Below, in pieces: positions 1 through 64,000 of a stretch of 64,000 nt of DNA; position 1 is the first letter of the stretch, and each line of letters starts with the position of its first letter. Origin of the DNA: Lachnospiraceae bacterium MC2017 (GTDB taxonomy: Bacteria > Bacillota > Clostridia > Lachnospirales > Lachnospiraceae); assembly GCA_000701625.1 (NCBI GenBank), contig JNJK01000008.1, positions 1-64,000 on the forward strand, in the 5' to 3' direction. The translations under genes were made by a program, and so were the position numbers. The notes beneath the pieces were generated by a model. It was not told where the DNA came from, searched no databases, and was given only the letters and a program-made list of their open reading frames with translations.

Positions 1-49
1 CTGGGCTTGCGAGCTGTTTTGTTCGCTGCCGCTCGCGGCGACAAGTGAT

Positions 50-78
50 ATATTAGCACCCATAAAAGCACTCGTCAA
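50..78 (-). promoter_or_regulatory. strong rRNA-like promoter firing toward the left edge
   Basis: Read on the minus strand there is a TTGACG -35 box (73-78), a 17-base spacer and a TAATAT -10 box (50-55), preceded by an A/T-rich tract (about 79-130) like an UP element. The roughly 45 transcribed bases left in the window are GC-rich and contain short inverted repeats. That combination is typical of stable-RNA promoters, so an rRNA operon just beyond base 1 is a reasonable inference, but no rRNA sequence itself is present here. Confidence 0.55.
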
Positions 79-352
79 CAACAATTTTAAAAAAATATAC
101 AATTTTCTATTATTGTATATAAATACGCCAGAACAGTAGTCTTTATTCATAATACTCATAAAATTTTATGCACTTATAAATTGTTTATTCATTCTACAAT
201 TTAATTATTCTATGTCTATCCATTCTTTTATTTTCACGCGTTTCATTTACAATATTGTTTTGATCATTTTTAAAGTTCTAACTATAATATGATGACAGGT
301 TCAATAGTAAAACACGAATATGTTGCGTAATTACGTGGAATGCGAGTGACGT
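79..352. other. A/T-rich intergenic stretch without a gene
   Basis: This stretch separates the left-edge promoter from the terminator of the lipoprotein operon. It is strongly A/T-rich with stop codons in all frames. I see no credible ORF, RNA gene or repeat apart from the UP-like tract next to the promoter at 50-78. Confidence 0.6.
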
Positions 353-389
353 AATAAAGCCGGAGCAGATCATCTACTCCGACTTTATT
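353..389 (-). terminator. terminator of the two-component/lipoprotein operon
   Basis: A 13-base arm (353-365) pairs with 377-389 with one mismatch, giving a stem with an 11-base loop just past the lipoprotein stop codon. On the minus strand the 3' arm ends in CTTTATT, a short U-rich end. It most likely ends the transcript that starts at about 4105. Confidence 0.65.
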
Positions 390-403
390 CCTCGTTTTAT
401 TTC

Positions 404-1177
404 TTATTCTAACGGTATCTCTTTTGAGCCATCGCTTTTCTTAATATAAAGAGACAGCGGTTTTATATTTTCCGCCTTTTCTTTGCTTATCTCCGCAACA
501 AGTACTGCTTCTGCTGATCCATGTGAACCAACCGGTGTTTCTAACGTCTGAAGATCATCCAACAATAACGTATTAAGGAAACTATGTTTCTCACCATTTA
601 TCGAAAATCTAAACTCAGGTGACAACTCCAGCATATTGAGATCTGCCTCAGTATCACCCTCATTTGTAACATTAAACTTGAGCACCAACAGCACATCAGT
701 GGACGAGGCCGGTTCTAATGAAAAGACAACAGAATCTGTCATTTCCGGAGGATAGCTGTCAACAATTTCATATCCCTTATATGAAACCGAAAAACCTTTT
801 AATCCTATCAAATCTGCCAATTGGTCGATAGATGCCGAAGAATCACTGTTTTTTACTGTTTCATTACTTGTTCCACCAGATGATCCCGACTGATTCTCTT
901 CAGTTTTATCAGACTCAGGATTATCAACCTTTGTTTCAGCCCTCTCCTGCTTTTTTTGAGATTCCTCCATTTCTTTCTTCAATACTTCTGCCAACTGCCT
1001 GTCCGACATCTTCTTTAAAGAACTATTGTAGTTAGCATTATGACTGGTTAATACATTTGAGGAATAATTAATTATCTTCTGTTCTTCTTCCTCTGTAAGA
1101 TTCAACGTCTGTTGACCACATGCTGACAAAGTAATAACGCTAATGCACAGTATCGCTAGTAATTTTTTCCCTCTCAC
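404..1177 (-). CDS. secreted lipoprotein, last gene of a two-component operon
   Basis: A 257-residue exported protein. The N terminus has two Lys after Arg-Gly, a hydrophobic core and the lipobox LSAC, so Cys20 should be lipidated and the protein anchored to the outer face of the membrane. Residues about 65-115 form a charged Lys/Glu then Ser/Asn-rich linker. The C-terminal half (about 125-257) looks like an Ig-like beta domain similar to DUF4352/DUF5067 lipoproteins. The start is GTG at 1177, chosen because AGGAGGGG lies just upstream. It follows the sensor kinase by 17 bases and may be its ligand, regulator or target. Six N-X-S/T sequons occur in the mature part (NLT, NYS, NSS, NQS, NET, NVT), relevant to the glycosylation locus at 54-64 kb. 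The precise function is unknown. Confidence 0.8.
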   Translation of the reverse strand: MRGKKLLAILCISVITLSACGQQTLNLTEEEEQKIINYSSNVLTSHNANYNSSLKKMSDRQLAEVLKKEMEESQKKQERAETKVDNPESDKTEENQSGSSGGTSNETVKNSDSSASIDQLADLIGLKGFSVSYKGYEIVDSYPPEMTDSVVFSLEPASSTDVLLVLKFNVTNEGDTEADLNMLELSPEFRFSINGEKHSFLNTLLLDDLQTLETPVGSHGSAEAVLVAEISKEKAENIKPLSLYIKKSDGSKEIPLE

Positions 1178-1194
1178 AAGCCCCTCCTGATGTA

Positions 1195-2820
1195 TCAGTC
1201 CTTCGATGCCTCACACTCAAGTTCGAACCAAAATTCAACTCCATTTTCATAGTTGACTACACCAAAATCTCTGTTCAACGCATTCATGATCGCCTTTACG
1301 ATCGAAAGACCTATTCCTGAACCTCCATACTCACGGGTTCTTGCCTTATCCACCTTATAAAACTTATCAAATAAGTGACCTATTGACTCCTCCGGAATCG
1401 GATTTCCAGTATTAAATACCGAAATTCTGACCACTCTGTCACGTTTCTGAAGCTTTACTTCGATTCTCTTTTCAGAAAAATCTCCATTAATTGCATCGGC
1501 AGGCTCAGTGCAATAATGAATAGCGTTACTGAAATAATTTGTAAACACTTCTTCCGTCTTGAATTCATCCGCCCATACATACAAGGGACCATGATCCATA
1601 AAATTTAATAAAATGTTATTTTGTTCAAGCATAAGCTGATTTGACTGTACACATCCCCTGATAAGTTCAATTACATCAAATCGTTCCATGGTGATCTCAT
1701 CTTCACCGAATTCAAGCTGGTTTAATGTCATGAGATTTTTTACTAGCTTATTCATTTTGCGTGCTTCATCAATGATCACGTCACAATAAAATTCACGTCC
1801 CTCTTCATCATCATTAACATTATCTTTAAGTCCTTCTGCATATCCTTGTACCAGAGCTATAGGCGTTTTCAATTCATGTGCAACATTTGACAAAAATTCC
1901 AACCTCATATTATTGAGTTTTTCCTTATTTTCAATGTCACGCTTCAACTCATTATTTGCGGTTTTTAGTTCAGAAATCGTTCTTTCAAGCCCTTCTGATA
2001 GTTCATTCATATGTTGTCCCAAAAGAGCAATTTCATTTTGACCGCCTCTGGTATACTTGGCATCAAAATCAAGACGTGTCATTTTTTCCGATATATCTGT
2101 AAGTTCAAGTATCGGTTCTGTAATCTTCTTTGAAATAAACCAGATTATTATCCCTGCAATTATTACCATAACAAATCCGACATACGCCAAAAATCGATTT
2201 GATATTCCTACACTTTCTCTGATCGAATCCAAAGTAGTTCGTATGATTATATTATTTCCGTTTGACAGATTCCCCCATAGTTCAAGATATCCCATTCCCA
2301 TTCGTGGATCCTGCGATATTCTCACTTCATACTGATCGGTCTTTGTTAAAAGTTGTGGAGCTGCAATATGCACATTCGCCCCATCTTTACCTCTTTCTCG
2401 TCCATCACCGAATGCCTTATTTTCACTCGGAAGTAATTTCTCGAGTCTTTCATCATCTATACCAAACAGATGATCCATGAGTCTTCCAAGAAGAGCATCG
2501 CCCTCACCCACATTGCATATGACAATTTCTAACGATGGTGTTACTACCGCAACGTCCATATTAAGCGACGAGCAGATTCGATAAAACTTACGCTTTGATG
2601 AATCATCTGCCATATCTTTATCAGTATCAAAAAGAGCATTGATATTATTGTATCCATCAATAATCTTATTTTGCTGCTCTATCAGATAATACTTCTGAAG
2701 AAACAAACTGTTTATTATCCAATAAATCGCCATTGTGACTGTCATCAACACAATGAAAACAAACGCAAACTGCGTGCGGATAGAGTGCTGTGCCAGTGTT
2801 TTATTTTTCCCTGATCTCAT
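1195..2820 (-). CDS. membrane sensor histidine kinase (HAMP-HisKA-HATPase)
   Basis: A 541-residue two-component sensor. Two membrane segments (about residues 18-38 and 212-232) enclose an extracellular sensor region of about 170 residues with no recognised domain. A HAMP linker follows, then a HisKA domain with the H-box HELKTP, whose His is the autophosphorylation site, and a HATPase_c domain with an N-box-like FSNAIHY, a G1-like NTGNP and the G2 motif GGSGIGLSI. Start chosen as ATG at 2820 with GAGG ten bases upstream; a TTG at 2829 would overlap the regulator stop. It should phosphorylate the response regulator encoded five bases upstream. The signal is unknown. The neighbouring membrane protein and lipoprotein suggest envelope sensing. 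Confidence 0.93.
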   Translation of the reverse strand: MRSGKNKTLAQHSIRTQFAFVFIVLMTVTMAIYWIINSLFLQKYYLIEQQNKIIDGYNNINALFDTDKDMADDSSKRKFYRICSSLNMDVAVVTPSLEIVICNVGEGDALLGRLMDHLFGIDDERLEKLLPSENKAFGDGRERGKDGANVHIAAPQLLTKTDQYEVRISQDPRMGMGYLELWGNLSNGNNIIIRTTLDSIRESVGISNRFLAYVGFVMVIIAGIIIWFISKKITEPILELTDISEKMTRLDFDAKYTRGGQNEIALLGQHMNELSEGLERTISELKTANNELKRDIENKEKLNNMRLEFLSNVAHELKTPIALVQGYAEGLKDNVNDDEEGREFYCDVIIDEARKMNKLVKNLMTLNQLEFGEDEITMERFDVIELIRGCVQSNQLMLEQNNILLNFMDHGPLYVWADEFKTEEVFTNYFSNAIHYCTEPADAINGDFSEKRIEVKLQKRDRVVRISVFNTGNPIPEESIGHLFDKFYKVDKARTREYGGSGIGLSIVKAIMNALNRDFGVVNYENGVEFWFELECEASKD

Positions 2821-2825
2821 ATAAA

Positions 2826-3500
2826 TCAAGCCTCAAACTTATATCCCATTCCCCAGATCGTCTTTATACACTCTCCCTTTTCGCCCATTTTTGCCCTAAG
2901 CTTCTTTACATGCGTATCTATTGTCCTTGCATCACCAAAATAGTCATAATTCCAGACATTATTAAGAATCTTTTCTCTCGAAAGGGCGATTCCCTGATTT
3001 TTCATGAAATATGCAAGTAATTCAAATTCCTTGAACGAGAGCTCTATTTCATTTCCATCAATTTTTACTGAATGTGCTGATTCATCCAGGATAATACCGC
3101 CTAATTCTATCCTATTCTCTGTATCTAACGCATTTGATCTGCGGAGTATAGCATCTACTCTCGCTACAAGTATTTTGGGAGAGAAAGGTTTTGATATATA
3201 TTCATCTACACCAAGATTAAATCCCTGCAGTTCATCTCGTTCTTCTGCTTTTGCCGTAAGCATGATAATAGGAACTTTTGAATAATTCCTTATTTCACGA
3301 ACAACCTGCCAGCCGTCCATTCGCGGCATCATTACATCAAGTATTATCAGAGAGATGTCTTTTGTGTCAAAAAATATATCTACGGCTTCTTGTCCATCGG
3401 CTGCTTCTATAACCGCATAATTTTTCTTAATAAGGAAATCACTTACCAGTTTCCTCATTCTGCTTTCATCATCGACAACCAGTATTTTAATCTGATCCAT
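2826..3500 (-). CDS. OmpR/PhoB-family response regulator
   Basis: A 224-residue DNA-binding regulator with an N-terminal receiver domain (acidic pair DDE near residue 10, phospho-acceptor Asp in LDVMMP, the switch Thr in LTAKA, Lys in SKPFSP) and a C-terminal winged helix (about 125-222) ending in the typical WGMGYKF. Start ATG at 3500 is supported by AAGGAGGA seven bases upstream. A longer reading that adds eight residues overlaps the previous gene more and lacks a binding site. The gene overlaps the upstream membrane-protein gene by 14 bases and is followed by its kinase, so the pair is almost certainly cognate. Target promoters are unknown; autoregulation of the operon is plausible. Confidence 0.95.
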   Translation of the reverse strand: MDQIKILVVDDESRMRKLVSDFLIKKNYAVIEAADGQEAVDIFFDTKDISLIILDVMMPRMDGWQVVREIRNYSKVPIIMLTAKAEERDELQGFNLGVDEYISKPFSPKILVARVDAILRRSNALDTENRIELGGIILDESAHSVKIDGNEIELSFKEFELLAYFMKNQGIALSREKILNNVWNYDYFGDARTIDTHVKKLRAKMGEKGECIKTIWGMGYKFEA

Positions 3501-4074
3501 CAGATTTTCCTCCTTCGATACCAAGACTATCTTCTTTTTCTCTGACTGCCTTCTCTCTTTCCGTTAATTCCTGTTCCCAGGTCGAATACCGGTTCTGAAG
3601 TGCAGTTTCGTAATTTAAGATGTTTGGCTGATCCGAACTTAGCGTAATTACAAGCATAGCAATTATCGCGATGACTAAAACGATGTTTAAAGCCGCAGAA
3701 ATAAAAAATCTGTCCTTTAGCACATCTTTCTTCTGCATAGGAATGACTTTTTTTGTCTGCTTATTCACATTATCCGCTCCTGTTTTGTCAAAAGACATCA
3801 TGAAGCTGAGCGGAAGAGGTAATACATCTTCCGGAACAATACTGGAATTTGAAAGAAGAAGTTCCTGAATATCTTTAAGGAAACGATATCCCGGAGGTGT
3901 ACTGAATATACGCTTATTGATCAGTTTGTTATATACTTTTAGAACACTTTCAGGATTACTTTTATCCAAATGTTCTTTGATGTACTCTATATTTTTTAAC
4001 TCTTTTCTGGCATTTTCCGCGTCACTTTTAGAATTAAAGAGATAACCATCAACAATCAGATCTTTTTCGCTCAT
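3487..4074 (-). CDS. single-pass membrane protein, first gene of the two-component operon
   Basis: A 195-residue protein I do not recognise at family level. Residues 1-85 are soluble and predicted helical. A linker of about 35 residues is rich in Lys. A clear hydrophobic segment lies near residues 126-146, followed by a short charged tail with a coiled-coil tendency (WEQELTEREKAVREKE). It has no signal peptide, so the N-terminal part should be cytoplasmic. The start has a strong GGAGGGGG site, and a consensus promoter lies just upstream (4111-4139). Being first in the operon with the response regulator suggests a role in modulating that system, but this is inference from position only. Confidence 0.75.
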   Translation of the reverse strand: MSEKDLIVDGYLFNSKSDAENARKELKNIEYIKEHLDKSNPESVLKVYNKLINKRIFSTPPGYRFLKDIQELLLSNSSIVPEDVLPLPLSFMMSFDKTGADNVNKQTKKVIPMQKKDVLKDRFFISAALNIVLVIAIIAMLVITLSSDQPNILNYETALQNRYSTWEQELTEREKAVREKEDSLGIEGGKSDGSD

Positions 4075-4110
4075 ATTGCCCCCTCCAGTTCCCCGACATA
4101 ATTTAACACT

Positions 4111-4139
4111 ATTATAGGAAAAAGGGGATTCTCTTTCAA
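4111..4139 (-). promoter_or_regulatory. promoter of the two-component operon
   Basis: On the minus strand: TTGAAA (4134-4139), 17-base spacer, TATAAT (4111-4116). Near-consensus sigma-A promoter. Transcription would start near 4104, giving a leader of about 30 bases before the first gene. Confidence 0.8.
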
Positions 4140-4260
4140 GAATCAGACCACGGCTTTATATCTGTAGTCTACCAACATTAATCCCCAACTTCCAATGAAC
4201 TTTCTGTGTTCTTTTTTGGTATGCTCAATGAATTGTTATTTCACAGTAACTTTTTGTTGA

Positions 4261-4289
4261 TTGATATTAGTAAACGATAAGTGTAGAAT
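4261..4289 (+). promoter_or_regulatory. promoter upstream of the LysR-type regulator
   Basis: TTGATA (4261-4266), a 17-base spacer and TAGAAT (4284-4289) form a good sigma-A promoter with a start near 4296. It is divergent from the two-component promoter about 120 bases away. The next gene does not begin until 4486, leaving a leader of about 190 bases. Confidence 0.7.
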
Positions 4290-4295
4290 CACTGT

Positions 4296-4470
4296 CAGTC
4301 GCAAGACACACATTAGTATTTCTTAATACTGTCTTTGTATTAGGAATGATCCTCCCCTTTTGATATGTTTTTATACCCCCATATAAAAGCATACACTACT
4401 AATTTAAACCCTTTAATATATACCCCTTTTAAAACCCACGGGCTTTTGTTTGCCCAGTGGGATTTTTTAT
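4296..4470 (+). ncRNA. candidate regulatory leader or small RNA upstream of the LysR gene
   Basis: The stretch between a good promoter and a rho-independent terminator contains no ORF. Small hairpins are visible: AGTATT/AATACT at about 4315-4331, an alternative pairing of AATAC with the following GTATT, and TTTTATA/TATAAAA around CCCCCA near 4370-4387. The terminator ends 16 bases before the regulator start codon. Either this is an attenuated 5' leader or a free-standing RNA of about 175 bases. I do not recognise a known riboswitch class. Confidence 0.4.
4435..4470 (+). terminator. rho-independent terminator directly before the LysR-type gene
   Basis: CCCACGGGC (4435-4443) pairs with GCCC-A-GTGGG (4452-4461), one bulged A, followed by a run of six T (4463-4468). 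It is oriented to stop plus-strand transcription although the only plus-strand gene nearby lies downstream, which makes it a candidate attenuator. Confidence 0.7.
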
Positions 4471-4485
4471 ATTACAATTAATCGT

Positions 4486-5343
4486 ATGAATACGAGAAAT
4501 TTCAAATGTTTCCAAATCTTATATGAAGAAAAAAATCTGCCAAACGCAGCAAATAAACTTTTCTTATCGCCCCAGGGTCTTAGTAAGATTATCAAAAGCC
4601 TTGAAGAAGAGTGCGGAACTTCTCTTTTTCTAAGAACAAAAGACGGATTTGTTCCGACCGAAAGCGGAAAAATATTTTATGAAAGATCAAAATTCATTTC
4701 TAAAAGCATTAATGAAATGTTTTCGGCTATCGGAACCATTAGCGAACGGGAACGTCGTTTCCGCATTGGTTTTGCTGCAGGCACTTTGCGTGCCATTGAT
4801 GTTCAATCGATCAACAATTTCATGAAATCTAATCCGGAATTTGTCTCGAGCTGGAATGAGTATGATAATGAGACCATACTGAATCGTGTCATTGATGATG
4901 ATATTAACTGTGGACTTATCGTTGGAAAACATCCTGTTCCCGGCTTGATCTCGGAATTGATAAAATCAGTCGAGATTGTTCTGTATATTTATAACGGGCA
5001 TCGCCTGTGGAATATGAATAAGGTCAGCATTAATGAGATCAAAAACGAGCCGTTGATATCTATGAATGAGAATTATCATATTTATCACGATGTGCTCAAT
5101 GCATGCAACACAAATGGATTTTCTCCAGAGATCATCGCTAAGGTCGGTGATGGCGAGACTATACATACTCTCGTTAAAAACAAGATTGGCATCGGCATTT
5201 CTCCCAAGTTTTTTCCAGATAGCGATGATATAAGATCCATTCCTATCGTAGATGCTTATACGTGGGACGTTTATGGGATTTATCTCGAGAAATCTCCGGA
5301 TGCTCAGCTTGCTCAAAGACTTTTTCAGGAAATCCGTTTATAA
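4486..5343 (+). CDS. LysR-family transcriptional regulator
   Basis: A 285-residue protein with the LysR layout: an N-terminal winged helix-turn-helix (residues 1-60; the motif resembles AANKLFLSPQGLSKIIKSLE, with LysR's usual Ser-Gln replaced by Ser-Pro-Gln) and a C-terminal substrate-binding domain (about 85-285) that senses a small effector. Start ATG at 4486 gives the canonical N terminus; a TTG at 4450 lies inside the terminator hairpin. No clear ribosome-binding site precedes either start. The gene stands alone between a divergent operon and ssrA, so no target pathway can be read from context. Expression is probably controlled by the hairpin in its leader. Confidence 0.88.
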   Translation: MNTRNFKCFQILYEEKNLPNAANKLFLSPQGLSKIIKSLEEECGTSLFLRTKDGFVPTESGKIFYERSKFISKSINEMFSAIGTISERERRFRIGFAAGTLRAIDVQSINNFMKSNPEFVSSWNEYDNETILNRVIDDDINCGLIVGKHPVPGLISELIKSVEIVLYIYNGHRLWNMNKVSINEIKNEPLISMNENYHIYHDVLNACNTNGFSPEIIAKVGDGETIHTLVKNKIGIGISPKFFPDSDDIRSIPIVDAYTWDVYGIYLEKSPDAQLAQRLFQEIRL

Positions 5344-5357
5344 TTCAGTTTTTTATA

Positions 5358-5386
5358 TTGATTTTTACGCTCCACGGCTATATACT
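5358..5386 (+). promoter_or_regulatory. promoter of ssrA
   Basis: TTGATT (5358-5363), 17-base spacer, TATACT (5381-5386), beginning just past the LysR stop codon. The start would be near 5393, leaving a roughly 47-base 5' leader (with a GTCAGG/CCTGAC hairpin at 5402-5416) to be trimmed from pre-tmRNA. Confidence 0.7.
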
Positions 5387-5439
5387 ATTTTTTATATTTC
5401 AGTCAGGAGACCTGACAGCCGTTTATACGGCACCAGTAC

Positions 5440-5784
5440 GGGGTAGTACTGGCTTCGACAGGGGTCTTGCAGCTGGAGAAGCTATCCGAAGGATGGTTGC
5501 GTTAAACCTCAAACCTAAATTTAAACGCAAACGATAATTACGCGTTAGCAGCAGCCTAAGTGCTTCTGCCGTTGGCCCGGTTCTACCCATGGTCCCGGTT
5601 CCCAACGTCATCATCATGGGAAACGACATCCGCAAAGCTTTGAGCTGATGGGCGTAATATGAAGCTACTGAAACCGCAAGACTGTGCTTCGCCGTGCGGC
5701 AGAGGGAATGTTAATTGAAGTACTATGATAGTAGAAGTACAGGGAATAGGCTTTTGGACACGGGTTCGACTCCCGTCTACTCCA
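5440..5784 (+). ncRNA. ssrA: tmRNA (ssrA)
   Basis: Transfer-messenger RNA that, with SmpB, rescues stalled ribosomes and tags the nascent chain for proteolysis. The 5' end GGGGTAG (5440-5446) pairs over seven positions with CTACTCC (5777-5783), followed by discriminator A at 5784; the CCA end is not encoded. The conserved CUGGCUUCGACAGGGG D-loop side and the T-arm GGGTTCGACTCCC (5762-5774) are present. The tag reading frame starts at GCA 5527 and runs to TAA 5557-5559, encoding ANDNYALAAA, a typical LAA-like degron with an additional Ala. Pseudoknot sequences fill the rest. It is convergent with smpB, which lies immediately downstream on the other strand. Confidence 0.96.
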
Positions 5785-5795
5785 TTAAAACAAGA

Positions 5796-5849
5796 ATCCC
5801 GAAAACACGCTTAAAGGTGCTTACCTACAGCGGTTTTCGGGATTTTTTT
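5796..5849. terminator. bidirectional terminator between ssrA and smpB
   Basis: ATCCCGAAAAC (5796-5806) pairs with GTTTTCGGGAT (5832-5842), followed on the plus strand by a T run (5842-5848). On the minus strand the stem is followed by TTCTTGTTTT, so it can end both the ssrA and the rnr-smpB transcripts. It touches the smpB stop codon. Confidence 0.85.
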
Positions 5850-6324
5850 ATCCTCTGAATGACGCTTTGAATTCTTTTGCTGCTTCTCGCTGAGCGTCTT
5901 TCTTTGCAATAGATTCTCGTTTATCGTAATTTTTCTTACCCTTGCCCAGGCCAATCTTTACTTTAACCCTTCCTTTTGTAAAATAAACTTCCAACGGAAG
6001 GAGTGTGTAGCCCTTTTCCTTGAGCTTCTGCTCAAATTTTAATATTTCATTTTTATGTGCCAAAAGGCGCCTTGAACGAAGTGGATCTTTATTAAAGATA
6101 TTTCCTTTTTCATATGGCGGGATATTCATCCCCTCTACCCAAAGCTCTCCATGACGAACAAAAATATATGCTTCTTTAATACTGCAGTGCCCTGCTCGTA
6201 TAGACTTTACCTCTGTCCCTGCAAGCTCGATTCCTGTCTCGAGCTGTTCTTCTATAAAGTAATCATAGAAAGCCTTTTTATTGTTAGCTATGAGCTTTCT
6301 TCCATCATTTTTATTTGCGGGCAT
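5848..6324 (-). CDS. smpB: SsrA-binding protein SmpB
   Basis: A 158-residue OB-fold protein that binds the tRNA-like part of tmRNA and takes it to stalled ribosomes. The family signatures are present: NKKAFYDYFIEEQLETGIEL, TEVKSIRAG, SIKEAY, the LLPLEVYF strand and the basic C-terminal tail KKNYDKRESIAKKD that probes the empty mRNA channel. Start ATG 6324 matches the family length and is preceded by AAAGGA; it overlaps the 3' end of rnr by 14 bases, so translation is likely coupled. Its RNA partner is encoded right next to it on the opposite strand. Confidence 0.97.
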   Translation of the reverse strand: MPANKNDGRKLIANNKKAFYDYFIEEQLETGIELAGTEVKSIRAGHCSIKEAYIFVRHGELWVEGMNIPPYEKGNIFNKDPLRSRRLLAHKNEILKFEQKLKEKGYTLLPLEVYFTKGRVKVKIGLGKGKKNYDKRESIAKKDAQREAAKEFKASFRG

Positions 6325-8650
6325 GCTTTCTTTTTTCCTTTCCCTTCTTATTTTTCTTTCCGGATTTTTTCTTATCCTTCTTGATTCTATCGACCTTATA
6401 CGGATGTTTTTTCTCATCTTTTTGAGAACGCAATACTTCCCGAACATCATCTTCAACGTCCTGCATATATGTATCACGCATTTTATCATCTATCACGTAT
6501 GCAGATTCTGTTCCTGCTATCGCAAAATCAATCTGAGCTAATTCCCTGTCTGCTCCAATGACAGTAACCTTCAACGGCTGACCTAAACGGAATACATTCC
6601 CTGTATTCTGCCCTTCTGCCTGAAAAAGGACTTCATTATAAACATAGAAATCACCTGGTATATCAGATAATCTGATCATTCCTTCTATTGTATCAGGCAA
6701 TTCAACATATATCCCCCACTTCGTTACTCCGGAAACGACACCATCAAATGTTTCTCCTATATGGGATTCCATATATTCAACTTTTTTCATCTTCTCCGTT
6801 TCACGCTCAGCCTCATCAGCACATCGTTCCATCTCACTGGAATGCTTTGCTACTTCCGATAATATTTCTTCATAGTGCTGCATACGCTGCTGATTCATAC
6901 GTCCACGCAGCTGATCCTTTATTATCCTATGGATCTGCAGATCAGGATAACGACGTATAGGAGATGTGAAATGACAATAATATTGACACGCAAGACCAAA
7001 GTGGCCGATCGGCTCTGTCGTATATCTTGCCTGTTTCATTGATCTGAGCACTAACCTGCTTATCAGTGCCTCTTCCGGAGCATCCTTGACATCTTCTAAT
7101 AATTTTTGTAGTTCAAAAGGACGAACCTCTTCTCTTGAGATCCTTATCTGATAACCAAGATTTGCGATAAAATCCCTTAGTGTGGTCATTTTTTCCATAT
7201 CAGGATTTTCATGTGTTCGATATACAAACGGAATTTCTGTAAAGCAACAGGTCTCAGCAACCGTCTCGTTTGCCGCAAGCATAAAGTCTTCTATAAGTTT
7301 CGTGGCCACATTTGCATAACGCGGCTGTACCCCGATCGGATGTCCCTTTTCATCAAGAATGATCCGTGCCTCAGGAAAATCAAAATCTATTGCGCCTCTC
7401 TTATGACGACGTGCTCTCAACAGTTTTGAAAGCTCGGCCATCTCCTGAAACATAGGGAATAGATCTTTACATTCTTCCTTTAATTCTTCTGATGCTGTTC
7501 CTTCCAAAAGATCCCTGACTTCTGTATACGACATCCTGCGATCAACATTTATAACCGATTCACAGATCTCGGAATCAATAATTTTTCCCTTTTGATCCAC
7601 AGTCATAAGGCAGGACAGTGTCAATCTGTCTTCTTTCTGATTTAGCGAACAACTTCCATTACTCAAATCTTTAGGAAGCATAGGGATAACTCTGTCAGCA
7701 AGATATACACTTGTTCCTCTTTTAAGAGCTTCCCTATCAAGCGCAGACTTTTCCTGAACATAATTAGTTACATCTGCGATATGAACACCTAAATGATATA
7801 ATTCTCCTTCTTTCCAAAGGCTCACTGCATCATCCAGATCTTTTGCATCTTCACCATCGATCGTAACCATCATAAGATCTCTCAGGTCTTTTCTCCCTGC
7901 TCTATCTGCTTCAGAAACAGGCTTTGCTACTCGTTCTGCCTGATCTAATACATTCTGCGGAAATTCTTCCGGAATCTTATGTGACTTCACGATGGATTCT
8001 ATATCTACACCAGGATCACCTTTTCTCCCGATTATTTCTATTATTTCTCCCTCTGGCTTATGATTTTCATCGCCGTAAGTGATAAAACGCACTACAACCT
8101 TCATATTCATCTCTGCACCGAGAGAGCGTCCCTGCTGAACAAATACATCTTTTCCGATCCTGTCATCATCAGGAATAACAAAGCCATATGTTCCGTTTTT
8201 GCCTGCCGGCATATAAGTTCCCACGAGTTCTGTCAGCGCCCGCTGAACTATACGTACAACCTTGCCTTCTTCTCTGTTTTTTCCTCTTTTATCAGCAGGT
8301 TTTATTGATGAAACTTCAACTAAGTCCCCATTCATTGCTCCAAGAGAATTTTCAATTGAAACAAAGAAATCATTTTCACGCCCCTCAACGATAACAAATC
8401 CAAAATTTCCGGCATGAGCCTCATAAGTTCCAATAAGAGTCTGTTCTCCCGGAAAAAGCTTTCCCTTAGTCCCGACTCTGATAGAACCATCTGCCATCAT
8501 TTCTTCAAGAATGAGACGAAAAACCCTTTTATCACCCTTCGGTACCTGCATAAAAGCGCCAAGTTCCTTTACTTTCATCGGTGAATACAGCTCGCTGTTC
8601 ATCAATTCCCGGATTATCTTCTTCTTTTCTTCTTTTTCTTCTAACTTCAT
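6311..8650 (-). CDS. rnr: ribonuclease R
   Basis: A 779-residue processive 3'-5' exoribonuclease of the RNase II/R family that degrades structured RNA, including tmRNA-released mRNAs. Order of domains: N-terminal winged helix (about 5-70), two cold-shock-like OB folds (about 75-230), the RNB catalytic core (about 255-590, with DGEDAKDLDDAVS carrying the metal-binding Asp residues and the HFTSPIRRYPDL motif), an S1 domain (about 630-715) and a Lys-rich tail (about 740-779) like that which recruits RNase R to SmpB-tmRNA. Start ATG 8650 is set by GGAGGAG six bases upstream. A terminator-like hairpin separates it from secG. The secG-rnr-smpB order is classical for Firmicutes. Confidence 0.96.
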   Translation of the reverse strand: MKLEEKEEKKKIIRELMNSELYSPMKVKELGAFMQVPKGDKRVFRLILEEMMADGSIRVGTKGKLFPGEQTLIGTYEAHAGNFGFVIVEGRENDFFVSIENSLGAMNGDLVEVSSIKPADKRGKNREEGKVVRIVQRALTELVGTYMPAGKNGTYGFVIPDDDRIGKDVFVQQGRSLGAEMNMKVVVRFITYGDENHKPEGEIIEIIGRKGDPGVDIESIVKSHKIPEEFPQNVLDQAERVAKPVSEADRAGRKDLRDLMMVTIDGEDAKDLDDAVSLWKEGELYHLGVHIADVTNYVQEKSALDREALKRGTSVYLADRVIPMLPKDLSNGSCSLNQKEDRLTLSCLMTVDQKGKIIDSEICESVINVDRRMSYTEVRDLLEGTASEELKEECKDLFPMFQEMAELSKLLRARRHKRGAIDFDFPEARIILDEKGHPIGVQPRYANVATKLIEDFMLAANETVAETCCFTEIPFVYRTHENPDMEKMTTLRDFIANLGYQIRISREEVRPFELQKLLEDVKDAPEEALISRLVLRSMKQARYTTEPIGHFGLACQYYCHFTSPIRRYPDLQIHRIIKDQLRGRMNQQRMQHYEEILSEVAKHSSEMERCADEAERETEKMKKVEYMESHIGETFDGVVSGVTKWGIYVELPDTIEGMIRLSDIPGDFYVYNEVLFQAEGQNTGNVFRLGQPLKVTVIGADRELAQIDFAIAGTESAYVIDDKMRDTYMQDVEDDVREVLRSQKDEKKHPYKVDRIKKDKKKSGKKNKKGKEKRKHARK

Positions 8651-8679
8651 ATACTTCTCCTCCGGTTCAAAAACCGGAT

Positions 8680-8721
8680 AAAATGACAAAACGCCCCACT
8701 TGAAATACATCAAGTGAGGCG
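8680..8721 (-). terminator. terminator or attenuator between secG and rnr
   Basis: A 12-base stem (8692-8703 with 8710-8721, one G-T type mismatch) with a 6-base loop is followed on the minus strand by TTTTGTCATTTT. It sits 16 bases after the secG stop and 30 bases before the rnr start. No separate promoter for rnr is obvious between, so it probably reduces read-through from secG into rnr. Confidence 0.7.
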
Positions 8722-8737
8722 CCGTAAACTCATATGA

Positions 8738-8968
8738 TCAAAACAGCTTCATATTGAGAAGAACAGAAAGGATAACGAAAAGAGCCGCCAGAATTCTGGT
8801 TCCCTTAACCATCATACCCTCCATAGAATGTCCCTTGATCTTTCCCCAATAGGAATCTGCCGCACCCTGAATCGCACCAAGACCTGCAGATTTACCTTCC
8901 TGCATCAGAACGATTGCTGTAAGCGCCACACAAATAAGCATAAATGCAACTGTAACAACGATTCTCAT
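8738..8968 (-). CDS. secG: preprotein translocase subunit SecG
   Basis: A 76-residue membrane subunit of the SecYEG translocon. Two hydrophobic segments (about 3-21 and 57-74) enclose a cytoplasmic loop with the family pattern LMQEGKSAGLGAIQG and a Gly-rich stretch. The length is typical. AAGGAG precedes the ATG start and an extended -10 promoter lies in the gap to gpmI. SecG assists SecA-driven export of proteins, including the many secreted proteins in this window. Confidence 0.94.
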   Translation of the reverse strand: MRIVVTVAFMLICVALTAIVLMQEGKSAGLGAIQGAADSYWGKIKGHSMEGMMVKGTRILAALFVILSVLLNMKLF

Positions 8969-9026
8969 GGAAACTCCTTAACCTAACGGGTATCTCCCCC
9001 GAATAATTCATGTGCTAAACATCAAG

Positions 9027-9055
9027 ATTTTATCACATTCCCAAAGCAAATGCAA
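9027..9055 (-). promoter_or_regulatory. promoter of secG-rnr-smpB
   Basis: On the minus strand: TTGCAT (9050-9055), 17-base spacer ending in TGA, TAAAAT (9027-9032); the TG before the -10 makes it an extended promoter. It begins inside the last bases downstream of gpmI and would start transcription about 50 bases before secG. Confidence 0.65.
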
Positions 9056-9058
9056 GGC

Positions 9059-10606
9059 TTATGCCTTCTTTACAAGAAGTGACTCTCCTGTCATCTCTAC
9101 CGGCTTCTCATAACCCATACACTCGATAAGTGTAGGAACGATATCACAAAGCTTACCATTCTCCTTAAGAGTGTATTCAGGATCATAATTTACGAGAATA
9201 AACGGAACCGGATTTGTTGTATGTGCTGTATAAGGCTCACCTGTCTCATAATCAACGAGCTGCTCTGCATTACCGTGATCAGCACAGATAAACATAACTC
9301 CGTCAACTTCTTTCAGTGCCTCAACAGCCTTTCCTACACACTCATCAACAGTCTCTACTGCCTTGATAGCTGCTTCTTCAACACCTGTATGTCCAACCAT
9401 GTCCGGATTTGCAAAGTTGATCACGATCACATCATACTTTTCAGAACGAATAGCTTCACAAAGCTTATCGCATACTTCCGGAGCACTCATCTGAGGCTTC
9501 AGATCATATGTTGGAACATCCTTAGGACTGTTTACAAGAACACGATCTTCGCCTTCATTCGGCTTTTCTACGCCACCATTAAAGAAGAATGTTACATGTG
9601 CATACTTCTCTGTCTCAGCGATTCTTGCCTGCTTCATATTATGTGCTGCAAGCCACTCACCAAATGTATTGTTTACTTCCTGCTTCTTGAATGCGATTTC
9701 CTTATTAGGAATAAGCGGATCATATTCTGTGAAGCATACAAAAGCAACGTTCTTTCTAGCGCCACGATCAAACTTATCGAATTCATCATCGCAGAAGCAA
9801 TGTGTGATCTCACGTGCGCGGTCCGGACGGAAGTTGAAGAATACGATGGAATCTCCGTCGGAGATAAGTGCAACCGGCTTACCATCCTTCTTTACAGCGA
9901 AAGGAATAACAAATTCATCAGTAACATCCTGATCGTAAGAAGCCTGGATACCTTCAACCGCACCTGCTGCCTCGTTTCCAAGACCTTCTGTCATGCAGCG
10001 ATATGCCTTCTCAACACGGTCGTAATTATTGTCACGATCCATTGCATAATAACGACCTGCAACAGATGCAACCTCTCCTACTCCGATCTCCTTCATCTTT
10101 GCCTCAAGCTCAGCTACAAAATCCTTACCTGATGCAGGCGGTGTATCACGTCCATCGAGGAAGCAGTGAACATAAACCTTTGTAAGTCCCTCTTTCTTTG
10201 CGAGCTCAAGAAGTCCATATATATGTGAATTATGGCTATGAACACCACCATCAGAAACAAGACCGAATAAATGAAGAGCACTATCATTCTTTTTGCAATT
10301 CTCTACTGCACTCATCAGCGCTTCATTGCTAAAGAAATCGCCATCTTCAATTGACTTGGTGATTCTAGTAAGTTCCTGATAGATAATACGTCCGGCACCC
10401 ATGTTCATATGACCTACTTCAGAGTTACCCATCTGTCCATCCGGAAGTCCTACAGCAAGTCCACTGGCATATCCCTTAACATAAGGATATTCCTTCATAA
10501 GCTTATCCATTACCGGTGTCTTTGCCTCATATACAGCATTATGATCCTTTCTTTCATTAAGACCATAACCATCCATGATCAGAAGTACTGCTGGCTTTTT
10601 TCCCAT
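9059..10606 (-). CDS. gpmI: 2,3-bisphosphoglycerate-independent phosphoglycerate mutase
   Basis: A 515-residue glycolytic enzyme interconverting 3- and 2-phosphoglycerate with two manganese ions through a phosphoserine intermediate. The alkaline-phosphatase-like core carries LLIMDGYGLN, the nucleophile Ser in GQMGNSEVGH, DGRDTPP, and the late metal ligands in NFANPDMVGHTG and ICADHGNAEQ. The length is standard for the family. Start ATG 10606 has AAGGAG upstream. It sits between the FAD oxidoreductase and secG; the secG promoter follows directly, so gpmI probably ends the upstream transcript. Confidence 0.97.
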   Translation of the reverse strand: MGKKPAVLLIMDGYGLNERKDHNAVYEAKTPVMDKLMKEYPYVKGYASGLAVGLPDGQMGNSEVGHMNMGAGRIIYQELTRITKSIEDGDFFSNEALMSAVENCKKNDSALHLFGLVSDGGVHSHNSHIYGLLELAKKEGLTKVYVHCFLDGRDTPPASGKDFVAELEAKMKEIGVGEVASVAGRYYAMDRDNNYDRVEKAYRCMTEGLGNEAAGAVEGIQASYDQDVTDEFVIPFAVKKDGKPVALISDGDSIVFFNFRPDRAREITHCFCDDEFDKFDRGARKNVAFVCFTEYDPLIPNKEIAFKKQEVNNTFGEWLAAHNMKQARIAETEKYAHVTFFFNGGVEKPNEGEDRVLVNSPKDVPTYDLKPQMSAPEVCDKLCEAIRSEKYDVIVINFANPDMVGHTGVEEAAIKAVETVDECVGKAVEALKEVDGVMFICADHGNAEQLVDYETGEPYTAHTTNPVPFILVNYDPEYTLKENGKLCDIVPTLIECMGYEKPVEMTGESLLVKKA

Positions 10607-10644
10607 AATTTTGCTCCTTTGAAACTTTTGTAATACGCAGAAAA

Positions 10645-12213
10645 TTAATTATTTCCGCTTCCTTCATGATACTCTTTTTCTGTGTTGACATTCCAGATAG
10701 CTGACTTATCTTTTTTACCTGACAGGATAGCATCTGCTGTAAGGAAAGAAGTCATCATCGAATGATCTATATTGTTATATCGGTGCTGGCCGTTTCTTCC
10801 AACACAGTAAAGGTTTGAAAAGCTGTTTAAGTAGTCAACAACCTCATCTATTCTATCATAAGTGTCAAAATATGCGGGATATGCTTTTTTTACTCTTTCA
10901 ACATGTGAATCCAGTACATCATCTGCACTGTCGATCATCCCCATCTTAACCACTTCGCTGATAGCAAATCTGGTAAACTGTTCGTCTGTCAGGCTCCAAA
11001 GGCGATCGCCTTCATTAGCAAAATACTCAAGCCCTACCCAAACCGTATTTTTCAGATCCTTAACAAGATACGGCGACCAGTTATTATATATCTGAAAACG
11101 GCCGAGTTTAACATTTCTGTCATGGACATAAACCCAGTTATCAGGAACAATATTCCCGACAGTTCTTACCTTAGTCTTATTTTCAAGATTAAGCTTCGGA
11201 ACGAGTATTCCGAGAGTCATATAATCGCGATACGGAAGACCTGCAGCCACCTCAGCAATGCCTCTGGGAACATCATTCATTCCTCCTACAAGATCCTTTA
11301 TCGGCATGGATGAAATAACATAATCACCATCCATTGTCTGCTTCTCACCGTTATACTCATAGGTCACACTCTTTGCTTCGTGTGATACAGGATCTACCGT
11401 AACACCACATACTCTTGCATGACGAATAATTACTCCACCCATTTTTTCAATATCCGAAGCAGTTACATCCCATAATTCTCCCGGACCAAGCTTAGGATAC
11501 GAAAATGATTCTATGAGTGATGTTTCAACATGACGATTCTTTTTATTGGGAAGCATCTTTGAAAACACGTCCTTGATAATGGCAACGATCGAAAGTCCTT
11601 TTACTCTCTGCGCTCCCCAGCTAGGATCTATGTCTCGCGGATGTCTGCCCCACAGATTTTCAGTATAATGCTCAAAGAACATCGAATAAAGCTTTTTTCC
11701 AAATCTGTTGATATAAAAGTCCTCAAGAGAATTTTCAGTCCTTTTATGAACTACAGAAAACATATACGAAAATCCAACTTCGATCGTATTCTTAAGTCCC
11801 ATATTTATAAAGGTCTCTGGTTTCAGACTTATCGGATAATCAAAGAATCTGGAATTAAAATAAATTCTTGAGATCCTGTTTCTGTTCAACATAACACGAT
11901 CTTCTTTTTCCGGATCCGGACCGCCTGCCTTAAGCGACTTCTTATTTCCAAGGATAATATCGTCGTAAGCAGGCTTTCCCTGCATGGGAAGCATCATTTC
12001 CCACCAGTCATTTACTCTTTTGACCTTGGAAAAGAACCGATGTCCACCCATATCCATACGGTTTCCCTTATAATTGACTGTTTTGGAAATACCTCCCATG
12101 TCACCGCTCTCTTCAAAAACAGTGACCTGATATTCTCCGCCGCCCCGCTTAAGAATTTCATATGCTGCTGTTAATCCGGCAGGACCGGCGCCGATGATCA
12201 GAACCTTTTTCAT
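10645..12213 (-). CDS. FAD-dependent amine-oxidase-like oxidoreductase
   Basis: A 522-residue flavoprotein. The N terminus is a dinucleotide-binding motif ([15 protein letters not shown]) followed by a Glu that binds ribose (VFEES) and GGISKTV, then [10 protein letters not shown], a motif shared by UDP-galactopyranose-mutase-like and protoporphyrinogen-oxidase-like proteins. The C-terminal part ([15 protein letters not shown]) resembles the FAD-closing motif. Enzymes with this architecture often sit in cell-surface glycan loci, so a sugar-nucleotide substrate is possible, but there is no glycan gene next to it. It lies between rpe and gpmI. The substrate is not assignable from sequence alone. 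Confidence 0.8.
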
Positions 12214-12251
12214 ATTACTAACCTTTCAAAATACGATTTTTGTCTTAATTA

Positions 12252-12911
12252 TCAAAGACATTTTTCTTTGAGCACTTTCAGATTTTCTGCTGTATTTCCC
12301 TCAAATACAGCAGATCCCATAACGAGGATATCTGCCCCGGCTTCTTTTACTATATCAATAGTCGACGAATTGATGCCTCCATCAACCTGAATCGGTATTT
12401 CAAGACCAAGTGCATCGATCCGTGATTTCATCTCACGTATTTTTTCTGTACTGCTCTCAATATATTTCTGGCCGCCAAATCCCGGCTGAACTGTCATTAT
12501 GAGAACAAGATCCAGACTTTTTAGGACTTCATCAGAAATTGCCGAAACAGGTGTTTCAGGCTTAATAGAAAGTCCAGCCTTTTTCCCACAGTCATGGATC
12601 ATCGTTATTGCCGCCATAGCATCGTCAACAGCTTCCAGATGTACTGTAATTCCGTCAGCTCCACATTCAGCCATTTCTTTGATATAACGTTCAGGCTTTG
12701 TAACCATCATATGTACATCAAAAAAGATCTTTGCATTCTTACGTACAGATCGGATCACTGGCATTCCAAATGAGATACTTGGAACAAATACACCATCCAT
12801 CACATCAACATGAAGCAGATCTGCTCCCCCAGTTTCCACATCATGAATTTCTTTGCCCAGCTCATTAAAATCTGCTGACAGTATAGAAGGCGCGATCTTC
12901 ACCTTTCCCAT
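12252..12911 (-). CDS. rpe: ribulose-phosphate 3-epimerase
   Basis: A 219-residue TIM-barrel enzyme of the pentose phosphate pathway that interconverts ribulose-5-phosphate and xylulose-5-phosphate. Visible signatures: APSILSADF at the N terminus, DVMDGVFVPSISFG (catalytic Asp), FDVHMMV (metal-binding His), VQPGFGGQKYI and VDGGI with the second catalytic Asp, and MGSAVF for phosphate binding. The length is normal. It follows rsgA, as in many Firmicutes where rpe ends the prpC-prkC-rsgA block. Confidence 0.97.
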   Translation of the reverse strand: MGKVKIAPSILSADFNELGKEIHDVETGGADLLHVDVMDGVFVPSISFGMPVIRSVRKNAKIFFDVHMMVTKPERYIKEMAECGADGITVHLEAVDDAMAAITMIHDCGKKAGLSIKPETPVSAISDEVLKSLDLVLIMTVQPGFGGQKYIESSTEKIREMKSRIDALGLEIPIQVDGGINSSTIDIVKEAGADILVMGSAVFEGNTAENLKVLKEKCL

Positions 12912-12949
12912 GTTCTATTCCTCCAAAAAACAAAAATTATATTTATAAA

Positions 12950-13864
12950 TCAGTATTTTTTCCTTTGTTTTAATTCCTCAAAAAACGACACATAGGATTT
13001 ATATCGTTCCCCAGAGAATTTACCATTTTCGAGAGCCTCCCGTACTGCACAATTTGGCTCATGAACGTGCACACAACTATTAAAATAACAGTTTCCTCGG
13101 TATTCATCAAATTCCGGAAAATATTTTTCGAGTTCTTCCGCTTCAACATCCGGAAGCATTAACGAAGAAAATCCCGGTGTATCTATTATATAAGAATCAG
13201 GTGCGATCCTTAGCAATTCTACATGCCGCGTTGTTTGCTTTCCTCTTCGGATCTTACGACTTATCTCGCCGGTTTCCATTGCCTTTTCACCGGATAACTC
13301 ATTAACGATAGATGACTTTCCTGCACCTGACGGTCCAGCCACAGTAGTCGTTTTACCCTCAAGCATCTTCTTTAACTCATCTATACCTGATCCGTCGGAA
13401 CAACTTGTAAAATGGATCTTTACTCCTGCATCACGATAGTTTTCTTTTAAGCGTTCCATTTCTTCGTCATCTGCCAGATCCTCTTTGTTGAAATTCAGGA
13501 TAACCGGCAGTGATGAAACTTTCATTAGCAGCAAAAAACGATCAAGCAGATCCGGTATTGGATCCGGATTTTTAACAGCAAATATCACCAATGCCTGATC
13601 TACATTAGCAACTGAGGGTCTCACAAGAGAATTTTTCCTTGGTAAAAGCGCTGTAACATTACCCTCGACATCCTCTGTTTCCGTAAGTTCAAACTCAACC
13701 CGGTCACCAACCAGCGGTTTCATCCCATTCTTTCGGAAAACTCCCCGAGCCCTGCATTGATAGGTCGCTCCACCCGAAAGCGGAGCGACCGGAAGTACTT
13801 CATCATTATCAGGTATCACATAGTAAAATCCTGCAAGCGACTTCAAAATTCTTCCGCGCGCCAT
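12950..13864 (-). CDS. rsgA: ribosome small-subunit GTPase RsgA
   Basis: A 304-residue circularly permuted GTPase that checks the decoding centre during late maturation of the 30S subunit. An N-terminal OB fold (about 1-75) precedes the G domain in permuted order: G4 NFNKEDL, then G1 GPSGAGKSS, G2 TTRHVEL and G3 DTPGF. A C-terminal zinc motif reads C-x4-C-x-H-x5-C (YRGNCYFNSCVHVHEPNC). The gene begins nine bases after prkC ends, and the linkage to the kinase and phosphatase is conserved in Firmicutes, where RsgA is a phosphorylation target of PrkC. Confidence 0.96.
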   Translation of the reverse strand: MARGRILKSLAGFYYVIPDNDEVLPVAPLSGGATYQCRARGVFRKNGMKPLVGDRVEFELTETEDVEGNVTALLPRKNSLVRPSVANVDQALVIFAVKNPDPIPDLLDRFLLLMKVSSLPVILNFNKEDLADDEEMERLKENYRDAGVKIHFTSCSDGSGIDELKKMLEGKTTTVAGPSGAGKSSIVNELSGEKAMETGEISRKIRRGKQTTRHVELLRIAPDSYIIDTPGFSSLMLPDVEAEELEKYFPEFDEYRGNCYFNSCVHVHEPNCAVREALENGKFSGERYKSYVSFFEELKQRKKY

Positions 13865-13873
13865 GAAGCCTCC

Positions 13874-16144
13874 TTATTCTGCAGTAAATGTCAATGTCTG
13901 GTTAACACTCTTCGGAACAGTTGTCGTATCCTGAACAATGTTTCCATTGTCATCCTCATATGCATTTCCTGTCTGAGTAACAGTGTAATTAACAGTAAGA
14001 ACTCCGCTCGGTGCCGTTGTTCCTGAAATAGTTACAGCTGCTGGGAATGAACTAACCGTCGCATTGTATAAAACAGAATTATCGACAGATGATGTAACCG
14101 TAAGTGTCGCGGCTGTTCCCTCTACATATTCGGGCGGTGCGGCTATACTGAATGTTCCGCCATATTTTGCAGCTCCCTTACTTACGACGAAACTCACTGT
14201 GGTATTTCCATCTACTGTTGTTCCGGATGTAGGAGTCTGTGAAATAACGATTCCGGCTGCTATTGTACTGCTGTATTCCTCTGTAACTTCACCAAAAGAA
14301 ATATCAGTAGCAGCAAGCGCAGCCTTTGCAGCAATTTCTGTTAATCCAACAAGATTAGGAACTGTTTTTGAAACAGCTGCTTTGCCTGTACTAATCACTA
14401 CAGAAACATCACTTCCACTATCCGCACTTGTTCCTGCGTCAGGTGACTGTGAAATGACCTTTCCTTCCGCAACCGTATCACTGGCAGCCTCTGTTTCCTT
14501 CATATTGAAGCCAGCCGCTTCTATAGCGACCTTTGCTTCTGCCTTTGATAATCCGGTAACCTCCGGAACTGCCGATCCTTCACTTCCCGAACTTACTGCA
14601 AGGATCACCGTACTGCCTGACGGTATTTCAGTTCCAGCCTGAAGAGTATTTCCATCCTCATCAGAAACAGAGATTACCTTTCCCTTATCAACACTGTCTG
14701 ACGGAACATTTTCGCTCGTAACAACAAATCCTTGTGCTGTGAGCTGCGTCTTTGCATCTGCAAAGACAAGCCCCGTCACGTCTTTGATAGTTACCTTAGA
14801 TACTTCTTCCGTGGCTTCAGTCGAATTTGTAAGCTCCTTTGTACCTTTAGATGACAGTCCCTTTATCTTACCTATAAGAACTATTATGATAACAACAATT
14901 ATAAGCGCAGCAACGACTCCGAGAGCTGTCATTATTTTCTGAAGTCTCGGATCCATATCATCATCATCGTCGTCATCTTCATCATCTTCTTCAAAACGAC
15001 TGCGCTTATTCACTGCACGACGTACTTTCCTATTCTCTTCCTCTTCTGCAGCTCGTCTGGATCTTGCACTCTTTTTCTTTCGATCAGGTTCGTCCTTTCG
15101 CACCTTTTTGTGTCTTCTTACAGGCTCTTCATCATATTCATCTTCATCCGGCTCATCATCCACGTCATAGCGATCTTTCCGCCTTGAAGAATATGCCTTA
15201 AGAATATCCTCGTTAAGGTCTATTGAACCAGTCCCACGTCTTATATCCTTTGTCTCACGTTCTGTGACCATCTTGGTCGCACCATTGAGTCCGCCCATTG
15301 GAATTCTCTGAACAAAATTCTCATCCGGGGAAACCAATGACTTCTTGAGATCTGTGATCAGATCAGTCATTGACACATATCGTCTGTCAGGATTCTTTTC
15401 ACAGCATTTGTAGATGATCTGCTGAACACTAACCGGAACATCATCGACATATACTCTGGGATCCGGGATGGGTTCCTGTATCTGTTTGATAGCTATAGCG
15501 ACAGTTGTCTCTCCATCAAACGGTACACGACCTGTAACCATTTCAAAAAGTACTATACCAAGAGAATAAATATCACTCTTTTCATCGGAATATCCTCCTC
15601 TCGCCTGCTCTGGAGAGGTATAGTGAACGGATCCCATTACGTTTGAAGTAATAGTATCACTCGTTGCCGCACGGGCAATTCCGAAATCGGTAACCTTTAC
15701 TTTTCCCTCTTTTGAAATAATGATATTCTGCGGCTTCACATCACGATGGATCACATGATTCAAATGGGCTGTCTCAAGTCCCATCGAAACCTGAATGGCA
15801 ATACTGATAGCTTCCTTTACGGAGAGTCTCAGTTTCTTTTCTATATAATGCTTTAAAGTGATGCCCTCAACAAATTCCATCACTATATAATAAAGCCCGT
15901 ATTCTTCACCTACATCATAAACATTTACAATATTCGGATGAACCAGTCCTGCTGCAGACTGAGCCTCTGTCCGAAATTTTGCAACAAAATTTTTATTTTC
16001 GGAAAACTCATGCTTAAGGATCTTCACAGCGACAAAACGATTCAACTTATGATCCATTGCCTTGTAGACATCCGACATTCCGCCGGCACCTACTTTGCTG
16101 ATAATCTCATATCGCTCTGCGAGCATCATTCCTTCTTTTACCAT
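13874..16144 (-). CDS. prkC: PASTA-domain Ser/Thr protein kinase
   Basis: A 756-residue membrane kinase sensing cell-wall fragments. The kinase domain (about 10-275) has GAGGMSDVY, the ATP-binding Lys in VAVKILK, HRDVKPQN and DFG. A juxtamembrane stretch (about 310-403) is extraordinarily charged, alternating Arg/Lys-rich and Asp/Glu-rich blocks and ending in a run of seven Asp. One membrane segment (about 404-424) is followed by three PASTA repeats (about 450-655) with the usual SGSTV endings, then an extra Ig-like C-terminal domain of about 95 residues. AGGAG lies ten bases before ATG 16144. The phosphatase PrpC is encoded upstream. Confidence 0.96.
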   Translation of the reverse strand: MVKEGMMLAERYEIISKVGAGGMSDVYKAMDHKLNRFVAVKILKHEFSENKNFVAKFRTEAQSAAGLVHPNIVNVYDVGEEYGLYYIVMEFVEGITLKHYIEKKLRLSVKEAISIAIQVSMGLETAHLNHVIHRDVKPQNIIISKEGKVKVTDFGIARAATSDTITSNVMGSVHYTSPEQARGGYSDEKSDIYSLGIVLFEMVTGRVPFDGETTVAIAIKQIQEPIPDPRVYVDDVPVSVQQIIYKCCEKNPDRRYVSMTDLITDLKKSLVSPDENFVQRIPMGGLNGATKMVTERETKDIRRGTGSIDLNEDILKAYSSRRKDRYDVDDEPDEDEYDEEPVRRHKKVRKDEPDRKKKSARSRRAAEEEENRKVRRAVNKRSRFEEDDEDDDDDDDMDPRLQKIMTALGVVAALIIVVIIIVLIGKIKGLSSKGTKELTNSTEATEEVSKVTIKDVTGLVFADAKTQLTAQGFVVTSENVPSDSVDKGKVISVSDEDGNTLQAGTEIPSGSTVILAVSSGSEGSAVPEVTGLSKAEAKVAIEAAGFNMKETEAASDTVAEGKVISQSPDAGTSADSGSDVSVVISTGKAAVSKTVPNLVGLTEIAAKAALAATDISFGEVTEEYSSTIAAGIVISQTPTSGTTVDGNTTVSFVVSKGAAKYGGTFSIAAPPEYVEGTAATLTVTSSVDNSVLYNATVSSFPAAVTISGTTAPSGVLTVNYTVTQTGNAYEDDNGNIVQDTTTVPKSVNQTLTFTAE

Positions 16145-16228
16145 TTATCTCAAGCTCCTAATATGAAAGCCACCTATCAAACGCTGACTTACGGATTTTT
16201 AATATTCTATAACATGGAATTATAGGTA

Positions 16229-16256
16229 TTCCATCGGAATTTCCTATAAGACAAAA
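16229..16256 (-). repeat. copy 1 of a recurrent gene-end motif
   Basis: On the minus strand the sequence runs TTTTGTCTTATAGGAAATTCC then GATGGAA. It is closely related to 25499-25526 and shares its core with 28755-28773. This copy includes the prpC stop codon (the TAG of CTTATAGG), and ATTCC-GAT-GGAAT inside it is a perfect dyad. Confidence 0.5.
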
Positions 16257-16975
16257 GGTTCTATCACAATTACACCAATGTTATCACGACCGCCATTTTC
16301 ATTGGCCGCATTGATCAATGCCTCTGTCTTGCTGACAACATCTCCCTCTCGGTCCATGATCATTCTCATATCCTGATCTTCAACCATATTGGATAATCCA
16401 TCAGTACACATAAGCACAGTATCCCCTTCCCGAAGTTTCAAGTCAAAGAAATCAACTTTCAGGTCTTCAACTGCACCTATCGCTCTTGTAATTATATTTT
16501 TATCCGGATGAACTCTTGCTTCATATCGGTCTAATTTACCTGCAAGAACCATTTCCTCTACCAATGAATGATCTCTGGTGATCTGAACAATATCATCATT
16601 CACCAGATAAAGCCGGCTGTCACCGACATTTGCGACATAGAGATACCCATCAACTATTGTCGCTACAACAATGGTCGTTCCCATTCCTTCATAGTCTGGA
16701 TTCTTCCGCGCTTCACGGATCAGTGCAAGATTTGCTTTTTCAATCGCACTTCTTATGATTTTGATTGGATTATCTTGATCCGAACTGGTAATCTCACGAA
16801 CGACAAACTTTGTCGTAAAAGAAGAAGCGTAATCGCCGGCATTATGACCACCCATGCCGTCGGCCACTATAAACAGATTCGGGAGTTTTCCGACCGATGT
16901 CTCAGACGTATAGACATAGTCCTGATTGACCTGTCTTTTTCTGCCCACGTCCGTTGCAGAAAATGTTTTCAGCAT
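16244..16975 (-). CDS. prpC: PP2C-family protein phosphatase
   Basis: A 243-residue metal-dependent Ser/Thr phosphatase, the counterpart of PrkC. Family metal ligands are seen in DVGRKRQVNQD, VADGMGGHNAGD, ANVGDSRLYL, LMCTDGLSNMVED and GGRDNIGVIVI. It starts inside the end of rlmN (overlap of seven bases), so the two are translationally coupled. It should dephosphorylate PrkC and its substrates, in the cytoplasm. The stop codon falls inside a repeated intergenic motif. Confidence 0.96.
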   Translation of the reverse strand: MLKTFSATDVGRKRQVNQDYVYTSETSVGKLPNLFIVADGMGGHNAGDYASSFTTKFVVREITSSDQDNPIKIIRSAIEKANLALIREARKNPDYEGMGTTIVVATIVDGYLYVANVGDSRLYLVNDDIVQITRDHSLVEEMVLAGKLDRYEARVHPDKNIITRAIGAVEDLKVDFFDLKLREGDTVLMCTDGLSNMVEDQDMRMIMDREGDVVSKTEALINAANENGGRDNIGVIVIEPFVL

Positions 16976-18015
16976 GAAACGTGTTCCTCCATGTGTTTCC
17001 TCCGGAGCTGCCCACAGGCGCCATCGATATCTTTCCCCATTTCCCTTCTAATAGTAACATTAATTCTGTTTTTTTCAAGTTTCGATTTAAAGCGCTGAAT
17101 CCGCTCTGCATCTGACCTTACAAAAGATCTTTCCTTTATCGGATTAACGGGGATCAGATTCACGTGCGCATTAAGCCCCGAAATAAGTGCTATAAGCTCT
17201 TCCGCTTCTGTATCAGAATCATTTTCCCCTGCAGTCAAAGCATACTCGAATGTGATCCTTCGTCCAGTCTTTTCAAAATAATATTTACACGCCGGAATCA
17301 CCTCAGACAGAGAATACTTATTTGCTATAGGCATCAGCTTTCTTCTTTTTTCATCAGTCGGTGCGTGAAGCGAAAGCGCAAGTGTTATTTCAAAACCCTC
17401 ATCTGCAAGCCTATACATCTGTGGAACAAGACCGCAAGTACTTACAGTGATATGCCTGCCACTGATATTTAAGCCATTTTCGTCAGTTATCATCCTGATA
17501 AACTTAACGAGGTTATCATAATTATCGAGCGGTTCGCCGCTGCCCATGACAACTATATTACTTACTCTGATGCCCATCTCGCTCTGAATCTTGTACACTT
17601 CATCCAGCATTTCTCCAGGCGTAAGCGAACGGACACAACCATCAAGTGTTGATGCACAAAATCTGCATCCCATTTTACAGCCAACCTGTGACGAGATGCA
17701 TACGGATGCCCAGTCCTTATATTTCATCCATACACTTTCGATAACATTTCCATCATCCAAGCCGAACAAAAACTTTCTAGTTCCATCAATCTCCGACACT
17801 TGAACATCTACTACTTCCAAGGAAATCATCTTAAATTCTTCTGCCAGCCTGCTTCTTAAGCCTTTAGGCAGATTTGTCATATCATCAAGCGAGCGCGCAA
17901 GCTTAACATGCATCCAGTCATAGAGCTGACGTGCACGAAACTTTTTTTCTCCAAGCGATAAGATTACTTCTGTAAGTTCATCGATTGTCAGTGATTTTAG
18001 ATCCCTTTTTGTCAT
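16969..18015 (-). CDS. rlmN: 23S rRNA/tRNA adenine-C2 methyltransferase RlmN
   Basis: A 348-residue radical-SAM enzyme that methylates C2 of adenosine 2503 in 23S rRNA and A37 of some tRNAs. The cluster motif C-x3-C-x2-C appears in CKMGCRFCAST; GSGEPLDNYD and STCGLVPQM follow, and the second catalytic Cys is in GACGQL near the C terminus. The length is typical. It lies between rsmB and prpC, a conserved Firmicute order. Confidence 0.97.
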   Translation of the reverse strand: MTKRDLKSLTIDELTEVILSLGEKKFRARQLYDWMHVKLARSLDDMTNLPKGLRSRLAEEFKMISLEVVDVQVSEIDGTRKFLFGLDDGNVIESVWMKYKDWASVCISSQVGCKMGCRFCASTLDGCVRSLTPGEMLDEVYKIQSEMGIRVSNIVVMGSGEPLDNYDNLVKFIRMITDENGLNISGRHITVSTCGLVPQMYRLADEGFEITLALSLHAPTDEKRRKLMPIANKYSLSEVIPACKYYFEKTGRRITFEYALTAGENDSDTEAEELIALISGLNAHVNLIPVNPIKERSFVRSDAERIQRFKSKLEKNRINVTIRREMGKDIDGACGQLRRKHMEEHVSC

Positions 18016-18048
18016 ATATTTCCTTTACTGTATACGGTAACCAGAAGA

Positions 18049-19380
18049 TCACATTTTTCGGAATGACGCTGCATAAAACCCATCCGATCCGCCCGGCGAA
18101 GGAATATACATCCTTTCAGCCTCCGGTACCAACCCAAGCTCAGTTTCTATCCATTTTTTCTGTTCTGTACTTTCCTCATGAGTAATCGTACATGTAGAAA
18201 AAATAAGCCTACCGCCTTTTTTTAGATATGAAACAGAATTCTTTAATATACTTCTCTGAAGCTCAGCAAGTGCTGCGATGTCTTCCGGTTTAACGCGGTA
18301 TTTCAATTCATTTTTTCTGCCCATTACGCCAAGTCCGGAACATGGCAGATCACAGATCAATATATCTGCAGTATTATCTGACTCCTCATCATGAACACAT
18401 GCATCCATAACAACCGCATCAAGATTTTCCAATCCCAAACGATCTCTATTTTCAAGAATTCTGTCTATCTTTCTATCTGATATATCGCGCGCCTCAACTG
18501 TTCCACGATCTTTTAACAATTCTGCCACATGACAGGATTTTCCTCCTGGTGCTGCGCAAACATCGATCACACGGAGAGTTCGAGGAAGATCAGGCACGTC
18601 TGTGACATTATATATTTCCTGCGCATTTGAAAAATCACCCGATGCAAATTCCCCGACTGTCATGGAACTTATATCCTGAACCGAAAAAAGACCTTCAGAA
18701 AACTCCGGCATACGGTCAATTGCCTCGAAGTCCGAAACCTCAAATGCTCCTCTGTGCTCCGGTATTTTCCTTACGCTAATACCACCTGAAACGAGCCTTT
18801 TTTCCAATTCTTCAGGTGTTATCAACGCTGTATTGGTACGTATATAGACCGGTCTGCTTTCCAATGATGCCCGAAAAATATCTTCTGCTTTTTCAACTCC
18901 AAATTCCTCAATAAACCGCTCTGTGATCCACTTTGGCATGGAGTACTTTATGGAAAGATCTGAAAGACCTTCAATATCCACAGGATTTCTGATCATATTT
19001 CTCAAAATTCCATTAACAAACCCCGAAAGGCCATTCATGTGACGTTTTCGTACGAGTTTCACTGCCTCGTTACAAACTGCGCTTTGCGGCACATGAGTCA
19101 TGAATAATAGCTGAAACACGCCCATTCTAAGAACTTCTCGGATGACCGGTTTCATTTTTGCCGTCTTAACGCGGGAAAAGCGGTCGATCACATAATCTAA
19201 TGTGATCCGCCGCTCCAGCGTGCCTTCCGTAAGTTTTTTTATAAATGCACGATCCCGTGTATCAAGATATCCATAACGATCAAGAACTGACCTTATGTAT
19301 TCCCCTGCTTTAACCTCATCTTTTTCCGTTTCGATGAGAATATCCAGAGCAACTGCCCTGAGATTTATATTATCAGTCAT
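18049..19380 (-). CDS. rsmB: 16S rRNA m5C967 methyltransferase RsmB
   Basis: A 443-residue SAM-dependent methyltransferase. The N-terminal NusB-like RNA-binding domain (about 5-140) precedes the Rossmann methyltransferase domain, with the SAM-binding VCAAPGGKSCH, the PCSGLG motif and the catalytic Cys in STCTITHEE. Start ATG 19380 was chosen because it has GGAGG upstream and the normal N terminus; a longer reading extends through the previous gene. It overlaps the zinc-protease gene by eight bases. Confidence 0.96.
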   Translation of the reverse strand: MTDNINLRAVALDILIETEKDEVKAGEYIRSVLDRYGYLDTRDRAFIKKLTEGTLERRITLDYVIDRFSRVKTAKMKPVIREVLRMGVFQLLFMTHVPQSAVCNEAVKLVRKRHMNGLSGFVNGILRNMIRNPVDIEGLSDLSIKYSMPKWITERFIEEFGVEKAEDIFRASLESRPVYIRTNTALITPEELEKRLVSGGISVRKIPEHRGAFEVSDFEAIDRMPEFSEGLFSVQDISSMTVGEFASGDFSNAQEIYNVTDVPDLPRTLRVIDVCAAPGGKSCHVAELLKDRGTVEARDISDRKIDRILENRDRLGLENLDAVVMDACVHDEESDNTADILICDLPCSGLGVMGRKNELKYRVKPEDIAALAELQRSILKNSVSYLKKGGRLIFSTCTITHEESTEQKKWIETELGLVPEAERMYIPSPGGSDGFYAASFRKM

Positions 19381-20095
19381 CCCTTCTGTTTCCTCCGAAA
19401 AGAATAACAAGGCGTAAAAGCTGAAGAGCTGATGCTGCCGCTGCCGCCACATAAGTAAGCGCCGCTGCCGTAAGCACCTCGCGTGTCATTTTTAGTTCTT
19501 CCGGATAAAGTATCCTCTCTTGTTCCAAAATTGCCAACGCTCTGCGGCTTGCATTAAATTCTACAGGAAGTGTGACAAGCTGAAAAAGAACAGCAAATGA
19601 AAACAGCCATATTCCAATTGTTATGAGAGTCTGTCCAAATCCTCCTCTTGCAGCCCCGAGAAAAAATCCGATCATGATGAGCGGAAAACTCACAGTAGAT
19701 CCGAAATTTGCAACCGGAAGGATAGCTGCTCTAAGAGACAGCGGGAAATATCCCTCAGCGTGCTGTAATGCATGACCACACTCATGTGCTGCTACACCTA
19801 TCGATGCCACTGAACTGGACGCATATGTAGCATCAGAAAGATTCAAAGTTTTATTTATCGGGTTAAAGTTATCCGTAAGATTACCACCTATATGACGCAC
19901 CTGCACATCAAGTATATTATTTTTCCTAAGTATCTGAGAGGCCGCCTCAGCACCTGAAATACCTGTTGACGATCGTACTCTTGAATATTTCTCAAACGTC
20001 GATTTAACCTTTGCTGATGCCACCATAGACAAAACAAGCCCTATCAATACAAGAATATAGGTCGGATCAAACATCATATATGGACTAAAATACAT
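19373..20095 (-). CDS. membrane zinc metallopeptidase (YugP family)
   Basis: A 240-residue integral membrane protein of the Zn_peptidase_2 family (YugP-like). Hydrophobic segments are visible near residues 10-27, 118-140, 145-170 and 205-225. The zinc motif is HECGH within AAHECGHALQHAE, with the downstream Glu in PVEFNASRRAL, which matches the family's conserved metal-ligand region. It lies in the fmt-rsmB interval, its usual neighbourhood in Clostridia. The physiological substrate is unknown; membrane protein quality control is often suggested for the family. Confidence 0.88.
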   Translation of the reverse strand: MYFSPYMMFDPTYILVLIGLVLSMVASAKVKSTFEKYSRVRSSTGISGAEAASQILRKNNILDVQVRHIGGNLTDNFNPINKTLNLSDATYASSSVASIGVAAHECGHALQHAEGYFPLSLRAAILPVANFGSTVSFPLIMIGFFLGAARGGFGQTLITIGIWLFSFAVLFQLVTLPVEFNASRRALAILEQERILYPEELKMTREVLTAAALTYVAAAAASALQLLRLVILFGGNRRDD

Positions 20096-20201
20096 ACTAA
20101 ATCCTCCTCGAAAGGAATTTTCATTTTTATCAGACTATCACAAAAATCTGAATTATTTATGTATTAATTCATAAAACACGATTAAATCACATATCACAAC
20201 C

Positions 20202-21134
20202 CTACTTACCTAAAATAGTTCCCTTTGCCAACGGGTTTCCAAGCAGAAAGTCGTGTGTTGTCATTCTCTTTTTTCCATTTTTCTGAAGCGAAAGCACCTT
20301 TAGCTGCCCTTTAGCACAGGAAACCGTGAAATAATCCTTTGATACATCTGTGATCACGCCAGCATCACTTTCACTGTCTTCCGTTACAACTTCTGTCTCC
20401 CAAAGCTTAAGCATTTCACCATCCAGCTTTGTATATGCACTCGGCCATGGATTAAGGGCTCTTACCAGACGTTCGATATTTTCCGCAGATTCAGAAAAAT
20501 CAATATAACCCAGTTCCTTCTTTAACATCTTTGCATACGAAGAACAACTGTCATCCTGCTTTATTGGTGTAATATTGCCTCTCTCTATCTCGGAAATAGT
20601 CTCGACGCAAAGAGTTGCACCAGTTTCCGCAAGTTTGTCAAAAAGGGAACCACCCGTTTCCGTCGACAAGATAGGTACTTCTCTCTGCGTAAGGATGTCT
20701 CCCGTATCAAGACCTTCATTCATCTGCATTATAGTTACACCTGTCTTTTCTTCGCCATCAATTATCGACCACTGAATAGGTGCTGCACCGCGATATTTAG
20801 GAAGCAGGGAAGCATGAACATTTATGCATCCGTATTTAGGGAGTTCAAGAATTTCCTTTGATAAGATCTGTCCAAAAGCTGCAACAACTATGATATCAGG
20901 TTCTTCTTCCCTGAGTCTCATAACTGCCTCATCCTCTTTAACCTTTTCAGGCTGAAAAACAGGTATATCATGTCTCAGCGCACACTCTTTTACCGGAGGC
21001 ATTGAAACTGCTTTTCCACGCCCCTTTACACGATCAGGCTGTGTTACAACCAATGAAACTTCATGTCCTGCATCTACCAGTGCATCTAATGTACCGACAG
21101 CAAAATCAGGTGTTCCCATAAAGATAATCTTCAT
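20202..21134 (-). CDS. fmt: methionyl-tRNA formyltransferase
   Basis: A 310-residue enzyme that formylates initiator Met-tRNA with 10-formyl-THF. The hydrolase domain shows IIFMGTPDFAV, VVTQPDRVKGRGK, the catalytic region NVHASLLPKYRGAAPIQWSI and the late Asp in GLDTGDIL. The C-terminal OB-like tRNA-binding domain starts near residue 205. ATG 21134 was chosen over a GTG at 21143 because it gives the conserved start and a GAGG-containing site. It follows def by five bases, coupling formylation and deformylation. Confidence 0.96.
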   Translation of the reverse strand: MKIIFMGTPDFAVGTLDALVDAGHEVSLVVTQPDRVKGRGKAVSMPPVKECALRHDIPVFQPEKVKEDEAVMRLREEEPDIIVVAAFGQILSKEILELPKYGCINVHASLLPKYRGAAPIQWSIIDGEEKTGVTIMQMNEGLDTGDILTQREVPILSTETGGSLFDKLAETGATLCVETISEIERGNITPIKQDDSCSSYAKMLKKELGYIDFSESAENIERLVRALNPWPSAYTKLDGEMLKLWETEVVTEDSESDAGVITDVSKDYFTVSCAKGQLKVLSLQKNGKKRMTTHDFLLGNPLAKGTILGK

Positions 21135-21139
21135 GTATT

Positions 21140-21616
21140 TCACTCTTCCTCTTCAAGCTCATCGTTGTCGTGAAGTTCGCCCTCTACCTTTTCTACATAA
21201 AGATGGCCTTCAAGATGATCCACCTCATGGCAGATACAACGAGCAAGTAATTCTGTTCCTTCAAGCTCCGCCGGCTGCATGTTTTCATCCAGAAAAACGA
21301 CTTTTGCATAATTCGGACGTGTAACCATACCAAATTTCCCCGGAACGGAAAGACATCCTTCGCTTCCTGTCTGCTCTCCACTTGTTTCGACAATCTTAGG
21401 ATTGATAAGCACATGCGGATCATCTCCACAGTCGATAACAACAATATTTTTAAGTATTCCCACCTGAGGTGCTGCAAGACCTACTCCATTTGATTCATAC
21501 AGAGTGTCAAACATATCACTTATCAGCTCTCTGATCCTCGGTGTCATTTCCTTTACATCCTTACACTTCTTATTAAGGATATCATCTCCGATTGTTCTGA
21601 TCTGTCTTAATGCCAT
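21140..21616 (-). CDS. def: peptide deformylase
   Basis: A 158-residue metalloenzyme that removes the formyl group from nascent chains. All three family motifs are present: GVGLAAPQVGI, EGCLSVPG (metal-binding Cys) and CHEVDHLEGHLY (two His ligands and the catalytic Glu). A short acidic tail follows. It lies between priA and fmt, as in many Firmicutes. Confidence 0.97.
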   Translation of the reverse strand: MALRQIRTIGDDILNKKCKDVKEMTPRIRELISDMFDTLYESNGVGLAAPQVGILKNIVVIDCGDDPHVLINPKIVETSGEQTGSEGCLSVPGKFGMVTRPNYAKVVFLDENMQPAELEGTELLARCICHEVDHLEGHLYVEKVEGELHDNDELEEEE

Positions 21617-21643
21617 TCTTATTATTCCTCAATTACTTTCATT

Positions 21644-23866
21644 TTACATAGGATCAAAGTCAAACTGTACCTGCGTACTTCCCGTTGGATTTTCCCGCCG
21701 CCAGTTTTCCAATATATCCTTATCATCTGCCAGCACTTCCATATCTGCATGTCTTATATAAAAAACATTGCGGTAAGTATCTTTAATCTTCCATATGGAA
21801 TCCTGTGCCGGTCCAATTACCATTCCGATGCCAGAGGATTTTACCACATTTGCCATATCGGATGCCATAGCCATACTGTGATCCGGATTTCTGTCTTCAA
21901 CAAGTACTTTCAACATGTGTGATACCGGCGGATATCCCATCAGGCTACGGTACCCTATTTCCTCAGCGTAAAAATCATTATAATCCTGACGTGCCGCTGC
22001 GGCAACACTGTAATGCTCAGGAGAATATGTCTGGATAACGACTTCTCCCGGTCTGTCTGCTCTGCCGGCTCTTCCTGCTGCCTGCGTTAAAAGCTGAAAA
22101 GTTCTTTCCCCTGCTCTGTAATCATTTGCATATAGCGATAAATCTGCCGCAAGAACTCCGACCAATGTTACTTTCGGAAAATCATGACCTTTTACTATCA
22201 TCTGCGTTCCGATAAGGATATCTGCCTCTTCATTTGAAAATGCCGATAAGATCTTCTCGTATCCGCCCTTCTCTTTAGTAGTATCTGCATCCATTCTTAA
22301 AACACGGGCCTCAGGAAATAGTCCATGAACCATTTCTTCAACCTGTTCAGTTCCTGCTCTCATTCCTCCCACATATTTAGAACCACAGTTAGGACATTTA
22401 TGTATCATCGGTGTCTCATATCCGCAGTAATGACACACCAGACGATTTCTCCCATGCAATGAAAGAGACACATCGCAATGAGGACATTTCATTACTTCAC
22501 CGCATTTTCTACAGCTAACAAATCCGGCAAAGCCCCTCCTGTTAAGGAAAAGCATGATCTGTTCTTTATTTTTCAGTCGTTCTATGATCTTTGAACTCAG
22601 AACATCTGAAAACATACTGCGATTTCCCTTAACAAGTTCTTCTCTAAGATCTGCCACATGAACCGACGGAAGTCCTGTATCAGAAATCCTGTCCTTAATT
22701 TCATAAAGCCGGTATTCTCCGCGCTTTGCATGATAAAAAGAATCCACAGAAGGAGTTGCACTACCAAAAACCAATGCCGCGTTTGCAAGTCTTGCCCTTT
22801 CAAGCGCAACCTCACGCGCATGATATTTAGGCATATTTTCTGCTTTATAGCTGCCTTCATGCTCTTCATCGATTATTATCATCCCAAGATCCGGAAATGG
22901 TGTAAATAACGCAGATCTCGGACCTATCATGATGTCTATCTCACCATCTTTCGCTCTGCAGAACTGATCATATCTTTCCCCCGCTGACAATTTGGAATGA
23001 AGATACGAAACTCTCGAACCAAACCTGGCACAAAACCTCATCACTGTCTGAAATGTCAGAGCAATTTCAGGAATAAGAACGATCGCCTGTTTTCCATCCC
23101 TGAGCACCTCTGAGATCATCTCCATATAAACTTCCGTCTTACCGGAACCGGTAACACCAAATAACAGTGAAGGTTCCCGTAAACCCATACGATAGTTTTT
23201 CACAAAGTCATCAACTATCCCCTGCTGGGTTAATGTCAGCTTACACACTTTTTTTCGCGTATTTTCCGCAGTCCCGGGATTCCTATAGTCTCTTTCCACA
23301 CTCAGGCGTACAAGTTTTTGTTCTTCCAACCTGTGTATCACTGCCGCACTGACATTTAGTTTTTCTCTTAAAAGAGTGAGATCCATCTCACCGCAGGATG
23401 CCAGTGCAGATAACAGTCTTGCCTGAGCAGTCCGGTGCTTTCTGTCACACTCTTCAGCGATCTCTTCAGCCTCAGCCGATGTGATCAGTAATTCAACCGT
23501 TTTCTTTTCTTTTGGACGTATTACTTTTTTTACCGGAAAAACAACACGGAGTGATTGTATCAGTGTCCCTCCATAATGTCGTTTCATCCATATCGCAAGC
23601 CTTATCAGCTGATCTTCCGCACCGGCCTCACCTATTCCCGATGAGAGCCCTATTATTTCCTTCATTTTTTCCGGCGGAAACTCAGCTTTATCAGTAATAT
23701 TGATCAAGTATCCTTTTATGATACGATCAGCTTTTCCAAAAGGTATTTCTACCCTTGCGCCCAAATAAAGCTCGTCCCTTAGGAATTCCGGAACTTTGTA
23801 CTGAAAAGGACGATCCAGTTTCTCATTTGAAATTTCAATGATAACATCTCCGTAAAGACCCTGCAT
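21644..23866 (-). CDS. priA: primosomal protein N' (replication restart helicase PriA)
   Basis: A 740-residue superfamily 2 helicase that reloads the replisome at repaired forks. It has an N-terminal 3'-DNA-binding domain, a winged helix, Walker A GVTGSGKTEVY, the DEEH box in IIIDEEHEGSYK, and a zinc-binding insertion with paired Cys motifs (CRKCG, CPHC, CHYCG, CPNCG) placing two zinc ions. Motifs V and VI (GTQMIVKGHDFPKV, QAAGRAGR) follow. ATG 23866 is preceded by GAGGAG. It starts 25 bases after murE ends. Confidence 0.96.
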   Translation of the reverse strand: MQGLYGDVIIEISNEKLDRPFQYKVPEFLRDELYLGARVEIPFGKADRIIKGYLINITDKAEFPPEKMKEIIGLSSGIGEAGAEDQLIRLAIWMKRHYGGTLIQSLRVVFPVKKVIRPKEKKTVELLITSAEAEEIAEECDRKHRTAQARLLSALASCGEMDLTLLREKLNVSAAVIHRLEEQKLVRLSVERDYRNPGTAENTRKKVCKLTLTQQGIVDDFVKNYRMGLREPSLLFGVTGSGKTEVYMEMISEVLRDGKQAIVLIPEIALTFQTVMRFCARFGSRVSYLHSKLSAGERYDQFCRAKDGEIDIMIGPRSALFTPFPDLGMIIIDEEHEGSYKAENMPKYHAREVALERARLANAALVFGSATPSVDSFYHAKRGEYRLYEIKDRISDTGLPSVHVADLREELVKGNRSMFSDVLSSKIIERLKNKEQIMLFLNRRGFAGFVSCRKCGEVMKCPHCDVSLSLHGRNRLVCHYCGYETPMIHKCPNCGSKYVGGMRAGTEQVEEMVHGLFPEARVLRMDADTTKEKGGYEKILSAFSNEEADILIGTQMIVKGHDFPKVTLVGVLAADLSLYANDYRAGERTFQLLTQAAGRAGRADRPGEVVIQTYSPEHYSVAAAARQDYNDFYAEEIGYRSLMGYPPVSHMLKVLVEDRNPDHSMAMASDMANVVKSSGIGMVIGPAQDSIWKIKDTYRNVFYIRHADMEVLADDKDILENWRRENPTGSTQVQFDFDPM

Positions 23867-23891
23867 CAAACTCCTCTTTTATGGTGATCAA

Positions 23892-25373
23892 TTACGCCTT
23901 TTTATCTTCTTCAAGGATTTCGTGGATCAGCACTCTCTCATCCATCGGGTGCTTTACTCCTTCGATCTCCTGATAATCCTCATGTCCCTTGCCCGCAAGG
24001 ATTATGAGATCCCCGGGCTGTCCATTATGTATCGCATAAGCGATAGCTTCTTTACGATCCTGTATCTTAATATATTTTCCTTCTGTTTTAAGGATTCCTG
24101 TTTCGATATCATTCATAATATCAGCAGGTTCCTCAAATCGCGGATTATCCGAAGTAATGATCGTAAAGTCTGCAAGCTTTCCTGATACCTCACCCATTTC
24201 ATACCTGCGGAGTTTTGAACGATTTCCTCCACATCCAAAGACGCATACCAGACGCCCCGGATCATATTCTCTTAATGAAGTTAGAAGACTCTCCAGTGCC
24301 ATTGCATTATGCGCATAGTCAATTATAAGGCTAAAGGAATCCGAAACCGGTACAGCCTCTATCCTTCCTCTGACATGAGCTGTCTTTAATGCTGTCTTAA
24401 GCTGCTCATCAGACACATTAAAGTTCAGACATATAGCAGAAGCACAAAGCGCATTATATACACTAAAGCTTCCTGGTGTGCCAACCTCAACATCCGGAAT
24501 ATCGTATGTTCCCTTTATATGGAACTTTACCCCAAGCTCACCTGGTGTCTTGATCAGTTCCGCATCTTCTGCACGAAGCTCTGCATCTTCTTTAAGACCG
24601 AATGTGCGGATCTCACAGGTATGATCTTTAAGCAACTCTTCCGTATGTGGATCATCACTATTAACGATACCCACACGGCACTGCTTAAATAACAGCCCCT
24701 TACAACGGAGATAATCATCAAAATCCTCATGCTCATTTGGACCAATATGATCCGGCTCAATATTTGTAAATACACCGTAATCAAATACAAATCCCTGCGT
24801 CCTGTGAAGCATCAGAGCCTGACTGGATACTTCCATAACAACTACATTGATACCTTCTTTTACCATCTCGGCAAACGTTTCCTGAAGAACATAGGACTCC
24901 GGTGTTGTGTTCTTTGCCGGAATATGTCTGTCACCTATTATTGTCTCGATAGTTCCGACAAGTCCTACATGATAACCTGCTTCTTCCAGTACTGCCTTTG
25001 TCAGATACGTAGTTGTTGTCTTTCCCTTTGTTCCTGTCACACCAATTACTGTCAGATGATCTACAGGATGTCCAAACCACGCTGCAGAAACAAATGCCAT
25101 TGCATAACGGGTATTTTCCACACGAATAACGACCGTATCAGAATTCGCCGGAATCTCTACATCTTTTTCCGTAAGAAGCACCCTTGCACCCTTATCGATA
25201 GCATCTGCTGCAAAATCATGACCATCAAAACGGGCTCCGGAAATACATATAAAAAGACATCCCGGTTCAACCTTTTTTGAATCATATATCACACTCGATA
25301 TTTCTGTTTCATCAACATTTCCGCGAACAACCTTATATTCAAGTCCGCCAAGAAGTTCTTTCAGGGTCTTCAT
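23892..25373 (-). CDS. murE: UDP-MurNAc-tripeptide synthetase MurE
   Basis: A 493-residue Mur ligase that adds the third residue of the peptidoglycan stem peptide. The ATP site is GVTGTKGKTTTTY; NTTPE binds the UDP-sugar substrate; DYAHN and the C-terminal DNPRFEEP follow. DNPR is the signature for meso-diaminopimelate rather than lysine, so the cell wall should be of the DAP type. It heads the priA-def-fmt block rather than sitting with other mur genes. Confidence 0.96.
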   Translation of the reverse strand: MKTLKELLGGLEYKVVRGNVDETEISSVIYDSKKVEPGCLFICISGARFDGHDFAADAIDKGARVLLTEKDVEIPANSDTVVIRVENTRYAMAFVSAAWFGHPVDHLTVIGVTGTKGKTTTTYLTKAVLEEAGYHVGLVGTIETIIGDRHIPAKNTTPESYVLQETFAEMVKEGINVVVMEVSSQALMLHRTQGFVFDYGVFTNIEPDHIGPNEHEDFDDYLRCKGLLFKQCRVGIVNSDDPHTEELLKDHTCEIRTFGLKEDAELRAEDAELIKTPGELGVKFHIKGTYDIPDVEVGTPGSFSVYNALCASAICLNFNVSDEQLKTALKTAHVRGRIEAVPVSDSFSLIIDYAHNAMALESLLTSLREYDPGRLVCVFGCGGNRSKLRRYEMGEVSGKLADFTIITSDNPRFEEPADIMNDIETGILKTEGKYIKIQDRKEAIAYAIHNGQPGDLIILAGKGHEDYQEIEGVKHPMDERVLIHEILEEDKKA

Positions 25374-25396
25374 TACAAGCCTCCTCTAAACGCCGG

Positions 25397-25425
25397 TTTA
25401 TATCCGATTCTATTTTCTTCGTCAT
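25397..25425 (-). promoter_or_regulatory. possible promoter of the murE-priA block
   Basis: On the minus strand: ATGACG (25420-25425, four of six consensus bases), 17-base spacer, TATAAA (25397-25402). About 17 bases after the start lies AGAGGAGG and the murE ATG. The match is moderate. Confidence 0.45.
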
Positions 25426-25498
25426 TCGAAAAATAGTTCTTTCAAAACAATTTATTATATCACACAGCCTAAAAAATAAAAGAAAAAAGCGTCTGACT

Positions 25499-25526
25499 TT
25501 CCAACGGAATTTCCTATAAGTTAAAA
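25499..25526 (-). repeat. copy 2 of a recurrent gene-end motif
   Basis: On the minus strand: CTTTTAACTTATAGGAAATT followed by CCGTTGGAA. It begins in the U-rich tail of the thiolase terminator. The core AACTTATAGGAAATT is shared exactly with 28755-28773 and with one or two changes at 16229-16256. TTCC-GTT-GGAA is a small dyad. Confidence 0.55.
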
Positions 25527-25585
25527 GAAAAAGAGTCCCGCAAGACCAAATGGATCAACCATCTGACCTACGGGACTTTTAACTT
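25519..25585 (-). terminator. terminator of the thiolase gene
   Basis: GTCCCG/CGGGAC inner arms and fully complementary outer arms AAGTTAAAAG (25519-25528) and CTTTTAACTT (25576-25585) enclose a loop. On the minus strand the 3' side is GACTCTTTTTCTTTT, a good U tract. It lies 14 bases beyond the thiolase stop and continues straight into the repeated motif. Confidence 0.8.
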
Positions 25586-25598
25586 GTTCTATGTTTAC

Positions 25599-26786
25599 TT
25601 ATCTTTCAACTATAGCTGCTGCACCCATTCCACCGCCAACACAAAGTGTTGCGAGGCCCTTATGGGCATCTCTCTTCTGCATCTCATAAAGAAGTGTTAC
25701 AAGGATCCGAGTACCTGAGCATCCTACCGGATGACCAAGAGCGATCGCTCCACCATTAACATTTAAGACATCACTTGAGAATCCAAGTTCTTTCTGAACT
25801 GCAACCGACTGAGCCGCAAAAGCCTCATTTGCCTCGATCAGGTCAAAATCACTGATCTGATATCCTGCCTTTGCCATTGTCTTCTTAGTTGCAGGAACAG
25901 GACCTATACCCATGATACGAGGATCACAGCCGGCAAGCTCACCTGCGATCCATGTAGCCATTGGCGTTACACCGAGTTCCTTTGCTTTTTCCTCACTCAT
26001 AACAACGATCGCTGCTGCTGCATCATTTATTCCCGATGCATTTCCTGCCGTTACAAGTCCGCCGTCTTTCTTAAATGCCGGACGAAGCTTTGAAAGGCTC
26101 TCAGGCGTGACTCCTGCACGCGGGCCCTCATCAGTATCAAATACGATAGTCTCCTTCTTCTTTTTAACCTCTACAGGAACGATCTCATCTTTGAACTTTC
26201 CGTTTTCAATAGCTTTTGCTGCCTTCTGCTGAGATGCTGCAGCAAACTCATCAAGTTCCTCACGTGTCAATTTCCACTGCTCGCAAATATTTTCTGCAGT
26301 GATACCCATATGATAATCATAAAATGCATCTGTCAGAGCATCTTTTATCATTGAATCCTGAATAGCTCCGGCTCCTGCTCCCATACGATATCCATATCGT
26401 CCGTTCGGAAGAAGGTAGGGTGCCATTGACATATTCTCCATGCCGCCTGCAACTATAATATCCGCATCGCCTGCACCAATAAGCTTTGCAGCGAGATTTA
26501 CACAATGAAGCCCTGAGCCGCAAAGAACATTTATCGTTGTTGCCGGTACTTCCTCCGGTATTCCTGCATTAAATGCAGCCTGTCTTGCCGGGTTCTGTCC
26601 GAGTCCCGCCTGGATAACACAGCCCATGTAAACTTCATCTACCTGTTCCGGCTTAACCCCTGATCTCTTTAACGCTTCTTTGATCACTACTGTTCCGAGA
26701 TCCGGAGCCGGTGTAGTTGAAAGTGCACCACCCATTACACCTATTGCTGTTCTGCATGCTCCAGCGAGCACAACTTTTCTTGCCAT
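25599..26786 (-). CDS. acetyl-CoA acetyltransferase (thiolase)
   Basis: A 395-residue biosynthetic thiolase that condenses two acetyl-CoA into acetoacetyl-CoA, the first step toward butyrate in clostridia. The active-site Cys is in NVLCGSGLH, the GHP His in [11 protein letters not shown] and the second Cys in CVGGGMGAA, with NEAFA between. ATG 26786 has GGAGG eight bases upstream. It is a single-gene unit with its own promoter and terminator, diverging from rqcH. The other butyrate-pathway genes are not in this window. Confidence 0.95.
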
Positions 26787-26889
26787 TAGAAATACCTCCA
26801 TGTAAGTTAATTTTGAAAAACAGGTTACCCTGGTCTCCGTCGTCACATGCGTGGCGTTCGTGCGGCCATAAATTGTTAAATCATTAACG

Positions 26890-26918
26890 ATGATACCATA
26901 CTACCCCTGTAAAATCAA
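26890..26918 (-). promoter_or_regulatory. promoter of the thiolase gene
   Basis: On the minus strand: TTGATT (26913-26918), 17-base spacer, TATCAT (26890-26895). It would give a leader of about 95 bases. The rqcH promoter lies 13 bases away in the opposite direction. Confidence 0.7.
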
Positions 26919-26930
26919 GGGAACGACGCG

Positions 26931-26959
26931 TATACAATGTAACTTCAAGCGTGTATAAT
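26931..26959 (+). promoter_or_regulatory. promoter of rqcH
   Basis: TATACA (26931-26936), 17-base spacer, perfect TATAAT (26954-26959). The start would be about 28 bases before the rqcH ATG, which has a GAAAGGA site. Confidence 0.65.
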
Positions 26960-26994
26960 AATATTCGCTGTAACTTACAACAGAAAGGATAAAT

Positions 26995-28755
26995 ATGGCA
27001 TTTGACGGAATAACTACTGCCGCCATGGTCAGTGAGATCAGAAATCGAGCTGTCGGCGGACGTCTTTATAAAATTGCGCAGCCGGATCCCGATGCGATCC
27101 TGCTTACTATCAAAACAAACGACGGAAAAACTGACAGACTTATGATCTCTGCCAGTGCTTCACTTCCTTTTGTTTACTATACTGACGAGAACAAACCAAG
27201 CCCTATGGTCGCTCCAAATTTCTGTATGCTCTTACGTAAGCATCTGCAAAACGGACGCATCACCGATGTTTCTCAGCCGGGACTGGAACGTATCATCAGG
27301 ATCGGTGCAGAACATCTTGATGAAATGGGTGACCTGAAGCGTAAAGTTCTCGTTATTGAGCTCATGGGAAAATACAGCAATATAATCTTTACCGAAGAAG
27401 ACAATACTGTAATCGACAGCATTAAACACATTTCTGCTGCCGTAAGCTCGGTCCGCACCGTTCTCCCCGGCTCCGAATACTTTATACCGATGACTCAGGA
27501 TAAGCTTGATCCAACTTCAGATATTTCCTATGAAACTTTTTCTACTGCTGTACTTCACAAGGCGCAAAACATTATAAAAGCACTTTACAACACTTTTACG
27601 GGATTTTCGCCTGTAGCTGCCAGCGAACTCTGTCACAGAGCCGGTCTCGATGGAAACGCTTCGGTTGCATCAATGACTCCGGATGATACTGAACGCCTTT
27701 ACTCCTGCTTTAAGGCACTTATGGACGATATCAAAAACGAAAACTTCGATCCGGTACTGATCTACGAAAAAGATGAACCGCGTGAATTCGCCGCGATCCC
27801 TCTTTCCGAATATGATGACCTTAAATCAGAGCATCTTTCCAGTATGTCCGAAGTATTAAAAAGATACTATGCAGAAAGAGATGCTGTTACCCGCATACGG
27901 CAGCGCTCAACCGATCTCCGCAAGATCGTATCTACAACTCTTGAGCGTGCTGTAAAAAAATATGACATTCAGCAGAAACAGCTAAGAGACACTCAGAAGA
28001 AAGATAAATTCAGAATATACGGAGAAATGCTCAATACTTACGGATATTCTGCCGCTCCCGGCGACAAGAGTCTGACCTGTATAAACTATTATGATAATAC
28101 AGAAATAGTCATCCCTCTCGATCCACAAAAAACAGCTCTTGAAAATGCTCAGAAATACTTCGACCGTTATCAAAAATTAAAACGTACAGAAGAAGCTGTC
28201 AGCGAGCAGCTGATCGAAACCAAAAACGATATAGATCATCTGGAATCCATTCAGAATTCTCTGGACATTGCCGAAAACGAAGCAGATCTGAAAGATATAA
28301 GGCGGGAGCTCGCCGAATCCGGATACATAAAGAAACACACATCCCGCAAGGGAAGCGGACGAACCGAGAGCAGCAAACCTCTTCATTATATTTCTAGCGA
28401 TGGCTATGATCTCTATGTTGGAAAAAACAATTATCAGAATGATCAGCTGACATTTAAGTTTGCTACCGGAAATGACTGGTGGTTTCACTCAAAGAAATTC
28501 CCGGGTTCTCACGTAATCCTCCGAGTTGGACAGGGAGATCCGGATAATCTTCCCGACCGGGTATTTAATGAAGCCGGCGCTCTTGCAGCCTATTACAGCA
28601 AAGGCCGCGGTCAGTCAAAAGTCGAGATCGACTATGTAAAAAAGAAAGAAGTAAAGAAACCTGCCGGATCAAAACCCGGTTTTGTCGTTTATTATACAAA
28701 CTACTCTATGGCCATAGATTCTGACATTTCAACTCTGAAACTGGTTAGAGAATAA
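26995..28755 (+). CDS. rqcH: ribosome quality-control protein RqcH (NFACT family)
   Basis: A 586-residue NFACT protein (also annotated as fibronectin-binding protein) that binds obstructed 50S subunits and recruits tRNA-Ala to add C-terminal alanine tails. The NFACT-N domain (about 1-190), helix-hairpin-helix, long coiled coil (about 290-445) and NFACT-R domain with DWWFHSKKFPGSHVILR (about 490-580) are present. The catalytic Asp-Arg pair of well-studied homologues reads Glu98-Arg99 here. It is a single-gene unit. Together with ssrA/smpB, the cell has two independent routes for rescuing stalled translation. Confidence 0.92.
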   Translation: MAFDGITTAAMVSEIRNRAVGGRLYKIAQPDPDAILLTIKTNDGKTDRLMISASASLPFVYYTDENKPSPMVAPNFCMLLRKHLQNGRITDVSQPGLERIIRIGAEHLDEMGDLKRKVLVIELMGKYSNIIFTEEDNTVIDSIKHISAAVSSVRTVLPGSEYFIPMTQDKLDPTSDISYETFSTAVLHKAQNIIKALYNTFTGFSPVAASELCHRAGLDGNASVASMTPDDTERLYSCFKALMDDIKNENFDPVLIYEKDEPREFAAIPLSEYDDLKSEHLSSMSEVLKRYYAERDAVTRIRQRSTDLRKIVSTTLERAVKKYDIQQKQLRDTQKKDKFRIYGEMLNTYGYSAAPGDKSLTCINYYDNTEIVIPLDPQKTALENAQKYFDRYQKLKRTEEAVSEQLIETKNDIDHLESIQNSLDIAENEADLKDIRRELAESGYIKKHTSRKGSGRTESSKPLHYISSDGYDLYVGKNNYQNDQLTFKFATGNDWWFHSKKFPGSHVILRVGQGDPDNLPDRVFNEAGALAAYYSKGRGQSKVEIDYVKKKEVKKPAGSKPGFVVYYTNYSMAIDSDISTLKLVRE

Positions 28756-28773
28756 ATTTCCTATAAGTTAAAA
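28755..28773 (-). repeat. copy 3 of a recurrent gene-end motif
   Basis: On the minus strand: TTTTAACTTATAGGAAATT. It matches copy 2 exactly over this length. It lies where the U tract of the minus-strand reading of the 28777-28832 terminator ends and directly after the rqcH stop codon on the plus strand. Confidence 0.55.
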
Positions 28774-28776
28774 ATA

Positions 28777-28832
28777 AAAGCTGTGAAAGCTTTTTTGAGA
28801 AAAACTACTCAAAAGGCTTTCACAGCTTTTTT
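28777..28832. terminator. bidirectional terminator between rqcH and the secreted-protein gene
   Basis: AAAAGCTGTGAAAGC(TTTTTTGAG) at 28777-28800 pairs almost fully with 28808-28832, a stem of over 20 bases with a small A-rich loop. T runs lie on the 3' side on both strands. It ends rqcH and, from the other side, the glgA operon, whose last stop codon it overlaps. Confidence 0.88.
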
Positions 28833-29349
28833 AGTCATTATCTGTTAAAGGATAAACACAGGTATACGGCCAATATTCTATTTGGTTTTCTTCCTCTGTA
28901 TTACCTATGATGATCTGAAATTCCACCCCTTTTTTCTCTGCATTGGCTTTAAGCACTTCTTTTACTTTCGCCGCAATCTTTTCATTCACTCCATGAAGCG
29001 CACGACTATCCATCGCCACAGCCGTAGACGGTATTTCCGCAAACATTTTAGCCTGTGGAAAGCAAAGAAGCGTTGTCTGCTCTTTATCATAAAGGCAGTA
29101 GCTAAACGAAGAAAAATTGGGGTTGCCATCTGCAACCTCTATGTATTTTAGCTGAATCTGATTTACAAAGGTATTATTTGCGATCTTCTCAATATCTTCA
29201 CCAACATGAACACCTGTGATCATGTTATTCGGTCTGATCGAATGAGCATTGAGGATCGTCTGTTTCTCAGAAATCTCAGCCTGTGCTGTCACACTGAAAA
29301 ACAATGTGAACAGCACGATCATCATGCAGATATAACATAATTTTTTCAT
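28831..29349 (-). CDS. small secreted protein with a degenerate BspA-type leucine-rich repeat
   Basis: A 172-residue protein with a clear signal peptide (MKKLCYICMMIVLFTLFFSV, cleavage near AQA-E). The mature part contains VADGNPNFSSFSYCLYDKEQ, TTLLCFPQAK, IPSTAVAM and a Gly-rich stop, matching one unit of BspA/TpLRR (LRR_5) proteins, in which NPNYSSIDGVLYDKD...LLxYP...IP is the consensus. Only one such unit is evident, so it may be a minimal or degraded LRR protein. Its start overlaps the glgA stop by four bases (ATGA), implying translational coupling. Function unknown; the pairing with a cytoplasmic glycogen synthase is odd. Confidence 0.75.
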   Translation of the reverse strand: MKKLCYICMMIVLFTLFFSVTAQAEISEKQTILNAHSIRPNNMITGVHVGEDIEKIANNTFVNQIQLKYIEVADGNPNFSSFSYCLYDKEQTTLLCFPQAKMFAEIPSTAVAMDSRALHGVNEKIAAKVKEVLKANAEKKGVEFQIIIGNTEEENQIEYWPYTCVYPLTDND

Positions 29350-30791
29350 GGTCTCAGCCAGTCATACATATCCTGGTATTGCCGTGCAGATACTGCCCAA
29401 GAGAAATCCGCTGCCATATCACGATCAATTATCTTATTCCATTCACGTCTGTGATTAACGTAAACATTATGAGCATAATGGATTGCTCCCAGCATCTCAT
29501 GCGCATTATAGTTCGTGAAGGAAAATCCTGTTCCCTTTCCTTCAAACTCATTATAAGGCTCGACAGTATCTTTAAGACCGCCTGTCTCACGAACGATCGG
29601 AACTGTACCGTATCTCAGTGACATCAGCTGACTCAGTCCGCAAGGCTCAAATAAACTCGGCATCAGGAACGCATCACATGATCCATAGATCTTATGCGAA
29701 AGTTCCTCTGAGTAATAGATATTCGCACGAACCTTATCGTTGTACTTCCAGTCATAATGACGGAACATATTCTCGTACTGTTCCTCACCTGTACCAAGTA
29801 CTACAAGCTGTATATCGTCATTACACAGCTCATCCATTACATATGAAACAAGATCAAGTCCCTTCTGACCGGTAAGTCTCGAAACAATACCTATCATAAA
29901 GGCGTTATCACTGCGATAAAGACCCAGCTGCTTCTGCAATGCACGCTTATTCTTTATCTTTTCCTTGCGGAAATTCTTTGCATTGTACTTATGTTCAAGG
30001 AATGGGTCTGTTTCCGGATTATATGTACCGTAATCAATACCATTGACTATACCGCGCAGATCATGCTCTCTGGCTCTCAAAAGACCATCCAGCTTTTCAC
30101 CATAAAACTCAGTCTTGATCTCTTCTGCATATGTGCTGCTCACAGTTGTGATCGCATCAGCATAAACAAGTCCACCCTTCAGGACATTTGCATCTTTATA
30201 CGCTTCCAGTTTATCCGGTGCAAAATAGTAATCTGACAGGCCGGAAAACTGCTGGATCGTTTCAACATCCCATGTTCCCTGAAATTTAAGATTGTGGATC
30301 GTCAGAACTGTCTTGATACCTCTGAAGAAATCTCCAGCCTGAAAACTATCATGGATATAGACAGGTATCATAGCAGTCTGCCAGTCATGACAATGAATGA
30401 TATCCGGTCTGAAATTGATAAGCGGCATCGCAGAAAGTGCTGCCCTTGAGAAGAAAATAAATCTTTCAAGATCCCACTTTGTATCAGTCGTATATGCCGA
30501 TTCACCGGAGAAATAGTACTCATTATCGATGAAATAATATGTTACGCCATCCCACTGTGTCTTAAATATACCAACATAGACATTCTGTCCATTATACGGC
30601 ATATAGAAATTTGTAACGTACTCAAGCATGTCCTTATATTTCTGATACATGCAATTATACTTTGGCATCATGACACGTACGTCAAAATAACGCTTATCGA
30701 AATTTGCCGGCAATGATCCTACAACATCCGCCAATCCACCTGTTTTAATAAACGGAACAGCTTCAGATGCAACAAAAAGTACATTTTTCAT
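29346..30791 (-). CDS. glgA: glycogen synthase
   Basis: A 481-residue GT5 enzyme that elongates alpha-1,4-glucan from ADP-glucose. The N terminus FVASEAVPFIKTGGLADVVG contains the KTGGL motif that binds ADP-glucose; LTIHNLKFQGTWD, SRLTGQKGLDL and the C-terminal PSLFEPCGLSQLMSLRYGTVPIVRETGGLKDTV are typical. The length is normal. No other glg genes lie in the window. A promoter and a short palindrome lie upstream, and recN precedes it. Confidence 0.96.
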   Translation of the reverse strand: MKNVLFVASEAVPFIKTGGLADVVGSLPANFDKRYFDVRVMMPKYNCMYQKYKDMLEYVTNFYMPYNGQNVYVGIFKTQWDGVTYYFIDNEYYFSGESAYTTDTKWDLERFIFFSRAALSAMPLINFRPDIIHCHDWQTAMIPVYIHDSFQAGDFFRGIKTVLTIHNLKFQGTWDVETIQQFSGLSDYYFAPDKLEAYKDANVLKGGLVYADAITTVSSTYAEEIKTEFYGEKLDGLLRAREHDLRGIVNGIDYGTYNPETDPFLEHKYNAKNFRKEKIKNKRALQKQLGLYRSDNAFMIGIVSRLTGQKGLDLVSYVMDELCNDDIQLVVLGTGEEQYENMFRHYDWKYNDKVRANIYYSEELSHKIYGSCDAFLMPSLFEPCGLSQLMSLRYGTVPIVRETGGLKDTVEPYNEFEGKGTGFSFTNYNAHEMLGAIHYAHNVYVNHRREWNKIIDRDMAADFSWAVSARQYQDMYDWLRP

Positions 30792-30832
30792 AATTCTACC
30801 CCCGAAATAGAAACCCCTTTTTCGGATTCCTG

Positions 30833-30847
30833 TTCTCTATTAGAGAA
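30833..30847. promoter_or_regulatory. palindrome in the glgA leader, possible operator
   Basis: TTCTCTA-T-TAGAGAA is a perfect 7-base-arm palindrome between the probable glgA -10 box and its start codon. It is suited to a dimeric repressor, but no regulator is identifiable. CCGAAA/TTTCGG arms nearer the gene form a second small hairpin. Confidence 0.4.
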
Positions 30848-30875
30848 TACACAAACGCGTATATCCTCTTTTAAC

Positions 30876-30881
30876 ATTATA
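30876..30881 (-). promoter_or_regulatory. -10 box likely driving glgA
   Basis: A perfect TATAAT on the minus strand just after the recN stop codon. The -35 region (ACTTCA at 16 bases) is poor, so activation or the upstream transcript may contribute. Transcription would start about 80 bases before glgA. Confidence 0.45.
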
Positions 30882-30894
30882 CACCATTCAGGGG

Positions 30895-32583
30895 TTATGA
30901 AGTCTTCTTTTTCGTTTTATCTGCTAATTCCTTCATTTCTTCTGCATTTTGACGCACGGTTTCCGTCATTTCCGCGCCTGAAAGCATGCGTCCGAGCTCA
31001 TCTATGATCTCTTCTCTCTGAAGTTCTCGTATTCCTGTCAGTGTTCTTCCTTCCTCCACAGTCTTCTTTATAAGAAAATGATGATCTGCCATCGCTGCTA
31101 TCTGCGGAAGATGTGTAATAAGAATAACCTGGTGACGCCCTGACAAACTTGCAAGGCTCTCAGATACCTTTTGTGCTGTTCTGCCACTTATACCTGTATC
31201 TATCTCATCAAATATAAGCGTATCAATCTGATCTGTATCTGCAAGAACTGTTTTTAACGCAAGCATGACACGAGATAGTTCACCTCCGCTGGCAACATCT
31301 TTTAAGGCCTTTAATGTCTCACCGGGATTTGTTGAGATCATGAATTCTACATCATCTGCACCGTTTTCTGTATAGCCATTGTCTGCGCTTCTCACGGCTA
31401 TTTCAAACTGTACCGTCTCAAAATTGAGCCCTATCAGAGCTTTTTTCATCCGACCGCCAAGTTCAGCTGCATTTTTCTTTCTCTCAACCGTCAATTCTTC
31501 TGCTGCACTGAAAAGCTCTTTTTCTGAAGCTGCAAGCTTTTCCTCCAGTTCAGCACGATATGCATCTGCATTTTCCAGCTGCTCCAGCTTCTTTTGCCTG
31601 ATCTCGAGAGATTCCAGTATCTCAGGAATGCTTTTCCCATACTTCATTTTTAATTCATTAATACGGTTTAACCTCTCGGTAACTTCGTTATATTCCTCTT
31701 CGGAAAATGATAATCCCGAAAGATATGATTCCAGATCACGTCTTATATCCGAAAGAAGCGAATCCAGGTCATTTAATTCCTGCATAAGACCTGAAGCCTC
31801 TTTATCCAGATCTGCTGCTGCATTAAACGCACGTACAGCCCTTCCGATCATTTCTCCGGCAGCTTCATCTCCTCCAATGAGAGAAGATGCCTCACCTGCC
31901 GCTTCCGCAATCTTTCTTGAGTTATTCATAAACGAAAATCGTTCTTCCAATGACTCATCTTCACCGTCTTTTAACGAAGCCTCTTCTATCTCACCGATTT
32001 CATAGCGCAGGAGATCAGCTTCTCTTAGTCTCTCCGATTCATCTGTGGAAATAGCCTTTAATTCATCACGTATAGACTTAACACAATGATACTGCTTTCT
32101 GTAATTATCCAAAAGCAGCTCAGCTTTTCTCCCCGCATAACGGTCAAGTATCAGAAGATGATTCTTTTTATAAAGAAGAGACTGATGTTCATGCTGACCA
32201 TGGATATCTATAAGTATCCCGGATATCTCTCTTAAAAGAGATCCTGTAACCGTAACACCATTGATCTTTGCCGTTCCTCTTCCACCACTGAATCTCCTGC
32301 GGATTATCACCAGGCCATCATCTTCCACAGGAATATCCAGATCACGTATCTTTTTGCGTTCTTCTTCCCTGTCCAGTGCAAAAACCAGCTCAACTTCAGC
32401 CGGCTTTTCCGGATCTCGTGCAATATCTGCTCTTGCCTTGCCACCGAGAGCAAGGCTTACACTTCCGATAACAAGAGATTTTCCGGCTCCTGTCTCTCCT
32501 GAAAATACATTAAGCCCCTCACCAAAGGTTACCTCTTCTTTTTCAATAAGTGCCAGATTATTCACACTTAAACTGATTAACAT
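30895..32583 (-). CDS. recN: DNA repair protein RecN
   Basis: A 562-residue SMC-like ATPase acting early in double-strand-break repair. Walker A is FSGETGAGKSLVIGS; the central region (about 160-370) is a predicted antiparallel coiled coil; the ABC signature LSRVMLALK with Walker B TLIFDEIDTGISG follows, then HLPQIAAMAD. The length is standard. It ends the argR-recN pair; in sporulating clostridia the next genes are usually spoIVB and spo0A, but here glgA follows. Confidence 0.96.
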   Translation of the reverse strand: MLISLSVNNLALIEKEEVTFGEGLNVFSGETGAGKSLVIGSVSLALGGKARADIARDPEKPAEVELVFALDREEERKKIRDLDIPVEDDGLVIIRRRFSGGRGTAKINGVTVTGSLLREISGILIDIHGQHEHQSLLYKKNHLLILDRYAGRKAELLLDNYRKQYHCVKSIRDELKAISTDESERLREADLLRYEIGEIEEASLKDGEDESLEERFSFMNNSRKIAEAAGEASSLIGGDEAAGEMIGRAVRAFNAAADLDKEASGLMQELNDLDSLLSDIRRDLESYLSGLSFSEEEYNEVTERLNRINELKMKYGKSIPEILESLEIRQKKLEQLENADAYRAELEEKLAASEKELFSAAEELTVERKKNAAELGGRMKKALIGLNFETVQFEIAVRSADNGYTENGADDVEFMISTNPGETLKALKDVASGGELSRVMLALKTVLADTDQIDTLIFDEIDTGISGRTAQKVSESLASLSGRHQVILITHLPQIAAMADHHFLIKKTVEEGRTLTGIRELQREEIIDELGRMLSGAEMTETVRQNAEEMKELADKTKKKTS

Positions 32584-32653
32584 TATATCTCCTTAGCTCC
32601 CCGAAGCCCCGTATATTTGTTCTCAAACACTTGTTCGCTAAAATAATAACATT

Positions 32654-32697
32654 AAAAGGAAGATCCTGCAATATTAAAATTACAAAATCTTCCTTTT
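32654..32697. terminator. terminator between argR and recN
   Basis: AAAAGGAAGAT (32654-32664) pairs with ATCTTCCTTTT (32687-32697) around an A/T-rich loop. The minus-strand 3' end is CCTTTTAATG. It lies between the argR stop and the recN start and may end or attenuate the asp23-to-argR transcript. Confidence 0.65.
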
Positions 32698-32717
32698 GTG
32701 CTTTAAACATATGTGTA

Positions 32718-33164
32718 TCAAAACATATCCAGAACAACAGCACGGACATGCTCTGCTTCAAGAGATGTCTTCGCTACACACATTATTGTGTCATCTCCTG
32801 CTATACTTCCCACTATTTCCGGCATTTTCATTGCATCGAGCGCCGCTGCCACCGCCATTGCCATTCCGCTGACCGTCTTGATCACGATCATATTCTGCGC
32901 AGTGTCAGCCGAGATAATTCCCTCTTTCATCACCCGCACATATTTCTTGCCAAGATCCTGATCTCCGTTCCTGCCACGAACATACTTCTGATGTCCCTCC
33001 TGACCCGGAACTTTTGCAAGATGCAATTCACGAATGTCTCTTGATACTGTAGCCTGTGTAACATCATACCCGGATTCGCGGAGCCTGTCTGCAAGTTCTT
33101 CCTGAGTTTCTATATTGTATTTTTCGATCAATTCAATGATCTTTTCCTGTCGTTTCTGTTTCAA
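32718..33164 (-). CDS. argR: arginine repressor
   Basis: A 148-residue transcription factor that controls arginine synthesis and catabolism. The N-terminal winged helix (about 1-70) contains TQEELADRLRESGYDVTQAT and SRDIRELHLAKV. The C-terminal hexamerisation/arginine-binding domain has AVAAALDAMKMPEIVGSIAGDDTI with the conserved GDDT. argR between nadK and recN is a widely conserved clostridial order, so its target genes need not be adjacent. Confidence 0.95.
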   Translation of the reverse strand: MKQKRQEKIIELIEKYNIETQEELADRLRESGYDVTQATVSRDIRELHLAKVPGQEGHQKYVRGRNGDQDLGKKYVRVMKEGIISADTAQNMIVIKTVSGMAMAVAAALDAMKMPEIVGSIAGDDTIMCVAKTSLEAEHVRAVVLDMF

Positions 33165-33211
33165 TTTTACCCCTTCCGTTAATTAAACCCTTTACGCCTT
33201 TTTTATCGGCA

Positions 33212-34048
33212 TCAGGAGCGGAATTTATTACTTAGCACGGAAAGAAAACTTCCCGGATTAATACGAATTATGCGAGTCACCTTTGCGGAACGACGTACAT
33301 CCACTATATCGCCTTTTTTCAGATCCACAGGACTATGTCCATCAAAACATGCTACCGACATGCCTTCTTTGACAGATACACTGATCGTATCGTCCGCTGA
33401 AAGCACGATACTTCGCGTATTCAGCGTATGTGGACATATTGGCGTGATCACCATCATCCTTGCTCTGGGCTCAATTATAGGTCCTCCTGCCGACATGGAA
33501 TATGCTGTAGAACCTGTAGGTGTACAGACTATTATTCCATCAGCTCTAAACGAGCTTAAATAACGTCCGTTGACACTGACTTCATATTCGCCAAGATGAA
33601 GCGTACCTGCCGCATGAAGCACAACGTCATTAAGCGCTCTCGACTCAGCCAGAAGCTTTCCCGAAGGATCGCTTACCCGACCACAGAGCATCATACGTTC
33701 TTCTATCTCAAACCGATCATCTATAAGCCGATCGAGCGAATGCTCCAAACCATCAACCTCAACATCTGTGAGATATCCAAGAGTGCCCTGATTGACTCCA
33801 AGCATCGGAAGTCCTGTATCTACTATATCTCTTGCTGCCGCGATCAAAGTTCCGTCCCCACCGATCACGATTATGCACTCTGTTTCTTCCGGTATATGTG
33901 TAGAATCTGTATAATGCCCATCTTCCATGGGACCATCTGCAGATACTTCAACAACACGATCATGCTGAACAAGATAATTTCGAATCCGATTTGTGACAGC
34001 AAGGTTTCTGTCACGATTGCGATTAGTGATCACATAGAAGTTCCTCAT
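33212..34048 (-). CDS. nadK: NAD kinase
   Basis: A 278-residue enzyme that phosphorylates NAD to NADP. The catalytic GGDG motif is in VIGGDGTLIAAARD, followed by GVNQGTLGYLTDV, the conserved NDVVLH and TPTGSTAYSMSAGGPI. The length is normal. It lies 16 bases after tlyA. Confidence 0.96.
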   Translation of the reverse strand: MRNFYVITNRNRDRNLAVTNRIRNYLVQHDRVVEVSADGPMEDGHYTDSTHIPEETECIIVIGGDGTLIAAARDIVDTGLPMLGVNQGTLGYLTDVEVDGLEHSLDRLIDDRFEIEERMMLCGRVSDPSGKLLAESRALNDVVLHAAGTLHLGEYEVSVNGRYLSSFRADGIIVCTPTGSTAYSMSAGGPIIEPRARMMVITPICPHTLNTRSIVLSADDTISVSVKEGMSVACFDGHSPVDLKKGDIVDVRRSAKVTRIIRINPGSFLSVLSNKFRS

Positions 34049-34064
34049 GTCAGTTCCTCATATC

Positions 34065-34901
34065 TTATTTATCAAGTGAATCATGTGCTGCTTCTACTGT
34101 ATTTCGAATAATTTCGGGATCTTTTTCCGGCAGTATCAATAAAGATGTATATTTCTCATTATCAGCATTCTTTGTAAGATACATCAAGTATTCAATATTT
34201 CCCTCCGGTCCTCTGATCGGAGAGTATTCAAGTCCGACTATATTAAAACCATTTTCTCTGGCCATATTCAGTGTATTAGTGATCACTTCTTCATGAACTG
34301 CCGGATCACGTACTACACCCTTTTTGCCAACCTTATCCTTACCGGCCTCAAACTGAGGCTTAATAAGGCATACCATTTCTCCATCTTCACTTAAGATAGG
34401 AAATGCTGCCGGTAATATCTTTGAAAGTGAAATAAAAGAAACATCACAGGAAGCAAAATCAGGTCTGTCCTCTAAATCCTCCGGTGTCAGATAACGAAAG
34501 TTAGTTTTTTCCATACAAACAACTCTTTCGTCATTTCTAAGAGACCAGGCCAATTGACCGTATCCTACATCTATGGAATAAACCTTAACCGCACCATTCT
34601 GCAGCATGCAATCCGTGAAACCGCCTGTAGATGCTCCTATGTCCATACAGATCTTTCCATCGAGTTTCACAGGAAATGCTGCCATCGCCTTCTCAAGCTT
34701 TAGACCACCGCGACTCACATACTTTAGTTTCTGGCCTCTATGCTCTATATTGGCAGTTTCAGGAAAAGATGAGCCGGGCTTATCCTCTTTCTGTCCATCG
34801 ACATAGACTTCTCCGCTCATTATATATGCCTTTGCCTGCTCTCTCGAAGGTGCAAGCCCTCTCTCGAAAAGCAGTACGTCCAGTCTCTTTTTCTGACTCA
34901 T
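34065..34901 (-). CDS. tlyA: TlyA-family rRNA 2'-O-methyltransferase
   Basis: A 278-residue protein with an N-terminal S4 RNA-binding domain (about 5-65, RLDVLLFERGLAPSREQAKAYI) and an FtsJ-like methyltransferase domain (about 70-250; GASTGGFTD is the SAM loop, SCDVSFISL and LIKPQFEAG carry the K-D-K-E residues). Homologues methylate ribose in 16S and/or 23S rRNA. Some clostridial proteins of this family have been called hemolysins, but that is historical. ATG 34901 has an AAAGG site and the usual N terminus. Confidence 0.93.
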   Translation of the reverse strand: MSQKKRLDVLLFERGLAPSREQAKAYIMSGEVYVDGQKEDKPGSSFPETANIEHRGQKLKYVSRGGLKLEKAMAAFPVKLDGKICMDIGASTGGFTDCMLQNGAVKVYSIDVGYGQLAWSLRNDERVVCMEKTNFRYLTPEDLEDRPDFASCDVSFISLSKILPAAFPILSEDGEMVCLIKPQFEAGKDKVGKKGVVRDPAVHEEVITNTLNMARENGFNIVGLEYSPIRGPEGNIEYLMYLTKNADNEKYTSLLILPEKDPEIIRNTVEAAHDSLDK

Positions 34902-34944
34902 TCCTATTACCTTTCCTCTATAAAACACCGGATTAAATCAATTT

Positions 34945-36804
34945 TTATTTCCTGATCTTATCCATGATCTTTTGCGTTATGGTATCCGCATCTATACCAA
35001 CAACCTGTTTCAGTATATTTACGTTTCCATGCTCTACATATGCATCCGGAAGCGTCACAGACAACATAGGAAATTCCGGATCTAAACGATCAATAACTTC
35101 ACGCACCTTCTCACCAAATCCACCTGATTTTACATTTTCTTCCATGGTGACGATGAGACTTCCTTTTTCAATGGCAGTGCTTACCATTTTTTCATCTATC
35201 GGCTTTACAAAACGCGCATTCACAAGAGCACATGGGATTCCATTCGCTTTCAGTGTTTCTCTGACCTGTACTGCTGTCTCTACCATAGATCCCACAGCTA
35301 AAAGCTGAACACCATCTTCATCAAAAATGCGCTCTGATCTTCCATAAACAATTTTCTCCCGATGCTCCTCAAGCCCATCATAAGCCTGACCTCTCGGATA
35401 TCTGATTGCGATCGGGCCGTCAAAATCTACAGCAAATTTCATCATATCCGACAGTTCCCACTTATTTTTAGGTGCCATGATATGCATATTCGGAATCGAT
35501 GAAAGATAGGAAAGGTCAAAAATTCCCTGATGGGTTTCACCGTCTGCCCCTACCAATCCTGCGCGATCTATACAAAAGATTACATGAAGGTTCTGTATAC
35601 ACACGTCATGCAGCATCTGGTCATATCCCCTCTGAAGGAATGATGAATATACCGCAAATACAGGAATCATTCCTCCTGCTGCAAGTCCGGCCGCAAATGT
35701 TACTGCATGTTCCTCTGCAATACCTGTATCAAAAAATCTGTCAGGATAAAGATTCCTAAATCTCTTTAGTCCGGTACCATCAGGCATTGCCGCAGTTATC
35801 GCCACTACTCTGTCATTTCTGGCCGCAAGTTTTATCATAACTGTAGAAAAGATATCAGTCCAACCGGCTTTGGCTTTATTTTTAAGAGGAAGTCCCGTCT
35901 CTATATCAAATGGTTCTGTACCGTGAAAACGCGCAGGATGCCTCTCTGCCGGAGCATATCCCATACCTTTTTTTGTACATACATGGATCAGAACAACATG
36001 ATTTATCTTCTTTGCCTCTTCAATCAGTCTGACCATCTCACGGATATTATGTCCGTCGGCAGGTCCGAGATATGTTATGCCCATATCTTCAAAAAACATA
36101 CCCGGCACAAAAAGCTGCTTTAAAGAGCTTTTATACCTCTTCAGATGATCCACTACAGCCTGACCTCTGGGTATGCGTAATAGTTGCTTTTGAAGAGCCA
36201 TCTTAAAGTCCTGATATCCCTCAGCTGTACGTATTCCCTGTAAATACTTTGAAATACCGCCAACATTCTCTGATATGGACATATTGTTATCATTAAGGAT
36301 AATTATGAAGTTTGTTTCCAGCTTGGATGCATTATTAAGTGCCTCATAAGCCATTCCGCCAGTCAATGCACCATCTCCGATGACCGAAACAACGGTTCGT
36401 TTTTCATGACGGAGATCTCTGGCCTTTACGAGACCGAGTCCTGCTGATATTGATGTAGAACTGTGTCCTGTATCGAAGGCATCACACTCACTTTCCGACC
36501 TTTTCGGAAACCCTGATATTCCACCATACTGTCTCAGTCCATCAAAATCTCCGCGCCTGCCAGTGAGGATCTTATGTGTATATGACTGATGTCCCACATC
36601 AAAAACGATCTTATCCTGCGGAAGATTCAACGCAAGATGAAGCGCCATGGTTAATTCCACCGCGCCAAGATTTGATCCCAGATGTCCGCCGCTCCTGCTG
36701 ATCTTCTTTATGAGAAATGTCCGGATTTCCTGCGCAAGGAGCGCATACTCATCCGGGCTGACTTTTTTTATATCATTTGCCTGATTAATCCGATCAAGTA
36801 TCAT
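34945..36804 (-). CDS. dxs: 1-deoxy-D-xylulose-5-phosphate synthase
   Basis: A 619-residue thiamine-diphosphate enzyme that condenses pyruvate with glyceraldehyde-3-phosphate, the entry to the MEP isoprenoid pathway. Visible: HLGSNLGAVELTMALH, GHSSTSISAGLG, the ThDP motif GDGALTGGMAYEALNNAS...NDNNMSI, and EEHAVTFAAGLA with the catalytic Glu. The length is standard. It follows ispA; their products feed undecaprenyl phosphate, the lipid carrier for cell wall and surface glycans. Confidence 0.97.
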   Translation of the reverse strand: MILDRINQANDIKKVSPDEYALLAQEIRTFLIKKISRSGGHLGSNLGAVELTMALHLALNLPQDKIVFDVGHQSYTHKILTGRRGDFDGLRQYGGISGFPKRSESECDAFDTGHSSTSISAGLGLVKARDLRHEKRTVVSVIGDGALTGGMAYEALNNASKLETNFIIILNDNNMSISENVGGISKYLQGIRTAEGYQDFKMALQKQLLRIPRGQAVVDHLKRYKSSLKQLFVPGMFFEDMGITYLGPADGHNIREMVRLIEEAKKINHVVLIHVCTKKGMGYAPAERHPARFHGTEPFDIETGLPLKNKAKAGWTDIFSTVMIKLAARNDRVVAITAAMPDGTGLKRFRNLYPDRFFDTGIAEEHAVTFAAGLAAGGMIPVFAVYSSFLQRGYDQMLHDVCIQNLHVIFCIDRAGLVGADGETHQGIFDLSYLSSIPNMHIMAPKNKWELSDMMKFAVDFDGPIAIRYPRGQAYDGLEEHREKIVYGRSERIFDEDGVQLLAVGSMVETAVQVRETLKANGIPCALVNARFVKPIDEKMVSTAIEKGSLIVTMEENVKSGGFGEKVREVIDRLDPEFPMLSVTLPDAYVEHGNVNILKQVVGIDADTITQKIMDKIRK

Positions 36805-36881
36805 CTTACATTCCGCCTGTAAACTGTAACAAAACTCTATGACTTTTTGTCATTTCATTCCAAAAATCATGCAACGTACAC

Positions 36882-37784
36882 TTATCTCTGTCTTGTAACC
36901 AAACTTATCACAAGTTCTCTTAAAAAGCCATCAGACTCAGGCAGTTTATCCATTATAGCCAGTGCACTTTCCGTCATATCGGCAGCATCCTTTTTTGCCT
37001 GCTCGATTCCTTTAAGAGTTACGTATGTCTCTTTTCCATTTTCCGCATCAGAACCGACATGTTTTCCAAGGATCTTTTCATCACCGGTCACGTCAAGGAT
37101 ATCATCCTCTATCTGAAAAGCTACTCCAACATAGTGTCCTATATCTTCCAGTTTCTTTAATTCTTCATCTGAAACATTACATAAGCAGCCGCCGATCATA
37201 AGCGCACTTTCCAAAAGACATGCTGTTTTCTTTTCATGTATATAGAGCAATTCCTGCAGATCCAGTTTCCTGTTTCTTTCTTCTGCATCTACATCTGCCG
37301 ATTGTCCACCGAGCATACCGTTTATACCGGCTTTGTCAGAAAGAATACCGAGAGCCTTTATGATACTCTCAGTAGTTGTCTGACCTTTTTCTACTGAAAA
37401 AGCCTTTAACGCAGTTTCGTAGGCAAGGTTCAAAAGTCCATCACCTGCAAGAGTAGCCATACCCGGACCATATACAGCATGGGTAGTTTTTCTTCCTCGC
37501 CTGTACATATCATTGTCCATCGCCGGCAGATCATCATGGACCAGTGAATAATTATGGATCATCTCCAGTGCAGCCATAAACGGCTCAACTACCTGATCTT
37601 TTCCACCATACATCTGATACACAGAATGCATAATGACAGGACGAAGATGCTTTCCTCCTGAAAGAGCTGAGTAATTCATCGCTTCCGCAACTCTTACTTC
37701 ATATCCTTTCTCTTCCGGAAGGTATGACTTTAATACCGACTCGGCAAAGTCTGCACGTCTTTTTAGTTCTTCACTGAAAATCAT
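36882..37784 (-). CDS. ispA: farnesyl/geranyl diphosphate synthase
   Basis: A 300-residue all-helical prenyltransferase that condenses IPP with DMAPP or GPP. First aspartate-rich motif DDLPAMDND and second motif DDILD bind the magnesium-pyrophosphate; GGKHLRPV is conserved. Start ATG 37784 is preferred (GGTGG upstream, normal N terminus) over an ATG six codons earlier; it overlaps xseB by 14 bases. Confidence 0.94.
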   Translation of the reverse strand: MIFSEELKRRADFAESVLKSYLPEEKGYEVRVAEAMNYSALSGGKHLRPVIMHSVYQMYGGKDQVVEPFMAALEMIHNYSLVHDDLPAMDNDMYRRGRKTTHAVYGPGMATLAGDGLLNLAYETALKAFSVEKGQTTTESIIKALGILSDKAGINGMLGGQSADVDAEERNRKLDLQELLYIHEKKTACLLESALMIGGCLCNVSDEELKKLEDIGHYVGVAFQIEDDILDVTGDEKILGKHVGSDAENGKETYVTLKGIEQAKKDAADMTESALAIMDKLPESDGFLRELVISLVTRQR

Positions 37785-37998
37785 CCGTTCCACCCTCTTC
37801 ATTTATGATCTGAACTTTCTTTTCGACCTCATCGATCTTTCCGCTGACTTCTTTTAAGACCTTCATTCCTTTTTCGAATACGGCAAAAGACTCTTCGAGA
37901 GAAATATCCTCGTCTGAAAGCTTTTTTAAGGAATCTTCCAAAAAAGTAAAGCCTTCCTCAATGGACATTTCCTTATCTTTCTTCTGTCTTGGTGACAT
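37771..37998 (-). CDS. xseB: exodeoxyribonuclease VII small subunit
   Basis: A 75-residue coiled-coil subunit of exonuclease VII. The family pattern is clear: FTFLEDSLKKLSDEDISLEESFAVFEKGMKVLKEV. Start ATG 37998 is chosen because AAAGG lies upstream; it overlaps the xseA end by 26 bases. An alternative ATG at 37968 would give 65 residues. It binds XseA in multiple copies. Confidence 0.88.
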   Translation of the reverse strand: MSPRQKKDKEMSIEEGFTFLEDSLKKLSDEDISLEESFAVFEKGMKVLKEVSGKIDEVEKKVQIINEEGGTDDFQ

Positions 37999-39238
37999 CG
38001 GCAAACACCTTTCCGTTCTGTACATAGATCATGACCTCGTCTCCAGGCTGCACTTCATGCACATCCTTTAGAGGTCTGCCATTCCCGAGTTCCGTAAAAG
38101 TATAACCACGGCTCAATGTATTTAACGGTGAAACTCCGTTTAAGCGCTCAGCAAAGATTGCCCGTCTTTCTTTGACTGATCTAAGCTTTTCACCCATTCC
38201 TCCGGTAAGACCATCTTCAAAGCGAACTTCCATCATATGATACTCCTGCAAAATACGTTCCATATGACGCTTAAGTTCATTTCGATAATTGTCCACACGG
38301 ATTTTTTTCTCTTTCAGACTTCCTTCCGGTGAAAAGCGCATAAAACCAGACAAAAGAGTATTATATTTTTCTCTTTTGCCTCTAAGCCTGTTCATCATCA
38401 GAGTCGAAAGCTTATCCTTATATATTTCCAACGCTCCCTGAAAAGCAGCATAATCAAAAACAGCAAGTTCTGCCGCTGCGCTGGGCGTCGGTGCTCTGAG
38501 ATCTGCTACCCAGTCAGCAATAGTCGTATCAGTTTCATGCCCTGTTCCGGAAATAATCGGTACCGGACAATCAAAAATAGTCCTTGCAACAATCTCTTCA
38601 TTAAAAGCCCACAAATCTTCGATAGATCCACCGCCTCTGCCAACGATGATCACATCAACATCTCTCTTCTGAAGTTCTTCTATTCCTGCTGATATCGACT
38701 CCGCCGCACCCTCACCCTGAACCTTTGCAGGGTAGAGAATGATCTGCAGATAGGGGTTTCTCCTCAAAGAAACATTGATAATATCCCTGACAGCAGCACC
38801 GGTAGGCGCTGTCACTACTCCAAGAGTCCTTACGAATTTGGGGATCGGCTGTTTATACATCTCATCAAACATTCCCATATCCGCCAGTTCCTGTCGGAGT
38901 TTCTCATATTTTTCATATAGAAGACCTGAGCCTTCGCGGGAGATTCTTTTGGCATAGACCTGATACCGGCCATCACGTTCGTATACACCGATTCTGCCTG
39001 TGACGACCACCGACTGTCCTTCCTCCAGACAAAAATCCAGAGAAATGGCATCTGAGGCAAACATCACACCCGCGATCGCTGCCTTGCTGTCCTTTACCGT
39101 AAAGTATATATGCCCGGAAGAATGGTATTTTACATTTGATAATTCTCCCTTGACACTGACACGCGAAAGCAGCATATCATCGTCAAAAATGCCGCGGATG
39201 TATGAATTAACCTGACTGACTGAATAGACTTTATCCAT
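37973..39238 (-). CDS. xseA: exodeoxyribonuclease VII large subunit
   Basis: A 421-residue nuclease subunit that degrades single-stranded DNA into oligonucleotides. N-terminal OB fold (about 1-100), catalytic region with TAPTGAAVRDI, IIVGRGGGSIEDLWAFNEE and ISGTGHETDTTIADWVADLRAPTPSAAAE, then a long coiled coil. It is joined to nusB by a TAATG overlap of one base, indicating coupled translation. Confidence 0.96.
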   Translation of the reverse strand: MDKVYSVSQVNSYIRGIFDDDMLLSRVSVKGELSNVKYHSSGHIYFTVKDSKAAIAGVMFASDAISLDFCLEEGQSVVVTGRIGVYERDGRYQVYAKRISREGSGLLYEKYEKLRQELADMGMFDEMYKQPIPKFVRTLGVVTAPTGAAVRDIINVSLRRNPYLQIILYPAKVQGEGAAESISAGIEELQKRDVDVIIVGRGGGSIEDLWAFNEEIVARTIFDCPVPIISGTGHETDTTIADWVADLRAPTPSAAAELAVFDYAAFQGALEIYKDKLSTLMMNRLRGKREKYNTLLSGFMRFSPEGSLKEKKIRVDNYRNELKRHMERILQEYHMMEVRFEDGLTGGMGEKLRSVKERRAIFAERLNGVSPLNTLSRGYTFTELGNGRPLKDVHEVQPGDEVMIYVQNGKVFADVTKTEER

Positions 39239-39639
39239 TAACCTACCAGTTTGGCAAGAACACCATTTACAAACGCAGGCGATCCATCCTGTCCATACTT
39301 TTTGGCAAGTTCAACCGCCTCATCAATAGCAACTCCTGTAGGTACATCTTCATCATGTAAGATTTCATAAGCCGCAAGACGGATAAGAGCCAGTTCTACC
39401 TTTCCCATACGTGAAGTAGTCCATCCCTCTGCCTTCTCATTGATCTTCTCATCAAGTTCTGAAAGTTTGCCAAGGATATTCTTGAATTTAGTCTCAATAT
39501 ATTCCTCTGAGGCATCATCTGCCGGTTCCTCAAGGGACTCAAAATAGAGACGCATTGTTTCAGGCATCTCCTCAACTGAATTAAACTCAGTCATAAAAAC
39601 CAGTATAAAAATATGTTCTCTTAAAAGACTTCTCCTCAT
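39238..39639 (-). CDS. nusB: transcription antitermination factor NusB
   Basis: A 133-residue all-helical protein that with NusE binds boxA RNA during rRNA transcription. The N-terminal RRSLLREHIFILVFMTEF, and the C-terminal RMGKVELALIRLAAYEIL, DVPTGVAIDEAVELAKKYG and FVNGVLAKL are diagnostic. It overlaps asp23 by four bases and xseA by one. Confidence 0.95.
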   Translation of the reverse strand: MRRSLLREHIFILVFMTEFNSVEEMPETMRLYFESLEEPADDASEEYIETKFKNILGKLSELDEKINEKAEGWTTSRMGKVELALIRLAAYEILHDEDVPTGVAIDEAVELAKKYGQDGSPAFVNGVLAKLVG

Positions 39640-40025
39640 GCTGTGGTTCCTGCCTCCATCTGGATTCCGGCAACTCGGATATTAACATCCGCAACAGTAA
39701 GACCCGTCATTGTCTCGATAGAGCTTCTGACCTTTTCCTGTACCTTTCTGCTGACTTCCGGAATACTGTAACCATAACGAATGTGTACAGCAACATCTGC
39801 ACGTACAACACCATTTACTACTTCAACACGCACACCCTTATCGGCCTTCTTAACACCGACATAGGCCATAATATTTTTGCCGACACCGCCATGCATGGTT
39901 CCTACGCCGTCCACTTCCTGTGCAGCAAGCGCAGCAATAACTGCAACTACATCATCAGCAATTTTTACCTCTCCCTGAATACCGGTATTCAGAAGAGTAG
40001 CAGTTTCTCTTTTTTCATTTGCCAT
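39636..40025 (-). CDS. Asp23/Gls24-family envelope stress protein
   Basis: A 129-residue small protein of the Asp23 family. It begins ANEKRETATLLNTGIQGEVKIADDVV and contains EVDGVGTMHGG and VRADVAVHIRYGYSIPEVSRKVQEKV. Members line the membrane inner face in Gram-positive bacteria and respond to envelope stress. ATG 40025 with GAGAGG upstream is preferred to a start 17 codons earlier. It heads the nusB-xse-ispA-dxs operon, its usual position in Clostridia. Confidence 0.9.
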   Translation of the reverse strand: MANEKRETATLLNTGIQGEVKIADDVVAVIAALAAQEVDGVGTMHGGVGKNIMAYVGVKKADKGVRVEVVNGVVRADVAVHIRYGYSIPEVSRKVQEKVRSSIETMTGLTVADVNIRVAGIQMEAGTTA

Positions 40026-40083
40026 CTGTTCTTGTCCTCTCAATTCTACAGACGATCCGATTTTTCCCTTTTTCAAACTATTA

Positions 40084-40112
40084 TTATATCAAACTACCTT
40101 TCAAAAAGGAAG
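40084..40112 (-). promoter_or_regulatory. possible promoter of the asp23-to-recN operon
   Basis: On the minus strand TTCCTT (40107-40112), 17-base spacer, TATAAT (40084-40089). The -10 is perfect, the -35 weak. It lies about 60 bases before the asp23 start, just after the transglutaminase gene. Confidence 0.45.
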
Positions 40113-40132
40113 TTCGTTACTGCTCACTCGCT

Positions 40133-41470
40133 TCAGCTCTCTGTCCCCGCTGAGAAAGTCATTGTATTCTCCCTGTCATCACGAATATATTTCACGCTAT
40201 CTGAATCCGGAAGGATTTCAAATATCTTTCTCTCATCAAAAAGAGCTGTACTCAATTCCTGATACACATTTCTGTCAGAGCAGCGGATCGTAAAATTTTC
40301 TTCATCCTGTGTTGACTCATATTCGAAAAGAGCCTTCAGACGATTAAAATCCGCCGTTGTAAAATAGCGACCTTCTTTTACGTAATAATATTCATCAAGC
40401 GCTGTGCATCTCGGCAGTTTGACCGGGTTGTTTATAGCATGCGTCCTGCGAAGTATATCTTCATTACAACCGAAATAGTTATAATTTGTATGCGGCGCAA
40501 GTGAGCTGTCTTCCATCCGGTACGATGCATCTCCCCAGGTGGTATCGACATAACATTCTGTGCCATCCATTCTCACAAGATTCCATGAATGGCTCTCTCC
40601 ATCTGCAGTACCGTAAACCACTGTACAGAAAATCCCGAGCTTGTCCAGCAAATACTTCGTAGCCATTGTATAGCCCTGGCATACGCTCCGCCCATTTAAG
40701 AATACTGATGAAATATTCTGATTATCAGGTGCTTCCAGACTATAATCAGTATGATCGATTATCCACTGAAATACATATCTAACCTGATCATATTCAGAGC
40801 CGTCCCTTGGGCAGTCCTTTAATGCAGCCTCAGCGACCTTTGCGATCTCTTTCTCCTTCGTCTTTCTAACATCAGGAGACACATTATATTTTCCGGAAAT
40901 CTCAATTTTCACCGGTACACCGTTACGCGTAGTTTCTGTTGTCCTGTATCCATCTACGAAAAACAGTTCCGGATGATCCATCATCACCAGATTAAACGCA
41001 TGATCTATCACATCAGCATCAAGAGTAGAAAGCTCGGTGTTATCGCTCATATTCAGAAAACAGTTATAGATTTCCAGATAAACCTTTTTTTCATATGGGG
41101 TTATTTTTGAAAAACAATACGCACGCTCATCTTTAGCCAGATCATCCAACGAGGGACTATCTGATCCGGTTTCTTCACTGCCGCTCTCGTCAGCCTCAAT
41201 GCTTCCAGCTTCATCAGCAATGGTATTTTCTTCAGTATGATCTGCATCTCCATTATTATCTGAAACGCTGTTCATATCATTATCATCACCAAAGAAAATA
41301 TAATGTATCGGATCATCCGGCAGCACCTCACGGATCTTATCCATGACATGTTCCAGCCGTTTCTGAGCCGCACAACCGCTTAGAAGCACAGTACATAGGC
41401 ATAAAAGAAGCGGCACGTGCAGAATTTTCTGCAGACGGCGCACTCTTCTTTTCTTTCGCTCAGAGTTCAC
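40133..41470 (-). CDS. transglutaminase-like lipoprotein
   Basis: A 445-residue lipoprotein: basic N terminus, hydrophobic core and lipobox LLSGC (Cys33), an acidic Ser/Glu/Asp-rich linker (about 60-110), then a transglutaminase-core domain. The predicted triad is Cys in GRSVCQGYTMATKYLL, His in GESHSWNLV and Asp in CYVDTTWGD. Such domains in bacterial envelope proteins usually act as proteases or amidases. Four N-X-S/T sequons (NMS, NVS, NIS, NFT) are present. It sits where spore-forming relatives often carry the spoIIIA cluster. Substrate unknown. Confidence 0.85.
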   Translation of the reverse strand: MNSERKKRRVRRLQKILHVPLLLCLCTVLLSGCAAQKRLEHVMDKIREVLPDDPIHYIFFGDDNDMNSVSDNNGDADHTEENTIADEAGSIEADESGSEETGSDSPSLDDLAKDERAYCFSKITPYEKKVYLEIYNCFLNMSDNTELSTLDADVIDHAFNLVMMDHPELFFVDGYRTTETTRNGVPVKIEISGKYNVSPDVRKTKEKEIAKVAEAALKDCPRDGSEYDQVRYVFQWIIDHTDYSLEAPDNQNISSVFLNGRSVCQGYTMATKYLLDKLGIFCTVVYGTADGESHSWNLVRMDGTECYVDTTWGDASYRMEDSSLAPHTNYNYFGCNEDILRRTHAINNPVKLPRCTALDEYYYVKEGRYFTTADFNRLKALFEYESTQDEENFTIRCSDRNVYQELSTALFDERKIFEILPDSDSVKYIRDDRENTMTFSAGTES

Positions 41471-41488
41471 CTCGTGCCACCTCCGAAA

Positions 41489-43087
41489 TTATGCCTCGTT
41501 TTCGCTGTATTCTTCCAGTACAAGACCTTCATTACGATCAAGAGTCATGCCGATAGACCAACTGTTTACAAAGAGCAGAAGCGGTCTTCCTTTAAGATCG
41601 CGTACTTTCTTCATATCAGATGTACCTGTAATAGTATCCAGATCAATGTCTCTGTCAGCAATCCAGCGGATAAACTCATACGGAAGCTGATCAAGCTTAA
41701 TCTCAACATTATACTCATTCTTAAGTCGATACTGGAGAACTTCAAACTGAAGCACACCTACAACACCTACTATGATCTCTTCCATTCCGTAGTTTTCTTC
41801 CTGGAAGATCTGAATCGCACCTTCCTGAGCGATCTGCTCGATACCCTTTACGAACTGCTTACGCTTCATGGTATCAACCTGTCTCACTCTTGCAAAGTGC
41901 TCCGGCGCAAATGTAGGGATTCCTGCATACTTAAACTTATCTCCGGGAGTACATAATGTATCTCCGATAGAATAAATACCCGGATCAAATACACCTATTA
42001 TATCACCTGCATATGCTTCACTTACAACATGACGTTCTTCTGCCATCATCTGCTGAGGCTGCATAAGACGTACATTCTTTCCGCCCTGAACATGAAATAC
42101 ATCCATTCCTGCCGTAAACTTACCTGAACAGATTCTCATGAAAGCTACACGGTCACGATGTGCTTTGTTCATGTTTGCCTGGATTTTGAAAACAAACGCA
42201 GAAAATCCGTTATCAACAGGGTCGATCACACCTGTATCTGCCTTTCTCGGAAGAGGCGACGAAGTCATCTGAAGGAAATTGTGAAGGAATATCTCTACAC
42301 CAAAGTTTGTCAGTGCTGAACCAAAGAAAACCGGTGAAAGCTTACCTGCATTTACTTTTTCCTGATCAAATTCTTCACTTGCTCCATCGAGAAGCTCAAT
42401 CTCGCTTAAAAGCTGTTCTCTCGCTTCTTCTCCTATCGCAGCAACAGAAGCAGCTTCGTCATCAAGCGGAATAACCGTTTCCGTTCCTTCTTTAGTTCCC
42501 TTCTGTGTATCGGCAAATTCAACGATATTTCTGTTTTTTCTGTCGTATACACCCTTAAATTCCTTACCGGAACCTATAGGCCAGTTTACGGGACAGGTAG
42601 CGATCCCAAGTTCTTTTTCAATCTCGTCCAGGAGATCAAAGGTATCTCTTGCATCACGATCCATTTTATTTATGAATGTAAATACAGGTATGCCTCGTCT
42701 TCCGCAAACTCTGAACAGCTTTCGTGTCTGCGGCTCAACGCCCTTTGCTCCATCGATTACCATTACAGCGGAATCTGCTGCCATAAGTGTACGGTATGTA
42801 TCCTCCGAAAAGTCCTGGTGTCCCGGTGTATCAAGGATATTAATGCAGCAGTTGTCAAATTCAAACTGCAGCACAGAACTCGTTACGGAAATACCTCTTT
42901 CTTTTTCGATATCCATCCAGTCAGATACCGCATGACGTGCAGTTGCCTTACCCTTTACGGAACCTGCCAGATTAATCTGACCTCCATAGAGCAGAAACTT
43001 CTCTGTAAGAGTCGTTTTACCTGCATCCGGGTGGGAAATAATGGCGAATGTTCGACGTTTATTGATCTCTTTTGCTAAATCGGACAA
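41489..43087 (-). CDS. prfC: peptide chain release factor 3
   Basis: A 532-residue translational GTPase that recycles RF1/RF2 after termination. G1 SHPDAGKTTLTE, G2 and the switch-I ERGISVTSS, G3 DTPGHQDFSEDTYRTL, G4 NKMDRDA, then family-specific domains 2 and 3 with VGVLQFEVLQYRL. The length is normal. It follows the small orphan gene and precedes the transglutaminase gene by 18 bases. Confidence 0.97.
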   Translation of the reverse strand: MSDLAKEINKRRTFAIISHPDAGKTTLTEKFLLYGGQINLAGSVKGKATARHAVSDWMDIEKERGISVTSSVLQFEFDNCCINILDTPGHQDFSEDTYRTLMAADSAVMVIDGAKGVEPQTRKLFRVCGRRGIPVFTFINKMDRDARDTFDLLDEIEKELGIATCPVNWPIGSGKEFKGVYDRKNRNIVEFADTQKGTKEGTETVIPLDDEAASVAAIGEEAREQLLSEIELLDGASEEFDQEKVNAGKLSPVFFGSALTNFGVEIFLHNFLQMTSSPLPRKADTGVIDPVDNGFSAFVFKIQANMNKAHRDRVAFMRICSGKFTAGMDVFHVQGGKNVRLMQPQQMMAEERHVVSEAYAGDIIGVFDPGIYSIGDTLCTPGDKFKYAGIPTFAPEHFARVRQVDTMKRKQFVKGIEQIAQEGAIQIFQEENYGMEEIIVGVVGVLQFEVLQYRLKNEYNVEIKLDQLPYEFIRWIADRDIDLDTITGTSDMKKVRDLKGRPLLLFVNSWSIGMTLDRNEGLVLEEYSENEA

Positions 43088-43106
43088 AACTGATTACTCC
43101 TTAAAT

Positions 43107-43475
43107 TTAAATCCAGTGCGCATCCATCGCCGCGTCCCATTCAGGCTTACGTATAAAATACTGGCGATTAAGGCACTTAACTGCCATGAGTCTTCCCTCA
43201 TCCGTAAATGGAAAAGAGAAGCTCTGTTTTTTTTCATCTGGTGTTTTCTCATATGAATACGGCTCCGGCCATACACTGACCAAAAAAGTCGCATCCTTTG
43301 CCCACTCCTCCTCCGGAGAATAAAAAACCTTTTTCAGCGGTTCCCTGGCTATACGGTATCTCATACCACGGTATGAACCAAGGAACGCTTCTCCGTAAAG
43401 ATAATGAGTATATCCATAAAGATCGGAGGCATGGATCACTTCTTTTTCATCTGGCTGCGCAGACTCACCACTCAT
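43107..43475 (-). CDS. conserved small hypothetical protein in the aspS-prfC operon
   Basis: A 122-residue soluble protein I cannot assign. It has no signal peptide or membrane segment, and is rich in aromatic residues (YGYTHYLYGEAF, YRGMRYRIAREPLKKVFY). The pattern of mixed charged and aromatic residues suggests a compact globular fold. It begins two bases after the aspS stop and ends 19 before prfC, so it is co-transcribed with translation genes. Function unknown. Confidence 0.7.
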   Translation of the reverse strand: MSGESAQPDEKEVIHASDLYGYTHYLYGEAFLGSYRGMRYRIAREPLKKVFYSPEEEWAKDATFLVSVWPEPYSYEKTPDEKKQSFSFPFTDEGRLMAVKCLNRQYFIRKPEWDAAMDAHWI

Positions 43476-43477
43476 AT

Positions 43478-45250
43478 TTATTCTTCTTCCTTATCATCAG
43501 CAACGATCGCGATATGAACATCGTCAAGCTGCTTCTGCTCTACTCCGGAAGGTGAACCCATCATAAGATCTACTGCATTCTTATTCATCGGGAACGGAAT
43601 GATCTCACGGATAGATTCTTCTCCTGCGATAAGCATAACCATACGGTCAACGCCCGGTGCAATACCTGCATGCGGCGGTGCTCCATAGCAGAATGCATTG
43701 TACATGGCAGGGAACTTCTTCTTAACGTCTTCCTCACCGAGACCTACGATACGGAACGCCTCAACCATGATCTCCGGATCATGATTACGTACAGCACCAC
43801 TTGAAAGCTCGACACCGTTACATACCAGATCATACTGATAAGCCATGATAGTTAACGGATCTTCATTCTTAAGAGCCTCTACACCACCCTGCGGCATTGA
43901 GAACGGATTATGACAGAACTCGAGCTCACCGGATTCCTCTCCGATCTCATACATCGGGAAGTCAACGATCCAGCAGAACTCATAACAGTCTTTCTTCATA
44001 TGACCTTCAGCCTGAGGGCCAACTGTCTTAATGATAACACCAGCTGTCTTCTGAGCCTGATTCTTCTTGCCTGCAGCCATAAATACGCAGTCACCGCTCT
44101 TAAGGCCGAGTTTCTCGGTAAGTGCTGCCTGTCTCTCTGTAAGGAACTTGCTGATACCGCCAGTGAAGGAACCATCTTCACCAACCTTGAACCAGCATGC
44201 CTTGCTGCCGCTGACAACCTCAACATCTACAAGGATCTTGTCAATTGCCTTACGTGCAAGCTTGCAGTCGGACACTCTGACAGCCTTGATCACATTGCCT
44301 GCTGCAAACGGTCCGAATCCACAATCTGAAAGAACGTCTGTAACATCCTCTGCTGTAAGATCGATACGAAGATCCGGCTTATCTGAACCATATTTCTCAA
44401 GAGCATCGAGATACTTGATCCTTGTGAACGGAGCAGTCGAAGCTGTCTTGTATACGCCGTAACGAGCAAATACCGGAGGAAGAACTCTCTCAAGTACTGC
44501 AAATACATCTTCCTGAGATGCAAAGGACATCTCCATATCAAGCTGATAGAACTCACCCGGAGAACGATCTGCTCTTGCATCCTCATCACGGAAGCACGGA
44601 GCGATCTGGAAATAACGATCAAATCCGGATGCCATCAGTATCTGCTTAAACTGCTGCGGAGCCTGCGGAAGAGCATAGAACTGACCGGGATGAAGACGTG
44701 ACGGTACAAGGTAATCACGCGCACCCTCAGGGCTTGAACAGGTAAGGATAGGAGTTGTGATCTCCAGGAATCCTTCCTCAGTCATTGCACGGCGAAGATC
44801 TGCAACGATATTTGCACGAAGCAGGATATTATTCTTGACAGCAGGATTTCTGAGATCAAGATAACGATACTTAAGTCTTGTATTTTCATCTGCTTCCTTT
44901 GAACGATTGATCTCAAACGGAAGCTCATTGTAAATGCACTTTCCAAGTACTGTTATTTCTGACGGAACGACTTCGATCTCTCCGGTTGCCATATCTGTGT
45001 TCTTGCTCGAACGCTCGCGTACGACACCTGTAATCTGAAGCGTTGACTCACAGTTTACACCGCTGATCTTCTCCATCATCTCTTCTGTCTCGATAACCAC
45101 CTGTGTCTTTCCGTAGAAATCACGGAGAACAAGGAAGCCGAGATTTTTGCTGACCTTACGGATATTTTCAAACCATCCGCAGAGAGTTACATTCTTTCCT
45201 GCATCGGAAAGACGAAGCTCGTTACAGTTATGAGTTCTTGACTGAAACAT
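43478..45250 (-). CDS. aspS: aspartyl-tRNA synthetase
   Basis: A 590-residue class IIb synthetase. N-terminal OB anticodon-binding fold (about 1-105), catalytic domain with motif 2 FRDEDARADRSPGEFYQLD, the bacterial GAD insertion (about 290-410) and motif 3 GIAPGVDRMVMLIAG. The bacterial-type length distinguishes it from archaeal enzymes. AGAGGAAAA precedes the ATG. It follows hisS, a conserved pairing in Firmicutes. Confidence 0.97.
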   Translation of the reverse strand: MFQSRTHNCNELRLSDAGKNVTLCGWFENIRKVSKNLGFLVLRDFYGKTQVVIETEEMMEKISGVNCESTLQITGVVRERSSKNTDMATGEIEVVPSEITVLGKCIYNELPFEINRSKEADENTRLKYRYLDLRNPAVKNNILLRANIVADLRRAMTEEGFLEITTPILTCSSPEGARDYLVPSRLHPGQFYALPQAPQQFKQILMASGFDRYFQIAPCFRDEDARADRSPGEFYQLDMEMSFASQEDVFAVLERVLPPVFARYGVYKTASTAPFTRIKYLDALEKYGSDKPDLRIDLTAEDVTDVLSDCGFGPFAAGNVIKAVRVSDCKLARKAIDKILVDVEVVSGSKACWFKVGEDGSFTGGISKFLTERQAALTEKLGLKSGDCVFMAAGKKNQAQKTAGVIIKTVGPQAEGHMKKDCYEFCWIVDFPMYEIGEESGELEFCHNPFSMPQGGVEALKNEDPLTIMAYQYDLVCNGVELSSGAVRNHDPEIMVEAFRIVGLGEEDVKKKFPAMYNAFCYGAPPHAGIAPGVDRMVMLIAGEESIREIIPFPMNKNAVDLMMGSPSGVEQKQLDDVHIAIVADDKEEE

Positions 45251-45318
45251 TTTTTTCCTCTTTCATCTTTATAATTATGATAAAAAGCTGTGGCAGCCTT
45301 AACTGTCTATTCAGCTGA

Positions 45319-46563
45319 TTAAGCGTAGAAATCTCTGATATCCGTATATCCGGACTTCTCAAGATTATCTTTCTGGAATTTCTTATTTTTCATCATCTGA
45401 GAAACGAGAACTGTTTTTCCTTCTGCACGAAGATCAGATGCTTCCTTCATGATCGCAGGAATACGGTCTGATGGCATCTTCTTGTCAATAAGGAATGCTA
45501 CACGCTCTCCTGCTCTCGGAACACAGAAATCATGATCCAGAAGGATTGTTATGATTCTTTCAAAACCTATCGAGAAACCACATGCCGGAACGTTATTTCC
45601 GGTGAACTTTCCAACCATTCCGTCGTAACGTCCACCGCCGGCGATAGATGAACCAAACTCTGCGATCTCAATTTCAAAGATCGTTCCTGTATAATAGGAC
45701 ATTCCCCGTACAAGTGTAGGATCAAATCGAACGTCGAACTCTCCTGCCTTGGAAGCATTTACAGTATCGATGATCGCCATAAGAGATTCCGCAGTTCCCT
45801 CCGGAAGAGCATCTCCGAGAGTTGACTTGAGTTCTGCGATAGCATTACTGTCGTTTCCAACTCTGAAAAGTGCAAGATAACGGTCAACATTTTCCTCCGC
45901 ATATCCTTCTTTCAGAAGTTCTTCGCGCACACCATCCTCGCCGATTTTGTCCATCTTGTCAAGGATAATGAATACTTTGTCGAGATCTGCCTCAGGAAAA
46001 CCGCAATGGAGAGCCATCGCTCTAAGGAATCTTCTGTCTGAAATCCTTACTGTAAATCCCTTGAAATCAAGCTTTGACAGCAGTGTTGTTGTAGCGAGTA
46101 CCAGTTCGATCTCGGCAAGATTTGTTGCATCTCCAAGTATATCGATATCGCACTGCATGAACTGTCTGAAACGTCCCTTCTGCGGACGATCGGCTCTGAA
46201 CACATTTCCCATCTGAAGTGCCTTGAACGGAGAAGGAAGTTCATTCATGTGATTTGCATAGTATCTTGAAAGAGGAAGTGTCAGATCGTATCTGAGTCCT
46301 GAATCCGCAAGATCAGATACATCTTTTGCTTCTTCAAGCTTCAGCTTCTCACCTCTCTTAAGAATCCTGAAGATAAGTTTTTCATTCTCGCCGCCCTGAT
46401 TGGAGCAAAGATTCTCTATATGCTCTACACACGGAGTTTCGATCTGTGTGAATCCAAATCTTCCATATGTCTCACGAACCTGTTCCATAACATAGTTCCT
46501 GATCTCCATCTCGCGCGGGAGGATATCCTTCATTCCCGTAACCGGTTTCTTCAGTAGTGCCAT
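45319..46563 (-). CDS. hisS: histidyl-tRNA synthetase
   Basis: A 414-residue class IIa synthetase. Motif 1 region GMKDILP, motif 2 FRADRPQKGRFRQFMQCDID, histidine A motif RGMSYYTGTIFEIE, and motif 3 GGGRYDGMVG...ACGFSIGFERI are present, and a C-terminal anticodon-binding domain. The length is normal. It lies 25 bases after the metallo-hydrolase gene. Confidence 0.97.
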   Translation of the reverse strand: MALLKKPVTGMKDILPREMEIRNYVMEQVRETYGRFGFTQIETPCVEHIENLCSNQGGENEKLIFRILKRGEKLKLEEAKDVSDLADSGLRYDLTLPLSRYYANHMNELPSPFKALQMGNVFRADRPQKGRFRQFMQCDIDILGDATNLAEIELVLATTTLLSKLDFKGFTVRISDRRFLRAMALHCGFPEADLDKVFIILDKMDKIGEDGVREELLKEGYAEENVDRYLALFRVGNDSNAIAELKSTLGDALPEGTAESLMAIIDTVNASKAGEFDVRFDPTLVRGMSYYTGTIFEIEIAEFGSSIAGGGRYDGMVGKFTGNNVPACGFSIGFERIITILLDHDFCVPRAGERVAFLIDKKMPSDRIPAIMKEASDLRAEGKTVLVSQMMKNKKFQKDNLEKSGYTDIRDFYA

Positions 46564-46587
46564 TTCTGTTCTCCTTAAACTAATTTA

Positions 46588-47262
46588 TTACATACCAAAC
46601 CACATATTCCACTTTTTCTCATCCCCGACTGTGGTCTCTCCGCCATGTCCCGGAAGAATATAAGTGTCATCAGGAAGCACGGTAATTTCTTTTCTGATCG
46701 ATTCCGTAAGCCTTGCAGATGATCCCGTCGGAAAATCTGTTCTTCCAACAGAACCCTCAAATACAGTATCTCCCGAGAAAAGCAGCTTTTCAGCTTCTAT
46801 ATAATAGCAACAGCTTCCCTCCGTATGTCCCGGAGTGTGGATACATTCTATCTGAAATCCTGCTAGTTCAATTTTCTCATGATTTGCCAACCATACATCA
46901 GGTTTGACAGTTACCGGGCCATCTCCATATCCCATTCCGGTGCCGGAGCAATTGAGGACCGAATCTGAAAGCAATCCTCTTTCTTCACTTCCTGCATATA
47001 CCGGAACTGCATGAGCCGCCCCTTTTGGTATTCCGTAAGCATCATCCGATGCTCTTAAAAGTTCTGCAACACCGGTTATATGATCAAAATGTCCGTGTGT
47101 CAGCATTACAGCAACAAGATGAAGGTCGTGTTCGACGACATTCTGAAATATCTTGTCACCCCTGTCACCAGGATCGAACACGACCGCTGTATGTTCCTCT
47201 TCGTTTTCCAAAATATAGCAATTTGTCTGGACCGGTCCTACTATCAGTCTTTGAAGACGCAT
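46588..47262 (-). CDS. metallo-beta-lactamase-fold hydrolase (glyoxalase II-like)
   Basis: A 224-residue cytoplasmic hydrolase. The metal-binding THGHFDH motif, His in TPGHTEGS, Asp in FSGDTVFEGSVGRTD and the late His in LPGHGGET form the dinuclear site. Sequences of this type (YcbL/YqgX-like) are found between rel and hisS in many Firmicutes. The substrate is uncertain: glutathione thioesters are unlikely here, so other thioesters or a housekeeping role are possible. Confidence 0.88.
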   Translation of the reverse strand: MRLQRLIVGPVQTNCYILENEEEHTAVVFDPGDRGDKIFQNVVEHDLHLVAVMLTHGHFDHITGVAELLRASDDAYGIPKGAAHAVPVYAGSEERGLLSDSVLNCSGTGMGYGDGPVTVKPDVWLANHEKIELAGFQIECIHTPGHTEGSCCYYIEAEKLLFSGDTVFEGSVGRTDFPTGSSARLTESIRKEITVLPDDTYILPGHGGETTVGDEKKWNMWFGM

Positions 47263-47280
47263 AAGCTATCCTTTCCTAAC

Positions 47281-49551
47281 TCAGCCTGTGGTACGTTCAA
47301 TGTCCATAACGCCCTGGATCGCACGGAGCTTTTCTATTATCCTATTAAGTTCATCTGTGTTATGAACATTGAATGAAACCGAAATAGTAGCAATATGCTG
47401 CTTATTTACACGCGAATTAACACTGACAATGCCGATATTTCCCTCTGTAAAAAGCCTTGAAATATCAACCAGAAGTCCATTTCTGTTCGCCGCATAAATA
47501 TAAATCTCTGCGAGATATTCTTCACCGGCTTTTCCGCTCTTCTGCCACTCAGCTTCGATAAGACGGCGTCTGTCCTCTTCGGACATATTCATAATATTCA
47601 CGCAGTCCGTACGATGAATGGAAACTCCTCTGCCCCGGGTAACGTATCCCACGATCTCATCTCCGGGAAGCGGACCGCAGCATTTACTGAAATGAACGGA
47701 TACATCAGTTATGCCCTTTACGATGATGCCTCCGCGGTTTCTTACGTTACTGGTCTTTTTAACAGACTCGTCCATTTCCGCAAGAGCTTCTGCATCTGTA
47801 AGCTTTCTTCGGTGATCAGTCTCATATGCTTCACGCATACGATTAACGACCTGTCCCTCTTTCAAGCCTCCATGACCGATAGCAGCATATACAGAATCAA
47901 AATCGCGGAAACCATATTTACGCATGACAACTTCTTCATATTCCGGTTTCATCAGGTTTTCCTGGTGAATACCGTGGCTCTTGCAATAAAAAGCAAACGC
48001 CTCTTTTCCGCGAAGAATATTGTCTTCTTTAAGTTCATTCTTAAACCACTGATTGATCTTTGAACGAGCCTGAGTTGAACGAACGATCTTCAGCCAGTCA
48101 CGGCTCGGGCCTCTGGAATTCTGACTCGTAATGATCTCGACTCTGTCTCCATTCTGGATAGCATAGTCAATATTTACGAGTTTTCCGTTAACTCTTGCAC
48201 CAACCATCTTATTACCGACAGCAGAATGGATGCTGTAAGCAAAATCGATCGGTGTGGAACCTGCCGGCAGATTTTTGACGTCACCTGTCGGCGTAAATGC
48301 ATAAACATAATCAGAAAACAGGTTCAGATCGCTCTTTAAGAGATCCATAAATTCCTTGTTATCTGAAAGATTTTTCTGCCACTCAAGGATCTGTCTGAGC
48401 CAGGAAAGTTTTTCTTCCTCATGTTCATCAGGATGTCTGCCGTCACTGGTCTCTTTATACTTCCAGTGTGCTGCGATACCAAACTCAGCCGTCCTGTGCA
48501 TGTCAAAGGTTCTTATCTGTATCTCAAAAGGCGTACCATTTCTGCCGATCAGCGTCGTATGAAGTGACTGGTACATATTTGCCTTTGGCATGGCAATATA
48601 ATCCTTAAAACGCCCGGGAATTGGTTTATACATTTCATGGATAACACCAAGCGCCGCATAACAGTCCTTTACCGAATTAACGATTATGCGTACCGCAAAG
48701 AGGTCATAAATCTGATCCAATGTCTTATGCTGGTTAACCATCTTCTTATATATAGAAAAGAAATGCTTAACACGGCCGTTGACCTCCCCTTCGATACCGG
48801 TCTCTTTAAGATTTCTGCTTACCTCATCGACGATCTGAGCAACAAATTCCTCTCTCTCGCTCTTTCTCTGCGCTATCTGGTTTTTAAGATCATGATAAAA
48901 ATCAGGCTTCAGGTATTTAAGTGAAAGGTCATCAAGCTCAATCTTTATCTTACTGATTCCAAGTCGCTGAGCGATAGGTGAATAGATATCCAGTGTCTCG
49001 CGTGCGATTTCCCTTTGCTTCTCTTCCGGCTGATACTGCAAAGTTCTCATATTATGCAGACGATCTGCCAGCTTAATTATGATAACCCGTATATCCTTTG
49101 CCATGGCAAGGAACATTTTTCTCAAGTTATCTGCCTGAAACTCTGCCTTATTTCCCTGATATTTAAGCTTACTGAGTTTTGTAACACCATCTACGAGGTG
49201 AGCAACATCTTCTCCAAACTCCCGCTTCAGATCGTCAACTGTCATCACAGTATCTTCAACTACATCATGAAGCAGTCCTGCTACGATAGTTTCCTTATCA
49301 AGCTCCAGATCAGCTAATACAATGGCCGTACAGAGCGGATGAATGATATACGGTTCTCCGCTCTTTCTAACCTGATCCTTATGGGCCTCCTCTGCAGTGT
49401 GATAACCCTTCTCGATCAACGATATATCATCAGAAGGGTGATATTTGCGGACTCTATCAATCAGATCTTTATAAAGCATCTCCGGCGTTGTGTAGTCCTG
49501 CACGGAATAAAGTCTGCTGTTATCAAATACATTTTCCTCATGATCTGCCAT
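47281..49551 (-). CDS. rel: bifunctional (p)ppGpp synthetase/hydrolase
   Basis: A 756-residue RelA/SpoT homologue controlling the stringent response. The HD hydrolase domain (about 45-200) has the intact HDVVEDT; the synthetase domain (about 230-350) has RFKDYIAMPKANMYQSLHTT; TGS (about 400-460), a zinc-finger-like region with the Cys-Cys of FSKCCGPLPGDEIVG, and a C-terminal ACT domain (about 680-756) follow. Both activities should be present. ATG 49551 is chosen for its AGGTGA site. It heads a long operon with the hydrolase, hisS, aspS and prfC. Confidence 0.96.
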   Translation of the reverse strand: MADHEENVFDNSRLYSVQDYTTPEMLYKDLIDRVRKYHPSDDISLIEKGYHTAEEAHKDQVRKSGEPYIIHPLCTAIVLADLELDKETIVAGLLHDVVEDTVMTVDDLKREFGEDVAHLVDGVTKLSKLKYQGNKAEFQADNLRKMFLAMAKDIRVIIIKLADRLHNMRTLQYQPEEKQREIARETLDIYSPIAQRLGISKIKIELDDLSLKYLKPDFYHDLKNQIAQRKSEREEFVAQIVDEVSRNLKETGIEGEVNGRVKHFFSIYKKMVNQHKTLDQIYDLFAVRIIVNSVKDCYAALGVIHEMYKPIPGRFKDYIAMPKANMYQSLHTTLIGRNGTPFEIQIRTFDMHRTAEFGIAAHWKYKETSDGRHPDEHEEEKLSWLRQILEWQKNLSDNKEFMDLLKSDLNLFSDYVYAFTPTGDVKNLPAGSTPIDFAYSIHSAVGNKMVGARVNGKLVNIDYAIQNGDRVEIITSQNSRGPSRDWLKIVRSTQARSKINQWFKNELKEDNILRGKEAFAFYCKSHGIHQENLMKPEYEEVVMRKYGFRDFDSVYAAIGHGGLKEGQVVNRMREAYETDHRRKLTDAEALAEMDESVKKTSNVRNRGGIIVKGITDVSVHFSKCCGPLPGDEIVGYVTRGRGVSIHRTDCVNIMNMSEEDRRRLIEAEWQKSGKAGEEYLAEIYIYAANRNGLLVDISRLFTEGNIGIVSVNSRVNKQHIATISVSFNVHNTDELNRIIEKLRAIQGVMDIERTTG

Positions 49552-49587
49552 AAGAATCACCTCACTCTCCGTTTATATATCGTTGAA

Positions 49588-49617
49588 ACCCCTGTGGAAA
49601 TTCCAATCCGCAGGGGT
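49588..49617. repeat. nested hairpin in the rel leader
   Basis: Outer arms ACCCCTG (49588-49594) and CAGGGGT (49611-49617) enclose a second small dyad TGGAA-A-TTCCA. It lies in the predicted 5' leader between the rel promoter and start codon. A T run (49623-49628) follows on the plus strand, so it could also end stray plus-strand transcription. Confidence 0.55.
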
Positions 49618-49639
49618 ATCCATTTTTTAGCTATAAAAG

Positions 49640-49668
49640 ATTATATCCACATAAATTAAAAAAAGCAA
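49640..49668 (-). promoter_or_regulatory. promoter of the rel-hisS-aspS operon
   Basis: On the minus strand: TTGCTT (49663-49668), 17-base spacer, perfect TATAAT (49640-49645). It begins just after the thyA stop codon and gives a leader of about 80 bases containing the nested hairpin. Confidence 0.6.
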
Positions 49669-49685
49669 TAAACAAGCCGATTTCA

Positions 49686-50591
49686 TTAAATCGCTACAGG
49701 GATTTTCTCATTAAAATCACTGTACTGATAATTCTCCAAATGGAAAGAATCCTTTGTAAATGCATAGAAATCACGCACAGACTTATCTATAGTAAACTCA
49801 GGCGCCGGATACTGCTCTGCATCAATGAGTTTCTTTGCGATCTCAATATGTCTATCATAGATATGGCAGTTTCCTATCATATGAATAAGTTCTCCCGGCT
49901 CATAACCATATGCTGATGCAAAACTATATACGAGTAGAGCTGCCTGCACCGTATTCCAGTTATTGGCAGTGATCATATCCTGTGAACGCTGGTTAAGGAT
50001 GGCACTGAGCTTATTTCCCATTACGCAGAAAGTCATGGAATACGCACAGGGAGAAAGTGCCATCTCAGAAAGATCATGATGATTGTACATATTTGTCATG
50101 ATACGTCTGGAAGCATGGTCATTTACCAGCTGATAGATCACACGGTCAACCTGATCCATAAGACATGTACCATCTTCCCAACGAATGGTTCTCTGATCTA
50201 ACGTGTCTCCAAAAGCTTTCTTCAGGCCTTCCTCTGTAACATCTTTATACTTGGAAAGGCAGCCCATCTGATAGCCATATGCCTTGCCGATAGTACCGTT
50301 TTCATCTGCCCAGGCATCCCATACGTGAGAAGAAAGATCATGTACATCATTGCTCTTTTTCTGCCAGATCCAGGAAACTTCATCCCACGCAGACTTCCAG
50401 TACGATCTCCTTACTGTCATTATCGGAAATTCTTTCTGAAGATCATATCTGTCACATACACCAAAAAGTGCGATCGTATGCGCCGGTGTTCCGTCTTCCC
50501 ATTTGGGGCGTACTTCAAGTCCCTCATCTGAAACACCATGCTCCAGTATATCCTTTACATTTTTGATAAAAAGCTTGTCAGCGTAGCTCAT
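49686..50591 (-). CDS. thyA: thymidylate synthase, divergent ThyA
   Basis: A 301-residue ThyA-family protein that should methylate dUMP using methylene-THF. Nucleophile Cys182 lies in ALSPCAYSM; the phosphate-binding QRSQD (Arg202) and the dUMP-specific Asn213 in NNWN are present, as are His243 and Tyr245 in CHIYDRH, and the C terminus ends in the typical PVAI. Unusually, the residue after the catalytic Cys is Ala instead of the near-invariant His, and the LGLPFN segment is replaced by ITANNWN. No dihydrofolate reductase gene is adjacent. A TATAAT lies about 35 bases upstream of the ATG. Confidence 0.9.
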   Translation of the reverse strand: MSYADKLFIKNVKDILEHGVSDEGLEVRPKWEDGTPAHTIALFGVCDRYDLQKEFPIMTVRRSYWKSAWDEVSWIWQKKSNDVHDLSSHVWDAWADENGTIGKAYGYQMGCLSKYKDVTEEGLKKAFGDTLDQRTIRWEDGTCLMDQVDRVIYQLVNDHASRRIMTNMYNHHDLSEMALSPCAYSMTFCVMGNKLSAILNQRSQDMITANNWNTVQAALLVYSFASAYGYEPGELIHMIGNCHIYDRHIEIAKKLIDAEQYPAPEFTIDKSVRDFYAFTKDSFHLENYQYSDFNEKIPVAI

Positions 50592-50705
50592 TTTCTACCT
50601 CTTTCTATTAAAACACAGTTGGTTAATTATAGCACAACCGTACTCTTTTGAACCGCAAACTTTTGCATTTCCACATGCTGCACGTTAAATAAGACATTGT
50701 TTTCC

Positions 50706-50733
50706 TTGAAATAAGATATTTTTTATGTATAAT
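50706..50733 (+). promoter_or_regulatory. promoter of the ABC-F gene
   Basis: TTGAAA (50706-50711), 16-base spacer, TATAAT (50728-50733). A leader of about 38 bases leads to AAGGAG and the ATG at 50778. No leader peptide or attenuator of the antibiotic-resistance type is seen. Confidence 0.7.
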
Positions 50734-50777
50734 CAATAGGAGCTAAAAACGAAAACAGTATTAAATAAGGAGTTTCT

Positions 50778-52415
50778 ATGATAGAAGCAGTCGGCGTTAC
50801 TTATCGTGTCGGCAAAAAGGCACTTTTTGAAGATGTAAATATTAAGTTCACAGAGGGAAACTGCTACGGTATCATCGGTGCTAACGGTGCAGGAAAGTCA
50901 ACATTTCTGAAGATTCTTTCCGGTCAGCTCGAAACCACTAACGGTGATATCCATATCGGAAACGGCGAGCGTCTCTCTTTCCTCGAACAGGATCACTTTA
51001 AATATGATGAAAATGTAGTTCTCGATACCGTTATCGCAGGAAATCAGCGTCTCTTTGACATCATGAAAGAGAAGGATGCTATCTATGCAAAGGAAGATTT
51101 CTCTGATGAAGATGGTGTAAGAGCTGCTGAGCTTGAAGGTGAATTTGCAGAATTAAACGGATGGGAAGCAGAGTCTGATGCAGAATCCCTTCTTAACGGA
51201 CTCGGAATCTCCTCTGAGCTTCATCATGAGGTAATGAAGAACCTCACAGGTTCCGATAAAGTCAAGGTTCTCCTTGCACGTGCTCTTTTCGGAAACCCTG
51301 ATGTTCTCCTCCTCGACGAGCCTACTAACCACCTCGATCTCGATGCTATCGAATGGCTTGAGGACTTCCTCATTGATTTCGAAAACACAGTCATCGTTGT
51401 ATCCCATGACCGTTACTTCCTTAATAAGGTCTGCACTCATACAGCTGACATCGACTATGGAAAGATCCAGCTCTATGCCGGAAACTACGATTTCTGGTAC
51501 GAGTCCAGCCAGCTCATGAAAAAGCAGCAGCAGGAAGCTAATAAGAAGAAGGAAGAAAAGATCAAAGAACTTCAGGAATTTATTTCCAGATTCTCTGCTA
51601 ACGCTTCCAAGAGTAAGCAGGCTACAAGCCGTAAGAGAGCTCTCGAAAAGATCCAGCTCGACGACATCAAGCCTTCTTCCCGTAAGTATCCTTACGTTGA
51701 CTTCCGTCCTGACAGAGAGATCGGAAACGAAGTGCTTACTGTTGAAAATCTGAGCAAGACTATTGATGGTGTAAAGGTTCTCGATAACATCAGCTTTGTC
51801 CTTAACAGAACAGATAAAGTTGCTTTTGTAGGTGCAAATGAGCAGGCTATTACTGTTCTCTTCCAGATCCTTATGGGCGAGATGGAGCCTGATGAAGGAA
51901 ATTACAAGTGGGGCGTTACTACAAGCCAGGCTTATTTCCCGAAGGATAATACAAAGGAATTCGACAACGATTACAACATTACTGAGTGGCTTACAGGCTA
52001 TTCACCTGTTAAGGATGTGACTTATGTAAGAGGTTTCCTCGGACGTATGCTCTTCCCGGGCGAAGACGGCGTAAAGAAAGTACGCGTTCTTTCCGGAGGT
52101 GAAAAGGTTCGTTGTCTCCTTTCCAAGATGATGATCTCAGGCGCAAACTGCCTCGTACTTGACGAGCCTACAAACCACCTTGACATGGAGTCCATTACAG
52201 CTCTGAATAACGGTCTCATCAAGTTCCAGGGTGTTGAGCTTTTCACATGCCATGATCACCAGTTTGTACAGACTACTGCAAACCGTATCATGGAGATCAC
52301 TCCTGAGGGCGGACTTATCGATAAGATCACAACTTACGATGAGTACCTTGCTAACAATGCTGCTGCCCGTAAGGCAACTGTATATACTGCCGATCTTGAA
52401 GACGACAATAACTAA
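50778..52415 (+). CDS. ABC-F ATPase (YbiT/YkpA type)
   Basis: A 545-residue soluble protein with two ABC cassettes and no membrane domain, so it belongs to the ABC-F translation factors that act at the ribosomal E site. First cassette: Walker A GANGAGKST, signature LTGSDKVKVLLA and Walker B DVLLLDEPTNHLD. The interdomain linker (about 235-300) is highly charged and helical. Second cassette: signature LSGGEKVRCLLS and Walker B CLVLDEPTNHLD, but its Walker A reads VGANEQAIT and lacks the Lys. The second ATP site is therefore degenerate, a feature I believe is shared with the YkpA branch. It is a single-gene unit. Confidence 0.93.
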   Translation: MIEAVGVTYRVGKKALFEDVNIKFTEGNCYGIIGANGAGKSTFLKILSGQLETTNGDIHIGNGERLSFLEQDHFKYDENVVLDTVIAGNQRLFDIMKEKDAIYAKEDFSDEDGVRAAELEGEFAELNGWEAESDAESLLNGLGISSELHHEVMKNLTGSDKVKVLLARALFGNPDVLLLDEPTNHLDLDAIEWLEDFLIDFENTVIVVSHDRYFLNKVCTHTADIDYGKIQLYAGNYDFWYESSQLMKKQQQEANKKKEEKIKELQEFISRFSANASKSKQATSRKRALEKIQLDDIKPSSRKYPYVDFRPDREIGNEVLTVENLSKTIDGVKVLDNISFVLNRTDKVAFVGANEQAITVLFQILMGEMEPDEGNYKWGVTTSQAYFPKDNTKEFDNDYNITEWLTGYSPVKDVTYVRGFLGRMLFPGEDGVKKVRVLSGGEKVRCLLSKMMISGANCLVLDEPTNHLDMESITALNNGLIKFQGVELFTCHDHQFVQTTANRIMEITPEGGLIDKITTYDEYLANNAAARKATVYTADLEDDNN

Positions 52416-52429
52416 TATATAACCTATAT

Positions 52430-52474
52430 GGGGCATGATCTTTATGCAGATCATGTCCCATTTGTGTTTTGTTA
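52430..52474 (+). terminator. terminator of the ABC-F gene
   Basis: GGGGCATGATCT (52430-52441) pairs with AGATCATGTCCC (52448-52459) around a 6-base loop, followed by TTTGTGTTTTGTT. It lies 15 bases after the stop codon. Confidence 0.85.
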
Positions 52475-52524
52475 TAACGGATTTTGCCAATTAATGAAAT
52501 AAACCACGAAAGGATGACAGACGT

Positions 52525-53433
52525 ATGCTATACGGAAATATGAGAGACGGTGTTACGGAACCGCCGGTTGATCTACATGTTCACTCTACCGCTTCAGACG
52601 GTACGTATACCCCATCTGAGCTGGTTGATTATGCAATTAAAAAGGGACTCGCCGCGATAGCTCTTACAGATCACGATACCGTGGAAGGTCTTAAAGAAAT
52701 CCGGGACTACGCTGCATCAATAGAAAACGCTCCTGAGATCATAAACGGAATTGAACTCTCAACCGATCTAAACGGCAAGGATATCCATATCGTCGGACTC
52801 TTTATCGATGAAACGGAACCTGAATTTTTAAGCAATCTGGAAGTTTTCAGAAATTCCCGAGATGTCCGAAACGAAAAAATGTGCAAGGGTCTACGTGAAG
52901 GACTTCATATGGATATCTCCTTCTCACAGCTAAAAGAAGCCTTTCCGGGCGCTGTCATTACCCGTGCCCATTATGCCAAATATATGCTGAAACACGGATA
53001 TGTACAGAGCACGCAGGAAGCCTTTGACCGCTATATCGGTGACGGCTGTCCATACTTTATCCCCCGTGAAAAAGTCACTCCCGTTGACGGGATCCGACTG
53101 ATAAAAAAAGCTCACGGAATACCTGTACTTGCCCATCCCCTTCTCTATGGAATGTCTCACGACAGACTGGATTCTCTTATAACTGACTTAAAAGCAGAGG
53201 GTCTCGCTGCCATGGAAACGATGTACACTACATTTTCAGCAGGTGAAACCAATGAAATGAAGGCAATGGCAGATAAACACGGACTGTTGTGGTCTGGCGG
53301 ATCTGATTTCCACGGAAGCAATAAAGCAAATACTGATCTCGGCACAGGACGAGGAAACCTTTTTATCCCTCTTTCAACCCTTGAAAAGCTTAGGGATTAT
53401 TACAAACACAATATTAATAACCAGGAGTTCTAA
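52525..53433 (+). CDS. PHP-domain phosphoesterase
   Basis: A 302-residue metal-dependent phosphoesterase of the TrpH/RNase AM type. DLHVHSTASDG, ALTDHDTVEGL, GIELST, the REKVTPVDGI region and VLAHP with the late SGGSDFHG supply the metal ligands. Homologues act on 3',5'-nucleoside bisphosphates or trim 5' ends of RNA. GAAAGGA precedes the start by about ten bases. It is transcribed with the HAD gene five bases downstream. Confidence 0.88.
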   Translation: MLYGNMRDGVTEPPVDLHVHSTASDGTYTPSELVDYAIKKGLAAIALTDHDTVEGLKEIRDYAASIENAPEIINGIELSTDLNGKDIHIVGLFIDETEPEFLSNLEVFRNSRDVRNEKMCKGLREGLHMDISFSQLKEAFPGAVITRAHYAKYMLKHGYVQSTQEAFDRYIGDGCPYFIPREKVTPVDGIRLIKKAHGIPVLAHPLLYGMSHDRLDSLITDLKAEGLAAMETMYTTFSAGETNEMKAMADKHGLLWSGGSDFHGSNKANTDLGTGRGNLFIPLSTLEKLRDYYKHNINNQEF

Positions 53434-53438
53434 AAAAT

Positions 53439-54272
53439 ATGACTACTGACAGAAAATTTCTCTTTGTTGATCTGGATGAGACACTTCTCACCAGCGATAA
53501 ACGGATAGATGGTACTGATCTGGAAGCGATAAATGAAATGCTGGATGAGGGACACTGCTTTGCATTTGTAACCGGTCGTCCCTATCCCGACACGATATGC
53601 ATTGCCGAAAGATACCGTCTGGTCCGTGATGGCTTTTATATCGCAAGCTACAATGGATCACAGATAAATAATCCTGTTACAGGAGATGTTCTTTACGCCT
53701 CTCCTGTTTCGATCAGTGATGTCCGGATGATCTTTGAAACCGCTGCCGAAAAAAACATACACTGCCAGACATACGACAGAAATTACGTCATTGCAACCGG
53801 CGGGCAGGAAATCATTGATGCCTATCTCAAAGGAAAAGTCATGGAGCCTCTCATCGTTCCAACTATTGATGACGTGATAAATACACTCACAACACCTCCG
53901 ATGAAAGTTATCTGCATGGCTCTCAATGATCGTCCAAAGCTGCAGCGTTTTCGTGAATATATCGAACCGCTTCTCCCGTCACGATTAAATACGTTTTTCT
54001 CAAGCGACCGGATTTTGGAGATCAGCGCATCTGACTCCTCTAAAGGAACAGGTCTTAAGCGACTCTGCGAGATAACGGGCATACCTGTTTCAAACTCTAT
54101 CGGTGCCGGTGATGAAGAAAATGATCTGCCGCTCATCAAAGCTGCGGGCTTAGGTGTAGCCATGGCCAACGCGCGTGAAGAGATTAAAAAAGCCGCGGAT
54201 GTTGTCACTGAACACGACAACAACCACGGCGGAATTGCTGAGATCATTTATAAATATATTCTTCAAGTATGA
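53439..54272 (+). CDS. Cof-type HAD-superfamily hydrolase
   Basis: A 277-residue phosphatase of the HAD IIB (Cof) subfamily. The nucleophile motif is FVDLDETLL, motif II TGRP, motif III Lys in SSKGTGLKRL, and motif IV GAGDEENDLPLI. A C2B cap lies between (about 85-185). These enzymes dephosphorylate sugar phosphates or pyridoxal phosphate; the precise substrate is not assignable. It is transcribed with the PHP gene and ends 34 bases before a large palindrome. Confidence 0.9.
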   Translation: MTTDRKFLFVDLDETLLTSDKRIDGTDLEAINEMLDEGHCFAFVTGRPYPDTICIAERYRLVRDGFYIASYNGSQINNPVTGDVLYASPVSISDVRMIFETAAEKNIHCQTYDRNYVIATGGQEIIDAYLKGKVMEPLIVPTIDDVINTLTTPPMKVICMALNDRPKLQRFREYIEPLLPSRLNTFFSSDRILEISASDSSKGTGLKRLCEITGIPVSNSIGAGDEENDLPLIKAAGLGVAMANAREEIKKAADVVTEHDNNHGGIAEIIYKYILQV

Positions 54273-54306
54273 TCATTTCAGAATAACCTGTGCTTTTCAC
54301 AAGTCA

Positions 54307-54502
54307 GTGCAGGGCTGATAAATTCTCTTGGAACAATTAGCCGGCAGCACTTAGTGAACACGTTGTCCGAATAGGTAATTTCCGCGAACTGTTTGAGACG
54401 CATAGCGTCGAGTTTCGCGGAAATTACCGTGTTTATGAGGACAATGCGTGAGCTTAGTGTCTGTCCGAGCCGTGACAAGAGAATTTCATCAGCCCTGCAC
54501 GT
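54307..54502. repeat. 196-base near-palindrome, possible MITE or structured RNA
   Basis: The outer arms GTGCAGGGCTGAT (54307-54319) and ATCAGCCCTGCAC (54490-54502) pair perfectly, and the arms continue inward with few interruptions: AAATTCTCTTG/CAAGAGAATTT, TTAGTG-type and GTTGTCC/GGACAA segments, GGTAATTTCCGCGAA/TTCGCGGAAATTACC, ending in a small GACGC-ATA-GCGTC apex. It lies between convergent genes with no ORF of its own. The structure suggests a non-autonomous mobile element or repeat-derived RNA. No transposase is nearby, and flanking target duplications are not clear. Confidence 0.75.
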
Positions 54503-54532
54503 TACATTTTGAGCAATTTGTTACAAGAAAAT

Positions 54533-57500
54533 TCAGTTCATGGTAACCGTAAGATTTCCTTTGTAATCACCCTTGCCTGTGAGAGTGACATTTGGATCGG
54601 CTATTACTGCATCATAATCCTTATTGTTTTTCAACGTGAAGTTCTTCTCTCCGATCGTCATGGTAGCTTTAGTTACTTTTGTCTTCTTACCATTCAGATA
54701 AACCTTTCCGTCAGTGGCTTTAGAAATATCAGCCTGTTCGATTTTAAACTCCACAGGATTCTTCTTCAATACCTTGTTCGCTGTCTTCACAGCAGACTTA
54801 TTCTCCTTTGAAGTACCTGTATTTGCTTTGAAAGAGATTACGAAACAAGCAGGTTTCTTTGACTTCGGATTATCTGAAGCATGCTTTACGTTCTTAAACT
54901 TAAAGGACGGTTTTGAGAAATCCAGGAGAGTTGTATTCAAAGTTATCACAACTCCTCCAATGCTGTAGGTGCCGTTCCCCAGATCCACAATATCCTTTGA
55001 CTTAAACTTATTTCCGGTGAAAGAGGTATTCTGGGTAAAGATCACATTAAGAGTGATATTCGCCGCAGCAAGCTCAGATCCCAGGTCGATAGAAAGATTC
55101 TGGAACACGGTACCATTTACAGTTGCGTTAATGGTTGCGTTTCCAGGTCCGTCTGTGTTATTACCCTCAGGGACTACTGCAAGAAGCAGAACCGCCTTAC
55201 CCCACGTAGTGGATGAACTGTAAACAGCTGTTATGTTAGTAATTCCTACAGCTTTCAAGCTGACAAGTCCTGTAGCATCAACAGTCGCAACAGATTCGTT
55301 ACTACTTGAGAAGTTCCAGCTTCCATTTCCTTCACCAGGTTTGGCTGCCGTTACATTGAGAGTGAAATTGCCGTCCGAAAGACTCTTTGTAAGGCTCTCA
55401 CCGTCTGCAAATGACACCTCTGCATCATCAAGGCCATCTGGATTATCGGGATTATCAGGATCTGTATCTACTACTGTAAGATGCAGAACTGCTTTTCCCC
55501 ACGTAGTGGAAGAATTGTAAATAACCGTAATGCTCGTACTTCCAACAGCTTTCAGGCTGACAAGTCCTGTATTATCAACAGTCGCAACAGATTCGTTGCT
55601 GCTGGAGAAGCTCCAGCTTCCATTTCCATCACCAGGGTTGGCTGCCGTTACATTGAGAGTGAAATTGCCGTCCGAAAGACTCTTTGTAAGGCTCTCACCG
55701 TCTGCAAATGACACCTCTGCATCATCAAGGCCATCTGGATTATCCACTTCTATCGGAAGGGTTATCTCTCTTTCGCAGATGGAATCATTAAATGAACCGT
55801 CAGGACATTTATACTCGACGATAAATATATACTTACCGTCAGGGATCGAAGACACATTCAGATCTCCCCAGAAACTATACTGTCCACCGCCATAATAGCC
55901 GCTTTCAGCGTCCAAAACCCATTGCTTTAGAAGCGTCTTTTCTCCGCCATCTGCCGGCATATACCAAACCGATACATTACCACTTGTCAAATTGCCGATG
56001 GCCAGCAAGCGCGCTTCAAGCGCGTTTTTAGATGAACCGGACATCAGATCAGTGCAGGTGAAACCTTCAGATCCAATGATCATTGACTTCCCACCGTATC
56101 CTGTATCTTCAGAGGAATTCTTGAATTTTCCGCTGTCGCAGGTATATCTGGCTTCGAAAGTATAAAGTCCGGGCTCCAGCGTCTCATTTAAGTCTTTTAA
56201 TACAGTTTCAAATGAAGTATTCAAAACTGTGCTCATATCCCAGCTCTTAAGGAGCTTCTTCTCTCCATCTATCGAGTTGTTGTAATAAACAGAAAGTGTA
56301 CCCTCATCAAGAGGAGCTGTAGGAGATTCCACCCTGACTACCAGCGAATTACTTTCTCCTGCGGAGGATGACATTACATCCGTGTGTCCCTTGGGAATGA
56401 TCCTTTTTGGTGTTATTGAAACCTCTCCCGAAGTTACATCAGATGTAAACGTCATATTGACTCGTGCCGGAAGCTCTATTTCCAGATCGTCAGTAGAAAT
56501 ATTAAAGTAGCCGTTACTGTCAGTAACAAAATCACCAAACTCTTCTCCGTTTACCTTGACATGAATTGTTTCATTCATAAGATTAGGACCAGTTGTCACG
56601 GTGCCAACATACGGATCATCAGGATCACGTTCAAGAGCTCCATTTTCCGCAGTAGTATAAATATTAGTATATGCCCGTAAACTAAGGGTGTCGCCTTCTA
56701 TAGCGGGTTCGTAAGATGTTCGATTAGAAACGGTTGCGTTTCCAAAGCATTCAAGTATTACACCCCATTTATCTATAGTCCTGTCATAGGTTCTCGTTAG
56801 CAGTACATTACCGTCAGGATCAGTAAGGGTCACACTGTAGGTTTTTATGCCCTGTTTTATGATGCCGGTAAAATTTCCTCTGTTGTAATTGCCATCATAC
56901 CCGATCACAAAATTATCTTTTTCCAGAGTAATATTTTCTCCAATACAGTTAAATGTAACGTTTGCAAGGTTAGTAGCATCTCTAGGTCCATCAAATACCA
57001 CGGTTCCGTTGCTGTAACAGTCGGATCCTGCATATACATAAAAGTACAAACGAGGACTTGCATTTCCACCGCTCCATGCTCCCCATCTCTCCATGTTGAG
57101 CAGCTTCCAGCTATATACACCTTCTCCGCCGCCTTCAAGTAGAATAGATGGCTTTGTACTATTGGCACCATCCTTCATAACCTGGTCAACCGTTCCACCG
57201 AACCAGTTTCCATTAAGAAAGTCTCCGATACTATTTTTATCATCTATATCTGCCATTACTATCTCGGGTTCAGTGTTATTTAAGAAAGCGTTTCTCATAA
57301 GAGTGTCGTTTAAAGTCGTCACATTTTCCCTGTATATGGCTCCTCCGCCGTTGCTATTAGCATTCACCATATTGCTGAAGAATCGGCTGTCATAAACCTC
57401 ATATCCCCGAGCAGTCCTGTCATAAATAGCTCCGCCCTTATCAGCAGCATTGCTATCGAAAAGACAGTCATCAATGATAATCTCTCTATTTTCATCAAGA

Positions 57501-58336
57501 ACGGCAATAGCTCCGCCTTTACCTCCGGCAGTATTACTGATAAATGAACATCCCTCTACCTCCAGCTTTCCGCTGGAATTTAAGAAGATTACGCCACCGT
57601 CACCGTCAACATGATTGTCAATAAAGGTACAGTTAATAAAGCTTACTGTATCATTCTGTATGGAATAAAAAGCTCTTTTATTTCCTTCAAAGGTACAGTT
57701 TATAAACGTGAATGAATTCTTTTTAGTTCCGAGGTCAACCCAATTGTCCACAAAAACGTCGTCAGTAAACTCATTAAAGACGGTATTCTTGAAAGTGAGA
57801 TAATGGAAAGTCTTGAAACACAAAAGGTTTGTCATGTTTTGCTGATGGGGTGTCCAGAGATTTCCGTGGATAGTATTTCCTCGACCATCTACAGTAACAT
57901 CTCCGACCCTGCTGGTAGGATTTACCAACTGGTTTTCAAAAGTGGCATTATCTACTGTAAGATCATTCTCCAGATAAACCGAATACGGCACATCTGAACC
58001 CTCAGTCGAACTCTTTACGACATTCCATATCTGCCAAAAAAGTCCGGTAACAGCCGTATCGTTATACGCCACAGCATCCGGACCCGGATCCGGCGTAGCA
58101 GCATCCACCTCCGCAGGCTCTTCACCCTCTACGAAATCTACCACATCCGCTTCACTGTCCGTAACTGCAGATTCGACATATGTCAGTTGTCCCTGGGGTG
58201 GGGATCCGTTGGCAGCGTCTGTCCCGCCGATCAGCGGATATTCCTCGGCACATACGGTAAGAGCCATGCAATATGAAAAGACATAAAAGCACAGACCGAA
58301 CCGCGTAAGCCTCTTTAAGGTCTTCCTTCTGAACAT
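54533..58336 (-). CDS. giant secreted adhesin-like protein rich in N-glycosylation sequons
   Basis: A 1267-residue exported protein. A signal peptide (1-30, cleavage near VCA-EE) is followed by an acidic linker (about 55-90), a right-handed parallel beta-helix (about 115-375) with repeats ending GGAIY or GGVIF as in polymorphic membrane and methanogen adhesin-like proteins, several Ig-like domains (about 400-865), two nearly identical Big_2-like repeats (about 867-1064) and a Lys-rich C-terminal domain. By hand count it contains about 54 N-X-S/T sequons (X not Pro), roughly three times what its composition predicts. No LPXTG, SLH or membrane anchor was found. AAGGAGG lies seven bases before the ATG. 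It is next to a glycosyltransferase and an oligosaccharyltransferase, so it is the likely main acceptor. Confidence 0.85.
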   Translation of the reverse strand: MFRRKTLKRLTRFGLCFYVFSYCMALTVCAEEYPLIGGTDAANGSPPQGQLTYVESAVTDSEADVVDFVEGEEPAEVDAATPDPGPDAVAYNDTAVTGLFWQIWNVVKSSTEGSDVPYSVYLENDLTVDNATFENQLVNPTSRVGDVTVDGRGNTIHGNLWTPHQQNMTNLLCFKTFHYLTFKNTVFNEFTDDVFVDNWVDLGTKKNSFTFINCTFEGNKRAFYSIQNDTVSFINCTFIDNHVDGDGGVIFLNSSGKLEVEGCSFISNTAGGKGGAIAVLDENREIIIDDCLFDSNAADKGGAIYDRTARGYEVYDSRFFSNMVNANSNGGGAIYRENVTTLNDTLMRNAFLNNTEPEIVMADIDDKNSIGDFLNGNWFGGTVDQVMKDGANSTKPSILLEGGGEGVYSWKLLNMERWGAWSGGNASPRLYFYVYAGSDCYSNGTVVFDGPRDATNLANVTFNCIGENITLEKDNFVIGYDGNYNRGNFTGIIKQGIKTYSVTLTDPDGNVLLTRTYDRTIDKWGVILECFGNATVSNRTSYEPAIEGDTLSLRAYTNIYTTAENGALERDPDDPYVGTVTTGPNLMNETIHVKVNGEEFGDFVTDSNGYFNISTDDLEIELPARVNMTFTSDVTSGEVSITPKRIIPKGHTDVMSSSAGESNSLVVRVESPTAPLDEGTLSVYYNNSIDGEKKLLKSWDMSTVLNTSFETVLKDLNETLEPGLYTFEARYTCDSGKFKNSSEDTGYGGKSMIIGSEGFTCTDLMSGSSKNALEARLLAIGNLTSGNVSVWYMPADGGEKTLLKQWVLDAESGYYGGGQYSFWGDLNVSSIPDGKYIFIVEYKCPDGSFNDSICEREITLPIEVDNPDGLDDAEVSFADGESLTKSLSDGNFTLNVTAANPGDGNGSWSFSSSNESVATVDNTGLVSLKAVGSTSITVIYNSSTTWGKAVLHLTVVDTDPDNPDNPDGLDDAEVSFADGESLTKSLSDGNFTLNVTAAKPGEGNGSWNFSSSNESVATVDATGLVSLKAVGITNITAVYSSSTTWGKAVLLLAVVPEGNNTDGPGNATINATVNGTVFQNLSIDLGSELAAANITLNVIFTQNTSFTGNKFKSKDIVDLGNGTYSIGGVVITLNTTLLDFSKPSFKFKNVKHASDNPKSKKPACFVISFKANTGTSKENKSAVKTANKVLKKNPVEFKIEQADISKATDGKVYLNGKKTKVTKATMTIGEKNFTLKNNKDYDAVIADPNVTLTGKGDYKGNLTVTMN
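55144..55740 (-). repeat. tandem 297-base repeat inside the adhesin gene
   Basis: Two copies with a 297-base (99-codon) period, about 55441-55740 and 55144-55440, each encoding a Big_2-like module beginning PDGLDDAEVSFADGESL and containing VSLKAVG. Long segments are identical at the DNA level (for example 55351-55440 against 55648-55737). Such identity suggests recent duplication or gene conversion and allows copy-number change by recombination. Confidence 0.85.
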
Positions 58337-58386
58337 ATTTTACCTCCTTTTGTTTTTTACTACTCCGCTTTTCTAACAAACGTTAA

Positions 58387-58426
58387 GGTGAATGACATTG
58401 CGTTTGAACTGTAACGCATATTCACC
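58387..58426. promoter_or_regulatory. dyad at the adhesin transcription start, possible operator
   Basis: Outer arms GGTGAAT (58387-58393) and ATTCACC (58420-58426) and inner arms GCGTT and AACGC (58400-58404 and 58412-58417 region) form a 40-base dyad. It lies just downstream of the probable -10 box, where a bound repressor or an RNA hairpin at the 5' end would affect expression. Confidence 0.5.
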
Positions 58427-58428
58427 CT

Positions 58429-58456
58429 TTTATATCTATCGGTCATTTTTTCTTAA
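58429..58456 (-). promoter_or_regulatory. possible promoter of the adhesin gene
   Basis: On the minus strand: TTAAGA (58451-58456), 16-base spacer, TATAAA (58429-58434). An alternative TTGATA (58458-58463) with a poor -10 is also present. It separates the adhesin from the glycosyltransferase transcript, which ends at a terminator 10 bases upstream. Confidence 0.4.
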
Positions 58457-58465
58457 TTATCAACA

Positions 58466-58494
58466 GAAAAAGAATCCGACTTTGCCGGATTCTT
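58466..58494 (-). terminator. terminator of the glycosyltransferase operon
   Basis: AAGAATCCG (58470-58478) pairs with CGGATTCTT (58486-58494). On the minus strand the 3' arm runs into GATTCTTTTTCTG. The stem overlaps the glycosyltransferase stop codon. Confidence 0.8.
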
Positions 58495-59527
58495 AACAGT
58501 TCAAGATTTTATACAATTTCTCCGCAGAGGCCTTCCAGGAATAACATGACAGAAACACATTTTTTTCCTGCTCAGCACAGGATTTAATATCAAGTTTCGT
58601 ATGATCATAGTCATAGGGATCGATAAAGGATGCAATATCACCGTAGATCTCATGCATACATGGGGTATCTGATACTATGACTGCATCTGCCCCTGAAGAC
58701 AGAGCTTCCATGGGAGGAAGTCCAAATCCTTCATAAAAAGTGGGAAAAAGAAATGCACGACAGTTTCCCATCAGAGCTTTTGCCTCGCCGTCACTTAAAT
58801 AGCCTGTCAAAATGAGATTTGAGGGTATACCGGCATTTAAGATGTTTTCGCTCCTGTGTCCCCCAATGGCAAAAGTGATACCTGGATGCTGATACGCCGC
58901 ATTTACGATCCATTTCATATTTTTATTAGGCGCAGCAGTGGCCATCCCAAAATAATAGTCACCCTTTTTAAGGCAGAGCTTATCCAGTATACCTGTGTCC
59001 GGATCTATCTCATCCATATGCTGCCAGGCGCTCCCAATAACAGAGATCCTGCTTCTGTCAATTCTATACACTCTTAAGATCTCCGATTGAGAAAACTCAG
59101 AGACAGTTATGATCCTCATTTTTGAACACATGATGACGCGGTAAATAAAACGCCAGAAAAGCATAGAAATGATATTTCTTACGGAACCCGAAAACAGCTC
59201 CGGGTTCACTTTAAGGCTTATGTCATGAAGAACAACGATCCCACGTGGCGAAAACAGAGAAACCGCATTGGTTAAAAATATCCCTACCGCTTTATGTTTC
59301 CGGATAAAAGAAGGAAGATCCGTCTGCTCCCATAAATAACCCTTAAAATGTCCATAACGGATAAGCTTTATGTTCTTTAACTCTATCTCTTTTTCATAGC
59401 TTAAAGGAACAAGAAGCACAAATTCTCCGGGGCTAACAATTTTATCAAGTTCCCGTACCATATTTAGGGCATAGCGTTCTATCCCCGTCAAGCGTCTTGT
59501 AAGAAACACTCCATCTATCACATACAT
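58493..59527 (-). CDS. GT4-like glycosyltransferase
   Basis: A 344-residue retaining glycosyltransferase with two Rossmann-like domains (GT-B). The N terminus GVFLTRRLTGIERYALNMV is the acceptor side; the C-terminal half carries GMATAAPNKNMKW and the donor motif FEGFGLPPMEALSSGADAVIVSDTPCMHEI with the E-x7-E residues. It resembles enzymes adding mannose, glucose or rhamnose to lipid-linked glycans. It has no membrane segment. It follows the oligosaccharyltransferase gene by 74 bases and probably builds the glycan that enzyme transfers. The sugar is not predictable. Confidence 0.9.
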   Translation of the reverse strand: MYVIDGVFLTRRLTGIERYALNMVRELDKIVSPGEFVLLVPLSYEKEIELKNIKLIRYGHFKGYLWEQTDLPSFIRKHKAVGIFLTNAVSLFSPRGIVVLHDISLKVNPELFSGSVRNIISMLFWRFIYRVIMCSKMRIITVSEFSQSEILRVYRIDRSRISVIGSAWQHMDEIDPDTGILDKLCLKKGDYYFGMATAAPNKNMKWIVNAAYQHPGITFAIGGHRSENILNAGIPSNLILTGYLSDGEAKALMGNCRAFLFPTFYEGFGLPPMEALSSGADAVIVSDTPCMHEIYGDIASFIDPYDYDHTKLDIKSCAEQEKNVFLSCYSWKASAEKLYKILNC

Positions 59528-59556
59528 AAAGATTTCCCTGTCCTTAAGTAAATGAT

Positions 59557-59586
59557 GTAAGGGTCAAAATTACCTTTGACCCTTAC
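59557..59586. repeat. perfect 12-base inverted repeat between the STT3-like and GT genes
   Basis: GTAAGGGTCAAA (59557-59568) and TTTGACCCTTAC (59575-59586) form a perfect stem with a 6-base loop. No T tract follows on either strand, so it is not a standard terminator; it may be an RNA processing or stability element or an operator. Confidence 0.6.
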
Positions 59587-59601
59587 TTATGACACGAATT
59601 A

Positions 59602-61869
59602 CTATTTCACTTCATAAATAGCTGCACTTCCTCCGGTTAAGTCAGACATACCGAAGTATTCCATCCCCTCTCCTCCCCGGAAGTAAAGCCTTCCGAAAAC
59701 CGAATCAAAAAGGGGCGTAGTTACCACGGTTATAAACGGGGTTTCAGTATCTTTATTCACAAATACCGTCCAGCCTTTCCCGCCTTCTGAAGACGCGTTA
59801 ATGCTCACCGCTCCATCTCCTGAATACTCCGTGGACATTCCGTTTTCCATTATTATCATCCTGTCAATACTTACAGGCTCACCGCCCTTTCCCGGGGTTT
59901 CGGTATGAGCAGTATATATCTCGTTTTTTTCCTCAATTATCAGGTCTACGGGTTTATTATCCATTGCGAAACGCCATCCTGCTTTTCCGTTTTCGCTTTT
60001 GTATTCCGCATTATCGATGACCATTGCATAATCATCTTCCGAACTAGTGTCCTCGCCGTAAAATCCGAAGTTGGCAAACCACTGAGCGATACGAACCATA
60101 TCCGGGGTGATGATCAGAAGTACATCTTCATCAGTATCCGGAAACAGAAGCTCTGCTATGCCGGCAGCTTCACCGGAAGTTATCCCTTTATCTGACAGTC
60201 TTTTTTCCGCAGCTTCTCTGTCAAGAGAAAGTAGCTCCGTCATAAGCGCAAGCGTTTCCCTGCTTTCTCCAAAGGAAGCGATCATCTTTTCCGTTGCACT
60301 GTCTCCTGCGCCGGAGAGCATCCTTATGATATTCCGGGAGAGCTTTTCATCCCCTGAGGCAAAAGCTTTTCCGATCCAGTAGATACGCATCCCGTTTTGG
60401 GATCCGCCGTCAAATATGGTTCTCCTGCCGGTTTTCTCTTCATAAAAGTAACCGTAATCCCACCAGCTGGCGATCATGGTATCGCTATCCGTGCGTGAGC
60501 GTATGTTTTCCAGCGGTTCTGCGAAATATCGGTTTACGTGCGGCTGCGAATCCCCTACTGATCTGTATGCGCCGTAAAGCGTCGGAAAAATTGCGAGAAG
60601 GATCAGCATTCCCGCATATACCTGCCAGTCCATCATCTTCCGGTCTTTCATAAGAGCACATATCTTTCCGACGAGGACACCCGCGAGGATGGCTGTCGGA
60701 ACCGCAAAAAGCATGATAAATCTCCAGCTTCTGAAAGCGAGGATAGCTGTCAGAAAATACCAGACTACAAGAAGAACATGGTCAAAGCGCCTTTCGCCCT
60801 TAAATAGACCTCTTACCAGCATAACCCACATTACAAGCGCCATGATACATGCGACCGATCCTCCGACTGCATTTATCACACCTATATTGCTTCCTGAAAG
60901 TACCTTCATCTGGAAAAGTCCGGAAAGCCCGCCCGCGATCAGAGAAGGCTTCCTCATCTCAGATACAGACACATAAGCATCCGGGAAGAGTCCGGTGCTG
61001 CCTCCTGCAAACACCGCCATGAACTGACTCGCTAAATTGAGGAAAAAATCTCTGTCCAGAATAAGGATTCCTACAACTATCAATATCAGGCTAAGGCATG
61101 GTCCGGTTAGTTTTTCCCTAAGTTCCATCTTCTCTTCCTTCACTGAGAGAATGGAATAAATAACAAGAGAGATAGCGATTATGCCTAAAAACAGGGTATA
61201 AGCATTCCAGGATATGATAAGGATCAGAAAAGATATAAAGAACAATATTGAATATATGATCCTTTTCTTTTTTTCACGGGATTCCGCAAGAAGAATGGCA
61301 AAGCAGAAAAAAAACGCACAAGCCCATGAAAGCACGGTATCTGTATCGTAGAATCCCGGAACTGTATGGAGAAAGTATCCGTAATTCAATACCGATAGCA
61401 CCCCTGCTATTACCGCAGCTATCATTCCCTGCATCCGGTAGCCTATAATAAATACAGGCAGTGCCACAAGAACTGATAAAAAGGTTCCCTGCCAGTAAAC
61501 AGTCTTTTCAAGTGATATATCCTTTATGAAAGACAATATCTTTGTGGAAAAAACAGCTATATAAGCCATGAGTGGGCTGTAGTCTGCGGCACTCCTCCCC
61601 AAAGGAGCGTAGCTTAAGCTGTCCCAGGGTTCCCCGTCCTTAAGTGTCTCTCCCGCATGTCCGAAATTCTGTATATCCCGGGTCATCCTTAAATGGTAAT
61701 AGGAATCCATCTCGGTTAGGTAAGGCACGCCGGTCTCCTGATCGATATAATCATCACCAAGACGTGAAATGACAGTATTCCCGGCCATGATCCTTAAAAA
61801 TAGCCCAAGAAGGATGATAAGGAGCACGGCAACAACAGGGATCAGTTTTTTTACTCCCGCTTTATTCAT
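59602..61869 (-). CDS. STT3/AglB/PglB-type oligosaccharyltransferase
   Basis: A 755-residue membrane enzyme with the architecture of the catalytic subunit of N-linked protein glycosylation: a 5' membrane domain (11-13 segments, about 10-435) and an extracytoplasmic C-terminal domain. The first acidic metal/catalytic site reads EMDSYYHLR (53-61), the second FYDTDTV (173-179), a TIXE-like SVSEMRKP (301-308), the conserved Arg in WRFIML (382-387), and the WWDYG sequon-binding motif at 469-473. These combined are diagnostic of the GT66 family. The start overlaps the DUF2304 stop by eight bases. It should transfer a lipid-linked glycan to Asn in N-X-S/T of exported proteins, probably the sequon-rich adhesin encoded two genes downstream. 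Confidence 0.93.
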   Translation of the reverse strand: MNKAGVKKLIPVVAVLLIILLGLFLRIMAGNTVISRLGDDYIDQETGVPYLTEMDSYYHLRMTRDIQNFGHAGETLKDGEPWDSLSYAPLGRSAADYSPLMAYIAVFSTKILSFIKDISLEKTVYWQGTFLSVLVALPVFIIGYRMQGMIAAVIAGVLSVLNYGYFLHTVPGFYDTDTVLSWACAFFFCFAILLAESREKKKRIIYSILFFISFLILIISWNAYTLFLGIIAISLVIYSILSVKEEKMELREKLTGPCLSLILIVVGILILDRDFFLNLASQFMAVFAGGSTGLFPDAYVSVSEMRKPSLIAGGLSGLFQMKVLSGSNIGVINAVGGSVACIMALVMWVMLVRGLFKGERRFDHVLLVVWYFLTAILAFRSWRFIMLFAVPTAILAGVLVGKICALMKDRKMMDWQVYAGMLILLAIFPTLYGAYRSVGDSQPHVNRYFAEPLENIRSRTDSDTMIASWWDYGYFYEEKTGRRTIFDGGSQNGMRIYWIGKAFASGDEKLSRNIIRMLSGAGDSATEKMIASFGESRETLALMTELLSLDREAAEKRLSDKGITSGEAAGIAELLFPDTDEDVLLIITPDMVRIAQWFANFGFYGEDTSSEDDYAMVIDNAEYKSENGKAGWRFAMDNKPVDLIIEEKNEIYTAHTETPGKGGEPVSIDRMIIMENGMSTEYSGDGAVSINASSEGGKGWTVFVNKDTETPFITVVTTPLFDSVFGRLYFRGGEGMEYFGMSDLTGGSAAIYEVK

Positions 61870-62221
61870 CTTTTTCCCCCTTTTCTTTTTTCTCCATTGC
61901 GTCCCTAAGGGCTTCCTCCCCTACAAATCTCTTAAACCTGTCTTCCAGACTGGAAAAACGCAGTGATTGTATAAATGAATGCCCTAAAAGAAAAAAGATT
62001 ATTATCAGAAAAACCATATTAACCGGAGACTGTATCTTTATAAGCCCCGCAAGAGCAATTGGAAGTCCGGGAAAGATACTTATGACCACAAAAAGCGTAG
62101 AAAGAAGTATCCAGAATGTTGTGTCATAAAGCTGGACTTGAGATTTACGAATCCTCCTTACAACAAAAACAAAGCTAAATAACGATGAAATAAACAGCAA
62201 TAACCGTAAACTTATAGGCAT
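61862..62221 (-). CDS. DUF2304 membrane protein
   Basis: A 119-residue membrane protein with three hydrophobic segments (about 5-20, 34-57 and 64-85) and a basic/acidic C-terminal coil (EDRFKRFVGEEALRDAMEKKE). DUF2304 genes commonly pair with polyprenyl-phosphate GT2 genes. ATG 62221 is chosen because AAAGGA lies eight bases upstream; earlier starts overlap the GT2 stop. It overlaps the oligosaccharyltransferase start by eight bases, so the two are translationally coupled. Likely helps the GT2 or a lipid-linked sugar reach the membrane, by inference. Confidence 0.82.
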   Translation of the reverse strand: MPISLRLLLFISSLFSFVFVVRRIRKSQVQLYDTTFWILLSTLFVVISIFPGLPIALAGLIKIQSPVNMVFLIIIFFLLGHSFIQSLRFSSLEDRFKRFVGEEALRDAMEKKEKGEKDE

Positions 62222-62235
62222 GTCTTTCATCCTTT

Positions 62236-62922
62236 CTATTTTCTGATTTTCTGCAGCAAGAGAATTGAAGTGCACATCCTGAACATATAGCGTACAGATT
62301 CGGTAATATCCAGATAACTCTTTCCTCCCATCCTCTCATTCATGATCACACCGACTTCGGAAACGGTAATCCCACGGCTTATAAGAAAAGAGAGCGTATC
62401 GGGTTCCGGAGAGTAATGTGAAGAAGCTGTATATAGTTTCATAACTTTTTCATCATAGATTCTCATCCCGGAAGTTGGATCCTTTATCCTTCCTCCGCTT
62501 ACTATACGTATACAAAGGGATATAACAGCTCCTCCCAGACCTCTTGCTGAAAACTCCCTCTTTCCATCAACATATCTGGAACCAATGACAATATCATAAC
62601 TGCCGCCCACAGCCTTTTCATAAAGCCTGCATACCGCTTTGGCATCATGCTGCCCATCCGCGTCGAACTGCATGGCATATCCGTATCCATGCAAAAGCGC
62701 ATACTTCATACCTGTCCTTATCGCTTCGGATAGTCCCAGGTTTACCTGATGTCTTACGACGGGTACCTTCATCTCACGGCAGATCATTCCTGTCCTGTCA
62801 GCTGATCCATCATCCACAACGAGTATGGAAGCCCCTTCCGCAGATTCCCTTAAAGAGTGGATCACTTTTCCGATATTCTCTTCTTCATTATAAGCAGGTA
62901 TGATTATCAGCAGATTGTCCAT
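62236..62922 (-). CDS. GT2 polyprenyl-phosphate glycosyltransferase (DPM1-like)
   Basis: A 228-residue inverting GT-A glycosyltransferase. VIIPAYNEEENIGKVI, VVDDGSADRT, the metal-binding QFDADGQHD and GSRYVDG match dolichol-phosphate-mannose synthases and bacterial polyprenyl-phosphate sugar synthases. No C-terminal membrane anchor is present, fitting the separate DUF2304 partner. It would load a single sugar onto a polyprenyl phosphate for use on the outer face of the membrane. It begins three bases after the flippase gene ends. Confidence 0.9.
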   Translation of the reverse strand: MDNLLIIIPAYNEEENIGKVIHSLRESAEGASILVVDDGSADRTGMICREMKVPVVRHQVNLGLSEAIRTGMKYALLHGYGYAMQFDADGQHDAKAVCRLYEKAVGGSYDIVIGSRYVDGKREFSARGLGGAVISLCIRIVSGGRIKDPTSGMRIYDEKVMKLYTASSHYSPEPDTLSFLISRGITVSEVGVIMNERMGGKSYLDITESVRYMFRMCTSILLLQKIRK

Positions 62923-62925
62923 GGA

Positions 62926-64000
62926 TTACCTCAGACGCTTTTTTATCATCATGTCACAACGGAAATACCAGAAAGCATATACCAGAACACTGGCAACCGC
63001 TATGGGTTTCAGATCTTTCCATATGAGATATGCAGCAGTGTCCGACAGAACAGCCAGAATACAGGCGGACAGATTACATCTAAAATACTCTTTTTCCATA
63101 TCCAAAGCCTTCATAGTATTAGCACAAGCTAAACCCTGAAGGGTTCTGAAAAAAAGAGTTACCCACAATATCCCAAGAAAAGAAATACTTTCCATATATC
63201 CCGGCATAAAAATCTTTATCGCTACCGGGCATAGCATAAAAAATGCCGACATTATAGCAGACATGATAAGAGAAATACGTTTGAGACTTAAGTAACGCAT
63301 CTCCATGTCCTTTTCCTCCTGACGCTTCAGATAAGGAAATATCACGGCATTTGCAGCATTTATAACTGTAAATGCAGTAACAACGATATATACTGCAAAA
63401 GAATACTGGGAAAACTGTTTTGAATCAAAAAATGCACGGGCAAAAATACTGTCGGCTCCGAAGATAAGGAGAGAAAGCTGTTCTCCAAACAGCACAGGAC
63501 ACCCCCGGCGAATTATTTCAATGATATCTGCCTTTGCGATGTTCATTTTTTCTGCAGATCCAAAGACAATGGCAGAGTTAAAAACTATATAGGCTGTAAG
63601 CACCAATATATTCATCAGGGTAATGAACAAAAGGAATTCCAGCCATCCAACGCTGTTTCGAATGATCATCAGCGAAAATCCAATGATCAGTGCCACCCTA
63701 TAAATGATCTGCAATACCGAATCCAGCCGGAATCTTCCGGTAAATACGGTTATCGCCGCAAGATAACATCTAAGGTTTTCTATAAAAGCATTTACTATAA
63801 CGAAAAATAAAGGGGTGATACGGCCAGAGCACGCAGGTATACATATAAGGATCAGAACCGCAGTAAATAAAAGCTCCATAACGGCAAGAAACCTGAAATA
63901 TAACCTGAATCTCCCTGCCGGAAGCGCATTAAAGTCAAGCTCTCCGTATTTAAGCTGTATTCCCTGCACAAAGCCAATGTGCAGAAGCCCCGAAAATGCA
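62926..64000 (-). CDS. lipid-linked oligosaccharide flippase (Wzx-like), 5' end beyond window
   Basis: Partial. The frame stays open to base 64000 (358 codons) and reads AFSGLLHIGFVQG before an internal GTG, the pattern of Wzx/RfbX-type polysaccharide flippases (YGxLHFGFxDG), so the real start lies outside the window. About nine hydrophobic segments remain, with the MATE/Wzx layout. It would move undecaprenyl-linked glycans to the outer face, the step required before an STT3-type enzyme can act. It is the first gene of the group seen here. Confidence 0.85.
   Translation of the reverse strand, partial: AFSGLLHIGFVQGIQLKYGELDFNALPAGRFRLYFRFLAVMELLFTAVLILICIPACSGRITPLFFVIVNAFIENLRCYLAAITVFTGRFRLDSVLQIIYRVALIIGFSLMIIRNSVGWLEFLLFITLMNILVLTAYIVFNSAIVFGSAEKMNIAKADIIEIIRRGCPVLFGEQLSLLIFGADSIFARAFFDSKQFSQYSFAVYIVVTAFTVINAANAVIFPYLKRQEEKDMEMRYLSLKRISLIMSAIMSAFFMLCPVAIKIFMPGYMESISFLGILWVTLFFRTLQGLACANTMKALDMEKEYFRCNLSACILAVLSDTAAYLIWKDLKPIAVASVLVYAFWYFRCDMMIKKRLR

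Follow-up and report, generated by a model that had tools for sequence, protein, structure and literature searches.

An STT3-type gene and a giant exported protein share a seven-gene cassette

We analyzed a window of 64,000 nucleotides from Lachnospiraceae bacterium MC2017 (positions 1 to 64,000 of contig JNJK01000008.1). A cassette of about 11 kb occupies window positions 54533-64000 plus one gene reaching contig position 65294. Its seven genes encode, in order, a GT4-type glycosyltransferase, a candidate flippase, a PpgS/AglJ-like GT2, a DUF2304 protein, an STT3-type protein, a second GT4, and a 1267-amino acid exported protein. The genes named at 54533-64000 in the original prediction all open where expected on the minus strand, and all except the flippase match Pfam families. 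The features are:

53439..54272, plus strand: HAD-type hydrolase of the left flank, outside the cassette and marking its edge
54533..58336, minus strand: giant exported putative acceptor, 1267 aa, 54 sequons (Pfam Big_2 and Chlam_PMP)
54536..55075, minus strand: acceptor residues 1088-1267, C-terminal module, also present in proteins of STT3-less relatives
55172..55726, minus strand: acceptor residues 871-1055, two Big_2 domains, 11 sequons versus 3.8 expected
57107..58156, minus strand: acceptor residues 61-410 (limits set by us), beta-helix-like, Chlam_PMP, 11 sequons versus 4.8 expected
58235..58336, minus strand: acceptor signal peptide, 34 residues, 50-85% identical to 13 others
58470..58494, minus strand: terminator-like hairpin between the GT4 and acceptor genes, 11 pairs followed by a T run
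58493..59527, minus strand: GT4-type glycosyltransferase, 344 aa (Pfam Glycos_transf_1, 6e-13)
59602..61869, minus strand: STT3-type oligosaccharyltransferase, 755 aa (Pfam STT3, 6.4e-36; STT3-PglB_core, 3.3e-9)
61862..62275, minus strand: DUF2304 small membrane protein, about three membrane spans (Pfam DUF2304, 5.2e-22)
62236..62922, minus strand: GT2, probable polyprenyl-phosphate sugar synthase (Pfam Glycos_transf_2, 1.5e-24)
62926..64000, continuing to contig position 64155, minus strand: candidate flippase, 409 aa, named from hydropathy and position
contig 64155-65294: further GT4 of the cassette, directly upstream of the candidate flippase
contig 65329-65982: HAD-type phosphatase of the right flank, next after the upstream GT4

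Sugar-activation genes had been expected upstream, beyond position 64000. None lies directly upstream, where we found instead one more GT4 and then the HAD-type phosphatase; the genes past this phosphatase are read as a polyphosphate kinase and an exopolyphosphatase-like protein. Since the flanking hydrolase and phosphatase genes, which are 11 kb apart in MC2017, are adjacent in three related STT3-less genomes (G001, G047, and G030, with gaps of 104, 280, and 75 bp), the machinery and substrate genes were gained or lost together as a single cassette, as shown for this one site. Within the cassette, the hairpin is a sequence-scan call and no proof of function, and a Shine-Dalgarno site also precedes the acceptor gene. 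Because both lie ahead of it, the giant acceptor gene probably forms a separate transcript.

The STT3 protein has the catalytic anatomy of GT66 enzymes

The genome holds a single STT3 match (59602-61869). Both its membrane and soluble core parts match GT66 family profiles, with Pfam scores of 125.2 bits for PF02516 (cut-off 24.5) and 37.8 bits for PF21436 (cut-off 23), and profile comparison gave a full-length match to Campylobacter PglB (5ogl), bearing out the predicted GT66 assignment. The catalytic motifs of GT66 enzymes are the EL1 Asp, DxD, and WWDYG, together with an EL5 glutamate in SVSE or TIXE. The catalytic acidic residues were also found: D55, D175, D177, and E304, as well as W469-W470-D471-x-G473, were invariant across 46 aligned homologues, and the EL1 Asp, DxD, and WWDYG residues aligned with their PglB counterparts. 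E304, identical in all 46 rows, sits in an SVSE motif. The human chain also has SVSE; as HMMER left the two chains unaligned, their equivalence is by motif. The best 80 of 124 matches, representing 77 loci, were covered; the STT3 tree contained only three archaeal rows, used one support measure, and drew long-branch warnings.

For the GT2 protein, which passed no NCBIfam cut-off, the best NCBIfam matches were PpgS (1.4e-26) and AglJ (1.2e-16), both below cut-off. The DUF2304 protein is probably its partner. The 409-amino acid candidate flippase matched no Pfam or NCBIfam family; hydropathy gave 12 to 13 spans with lenient thresholds and 6 to 7 with stricter ones. In sister loci, Wzx occupies the flippase slot (PF01943 in L028), but kinship of the MC2017 protein with Wzx was not supported, as it did not align with the sister-locus Wzx (hhalign probability 0.7%). 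The MC2017 protein is thus a flippase candidate on the strength of its position and hydropathy.

The exported protein is enriched in sequons

The exported protein contains 54 N-[^P]-[ST] sequons, compared to a mean of 19.1 in 5000 shuffles (sd 3.8, highest 37). Its earlier description as packed with N-X-S/T is therefore accurate, the count being far above chance. Asn and Ser/Thr were paired 55 times at +2, but only 14-25 times at other spacings from 1 to 6 and in reversed order, and all four mature regions were enriched (z 3.2-5.8). The C-terminal modules of five acceptors contained 31 sequons versus 12.4 expected, while ten such modules from STT3-less genomes contained 22 versus 26.9 and were not enriched (left out of these counts as duplicates were L131 and L132, of L071 and L182, and L137 and L140, of L196 and L195). 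Of the two acceptor families compared, one conserved its sequon positions more strongly than its remaining Asn and the other did not, so our argument rests on sequon density and not on positions.

A conserved signal peptide co-occurs with STT3

The acceptor's 34-residue signal peptide is conserved and co-occurs with STT3, features that go beyond the original prediction. The same signal is common to several families of surface proteins that are otherwise unlike each other, a dissimilarity of mature parts that refers to 10 of the 21 signal-bearing proteins compared. Within the genus, strong signal matches were present in 4/5 STT3-positive genomes and 0/43 STT3-negative genomes. In all genome-wide scans, such strong matches were confined to genomes with STT3. 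Together, the 21 proteins contained 507 sequons versus 196.7 expected, with z at least 4 in 14/21. (Where a contig was represented twice, its repeat entry was left out of this set (L028, L021, and L022); both of the near-identical L057 and L060 were retained, and fragments of 54 aa (L061) and 31 aa (L056/L183) were not included.) Two signal-bearing proteins found by profile and unlinked to STT3 were also sequon-rich (z 6.1 and 4.0).

In the closest STT3 group (L053-L078), a signal-bearing ORF shares the locus with STT3 in 17 of 26 loci, and 9 of these 17 are sequon-rich at z at least 4; several of the ORFs are fragments ended by contig edges. The association of acceptor and transferase is thus recurrent, and none of the sequence-level refuting conditions of the original prediction came true. 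Despite carrying the signal, L073 was hardly enriched (z 1.4), as was L067, a fragment (z 0.3). The STT3 genes of G003, of [Clostridium] aminophilum DSM 10710 (L077, from the subclade lacking the signal), and of G041 (by position, its third copy) have neighbors without the signal, and no signal-bearing protein was found in the G003 genome. At the more distant STT3 loci L090, L091, L098, L099, and L100, sequon-rich proteins carry ordinary-looking signals. No dedicated export gene was recognized among the cassette genes.

Sequon make-up was computed on 15 of the 21 proteins. Thr exceeded Ser, NXC was almost absent, and Pro was rare at +3. There was no preference for an acidic residue at -2 (36 Asp plus Glu versus 56.0 expected at 425 sites). 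NP[ST] occurred 4 times versus about 6 expected by hand arithmetic, too rarely to show depletion. This make-up is typical of an oligosaccharyltransferase and fits one that differs from Campylobacter PglB in specificity.

Discussion

From its sequence, the cassette very probably encodes a dedicated N-glycosylation system of the oligosaccharyltransferase type, with a single surface protein or a small number of them as clients. Counting against this reading are the flippase named from position and hydropathy, the two hardly enriched signal carriers, the acceptor family without positional conservation, the STT3 genes lacking a signal-bearing neighbor, the scarcity of NP[ST], and the GT2 scores below cut-off. 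The carriers of such a dedicated-substrate system are best read as mostly Lachnospiraceae, often ruminant-derived. From its likeness to PpgS and AglJ, GT2 with DUF2304 would load the first sugar onto polyprenyl phosphate, and the two GT4 enzymes would lengthen the glycan. The 409-amino acid membrane protein may then flip it, a step that would fall to Wzx in the sister loci. Catalytic anatomy and sequon selection suggest that STT3 would transfer the glycan extracellularly to the acceptor's N-X-S/T sites, which would yield a surface adhesin with a dense cover of N-glycans. The private signal may bring the client to STT3 during export, a causal step suggested by their association.

A more general system, in which STT3 acts on ordinary sequons of many exported proteins and the linked protein is its densest client, is unlikely. 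Campylobacter has at least 80 client proteins, according to PMC9561416, sequon numbers could stay at background in many clients of a general system, and one exported-like ORF (contig 72442-73515), close to the cassette, contains 11 sequons versus about 4.7 (z 3.3). However, 56 other exported-like ORFs sampled from the genome showed no excess (294 sequons versus 281.4), nor did proteins of the same genome that resemble the Big_2 region of the acceptor (z -0.7 to 0.9), and in other genomes the excess follows the private signal. We regard it as highly improbable that STT3 is a GT-C enzyme for a wall polymer or O-glycosylation, with the giant protein an unrelated neighbor: the protein-specific catalytic motifs WWDYG and SVSE are present, the sequon excess falls strictly at +2 with T above S and almost no Cys, and the signal co-occurs with STT3. 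In favor of such a role, a PpgS-like GT2 and its partner also serve mycobacterial arabinogalactan (PMC6487176). This partner, Rv3632, is presumably a DUF2304 protein. Scarcely credible is that the excess is a by-product of Asn-rich beta-helix/Ig repeats, unrelated to glycosylation. Although the PMP-like protein L135 of an STT3-less genome contains 15 sequons versus 8.0 (z 2.8), our shuffles preserve composition, each of the four mature acceptor regions is enriched, homologous C-terminal modules from STT3-less genomes show no excess, and the excess is common to several dissimilar mature families.

Within the dedicated system, the role of the signal is less certain. Our tentative proposal, to which we give slightly less than an even chance, is that it designates which proteins a dedicated bacterial oligosaccharyltransferase modifies, while ordinary exported proteins are spared; dissimilar surface domains could then gain an N-glycan coat by acquiring the signal. 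That the signal does not itself select clients, and instead stems from a specialized path of export or from gene starts exchanged recently, is a possibility we rate just short of even. Conserved signals are known marks of special export, as in serine-rich repeat adhesins, and the sequon-rich proteins at the five distant loci carry ordinary-looking signals. Against this, none of the 43 STT3-less genus members has a strong signal match, the signal predicted sequon enrichment in unlinked proteins, and the cassette has no recognized dedicated export gene.

If our model is correct, Clostridia have N-glycosylation of the oligosaccharyltransferase type, and its relaxed N-X-S/T specificity could be useful in glyco-engineering; a signal peptide serving as client tag would be a new mode of substrate choice for such an enzyme. 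In the open-access literature, as far as the available parts of PMC9561416, PMC10450907, PMC6487176, PMC12335128, and PMC4973528 go, we found neither Lachnospiraceae nor other Clostridia described as having N-glycosylation of the STT3 type. Some caution is due for the GT66 counts reported from rumen metagenomes (PMC12335128), which may not be archaeal only. Related genomes with the cassette (G000) and without it (G001, G030, and G047) offer a way to test the role of N-glycans on a surface protein.

Comparison with known systems

Serine-rich repeat glycoproteins undergo cytoplasmic O-glycosylation and use a second Sec system and a special signal peptide. Like them, the MC2017 cassette joins a dedicated surface adhesin, which has a special signal peptide, to the glycosylation genes that would serve it; unlike them, it encodes an extracytoplasmic N-transferase, and we recognized no accessory Sec genes among the cassette genes. 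Archaeal AglB carries an SVSE-type motif, as does STT3 here. The archaeal Agl system (AglB and AglJ) also shares plain N-X-S/T sequons and a distantly AglJ-like GT2, but scores fell far below the archaeal cut-offs (AglB, 66.5 versus 450 bits; AglJ, 60.9 versus 325 bits), the client is a PMP/Ig-like adhesin and not an S-layer protein, and the host is bacterial. In the archaeal system a DPM1-like GT2 loads the first sugar onto polyprenyl monophosphate, a step that the MC2017 GT2, with its resemblance to PpgS and AglJ, may also carry out. As with PpgS, a mycobacterial polyprenyl-phospho-GalNAc synthase, and its partner Rv3632, the GT2 here, which best matches PpgS, adjoins a small membrane protein; in mycobacteria, Rv3631 lies beside Rv3632 (PMC6487176). 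There the sugar goes to arabinogalactan, whereas here STT3 and a sequon-rich protein follow.

The Campylobacter Pgl system shares an STT3/GT66 enzyme, with the full-length profile match to PglB, and, presumably, transfer of the glycan en bloc on the outer side of the membrane. The MC2017 STT3 scored 50 bits against the PglB equivalog model, which requires 1300, and no PglC-like initiator was present among the cassette genes, the set searched. The Campylobacter site rule is D/E-X-N-X-S/T (PMC9561416), while MC2017-type sites show no acidic preference at -2. With one linked client here versus about 80 there, the organization of one enzyme and few clients contrasts with the general system of Campylobacter.

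Cassette organization and the STT3 enzyme

The sequence is very probably best accounted for as an oligosaccharyltransferase cassette carrying its own substrate, a reading that keeps to the original prediction of a glycosylation locus with its acceptor. Seven genes make up the cassette.

Cassette genes in order of transcription, followed by the flanks (window coordinates unless stated)
Contig C7 64155-65294 (outside the window), minus strand: first GT4
62926-64155, minus strand: 409-aa membrane protein, candidate flippase
62236-62922, minus strand: GT2
61862-62275, minus strand: DUF2304
59602-61869, minus strand: STT3 (Pfam)
58493-59527, minus strand: second GT4
54533-58336, minus strand: giant protein, the candidate acceptor
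53439-54272: left flank, HAD-type hydrolase
Contig 65329-65982: right flank, phosphatase

A terminator-like hairpin (11 pairs and a T tail) precedes the giant gene, and this gene has a AAAGGAGG site of its own; together these suggest that it is probably transcribed separately. Directly 3′ of it, at 54307-54500, lies a palindromic repeat of ~194 bp with 23 more copies (at least 130 bits) scattered through the genome, resembling a small non-autonomous element or repeat family.

The STT3 protein matched Pfam STT3 (6.4e-36) and STT3-PglB_core (3.3e-9), and a search of the MC2017 genome revealed no second STT3 match. D55, D175, D177, E304 and W469-W470-D471-x-G473 are invariant across 46 aligned homologues. 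Against solved structures, a 12-sequence profile (genus and family) matched STT3A (4.7e-27), PglB (1.8e-23), 6c26, whose chain is named STT3 (1.1e-15), and the archaeal-type enzyme 3waj (3.4e-11). A 46-row profile, a few of whose rows are archaeal or proteobacterial, matched the full length of PglB 5ogl (1.1e-45), aligning the EL1 Asp, DTD and WWDYG with their PglB counterparts. E304 lies within SVSE, which the STT3A chain also has; the two are equated by motif, because HMMER left them unaligned.

The GT2 best matched the polyprenyl-phospho-GalNAc synthase PpgS (1.4e-26) and, more distantly, AglJ (1.2e-16), each below that family's cut-off. Rv3632 is a DUF2304 protein. A neighbour of PpgS, it has been suggested to direct and stabilise PpgS (PMC6487176). 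GT2 and DUF2304 would together charge a polyprenyl monophosphate. The candidate flippase had no family match and no profile match to Wzx proteins, which occupy its slot in other loci.

The flanking hydrolase and phosphatase are 11 kb apart in the window and 104, 280 and 75 bp apart in genomes G001, G047 and G030, all without an STT3 match. Identities of their flanking proteins to those of the window are 97/95, 97/95 and 86/80% (phosphatase/hydrolase). Machinery and substrate gene were gained or lost jointly at this site. In the draft genomes G009, G013 and G041, STT3 lies on contigs other than that of the best hydrolase match (50-51% identity), so the cassette site is probably not fixed.

Sequon density of the acceptor

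The acceptor contains 54 N-X-S/T sequons versus 19.1 after shuffling (5000 shuffles, maximum 37), and its four mature regions are all enriched (z 3.2, 5.8, 4.4 and 5.0). Among 372 own-genome ORFs no shorter than 150 aa, drawn from the window and fetched loci L003, L033-L052 and L185-L190, it reached z 9.9 and the next best 3.3. Fifty-six exported-like own-genome ORFs, chosen by a crude rule that did not catch the acceptor itself, held 294 sequons versus 281.4 expected, and own-genome proteins matching the acceptor's Big_2 region had no excess (z -0.7 to 0.9). As far as sampled, the excess is specific to the acceptor and absent from exported proteins generally. Second in enrichment among the sampled exported-like ORFs was a 357-aa protein beyond the window (L003 2442-3515; contig C7 72442-73515), borderline with 11 sequons versus about 4.4-4.7 expected (z 3.3-3.4).

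A private signal peptide accompanies STT3

The acceptor's first 34 residues are common to proteins at other STT3 loci (50-85% identity to the acceptor). By BLASTP (1e-3), the mature parts of ten signal-bearing proteins form about four groups (window, L071 and L069; L060 and L062; L181, L218 and L073; L065 and L068), with two weak links between groups at ~3e-4 (L071-L218 and L069-L073). Pfam names vary with group: Big_2/Chlam_PMP, none, Big_3_5 and Flg_new.

In the genus sample, strong matches to a profile of the signal (E <=3.7e-15) occurred in 4 of 48 genomes, all within the five STT3 carriers; the 43 genomes without STT3 had no strong match and one weak one (E 0.004). G003, whose STT3 is diverged, had no match in its genome. 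Strong matches in the family sample (E <=1.8e-11) were confined to 3 of 397 genomes (G000, the window's own, G099 and G206), all among the eight with STT3 above cut-off; five carriers lacked one, and 11 other matches were weak (E 0.0018-0.01). In a second genus, signal and STT3 occurred together in the same three of four genomes. Hypergeometric P for co-occurrence, kinship ignored, was 2.6e-5 (genus) and 5.4e-6 (family). Presence of the signal at STT3 loci is partly by construction, because most of the proteins behind the profile come from those loci; its absence elsewhere and its unlinked matches are free of this effect.

Within the window's STT3 group (L053-L078), 17 of 26 loci hold a signal-bearing ORF (L054-L065, L067, L068, L069, L071 and L073). 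L053 (G009) and L070 (G836) have none in the locus, their genomes having one on another contig; in L072, from the same genome as L056, and in L074 the contig ends inside STT3. None was found in the locus at L066 or at L075-L078, an STT3 subclade.

The profile also found previously unexamined proteins distant from STT3, and its prediction that these would be sequon-rich came true for G099:C31 (L181, mature 922 aa; 27 sequons versus 10.0, z 6.1) and G836:C72 (L218, mature 438 aa; 10 versus 3.3, z 4.0). These two are mutually related, and BLASTP linked neither of them to the window acceptor. A third, G836:C32, truncated by the contig end to 92 aa, has 1 sequon versus 0.2. Across the mature parts of 21 signal-bearing proteins, we counted 507 sequons versus 196.7, with z at least 4 in 14. 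The remainder are fragments (L064 3.3, L058 3.2, L217 2.3, L067 0.3) or non-fragments (L065 3.8, L069 3.7, L073 1.4); L073 is the G206 protein, so this genome counts in favour of co-occurrence and scarcely of enrichment. Genus members without STT3 likewise encode the acceptor's C-terminal module: five acceptor modules, the builders of the module profile, hold 31 sequons versus 12.4 expected, and ten modules from ten STT3-less genomes, copies removed, had no excess (22 versus 26.9). The signal peptide itself might select STT3 clients, which we regard as possible rather than probable.

Six of 1394 other ORFs in the fetched loci reach z 4: four adjoining more distant STT3 genes (L090, L091, L098 and L100), one that is itself an archaeal STT3 (L128), and one short fragment (L107). 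L099, near-identical to L098, does so too. At these five clostridial loci, the sequon-rich proteins near STT3 look exported and lack the private signal. Thus, some other STT3 clades may pair with sequon-rich surface proteins free of the signal, and this association may have had more than one origin.

Distribution of STT3

STT3 scored above the Pfam threshold in 5 of 48 genus, 8 of 397 family and 2 of 398 phylum genomes, the second phylum match being marginal (25.5 bits). Among the best 80 of 124 matches, named relatives are mostly Lachnospiraceae/Clostridia assemblies, many with a ruminant source in the title, alongside the isolates Lachnospiraceae AD3010 and [Clostridium] aminophilum. In a quick tree covering 74 STT3 proteins, the window's fell within a 25-row Bacillota clade (SH-aLRT 100). 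In an earlier study, the few bacterial sequences then included fall inside euryarchaeal AglB (PMC4973528). G041 has three STT3 genes of different subgroups (L022, L021 and L023), two adjoining signal-bearing proteins; two or three systems of this kind may operate there. STT3 genes from assemblies labelled Saccharibacteria and Tenericutes (L096, L109) group together inside clostridial rows of the tree, which may reflect mislabelled bins or transfer.

Sequon chemistry

Pooled over 15 signal-bearing proteins with tandem arrays collapsed, the sites being non-independent because the proteins are related, N to S/T spacing of +2 occurred 429 times versus 105-195 for other spacings and reversed order. 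NXT (279 versus 82.5 expected) and NXS (146 versus 77.8) exceeded expectation, while NXC (1 versus 13.0) and Pro at +3 (4 versus 15.7) were depleted. Phe at -2 was over-represented three-fold (50 versus 16.6), resembling the "enhanced aromatic sequon"; this excess may come in part from beta-helix repeats. Near-pure sequon linkers also occur, (NNTG)n in a G041 protein and (IPDNGT)n in a G099 protein. Sequon positions turn over: in pairings within one acceptor family, sequon Asn was kept in 512/1046 versus 486/1209 for other Asn, and within a second in 83/248 versus 141/385.

An oligosaccharyltransferase not bound by the Campylobacter acidic rule would be expected to select sites in this way. 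In the Campylobacter system, the sequon follows a rule of an acidic residue at -2 (PMC9561416), whereas in the 15 signal-bearing proteins Asp and Glu at -2 are rarer than expected (36 versus 56.0).
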